A stretch of DNA of 11,877 nucleotides from Pelagophyceae sp. CCMP2097 (lineage: Eukaryota; Sar; Pelagophyceae): positions 33,180 through 45,056 of the forward strand of contig MU657480.1 of assembly GCA_026770575.1 (NCBI GenBank), in the 5' to 3' direction. Shown in pieces: positions 1-11,877 of the stretch. Each line of letters begins with the position of its first letter. Positions within the stretch are counted from its first letter, which is position 1. Position numbers and translations under genes: made by a program. The notes beneath the pieces are model-generated. The model was not told where the DNA came from, made no database searches, and saw only the letters and a list, made by a program, of their open reading frames with translations.

Positions 1-892
1 TTGAACCACACGCTGTGCCTCTACACAGTAGTGGAGTCGCTGTGTGTAGATTGTCGTTTCGATCCTGGTTACAAATCCCCGGGATGATGACGTCGCACTC
101 CAGGTACCGCATATTTTTTTTCCGTCCTTAGGAAGGATTTAATCAAATCTTTTCCATGGTCCCAACTGGACTTTTACAGATTATTCTGGCGACTCGATTT
201 TACACGGGCCCTAGGATTTCCCCAAATCGACCAATAATAGGACGCTAAACAAGGAATTAATTTCTTGCGGCCTTATTGGCCACTCCAAATTCTGGTGGAT
301 AATGAAATGTTACACTAGCTCTCCCCATCTATAATTGGTTTCCGCAAACCATGGTTTCTGAGGCCAAACTCCACATTGCGCGCGTCGTCGGACTCCAACA
401 CACTCGGCCATTGGAAAGTGTTCGTCGCTTGGGTACAAACCACCTTACGTGAAACCGACAGCGCCGCCCAAGCCCCGTGGATCGCGCGCCGCCAACTTCG
501 AGGATTGCGCTTTTCCGTTCCGGCGGTCTTCCTCGCTCCGTAGCGCACCGTTTTCGACGCGCCCGGGCGCGATCGACGCGCGCCGCCGCCGCGCGCTCGG
601 CGCGACAAACGCGCCGCCGAAGCGCGCCGCCCTCCGCGCCGCGCGCCGCGAAAACAATTTCCGGGTCGAACTCGAAAAATTCCGTGATAGCCGAACCCCC
701 CCCCCAAATGACACTCCGCGACCCGGCCACGGGTCCACAGACCGGCTACGGGATTTTTAGAACGCGCGTTGGCTACGACTCGGTCGGTCCTAGGGCGCGG
801 TGCATCGAACGTGGCGATGTCGCGTTAGTTACAGGGGAGTCGACCGTGTGGAACTCTGGCAATTTCCGTGATAGCCTATCGCGTTAGTTTAA
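1..892. other. No gene supported; AT-richer then GC-rich non-coding DNA
   Basis: No convincing coding exon is visible on either strand. Positions 1-450 are clearly lower in GC than the rest of the window, and 540-660 is almost pure GC. Two short direct repeats link this stretch to the start of the next repeat region: the 13-mer TTCCGTGATAGCC at 680-692 and 864-876, and TCGCGTTAGTT at 820-830 and 879-889. A small hairpin (CTACACA at 21-27 with TGTGTAG at 43-49) lies near the left edge. The long open frames at 315-887 overlap one another on both strands, are Arg/Ala-rich and show no domain, so I treat them as GC artefacts. Confidence 0.5.
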
Positions 893-1500
893 GGGGGGTC
901 CGGGTGGTCTCCCCCCGGCAACCGCGAGAGTCCGGGGCCTGCTGCGTTTCCAAGCGGCGCGCCTCCACGGGCGAGGGACCGACAGCGCAGCGAGCCAAAG
1001 CCGGCGTCACATTTTTCAAGCGATAGGACAAGCGAGGATTTGATGAAAGCGGGTAAGAAGTTAAAGGGGGGTCCGGGGGGTCCCCCCCCGGCACCCGCCA
1101 CAGTCCGGCGCCGACGCGCTCCCCGGCGCCGCGAGAGTCCGGGCCCGGCACGACCCCAAGCGGCGCGCCGAAACGTGCGATCGAATGTCTCACAGAGCGC
1201 AGCGAGCCCTTGGCAAGCGCGGATTTGATGAATGCGGGTAAGAAGTTGAAGGGGGGGTCCGGGGGGTCTCCCCCCGGCACCCGTGACAGTCCGGCGCCCA
1301 CGAGCTCCCAAGCGGCGTGCCTCGCCGACCGAGCCGATACGAGCAAGCCGACGATTTGAAAGCGGGTAAGAAGTTTAAAGGGGGGGTCCGGGGGGTCTCC
1401 CCCCTGCGCCCGCGAGAGTCCGGGCCCGGCACGCCCCCAACCGGCGCGCCGAAACGTGCGATCTAATGTCTCACAGAGCGCAGCGAGCCCGTCAGCGGGC
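893..1500. repeat. Four-copy degenerate repeat with GC-rich hairpins
   Basis: A core of a G-run, TCC, a G-run, TCT and a C-run recurs at about 893, 1066, 1251 and 1380, so the spacing is irregular (173, 185 and 129 bases). Each core folds as a hairpin of about 8 bp with a 3-base loop: 900-918, 1073-1091, 1259-1277 and 1388-1406. The second and third are perfect; the first and fourth each have one mismatch. Linker sequences also repeat: GCGGGTAAGAAGTT lies just before copies 2, 3 and 4, and a block containing AATGTCTCACAGAGCGCAGC recurs near 1184 and 1464. The similar Pro/Asp/Gly-rich peptides in several frames are translations of this repeat, not a protein. It could be a minisatellite or decayed ends of a mobile element. 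Confidence 0.75.
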
Positions 1501-1528
1501 GTCGCGTTTGAGGAGCGGAGCGACGAGG

Positions 1529-1590
1529 CCAACGGATGGCGGAGTCCAACGGACGCCGCCAGACGTCCGTTGGACGGAGCTGTCCGTTGG
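1529..1590. repeat. Symmetric dyad built from four CCAACGGA boxes
   Basis: CCAACGGA occurs at 1529-1536 and 1546-1553, and its reverse complement TCCGTTGG at 1566-1573 and 1583-1590. The boxes are spaced 17 bases apart on each side. The inner pair extends to a perfect 12-bp inverted repeat (1544-1555 with 1564-1575) around an 8-base loop. This could be a cruciform, a paired binding site or a relic of an element terminus. It lies about 360 bases upstream of the start codon at 1948, so it may be in that gene's promoter region, but nothing shows function. Confidence 0.6.
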
Positions 1591-1947
1591 TGACTTCAAC
1601 TCGACGGGAGGGTGGCTTACGCGACGCGTGTCGTGGACGAGCAGGGCGTGGACGAGCACAGTCAGACAAGGAGCCACAGAGATCAACTCGACGGGATGGG
1701 GAAAGCAAACCACTTGATCGAAGAGGGGGGCTTCGACTATCACCGTGGGCACGACCCGTCGGAGCTACCCTCTGCCACTGCCCACTCGTTCCAGTACACG
1801 CGCCAGCAACAACGCACCATCCGGATATCCCGTGCCATTCCAGTATCCACCAGCCCCGAAGCCCGGCGACCCCTATCTTCCACCCCCATTTCGGCGATAA
1901 ACACGCACAACGGAAACGCCACACAGGCCTTGGGGTTGGTGGCGGCG
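1591..1947 (+). other. Upstream region / probable 5' leader of the Ubl-DRC2 gene
   Basis: No separate gene is supported. The sequence is less GC-extreme than its surroundings and has short repeats: CAACTCGACGGGA near 1597 and again near 1683, and GTGGACGAGCA twice close together near 1633-1660. The frame of the downstream start codon stays open upstream to about 1612, so a longer N-terminus cannot be excluded. However, the ubiquitin fold begins exactly at the ATG at 1948. No TATA box or other promoter motif was recognised. Confidence 0.35.
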
Positions 1948-4096
1948 ATGCAGCTCCTCGTGAGAGCGGACCAGGTGCGCATTGCTGCCTCTGCGTCGCT
2001 CCCGACCCCTGGCCGTCACGCCGCCTCCACAGACGTTTGTCGTCGACGTCGCGGCCGATGCGACGCTCGAAGACTTTGCCGCACGATCCTCGCAGCGTCC
2101 GCCGCTTTCGGAGGGTCCCGCCGTGGGGAGGCGGGGCCACGGCCGTCGGACGACGGTGCGCAGGCGATGGTCGCGGCGCGGACGCACGACGACGACGCGG
2201 CGCTGACGTTGAACGGCGCGGCGCTGAGCGGGCTGCGCCTCTCCGACGTCGCCGACCTCGTCGACGGCTGCACGATCACCGTCGCGCCGAGGTCCGTCGC
2301 GGGCGACGGGGGCCGAAATTTCGCCCGCCGTCTCGCCGGCGCCCCGCACATACGACGGGTCTTTCTCGGTCTCGCTCCTTCGCACATCGTCGCCTTCTCC
2401 AGGCTCCGCGGCGGGGCGCTGCTGGGCAAGCCGGTCAAGGGCCGTTCCAAGGGCCTGGACTTTGAGGAGAAGTTCATGCGGCAGCGCGAATACGATGCCC
2501 AAAACCAAAAGTACCAAGTGGTGAGTCGGCCGTCCGCTCGTTCCTTTGGGTGGTTCGTGGGGTGGTGCGGCGGCCCCGGATCGTCTGCGGCGGGACGGCG
2601 CTTTAGGCGCGCAACGAGCTCAAGGCGCGGATGGAGCAGGAGAAGGTCAACTCTCGGATGAACCGCCTGAAGATCCAAAACCAATGGCGGAAGATCATGA
2701 GGTTGGCCAAGGTGGAGTCTTTGAGAAAGGGCATCGAGGTGTTGTCGCAGAACCACGAGCGCGACGTGGACCGCAAGGACGCTATTATTCAAATGCTGGA
2801 CCGCGATCTGGAAGAGGCCGAGGACCAGTTCCGCACGGCCCTCCGGGCGCACCTGCAGAACATGGACGAGCTCGTGGACTTACAAGACGGCCGGTTGCTG
2901 ACATCGGAGCAGGAGTTCGAGTCTGAATTGAAGACTCTTGAACAAGAATTCGCCGCTGAGCGCGAGGCGATTTTGAAGCAGCACGCGGCCGAAACGACGG
3001 AGCTGCAGGACGTCATGGCCGCCGTGGATTCCGAGGAGCAGGAGCGCGAGGCCGAGGCCAAGCAGGAGCACGAAGGGTTGCGCGAGGAGATCCGCAACAA
3101 GAACCTTGAAGAAATCAACATGCTCCGCATCGGCTTAGACTCGCAGATCGAGGACCTGGAGCAACATTTTGAGACCGCGCATCTAAATTACCTGCAGACG
3201 ACGGACCAGCGGACGCACGACTTTAAATTTTACACCAAGAAGGACCAAGAGCTTTCGAAAGAGATCGAGACGAAGATTCGCAAGATCGAGCGCCTCCAGG
3301 CCTCGCTGCAGCACTGGCGCACCAAGCTGCAGCAGAACATGCGCGAGTGTGCCCAGCGCAACGCCTTGCTCGCCGACGAAAAGAACAAAATCCAAGGTGC
3401 GTGAGGCATGAGGGTTTTAATGCGTGCCACTCGGCCCTTTAAAAGCGCCTCACCTCCGCTCTAGGCCACTTCCAGCAGCTGAAGAGCCGCATGGACCGCT
3501 TCCGCGGCGCGCAGGGCCGGCGGCTCGAGGAGCTGACGCAGCACGCGCACGCCTGCAAAAGTACCATCGCAGGCCGAATCGCGCTCGCCGAGCGCATCTT
3601 GGGCCTCGCCGAGCTCGCTCGGAAGATGGAGACGGAGCAGGAGAAGATTATTCCGTTCGAGACCTTTGAGGCGCCGGCGGTATCGGCGCCCTCGCCGCCG
3701 AATTCGGCCGACGACGCGTCCGTCACAAAGGCCAAGCCGGCCGAGGAGGCGGGCCGCTATCGCACGGCGTCTCTGCGGGCGGACGGGACGGACGTGCCCG
3801 AGTGGTGCCATTTGGACAACTTTTTACGCAAGTACAACAAAGTCCTTTTGGACAAGCTCGCCGTCGAAAAGGAGCGCGAGCGTCTAGAGCGCGAGAACGC
3901 CGACCTCCAGGCTTTGCTGAAGCAGTTCTTCGACGGCGTCACGGTCAACGACGCCGTCATGCAAGGGCCCAACCCGTTGCTCGTCATCAACGGCAACTTA
4001 AACATCCAGCGCCCGGCCCAGGTCCGGCAAGACCTCACCGTCGTCGACGGCAACCACATGGTCGCCACGAGCCGCGTCAACACGTCGTACTTCTAA
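1948..4096 (+). CDS. Ubiquitin-like domain (LRGG end) fused to DRC2/CCDC65
   Basis: DRC2 is a coiled-coil subunit of the nexin-dynein regulatory complex, which links outer doublets and regulates dynein in motile cilia. My model has six exons: 1948-1974, 2033-2122, 2164-2291, 2403-2520, 2607-3396 and 3465-4096 (1785 nt, 594 aa). All introns are GT-AG, of 58, 41, 111, 86 and 68 nt. Residues 1-86 form a ubiquitin-like fold: MQLLVRA and TFVVDVA strands, ATLEDF helix start, LTLNG turn, LSDVADL, TITV, ending RLRGG. Residues 87 onward match DRC2: a basic start, QNQWRKIM, long coiled coils, KNLEEINMLR, EKIIPFETF, LDNFLRKYNKV and NPLLVIN. The DRC2 part (508 aa) compares with 484 in human CCDC65. The start is the first Met of the ubiquitin fold, in context GCGGCGATGC. 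DRC2 identity is strong. The fusion depends on the first three introns, which are predicted; the 41-nt intron enlarges the loop after the helix by ~10 residues. The alternative is a separate Ubl gene read through into DRC2. Confidence 0.72.
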
Positions 4097-4134
4097 CCAC
4101 TTTTTGAGCCTGATTACTTTATGTCGGGCCGCCG

Positions 4135-4999
4135 TCAGGGCGCCTCGTCGTCGTCCTCTTCTTCGAGCCTGTCCGGGAAGAGGGCCTCGATGACGGCCGA
4201 CTCGACGCCGAACTCGTTGTCGTAGAGGCTGTCGCAGGAAAGGAGGAAGAAGACGATATGGCGCTCGTGCAGCGGCATGCCCAGCGCTTTTGCGAGCGCC
4301 CGGAGGCCGCGGCGGCCGGCGGCGACGCGCTTGCGCACGACGTTTGCCGATTCGAGGCGCAGCTCGACGCGGAGCACCGTCCGGATGGCGCTTTCGGTGT
4401 GCAGCGCGGCACGGTACGAAACGCGGTCGCCAAAGCAGGAATAGTCGACGACGAGGCGCCGCAGCCGCACAGCCACCGGCGCGCCGCGCGCCGCCAGGTG
4501 CGCCGCCTTCGTCCCTGTTTCGGCGCGTCGAACGAGTCGGCAAGGGAACGTCGCCGAGGGCGCACCGGAGACAGTTGCAATGTCCACAGCTGTGGACATG
4601 CGCACCTCGCGCGACGACCGCAGGCCTATCGTGCACGTAGCGCACGACGCCGCGTTGCGCCCCTGGTTGCGGCCGCTCGCGCCTCTGTCGCCGCTGCGCC
4701 TGGTCTTCTGATGCGGGCTCCTCACGGTCGGCGTCGCCCACGGCCAAGCGTGCCGCGATTTTGCGCGCGAGTGTGGCGTCGAGCTCGCCATAGGGGTCCG
4801 CGCGGACGTTGCGCCGAAGGACCTCGGTGTCGAGGCGCTGCGTCGCGCCGGCGGCGATGTATCGTAAGACGTCGACGGAATCAGCCTCGTCCGCCGACGC
4901 CACCACCACCGCCGCCGTCGCCGCGTCCGCGTGCGCGCGCCATCCCTCGGCCGCGCAGGGCACGACGCCCAGCGGGCCCGCGACGCGGCGGCGCTTCAT
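4135..4999 (-). CDS. Unrecognised protein, two exons, acidic C-terminus
   Basis: I do not recognise this gene. Proposed exons on the minus strand are 4999-4726 and 4589-4135, joined across a 136-nt GTGAGG...CCACAG intron, giving 242 aa. The N-terminus is basic (MKRRRVAG), followed by an Ala-rich, apparently helical stretch (EADSVDVLRYIAAGATQRL). The second exon holds an alternating strand-like region (VRLRRLVVDYSCFGDRVSYR, TVLRVELRLESANVV), then a hydrophobic HIVFFLLSCDSLYDNEFGVE segment, and ends in a run of Glu/Asp. It has no signal peptide, membrane segment or zinc motif. Its stop is 38 bases from the stop of the DRC2 gene on the other strand, so the two transcripts probably overlap at their 3' ends. 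The second exon looks most like real coding sequence; the first exon and the intron are less certain, as is the start. Confidence 0.5.
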
Positions 5000-5550
5000 G
5001 CCCGTGGCCGCGGCGCGATTACGACGGTCAAAACTTTCGCGAGTCGCTGAACTTTGGGCGACGTTTTGAGGCTGACCTGAAGCAAGCTTTTGCCCGTCGT
5101 CAGCCTTCGACGAGTCGACCGAGCAGCCATGGCCCACGCCGTGCCGGTCCCCGACGTCTCGGCGTTTCTGCGTCAGTCGGCAGCGTCTCGCCGGGTCGAA
5201 GCCGAGAGCGGCCTCGTCGATTGACAGACGCCCTTTGCAAAAGTCGTCCGTCGTCGGCGCGTCGGCGCGTTGACGCACGGGCCTATGTTGGAGGGCGGCC
5301 CCGAGACCGGCGGGGCTCCCCGTTGCAGCGGCCGCGAAAGTCGCGCGGAGGGGTCGACGCGGTTGAAGTCTGCGGCCTCGCACTGTTGAAGTCTGCGACC
5401 GGATCTGGCCTCGCCGGACGCGCGGCGCTAGGCACGGCGGGCTTTTCCGAGGCGGCCGACGCCGTGGACCTCAAGTTCGGAGGTGCGTTTCGGGCGAGAC
5501 GGCCCCCCGTGGCCGCGGTCGCTCGGCGAGTCGGCGGGCTAGGCTCTACC
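5000..5550. promoter_or_regulatory. Divergent intergenic region, possible 5' exons of CBL
   Basis: This stretch lies between two divergent genes and should contain both promoters; no core promoter motif was recognised. It also has exon-like pieces. A good intron candidate at 5483-5542 (GTGCGT...GGCTAG, 60 nt) would join an open frame ending near 5482 to the lyase frame just before the Met at 5551. A 31-codon frame, MAHAVPVPDVSAFLRQ at its start, runs 5129-5224 with a strong start context (AGCCATGG). A 15-base direct repeat, GTTGAAGTCTGCGRC, lies at about 5362 and 5384. The upstream material may encode a targeting peptide for the lyase, but I could not connect it to an in-frame Met. Confidence 0.35.
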
Positions 5551-6843
5551 ATGTGGGCGGCGACGCGCGCCGTCGGCGCCCTGGCGCTGGAGACGCGGCT
5601 GGTGCAGTCGTACGCGCCGCAGAAGGATCCCTACGGCTCGTCGTGCATGCCGCTGTACCAGACGGCGACGTAACGCGCCGGCGTCTCGGACAATCGGGTG
5701 GGCGGGCCGTTCCAACGTCAAAGGCTAGGTTCGCGTCGGCGTCGGCGGACGACTTTGGGGACTACGACTACACGCGGTCTGGCAACCCTACGCGGACGGC
5801 TCTGGAGAGCGCCATCGCGGACGTCGAGGGATGCGCGCGCGCCATCACCTTCTCCACCGGCATGGCCGCCCTCTCGGCGGTGACGCGCCTGGCCAAGTCG
5901 GGCGACGAGATCTTACTCAGCGACGACTCGTACGGCGGCACGTACAGGCTCCTCAGCAAGATTTGCGCGAACATGGGCATTACCACGAGATACGTGGCCA
6001 TGGACGGCCCCGAGGGACCCGCGCGCCTCGAGGCGGCGATCCAGCCTCACACTTCGCTGGTCATGGTCGAGTCTCCTACGAACCCGATGCAGCGCGTCTG
6101 CGACGTCCGCGGTCTGGCGAAGGTCTGCCGCGCTCGCGGCGTAATCCTCGAGGTGGACAACACTTTGATGTCGCCGCTGCTGCAAAAGCCGCTGGAGCTG
6201 GGGGCGCACGTGGTTGTGCACTCTCTGACCAAGTTCTTCGCGGGGCACAGTGACACGATGGCCGGCGCCGTTTGCTGCGACGACCCCGAATTGGCCAAAC
6301 GCCTCGCTTTTACCGTCAACGCAGAGGGCACCGCCCTCGCGCCCTTTGACTGCTGGTTGGTCCTGCGTGGCATGAAGACCATGTCGCTGCGCGTGAACGC
6401 CGCCATGCGCAACACGGAGCGCGTCGCAGCGTTCCTGCACGCGCACGCAAAGGTCACGAAATGCTACTACGCCACGCTGCCTTCGCACCCGGGCAAGGAG
6501 CTCCACGCCTCGCAGGCAAGCGGGGGTGGCTGCGTCGTCTGCTTTACTACGGGGTCCGTGGCGTTTTCGAAACACATCGTCACGAACACAAAGCTGTTCC
6601 GAATCACCGTCTCCTTTGGATCAGTCAACTCGTTGATCTCATGCCCCTGCGACATGTCCCACGCCTCGATTCCGGCCGAGGTCCGCGCCGCGCGCGAGTT
6701 CCCGGAGGACATCATCCGCGTAAGTCAAGCCTCGCCGCCGCTTGCACCGACCGACCGACACTGCGCAGGTTTGCGTCGGCGTCGAGCACATCGACGACCT
6801 CCTCACCGACCTCGACCAGGCGCTCAACTCGTACAAGGCGTGA
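5551..6843 (+). CDS. Cystathionine beta-lyase (PLP enzyme, plant type)
   Basis: This enzyme splits cystathionine into homocysteine, pyruvate and ammonia in methionine synthesis. Three exons (5551-5669, 5729-6719, 6769-6843) give 394 aa; the introns are 59 nt (GTAACG...CTAG) and 49 nt (GTAAGT...GCAG). Conserved blocks of the Cys/Met-metabolism PLP family appear in order: MPLYQTATF rejoined across intron 1, YDYTRSGNPTR (54 and 56 contact the cofactor phosphate in the family), FSTGMAALSA, ESPTNP, EVDNT (Asp183, pyridine nitrogen), and HSLTKFFAGHSD with Lys208 as the Schiff-base lysine. The C-terminal ITVSFGSVNSLISCPC and MSHASIP blocks, and RVCVG rejoined across intron 2, resemble plant cystathionine beta-lyase more than gamma-synthase. 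The Met at 5551 has good context (ACCATGTGG) and precedes the conserved ETRL. No transit peptide is present from this start, so the enzyme is either cytosolic or has upstream exons (see 5000-5550). Confidence 0.9.
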
Positions 6844-7265
6844 GCCCGAAGAAAGCCGAGGACGCCCCAGCCCGCCCGCCGCACACATGGCGCGCTGCCG
6901 TCGGTCCAAGCCCGCATCGACAGCCGACCCTCGCGGGCGGCGTCCGAATTCGGAACTAACCACTGGCGAGAACGGAGGCACTGGCACCCTGGAGCGTCTC
7001 GGCCTCGGAGGCCCATCTCCCAATCGGATGCGAGGCTGTTTCTTAGCGGTGTTACTTCTTTGGCAGTCTGCGTCGTCCGCAGCGCCGGGAGGTGGCTCGC
7101 CGGGCCGGTGCGAAGGGCGCCGCCGGGGCCGGCGGCGCGGGGCGGCGTGGGGACCGTCGGGCCGACGTGGTGCGGGCGGCGCCGACGCCCGCAAAACGAC
7201 GCGGTACGGGCGGCGCGTCGTATGCGGGCGTCGGCGCGCCGCATGGTCGAGGCGCCTGCGCGCGC
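6844..7265. other. Intergenic space between convergent CBL and eIF2-beta
   Basis: This stretch should hold the 3' ends of two facing genes. Positions 7070-7265 are very GC-rich and low in complexity, with many CGGC/GCCG triplets. The only protein-like feature is a short hydrophobic start on the plus strand at 7028 (next entry). No terminator or poly(A) signal was recognised. Confidence 0.45.
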
Positions 7266-7366
7266 TCACTTGCGGAGAGCCCGCCTGTCGGCGCGCGTCT
7301 GGGCGTGGAAACCCGCGCGGATGGGCGCAACGGAGCGCGAGGACCCGCAGTCTTGGCAGTGGTTGA
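7028..7366 (+). CDS. Possible short secreted-type ORF with signal peptide (doubtful)
   Basis: From the ATG at 7028 the frame reads MRGCFLAVLLLWQSASSAAP, which has the shape of a classical signal peptide: a basic start, a leucine-rich core, then a small-residue cleavage site near Ala18-Ala19. The rest of the 112-aa frame is Arg/Gly/Ala-rich, resembles translated GC-rich DNA, and runs into the antisense of the eIF2-beta coding end. If real it would be either a very short gene or a first exon whose partners lie antisense to eIF2-beta, which is hard to accommodate. It could equally be chance in a 3' untranslated region. Confidence 0.15.
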   Translation: MRGCFLAVLLLWQSASSAAPGGGSPGRCEGRRRGRRRGAAWGPSGRRGAGGADARKTTRYGRRVVCGRRRAAWSRRLRALTCGEPACRRASGRGNPRGWAQRSARTRSLGSG

Positions 7367-8070
7367 AGTGCAGGCGCGAGACGGAGTCGCGCGTGAGCGT
7401 CGTGTTCGGCGACCGGCACATCTGGCAGGTGACGTACTCGACGATGTACTTGCGCAGGAGCGACTCGATGTACTTCGGCACGTACTTGCCGCGGATCACC
7501 AAGCGCTGCGTGCCGTCAATCGAACCTTCTGTGCCGAGCTCGGCCATGAAGAACTGGAAGACGTGCTCCGGGTTGCGGCGCATCATCTTGCAGATTTCCT
7601 GGAAATTGACCCACAACGTCTTCTTGGTCCCGACGCGCATCAGTTGCGGCGGCTTCATCGTGTGCCGGCGCTTCTCGGAGAGCTCCGGGTTGTTCTCCTG
7701 CAGGATCCCGACCACGCGGTCCAGCAGCTCCTGGTACGTGTAATTGGCGTACTCGCGACCGCCCGACCCCACCGCGGATGCCTAAGCGGGCATATCGACG
7801 CCGCAGCGAGCCCCAAAAGGCAATCGCACCTCGGCGCCGTCGGCGAGCTTCTCCTCCTCGTCGACCTTCTTCTTCTTCTTCTTCTTCTTGACTGCGCGGG
7901 GCGACGTCTCGGTGACAGTCTTCCGGCCAGGTGCACAAACTTGCGTCTTGAGACGCACCTTTGGAAAGATCGAACATGGCGGCCATGTCTTCCTCTTCGT
8001 CGGCCTCGCCGTCCACCGGCGTCGACGTCTCCTCGGGCGCCATCACCACAGTCTCGTCGTCGTCGGCCAT
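7266..8070 (-). CDS. Translation initiation factor eIF2 subunit beta
   Basis: eIF2-beta is part of the cytosolic eIF2 GTPase complex that brings initiator tRNA to the 40S ribosome. Three minus-strand exons (8070-7959, 7891-7830, 7781-7266) separated by introns of 67 and 48 nt give 229 aa. Domains: an acidic start (MADDDE) with MFDLSK at 32-37, then Val and eight consecutive lysines at 39-46; the core domain begins at about 70 with YTYQELLDRV, followed by MKPPQLMRVGTKKT, VNFQEICKMM, FFMAELGTEGSIDG and RKYIVEYVTC. A C4 zinc ribbon uses Cys177, Cys180, Cys200 and Cys203. The Met at 8070 has a strong context (AAGATGG) and matches the family start, although the frame is open further upstream. The animal and yeast proteins are longer (about 285-333 aa) and carry three lysine blocks that bind eIF5 and eIF2B-epsilon; this one has a single block and a short linker. 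Confidence 0.93.
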
Positions 8071-8427
8071 CTTGCGTCGGAGTCGTTCAAGCGATTCTCG
8101 ACTGCAATTTTCTTCGCCGAACCGGCCCATCTTTTTGGAAGACGTCGCCCCCGGAGGATTAGAGTTCAAGACGAGCAGGACAACGTACGCCCGGAGAGAG
8201 TCAGACCGGCTGCCCGGCGCCGTCGACGACCCTTCAGAGAGAGAGAGAAGGTTATGGCGATTGGGCCCCAAGCGTAACACTATACCACGCGCGCCTTATC
8301 CAGGAGGAGCGGCGGCGGCGTGGGTGCGCACGCGATCTTTGGAGAACTCGCGCTCGGGGCGCGGCAAATGGACACACATTTTTAGACGCAACGAGGCTTC
8401 CGAGGCGACGCGCGAGTCGGCCGTCGG
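8071..8427. other. Intergenic space between Derlin and eIF2-beta
   Basis: This lies upstream of the minus-strand eIF2-beta start and downstream of Derlin, so it probably holds the eIF2-beta promoter and leader. A short GA repeat (about 8236-8249) is visible. The eIF2-beta frame stays open upstream, with an in-frame Met (MGRFGEEN) around 8133, but that part does not look like the family N-terminus. No other gene is supported. Confidence 0.4.
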
Positions 8428-9330
8428 TCATTCTTGATGCGCGTGCACGTCGGCGCCGGCGTCGGCTACGTGGCGCGCCTGTGATTTCGGACGTGGGGAC
8501 GGAACTACACGGACGCAACCCTCCGGCCAGCGCACCTGCGGCGCCGGCGGGAACGTTGGTCTCGCGTCGTGCCTCGGCCGGGCGCCGCAGAGGTGGAGTA
8601 GGATCCTAGGCGCGGGGCGTCAGCGCCGGGAGCGTCGTGGCCGTCGGAGCACGTTGGCACTCACGCGGGCGTCTGGCAGATGCGCTTCACCCGCCAGCCC
8701 CGGGCCTCGGCGACGACGGGGTAGACGTATTCGCAGTAGTAGTAGGCGTGTCCGACGGCGATGCCGACGAGGTCGGCGGCGGCGGGGTTGCCGAGGAGCA
8801 AGGAAAAGGCGAGGAGGACCCAGGGGAGGTACGGCGCCGTAAACGGGAACAGCTGCAAAAACGACATTCGTACGTGCTCGTTTCGGCGGCCCCAGACGTA
8901 GACCATCATAAATGCGAGCGAGGAACCGAGGAAGTGGTCCTGCAGGAACGGCGCGAGAAGTACAATTAGGGCAGCGCCGAACGCCAGCATCCAGACAAAG
9001 TCGGCCGTTCTGCCTCTGAACTCGCCCTCTTCCAAAAGCCGGCAGTAGCGGACGAGGAAGTACATGTGGAAGACGAAGTCGAGTGAGAAGAGACCGAAGA
9101 AAAAGAAGTTTGTCACGAGGCGCCAAGCCTCGCCTTTGCGGAAGATTAATGAAAAGTCGTAGTACAAAGAAAACGGCGAGACGAGGTCCAGCGCGCCTAC
9201 GCCGGCCGTCCGCGCCGGGCCGCTTCCGGCCGGGTTACTGACAGGCGGCCGTTGTGAGGAACGACGCGGTGAGGTAGAGTCTCGAGACCGGGGGAATCTC
9301 CGTGTACCACGTCCAAGGATCGGCGACCAT
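8428..9330 (-). CDS. Derlin (Derlin-2/3-like ER protein)
   Basis: Derlins are inactive rhomboid proteins of the ER membrane that help move misfolded proteins to the cytosol for ER-associated degradation. In diatoms, cryptophytes and other complex-plastid algae, Derlin relatives also serve protein import across the periplastid membrane. Proposed minus-strand exons are 9330-9243, 9196-8665 and 8605-8428 (introns 46 and 59 nt; 265 aa). Family marks: EIPPVSRLYLTASFLTTAAC at the start, LVSPFSLYY, the WR pair at 54-55 in WRLVTNFFFFG, RYCRLLEEGEFRGRTADF, VYVWGRRNEHVRM, LPWVLLAFSLLLGN, and the GxxxG helix (Gly174, Gly178) followed by His. Several hydrophobic segments are consistent with six membrane helices. 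Without the last intron the protein would stop at 8661 (207 aa, ...CQTPA). I prefer the spliced form because that stop lies inside a perfect GTGAGT donor and the next exon continues TPAILLHL, as in the family, with a weak WPEG motif where the p97-binding tail normally sits. Confidence 0.85.
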
Positions 9331-9606
9331 ATTAGCACGCTCCTGCGGGGACGGCGCAGAGGGGCGGCGGCCAAGGACCCTTTCAGGGCGACGACAGCGC
9401 CCGCGCTGTCCGCGTCGATGGCCGGAAATTCAACTTTGATCACGGAAGGTTTTAGCGAGTTTAAGAAGTGTCATGAATTTTGAAGATTCGAAGCAGTCAC
9501 GGTACTATTTCGAAAGCAATCCCTTTTGGGCCAGCTATGACGGGCAAAACGTCTTAAAATTACTCACAGCTCAAATCGAATTCTGAGAACTCAAAACTCG
9601 ATTCCG
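9331..9606. other. Upstream region of Derlin up to the transposon
   Basis: This is the likely Derlin promoter and leader. Composition switches from GC-rich to clearly AT-rich at about 9430 and stays so through the transposon edge. Just outside the element, the 15-mer GAGAACTCAAAACTC is present once (9585-9599) and again inside the element end (9607-9621). No gene is supported. Confidence 0.4.
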
Positions 9607-9832
9607 GAGAACTCAAAACTCAAACTGAGAACTCAGAATTCGTTTCAGATAACTCGCGCTGAATGTTCAGAAAAAAGGGCATCAAATTTCCTTACCGAGG
9701 ATGCGATTTAATCCTTCCGGCCGTTAGCGCACGCCCCGGTCGTTCAGCGCCGCGCGCGCGGGCGCGCGTGCCTGCCTGGCCGGACCGAGGCGCCGCCTCT
9801 AGTCGTCCCGGTGGGGCGCCTCGGTCGGCGCC
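9607..9832 (+). repeat. Left terminal inverted repeat
   Basis: The outer part is AT-rich with GAGAACTCAAAACTCAAACT, and the inner part is GC-rich with alternating CG (about 9746-9770). It ends at GGTCGGCGCC, after which the two ends diverge. It is nearly identical to the right end in opposite orientation. Confidence 0.9.
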
Positions 9833-9841
9833 TCTGTCGGC

Positions 9842-10243
9842 GCCCTGCGTCGCTCGAAGCGGTCTGCTCCGCGGCGCCACTGCGGCGGCAACCTCGTCGA
9901 GGGCAATGGGCGCTCTTTGGCCGCGCGGGATAGAGGCCGCGAAGGTACACTGCATCCAGACTTGTTCCATTTGTGACGGCCCTGCGTCGCTCGAAGCGGT
10001 CTGCTCCGCGGCGTCACTGCACGAGCCACGAGCGCCGGTGCACCACTGTGCTGGCGACGGCGCGTCTCGCGGGGAACGCGACAGCGCGCGGATTGAAGGC
10101 CCCCGGGTGGTATGACGGCGGCGGCGCGCCTACCCATACGACGGTTTGCGAGGAGCCGCCGAGGAGCACTGCGTGCCGACGGGCGGCACGTTTGCGACGG
10201 CCCCGTGCCTCTGGAAGCAGACTGCTCCGCGGCGCCACTGCAC
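9842..10243 (+). repeat. Three-copy internal repeat of the transposon
   Basis: A 42-base unit at 9842-9883 recurs with one difference at 9979-10020 and as a diverged copy at about 10197-10243. The second and third copies are similar over about 85 bases. In one plus-strand frame these two read CDGPASLEAVCSAASLH and CDGPVPLEADCSAAPLH, so they keep a related peptide, with several changes silent. No known domain is recognised and the frames are not continuous with each other. Confidence 0.6.
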
Positions 10244-10679
10244 AAGGCACGTGCGCCGATCTCAGTGTTGGCACTACGGCGCATAGGGCGGCATCCATGG
10301 CGGTGGTTCAATTCTGCGATACGGACTGAGGAGGAAATAGGGGCGACGCGGTCGTTGCAGCACAACTCGTGCTTGCGCCTTTCCAGGCCCGTGCTCAACC
10401 GTGCTTCCGATTGCCGGGCAGAAGACGCAGCCGACTCGGGTGCGTAGCTGGGTCGCATGTGCGCTCGCTGCTGATTGCCCGGGCTGCGACGTTCGGCGGG
10501 TCTTGTACGGTGGTGCCTTTAGTGCTGCGGTTCGCCCGCCGCGGACTGAAACGCCACGAGGGGCATGAGCAGAAGATCCCGGGAGAGAGTGTATCGCATC
10601 CTGGGAGGCAGCACCGTCGTGTGCTGCATCTATTCGGTGTCCGGTGGACTTGTGCCCAAAGTTATTTTTAGGATACTTA

Positions 10680-11336
10680 TTAGGCGGACTCGTCCGAGTC
10701 TTCGTCTTCCGAGTCGTCCGAGTCGCCCGAGTCGTCCGAGTCCGAGTCCGGAGGATTCTGGATGAGGTACTTGGTAACCCGTCGCAGCTCGATGTACTCC
10801 GACTCGAGTGTCGCAAACGGCGCGCGGCCCTCCATGCGCCGCTTCCTCGCTTTGCGCTGCGCTCGCGAATGCAGCGGGTCTCGTTGCCACGGCGACAAGG
10901 CCTCGGTCCCATCGGCAGTTCTGTGGTACCGCTCGAGGAACGCGTCGACGGCGGCCACTTCCTCGTCCGACACCGCGTGCCAGTGCGACTGCCCTTGCTG
11001 GTTGCCCGCGCCGTTCAAGAGGAGGTCGAGCGGGCGGAACGTACCGCGTGGAAATTTTGGGTTGCTCGTCGTGCGTTCCTTTCGTCGCAGCTGCTGCGCG
11101 CGGAAGTGCTCACCGATGCGTTCCTCGAACACTGGCAGGAAGACCTTGTGGAGGCACCACAGATCCAGCGCGTCTTTGTTGGGGCCGCCGCGGAGGTCGC
11201 GCGCGAGAGCGTTGTGCCGGGAACCGCCGAATGCGCGCGCGAGAGTGCCGCCAAGGGAACGAGCGCGTGGTGACGCGGAGGGCGCCGCCAATGCCCCGAT
11301 GAGGGAACCGCCGAGGGTCCCACCAAGGGCATGCAC
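10680..11336 (-). pseudogene. Truncated integrase-core transposase C-terminus
   Basis: The 218-aa minus-strand frame starts with low-complexity Gly/Ala/Arg sequence (1-50). It then shows DLWCLHKVFLPVFEERIGEH at about 59-78 and a RTTSNPKFPRGTFRPLDLLL block. This order (LHxVFLP, then a basic R-T segment, then P-x-x-L) matches the C-terminal end of the integrase-core (rve-like DDE) transposases found in many eukaryotic genomes. A charged region follows (RAQRKARKRRM), then an acidic Ser/Asp/Glu tail to the TAA at 10680-10682. The N-terminal zinc and DDE catalytic portions are absent, and the right terminus starts only ~145 bases upstream. I therefore call it a remnant. Family assignment is from motif memory and moderate. 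Confidence 0.55.
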
Positions 11337-11481
11337 GCGAGGAGCCGCCGAGCTAGCCTCTAAAAGTGGTGCCGAGATCCTGCCGACGGCGCGCCTCTAA
11401 AGGATCCACCGGGTCCGCCGAGGCCAGATGAGGTTCCCGCTAAGGAAGCCTGCCCAAGGCACGGGCAGCTCCATTGCCAAG

Positions 11482-11706
11482 GGCGCCGACCGAGGCGCCC
11501 CACCGGGACGACTAGAGGCGGCGCCTCGGTCCGGCCAGGCAGGCACGCGCGCCCGCGCGCGCGGCGCTGAACGACCGGGGCGTGCGCTAACGGCCGGAAA
11601 GATTAAATCGCATCCTCGGTAAGGAAATTTGATGCCTTTTTTCTGAACATTCAGCGCGAGTTATCTGAAACGAATTCTGAGTTCTCAGTTTGAGTTTTGA
11701 GTTCTC
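11482..11706 (-). repeat. Right terminal inverted repeat
   Basis: This is the reverse-complement counterpart of 9607-9832. The inner edge is GGCGCCGACC and the outer edge GAGTTCTC. It lacks the extra 15-mer copy that lies just outside the left end. Confidence 0.9.
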
Positions 11707-11730
11707 AGAGCCACACGTCTATAACTTCAA

Positions 11731-11845
11731 AAAGCTGGCTTTTTGCGATGCCACCTTGGTTGCCAGCTCTGAAGCCAGCTCTGAAGCCAGCTTTGGAAAT
11801 TTACCCGGCTTTTTCCTGAGCTGGCTTTGGAGCTGGTAAACAATA
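11731..11845. repeat. Short CCAGCTCTGAAG-type tandem and inverted repeats
   Basis: CCAGCTCTGAAG is repeated head to tail at 11763-11774 and 11775-11786, followed by a CCAGCTTTGGA variant. Inverted forms flank them: AAGCTGGCTTT near 11732 and GAGCTGGCTTT near 11819. The stretch is AT-richer than the genes and may be part of another repeat family running off the window edge. No gene is seen from 11707 to the end. Confidence 0.5.
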
Positions 11846-11877
11846 TGGCTTTTCAAGGAGTTCGGCAATATCACAAG

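What the first reader, a model, noticed from the sequence alone, without database searches (positions are those of the whole stretch)
1948..2520. Ubiquitin-like domain with LRGG end fused in frame to the ciliary protein DRC2
Seen: three short GT-AG introns assemble an 86-residue ubiquitin-like fold starting MQLLVRA and ending RLRGG, then a continuous frame into a clear DRC2. The six-exon total is divisible by three, and the splice at 2291/2403 makes exactly the RLRGG end. Known: ubiquitin-ribosomal and FUBI-S30 fusions are cut after Gly-Gly by deubiquitinases. Inference: DRC2 may be made as a cleavable fusion, coupling release of a modifier to ciliary protein synthesis or acting as a folding chaperone, leaving DRC2 with N-terminal Ala. 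I know of no described Ubl-DRC2 fusion.
Basis: partly seen in the sequence, partly recalled or inferred. Interest (0 to 1): 0.88.

Follow-up and report, generated by a model that had tools for sequence, protein, structure and literature searches.

The report
Ubiquitin-like domain fused to ciliary DRC2
In an ocean alga, and in many of its relatives, a core scaffold protein of the beating cilium is made with a ubiquitin-like domain at its front, joined so that cutting after the Gly-Gly would leave the normal start of the ciliary protein.

Summary
The window (Pelagophyceae sp. [quoted passage not shown] The public protein is reproduced exactly when intron 2 is a GC-AG intron (2081-2163), so the domain has 72 residues, not 86, and the junction is Gly72|Ala73. 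Residues 1-72 of the AlphaFold model match ubiquitin and FUBI.

The fusion is not unique. Of 113 DRC2 homologues with a readable start, 49 carry a full N-terminal domain. It ends in GG in 40, GS in 6 and GA in 3, followed by Ala in 47. Oomycete-type proteins (33) keep only the last strand plus GG. Of 28 unfused ones, 23 have their start Met exactly at the junction. An apparently independent fusion (P0218, near-canonical ubiquitin) nests among unfused proteins.

Most likely DRC2 is made as a cleavable ubiquitin-type precursor, like Ub-eS31 and FUBI-eS30. Cleavage is inferred, not shown. Fast divergence, loss of Gly76 in some clades and the oomycete remnants leave room for a retained domain or a relic. 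Eight open-access paper searches found no report of the fusion.

The parts
1948..1974 (+). exon 1: start of the ubiquitin-like domain (MQLLVRADQ)
   Evidence: most relatives of the same clade start MQ[LIV]
   Evidence: exact match of the spliced translation to P0001; 59.9 versus 47.2 bits against 10 relatives
2164..2291 (+). exon 3: rest of the helix and the later strands of the ubiquitin fold
2403..2520 (+). exon 4: LRGG junction and the first residues of DRC2 (ALLGKPVKGRSK...)
2410..2415 (+). Gly-Gly codons of the junction (Gly71-Gly72 of P0001); predicted cut after 2415, leaving Ala73 (2416-2418)
   Evidence: sequence; junction counts; DRC2 chain 8tek_B begins Met then ALLGK aligned to Ala73
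2607..3396 (+). exon 5: DRC2 coiled coil with most of Pfam NYD-SP28
3465..4096 (+). exon 6: DRC2 C-terminal part with NYD-SP28_assoc, stop codon

Best explanation
This is a single gene for a ubiquitin-type precursor of DRC2. The ribosome makes a 72-residue ubiquitin-fold domain followed directly by DRC2. A deubiquitinase-type protease cuts after the Gly-Gly and releases DRC2 with N-terminal Ala-Leu-Leu-Gly-Lys. That is the start that unfused DRC2s such as Met-Ala-Leu-Leu-Gly-Lys would get once the initiator Met is removed. The initiator Met now lies in the ubiquitin part, so the gene depends on the cut to make the normal start. The ubiquitin part has drifted far from ubiquitin, keeping its fold and its end, and is probably a processing tag or cis-folding aid rather than a source of working modifier. 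Shown here: the gene structure, the predicted fold, the junction and its conservation, and the distribution. Inferred: the cleavage, the protease and the role of the free N-terminus.

For: Junction: of 49 fused homologues, the end is GG in 40, GS in 6 and GA in 3. In 35 representatives under 60% identical in this domain, Gly75 is kept in 35 of 35, more than any other column, and Gly76 in 30 of 35.

Placement: residue +1 is Ala in 47 of 49 fused. Of 28 unfused proteins, 23 have Met at -1 and 5 have it one residue later. Chain 8tek_B, residue 2 onward (ALLGK), aligns to Ala73.

No other start: P0001 has Met only at 1, 27, 93, 116 and 125 of its first 130 residues.

Rate: in 28 pairs (8 proteins chosen from the pelagophyte clade) the domain without its last two residues is 34% identical (median) and the first 290 residues of DRC2 are 81%, as expected for a discarded part.

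Recurrence: P0218 carries near-canonical ubiquitin (64 of 74) ending LRGG before AKIKKAMKGG, is 90% identical to unfused P0223 (MAKIKKAMKGG), and nests with it.

One mRNA: P0050 (MMETSP transcript) and P0079 (EukProt), both labelled complete ORFs, hold both parts in one ORF.
Against: No proteome, RNA or cleavage data for this strain. In 9 of 49 fused proteins the last residue is Ser or Ala, which should block or slow cutting. Oomycete-type DRC2s (33) keep strand 5 plus GG with no ubiquitin fold left in their models, so an N-terminal extension seems tolerated there. The residue after Met in the 28 unfused proteins is Ala in only 12 (Pro 6, Val 4, Arg 3, Lys 2, Thr 1), so a free Ala is not a universal need. 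I44 and V70 of ubiquitin are T and A in this copy and the place of L8 is a gap. An older Aureococcus model, P0005, starts downstream at MRQREYD without the domain, although two other Aureococcus records (P0002, P0008) have it. The pair P0072 (fused) and P0094 (unfused) has 90% identical DRC2, so the domain is dispensable.
Confidence: 0.7

Rival explanations
1. The domain is not cut off. It stays on DRC2 as a ubiquitin-fold cap at the tip of the nexin link, next to the neighbouring doublet, where it adds a binding surface.
For: 9 of 49 fused proteins lack Gly76 (GS or GA). The N-terminus of DRC2 reaches the distal lobe that touches the neighbouring B-tubule (PMC6678824, passages), DRC2 positions lysine-rich flexible regions towards the neighbouring doublet (PMC10266980, passages), and its extended N-terminus contacts DRC8 (PMC10504270, passages). 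A ubiquitin-domain radial-spoke protein is known (CMUB116, cited in PMC4415241, passages). Giardia Ub-eS31 is described as uncut (PMC8122580, passages).
Against: Gly75 is kept in 35 of 35 and Gly76 in 30 of 35 representatives; a retained domain has no obvious need for them. The rest of the domain evolves far faster than DRC2 (34% versus 81% identity). There is no linker, and 23 of 28 unfused starts coincide with the junction.
Confidence: 0.2
2. It is an evolutionary relic without function. Ubiquitin was inserted in frame by chance, was tolerated because it is cut off, and is now decaying. GG is kept only because the gene has no other start for DRC2. This overlaps with the best explanation (both have the cut) and differs in whether the domain does anything before it is removed.
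For: Fast divergence, patchy presence (8 to 9 changes on the two trees), truncated oomycete-type remnants, and a fused and an unfused close pair.
Against: The fold is still predicted with good confidence in this very divergent copy, and the fusion persists in pelagophytes, brown algae, Tribonema, Chrysoparadoxa and several unnamed lineages.
Confidence: 0.35
3. Gene-model or assembly artefact: ubiquitin-like exons and DRC2 are separate genes joined by annotation.
For: No RNA data for this strain were available. One listed relative, P0010, does look chimeric. The Aureococcus model P0005 lacks the domain.
Against: 49 homologues from several sources, genomes, transcript sets and metagenomes, show the domain end directly before the DRC2 start. 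There is no Met in the DRC2 frame between the junction and residue 93. P0050 and P0079 come from transcript-type sources.
Confidence: 0.03

Closest known systems
FUBI-eS30 (FAU) precursor
   Same: A divergent N-terminal ubiquitin-fold domain ending in Gly-Gly, directly followed by a carrier protein. The FUBI chain 8bs3_B has the highest TMt among the 50 listed Foldseek hits (0.81). FUBI-eS30 processing depends on USP36 (PMC8354635, title and abstract start seen in a listing).
   Different: The carrier is a ciliary scaffold protein, not a ribosomal protein. In this genome the one eS30 found sits behind a canonical ubiquitin, so the DRC2 domain is not a moved FUBI as far as seen. Cleavage is untested.
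Ub-eS31 and Ub-eL40 precursors
   Same: Same layout and the same predicted cut after Gly76; a minor cis-acting chaperone role of ubiquitin was reported in yeast (PMC8122580, passages).
   Different: There the ubiquitin is canonical and feeds the ubiquitin pool (recalled). Here it is about 29% identical to ubiquitin (hhalign) and has no Lys.
Ubiquitin fusions of algae: Ub-actin, Ub-F-actin capping protein, Ub-NiSOD, Ub-HMG box and others (PMC6332867, abstract, section 4 and passages)
   Same: Ubiquitin placed in front of cytoskeletal or other proteins in single-celled algae; Ub-NiSOD is patchily distributed and occurs in the pelagophyte Aureococcus.
   Different: DRC2 is not among the partners listed in section 4 (some are hypothetical proteins); the main text has no hit for dynein or flagell.
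CMUB116, radial-spoke protein with IQ motif and ubiquitin domain
   Same: An axonemal protein with a ubiquitin domain (PMC4415241, passages).
   Different: A different axonemal complex; described there as opisthokont-specific. Whether its domain ends in a cleavable GG was not checked.
Canonical DRC2 (CCDC65, FAP250)
   Same: Pfam NYD-SP28 and NYD-SP28_assoc; aligns to six solved DRC2 chains.
   Different: 7ju4_2 and 8tek_B start at the residue that here follows Gly-Gly. No ubiquitin stretch was reported in the six solved chains; 9y6s_8B has about 75 residues in front, but only its DRC2 stretch matched a ubiquitin-DRC2 query.

Membership tests
DRC2 (CCDC65/FAP250) | NYD-SP28 and NYD-SP28_assoc domains over the curated cut-offs | tested here: met
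   68.4 bits (cut-off 22.1) and 36.8 bits (cut-off 27)
DRC2 (CCDC65/FAP250) | Sequence relation to DRC2 chains of solved axonemes | tested here: met
   7ju4_2 1e-118, 8tek_B 7.8e-83, 8j07_2 7.2e-71; DRC1 is much weaker at 1.1e-20
DRC2 (CCDC65/FAP250) | Localisation in the nexin-dynein regulatory complex | not testable with these tools
   needs axoneme proteomics
Ubiquitin-type fusion precursor (Ub-eS31, Ub-eL40, FUBI-eS30) | N-terminal ubiquitin fold | tested here: met
Ubiquitin-type fusion precursor (Ub-eS31, Ub-eL40, FUBI-eS30) | Gly-Gly at the junction, followed directly by the carrier's own start | tested here: met
   RLRGG-ALLGK in the window; 8tek_B starts Met then ALLGK
Ubiquitin-type fusion precursor (Ub-eS31, Ub-eL40, FUBI-eS30) | Cut in the cell after Gly-Gly | not testable with these tools
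   no protein data; 9 of 49 fused relatives lack Gly76
Canonical ubiquitin | 76 residues, near-identical sequence, seven Lys (recalled) | tested here: not met
   72 residues, no Lys, 22-31% identity to the ubiquitin and ISG15-type chains in the 50 rows
Retained ubiquitin-like domain protein (IQUB/CMUB116-like) | Domain stays on the mature protein | not testable with these tools
   indirect signs point both ways: GG kept in 40 of 49, changed in 9 of 49

The most novel reading that the evidence does not exclude
DRC2 has been captured by ubiquitin more than once in eukaryotes: once early in stramenopiles, once in the P0218 lineage and perhaps again in the P0072 lineage. Each time ubiquitin replaced exactly the initiator Met, because assembly of the nexin link needs a precisely made N-terminus (or profits from ubiquitin as a cis-folding aid) at the DRC2 tip facing the next doublet. 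In clades that then lost Gly76, the ubiquitin fold stays on the axoneme as a new part of the inter-doublet contact.
Probability: 0.3. Interest if true: 0.85.

Novelty: new variant of a known kind. Interest (0 to 1): 0.72.

Why it matters
The best-known ubiquitin fusions are those of ribosomal proteins, and the review PMC8122580 calls the selection of such fusions a mystery (passages seen). A core ciliary scaffold protein that carries the same kind of fusion across many algae and relatives, apparently captured more than once at the same residue, gives a second, independent case against which the chaperone, dosage and relic explanations can be tested. It also makes a definite prediction about the N-terminus of DRC2, which faces the neighbouring doublet. 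The natural GG, GS, GA, truncated and unfused forms are a ready-made set of variants.

Tried and rejected
Tried without result. Pfam on the 86-aa and full-length window protein found no ubiquitin. The PDB sequence search with the 86-aa domain gave only chance PDZ and protease matches, E 0.06 or worse. Only the profile, fold and family-wide tests revealed the ubiquitin relation. Eight paper searches aimed at the fusion gave no report of it; two gave no paper at all, two gave capped listings (20 of 62 papers, 10 of 52), and the library is open-access only. Of the papers listed I opened passages or sections of nine only (PMC6332867, PMC11354881, PMC10266980, PMC10504270, PMC8122580, PMC4415241, PMC5795050, PMC6678824 by find or section; PMC8354635 only as a listing line). 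sought the DRC2 N-terminus and a Ub-SKP1 fusion (none).

Considered and rejected. (1) Chance: 49 homologues share the layout. (2) Moved FUBI: the one eS30 found in this genome is behind a canonical ubiquitin. (3) A second, unfused DRC2 in this genome: one DRC2 locus was found, at C296; the only other match is at 9e-6 on C403 (not followed up). (4) The GT-AG 86-aa reading, which scores worse; it stays possible as an alternative splice form. (5) Using P0010 as evidence: its start is of the MAKIKK type but the rest is pelagophyte-like, so it is probably chimeric. (6) A ubiquitin domain in the roughly 75-residue extension of PDB chain 9y6s_8B: P0072, which carries near-canonical ubiquitin, matched only its DRC2 stretch.

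Rows dropped before counts. One search examined 135 proteins: 5 polyubiquitins were left out and 17 had no readable start, leaving 113. P0131, which reads as a GG fusion, is among the 17. P0070 (45 residues, oomycete type) was counted as fused and moved to remnant afterwards, which turns 41 GG into 40. Of the 35 remnants in that call, P0012 and P0030 are probably cut-off fused proteins and P0087 is merely glycine-rich; 32 plus P0070 make the 33 oomycete-type rows, assigned by name, tree or likeness. The tree left out 20 near-copies; that used 50 of the earlier rows and 53 others. In one search the distance from junction to LGK is fixed by my own definition and is not evidence. In the green-alga search 80 of 119 new proteins had no readable start by my pattern.

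Full report
WHAT IS THERE. The finding lies in a 66.2 Mb genome (G000:C296:33180-45056). The best protein match, P0001 (M885DRAFT_541035, Pelagophyceae sp. CCMP2097), is reproduced letter for letter by splicing the window, so the window is that organism. The gene has six exons. The public protein differs in intron 2: exon 2 ends at 2080 and the intron 2081-2163 has a GC donor. Both keep the frame. I therefore take the domain as 72 residues, with the junction Gly72|Ala73 at 2415/2416.

IS IT DRC2? Yes: NYD-SP28 and NYD-SP28_assoc are over their cut-offs, and DRC2 chains of solved axonemes match at 1e-118 (7ju4_2) and weaker. The genome shows one DRC2 locus.

HOW WIDE IS IT? I took 135 proteins from two searches, each of which lists only its best 120, removed 5 polyubiquitins, and could read the start of 113. 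After moving P0070 to the remnants, 49 have a whole N-terminal domain: 40 end in GG, 6 in GS, 3 in GA. Named carriers include Aureococcus, Chrysophaeum, Undaria (read from the code Undpi1), Ectocarpus, Chrysoparadoxa and Tribonema. A EukProt entry labelled INCI (I recall this as Incisomonas, not checked) has GS. Many rows are unnamed metagenome proteins, placed only by the tree. Residue +1 is Ala in 47 of 49. Thirty-three oomycete-type proteins (Phytophthora, Pythium, Saprolegnia, Achlya, Aphanomyces and others) keep only a strand-5-like stretch plus GG, for example FHLSLKLRGG-AQLGK. A fused, degenerate form (P0060) is their sister in both trees, which fits erosion; missed upstream exons are not excluded. 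Twenty-eight are unfused; in 23 the start Met sits directly before the junction residue and in 5 one residue later. The residue after Met is Ala in 12 of 28, Pro in 6, Val in 4, Arg in 3, Lys in 2 and Thr in 1. Chain 8tek_B (I recall Tetrahymena) has ALLGK from residue 2 aligned to Ala73, and Chlamydomonas DRC2, which starts MVKAGKKVKG, aligns with the same spacing. So the fusion point coincides with the native start.

CONSERVATION. In 35 fused representatives under 60% identical in the domain, Gly75 is the most conserved column (35 of 35), with Gly47 33 of 35, Gly76 30 of 35 (Ala 3, Ser 2), Arg72 28 of 35 and mostly a hydrophobic residue at 73. The rest is looser. For 8 proteins chosen from the pelagophyte clade the domain, less its last two residues, is 34% identical (median of 28 pairs, 24-49%) while the first 290 residues of DRC2 are 81% (72-91%). 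The window's copy has no Lys and has T and A where ubiquitin has I44 and V70. It is unlikely to act as ubiquitin.

ORIGINS. On the 93-row tree the label fused-GG needs 9 changes, and starred branches force 7. Much of this can be loss. One case looks like a separate gain. A third search started from Chlamydomonas DRC2 listed 120 of 677 hits, of which one, P0218, shows PF00240. Its ubiquitin is 64 of 74 identical to canonical ubiquitin, ends LRGG, and runs straight into AKIKKAMKGGSKV, while 25 of the 119 new proteins of that search start MAKIKK, 22 of them in the same clade. Its DRC2 part is 90% identical to unfused P0223 and pairs with it at 99 support. P0072 (75% ubiquitin) and unfused P0094, also 90% identical in DRC2, may be another recent gain or a loss. 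Caution: P0218 is a metagenome protein (cluster of 3 members) and its organism is unknown. Fusions outside the listed hits were not looked for.

HOW IT PROBABLY WORKS. The layout is that of a cleavable ubiquitin-type precursor. Shown: predicted fold, junction, placement, and no start Met between the junction and residue 93. Inferred: cutting after Gly72, removal of the tag, DRC2 with N-terminal Ala. [quoted passage not shown] the extended N-terminus of DRC2 interacts with DRC8 (PMC10504270). A fixed ubiquitin fold there would be a large change, which is why cutting is the simpler reading for GG forms and retention is a serious reading for GS and GA forms.

AGAINST. No expression or protein data for this strain. 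Nine of 49 lack Gly76. Oomycete-type proteins tolerate a GG extension without the fold. The domain is absent in several lineages, and an Aureococcus model (P0005) starts downstream of it. The contact patch used by many deubiquitinases (recalled) is not kept in this copy, so a dedicated protease may be needed, as USP36 is reported for FUBI-eS30 (PMC8354635, title and abstract start).

KNOWN OR NEW? Ubiquitin fusions to ribosomal proteins, actin, capping protein, NiSOD, HMG and others in algae are in print (PMC6332867: abstract, section 4 and passages). That paper's main text has no hit for dynein or flagell. Eight paper searches gave no report of Ub-DRC2; they cover open-access papers only. Public protein records already contain the fused sequences; the names shown are mostly hypothetical protein or DRC2, and one metagenome record (P0072) is named ubiquitin. 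I rate it a new variant of a known kind.

Noticed in passing
L003:1501-1971 and 1972-2541 (G000:C230:72407 onward, +): Canonical ubiquitin (PF00240 1.7e-30) in one uninterrupted ORF with Skp1_POZ (5.1e-17), the Skp1 dimerisation domain in a following open frame (2.1e-29): a ubiquitin-SKP1 fusion. It holds the only PF01466 match found in this genome. One paper search for it found nothing.
   Followed up: partly
P0218 (metagenome protein): Near-canonical ubiquitin fused to DRC2 of a clade whose 22 other members in the tree are unfused; looks like an independent fusion at the same residue.
   Followed up: partly
L010 (G000:C176:59800-62000, - strand): Ubiquitin-eS30 fusion with canonical ubiquitin split by introns; L001 holds ubiquitin followed by GKKRKKKTYTKPKKV, which looks like ubiquitin-eS31.
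   Followed up: partly
P0072 and P0094: Two metagenome DRC2s, 90% identical, one with a 75%-ubiquitin domain and one starting MAQLGK: a recent gain or loss.
   Followed up: partly
window 9607-9832 and 11482-11706: Inverted repeats of 161 and 72 nt, 99-100% complementary, around a 1.6 kb core with an open frame at 10680-11396 (-) without a Pfam match: probably a terminal-inverted-repeat mobile element.
   Followed up: partly
window 5367-6959 (+), 7266-7781 (-), 8661-9470 (-): Neighbouring genes: Cys/Met metabolism PLP enzyme (2e-113), eIF2-beta/eIF5 family (1.4e-37), Der1-like family (1.3e-54).
   Followed up: no
window about 880-1500: Repeated G- and C-rich units (AAGGGGGGTCCGGGGGGTC-like) upstream of the gene, seen by eye.
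   Followed up: no
P0010: Protein with a MAKIKK-type start (after LRLRGG) and a pelagophyte-like remainder; probably a chimeric contig.
   Followed up: partly
PDB chain 9y6s_8B: A solved DRC2 with about 75 residues in front of the conserved part; no ubiquitin stretch was reported there, nature unknown.
   Followed up: partly
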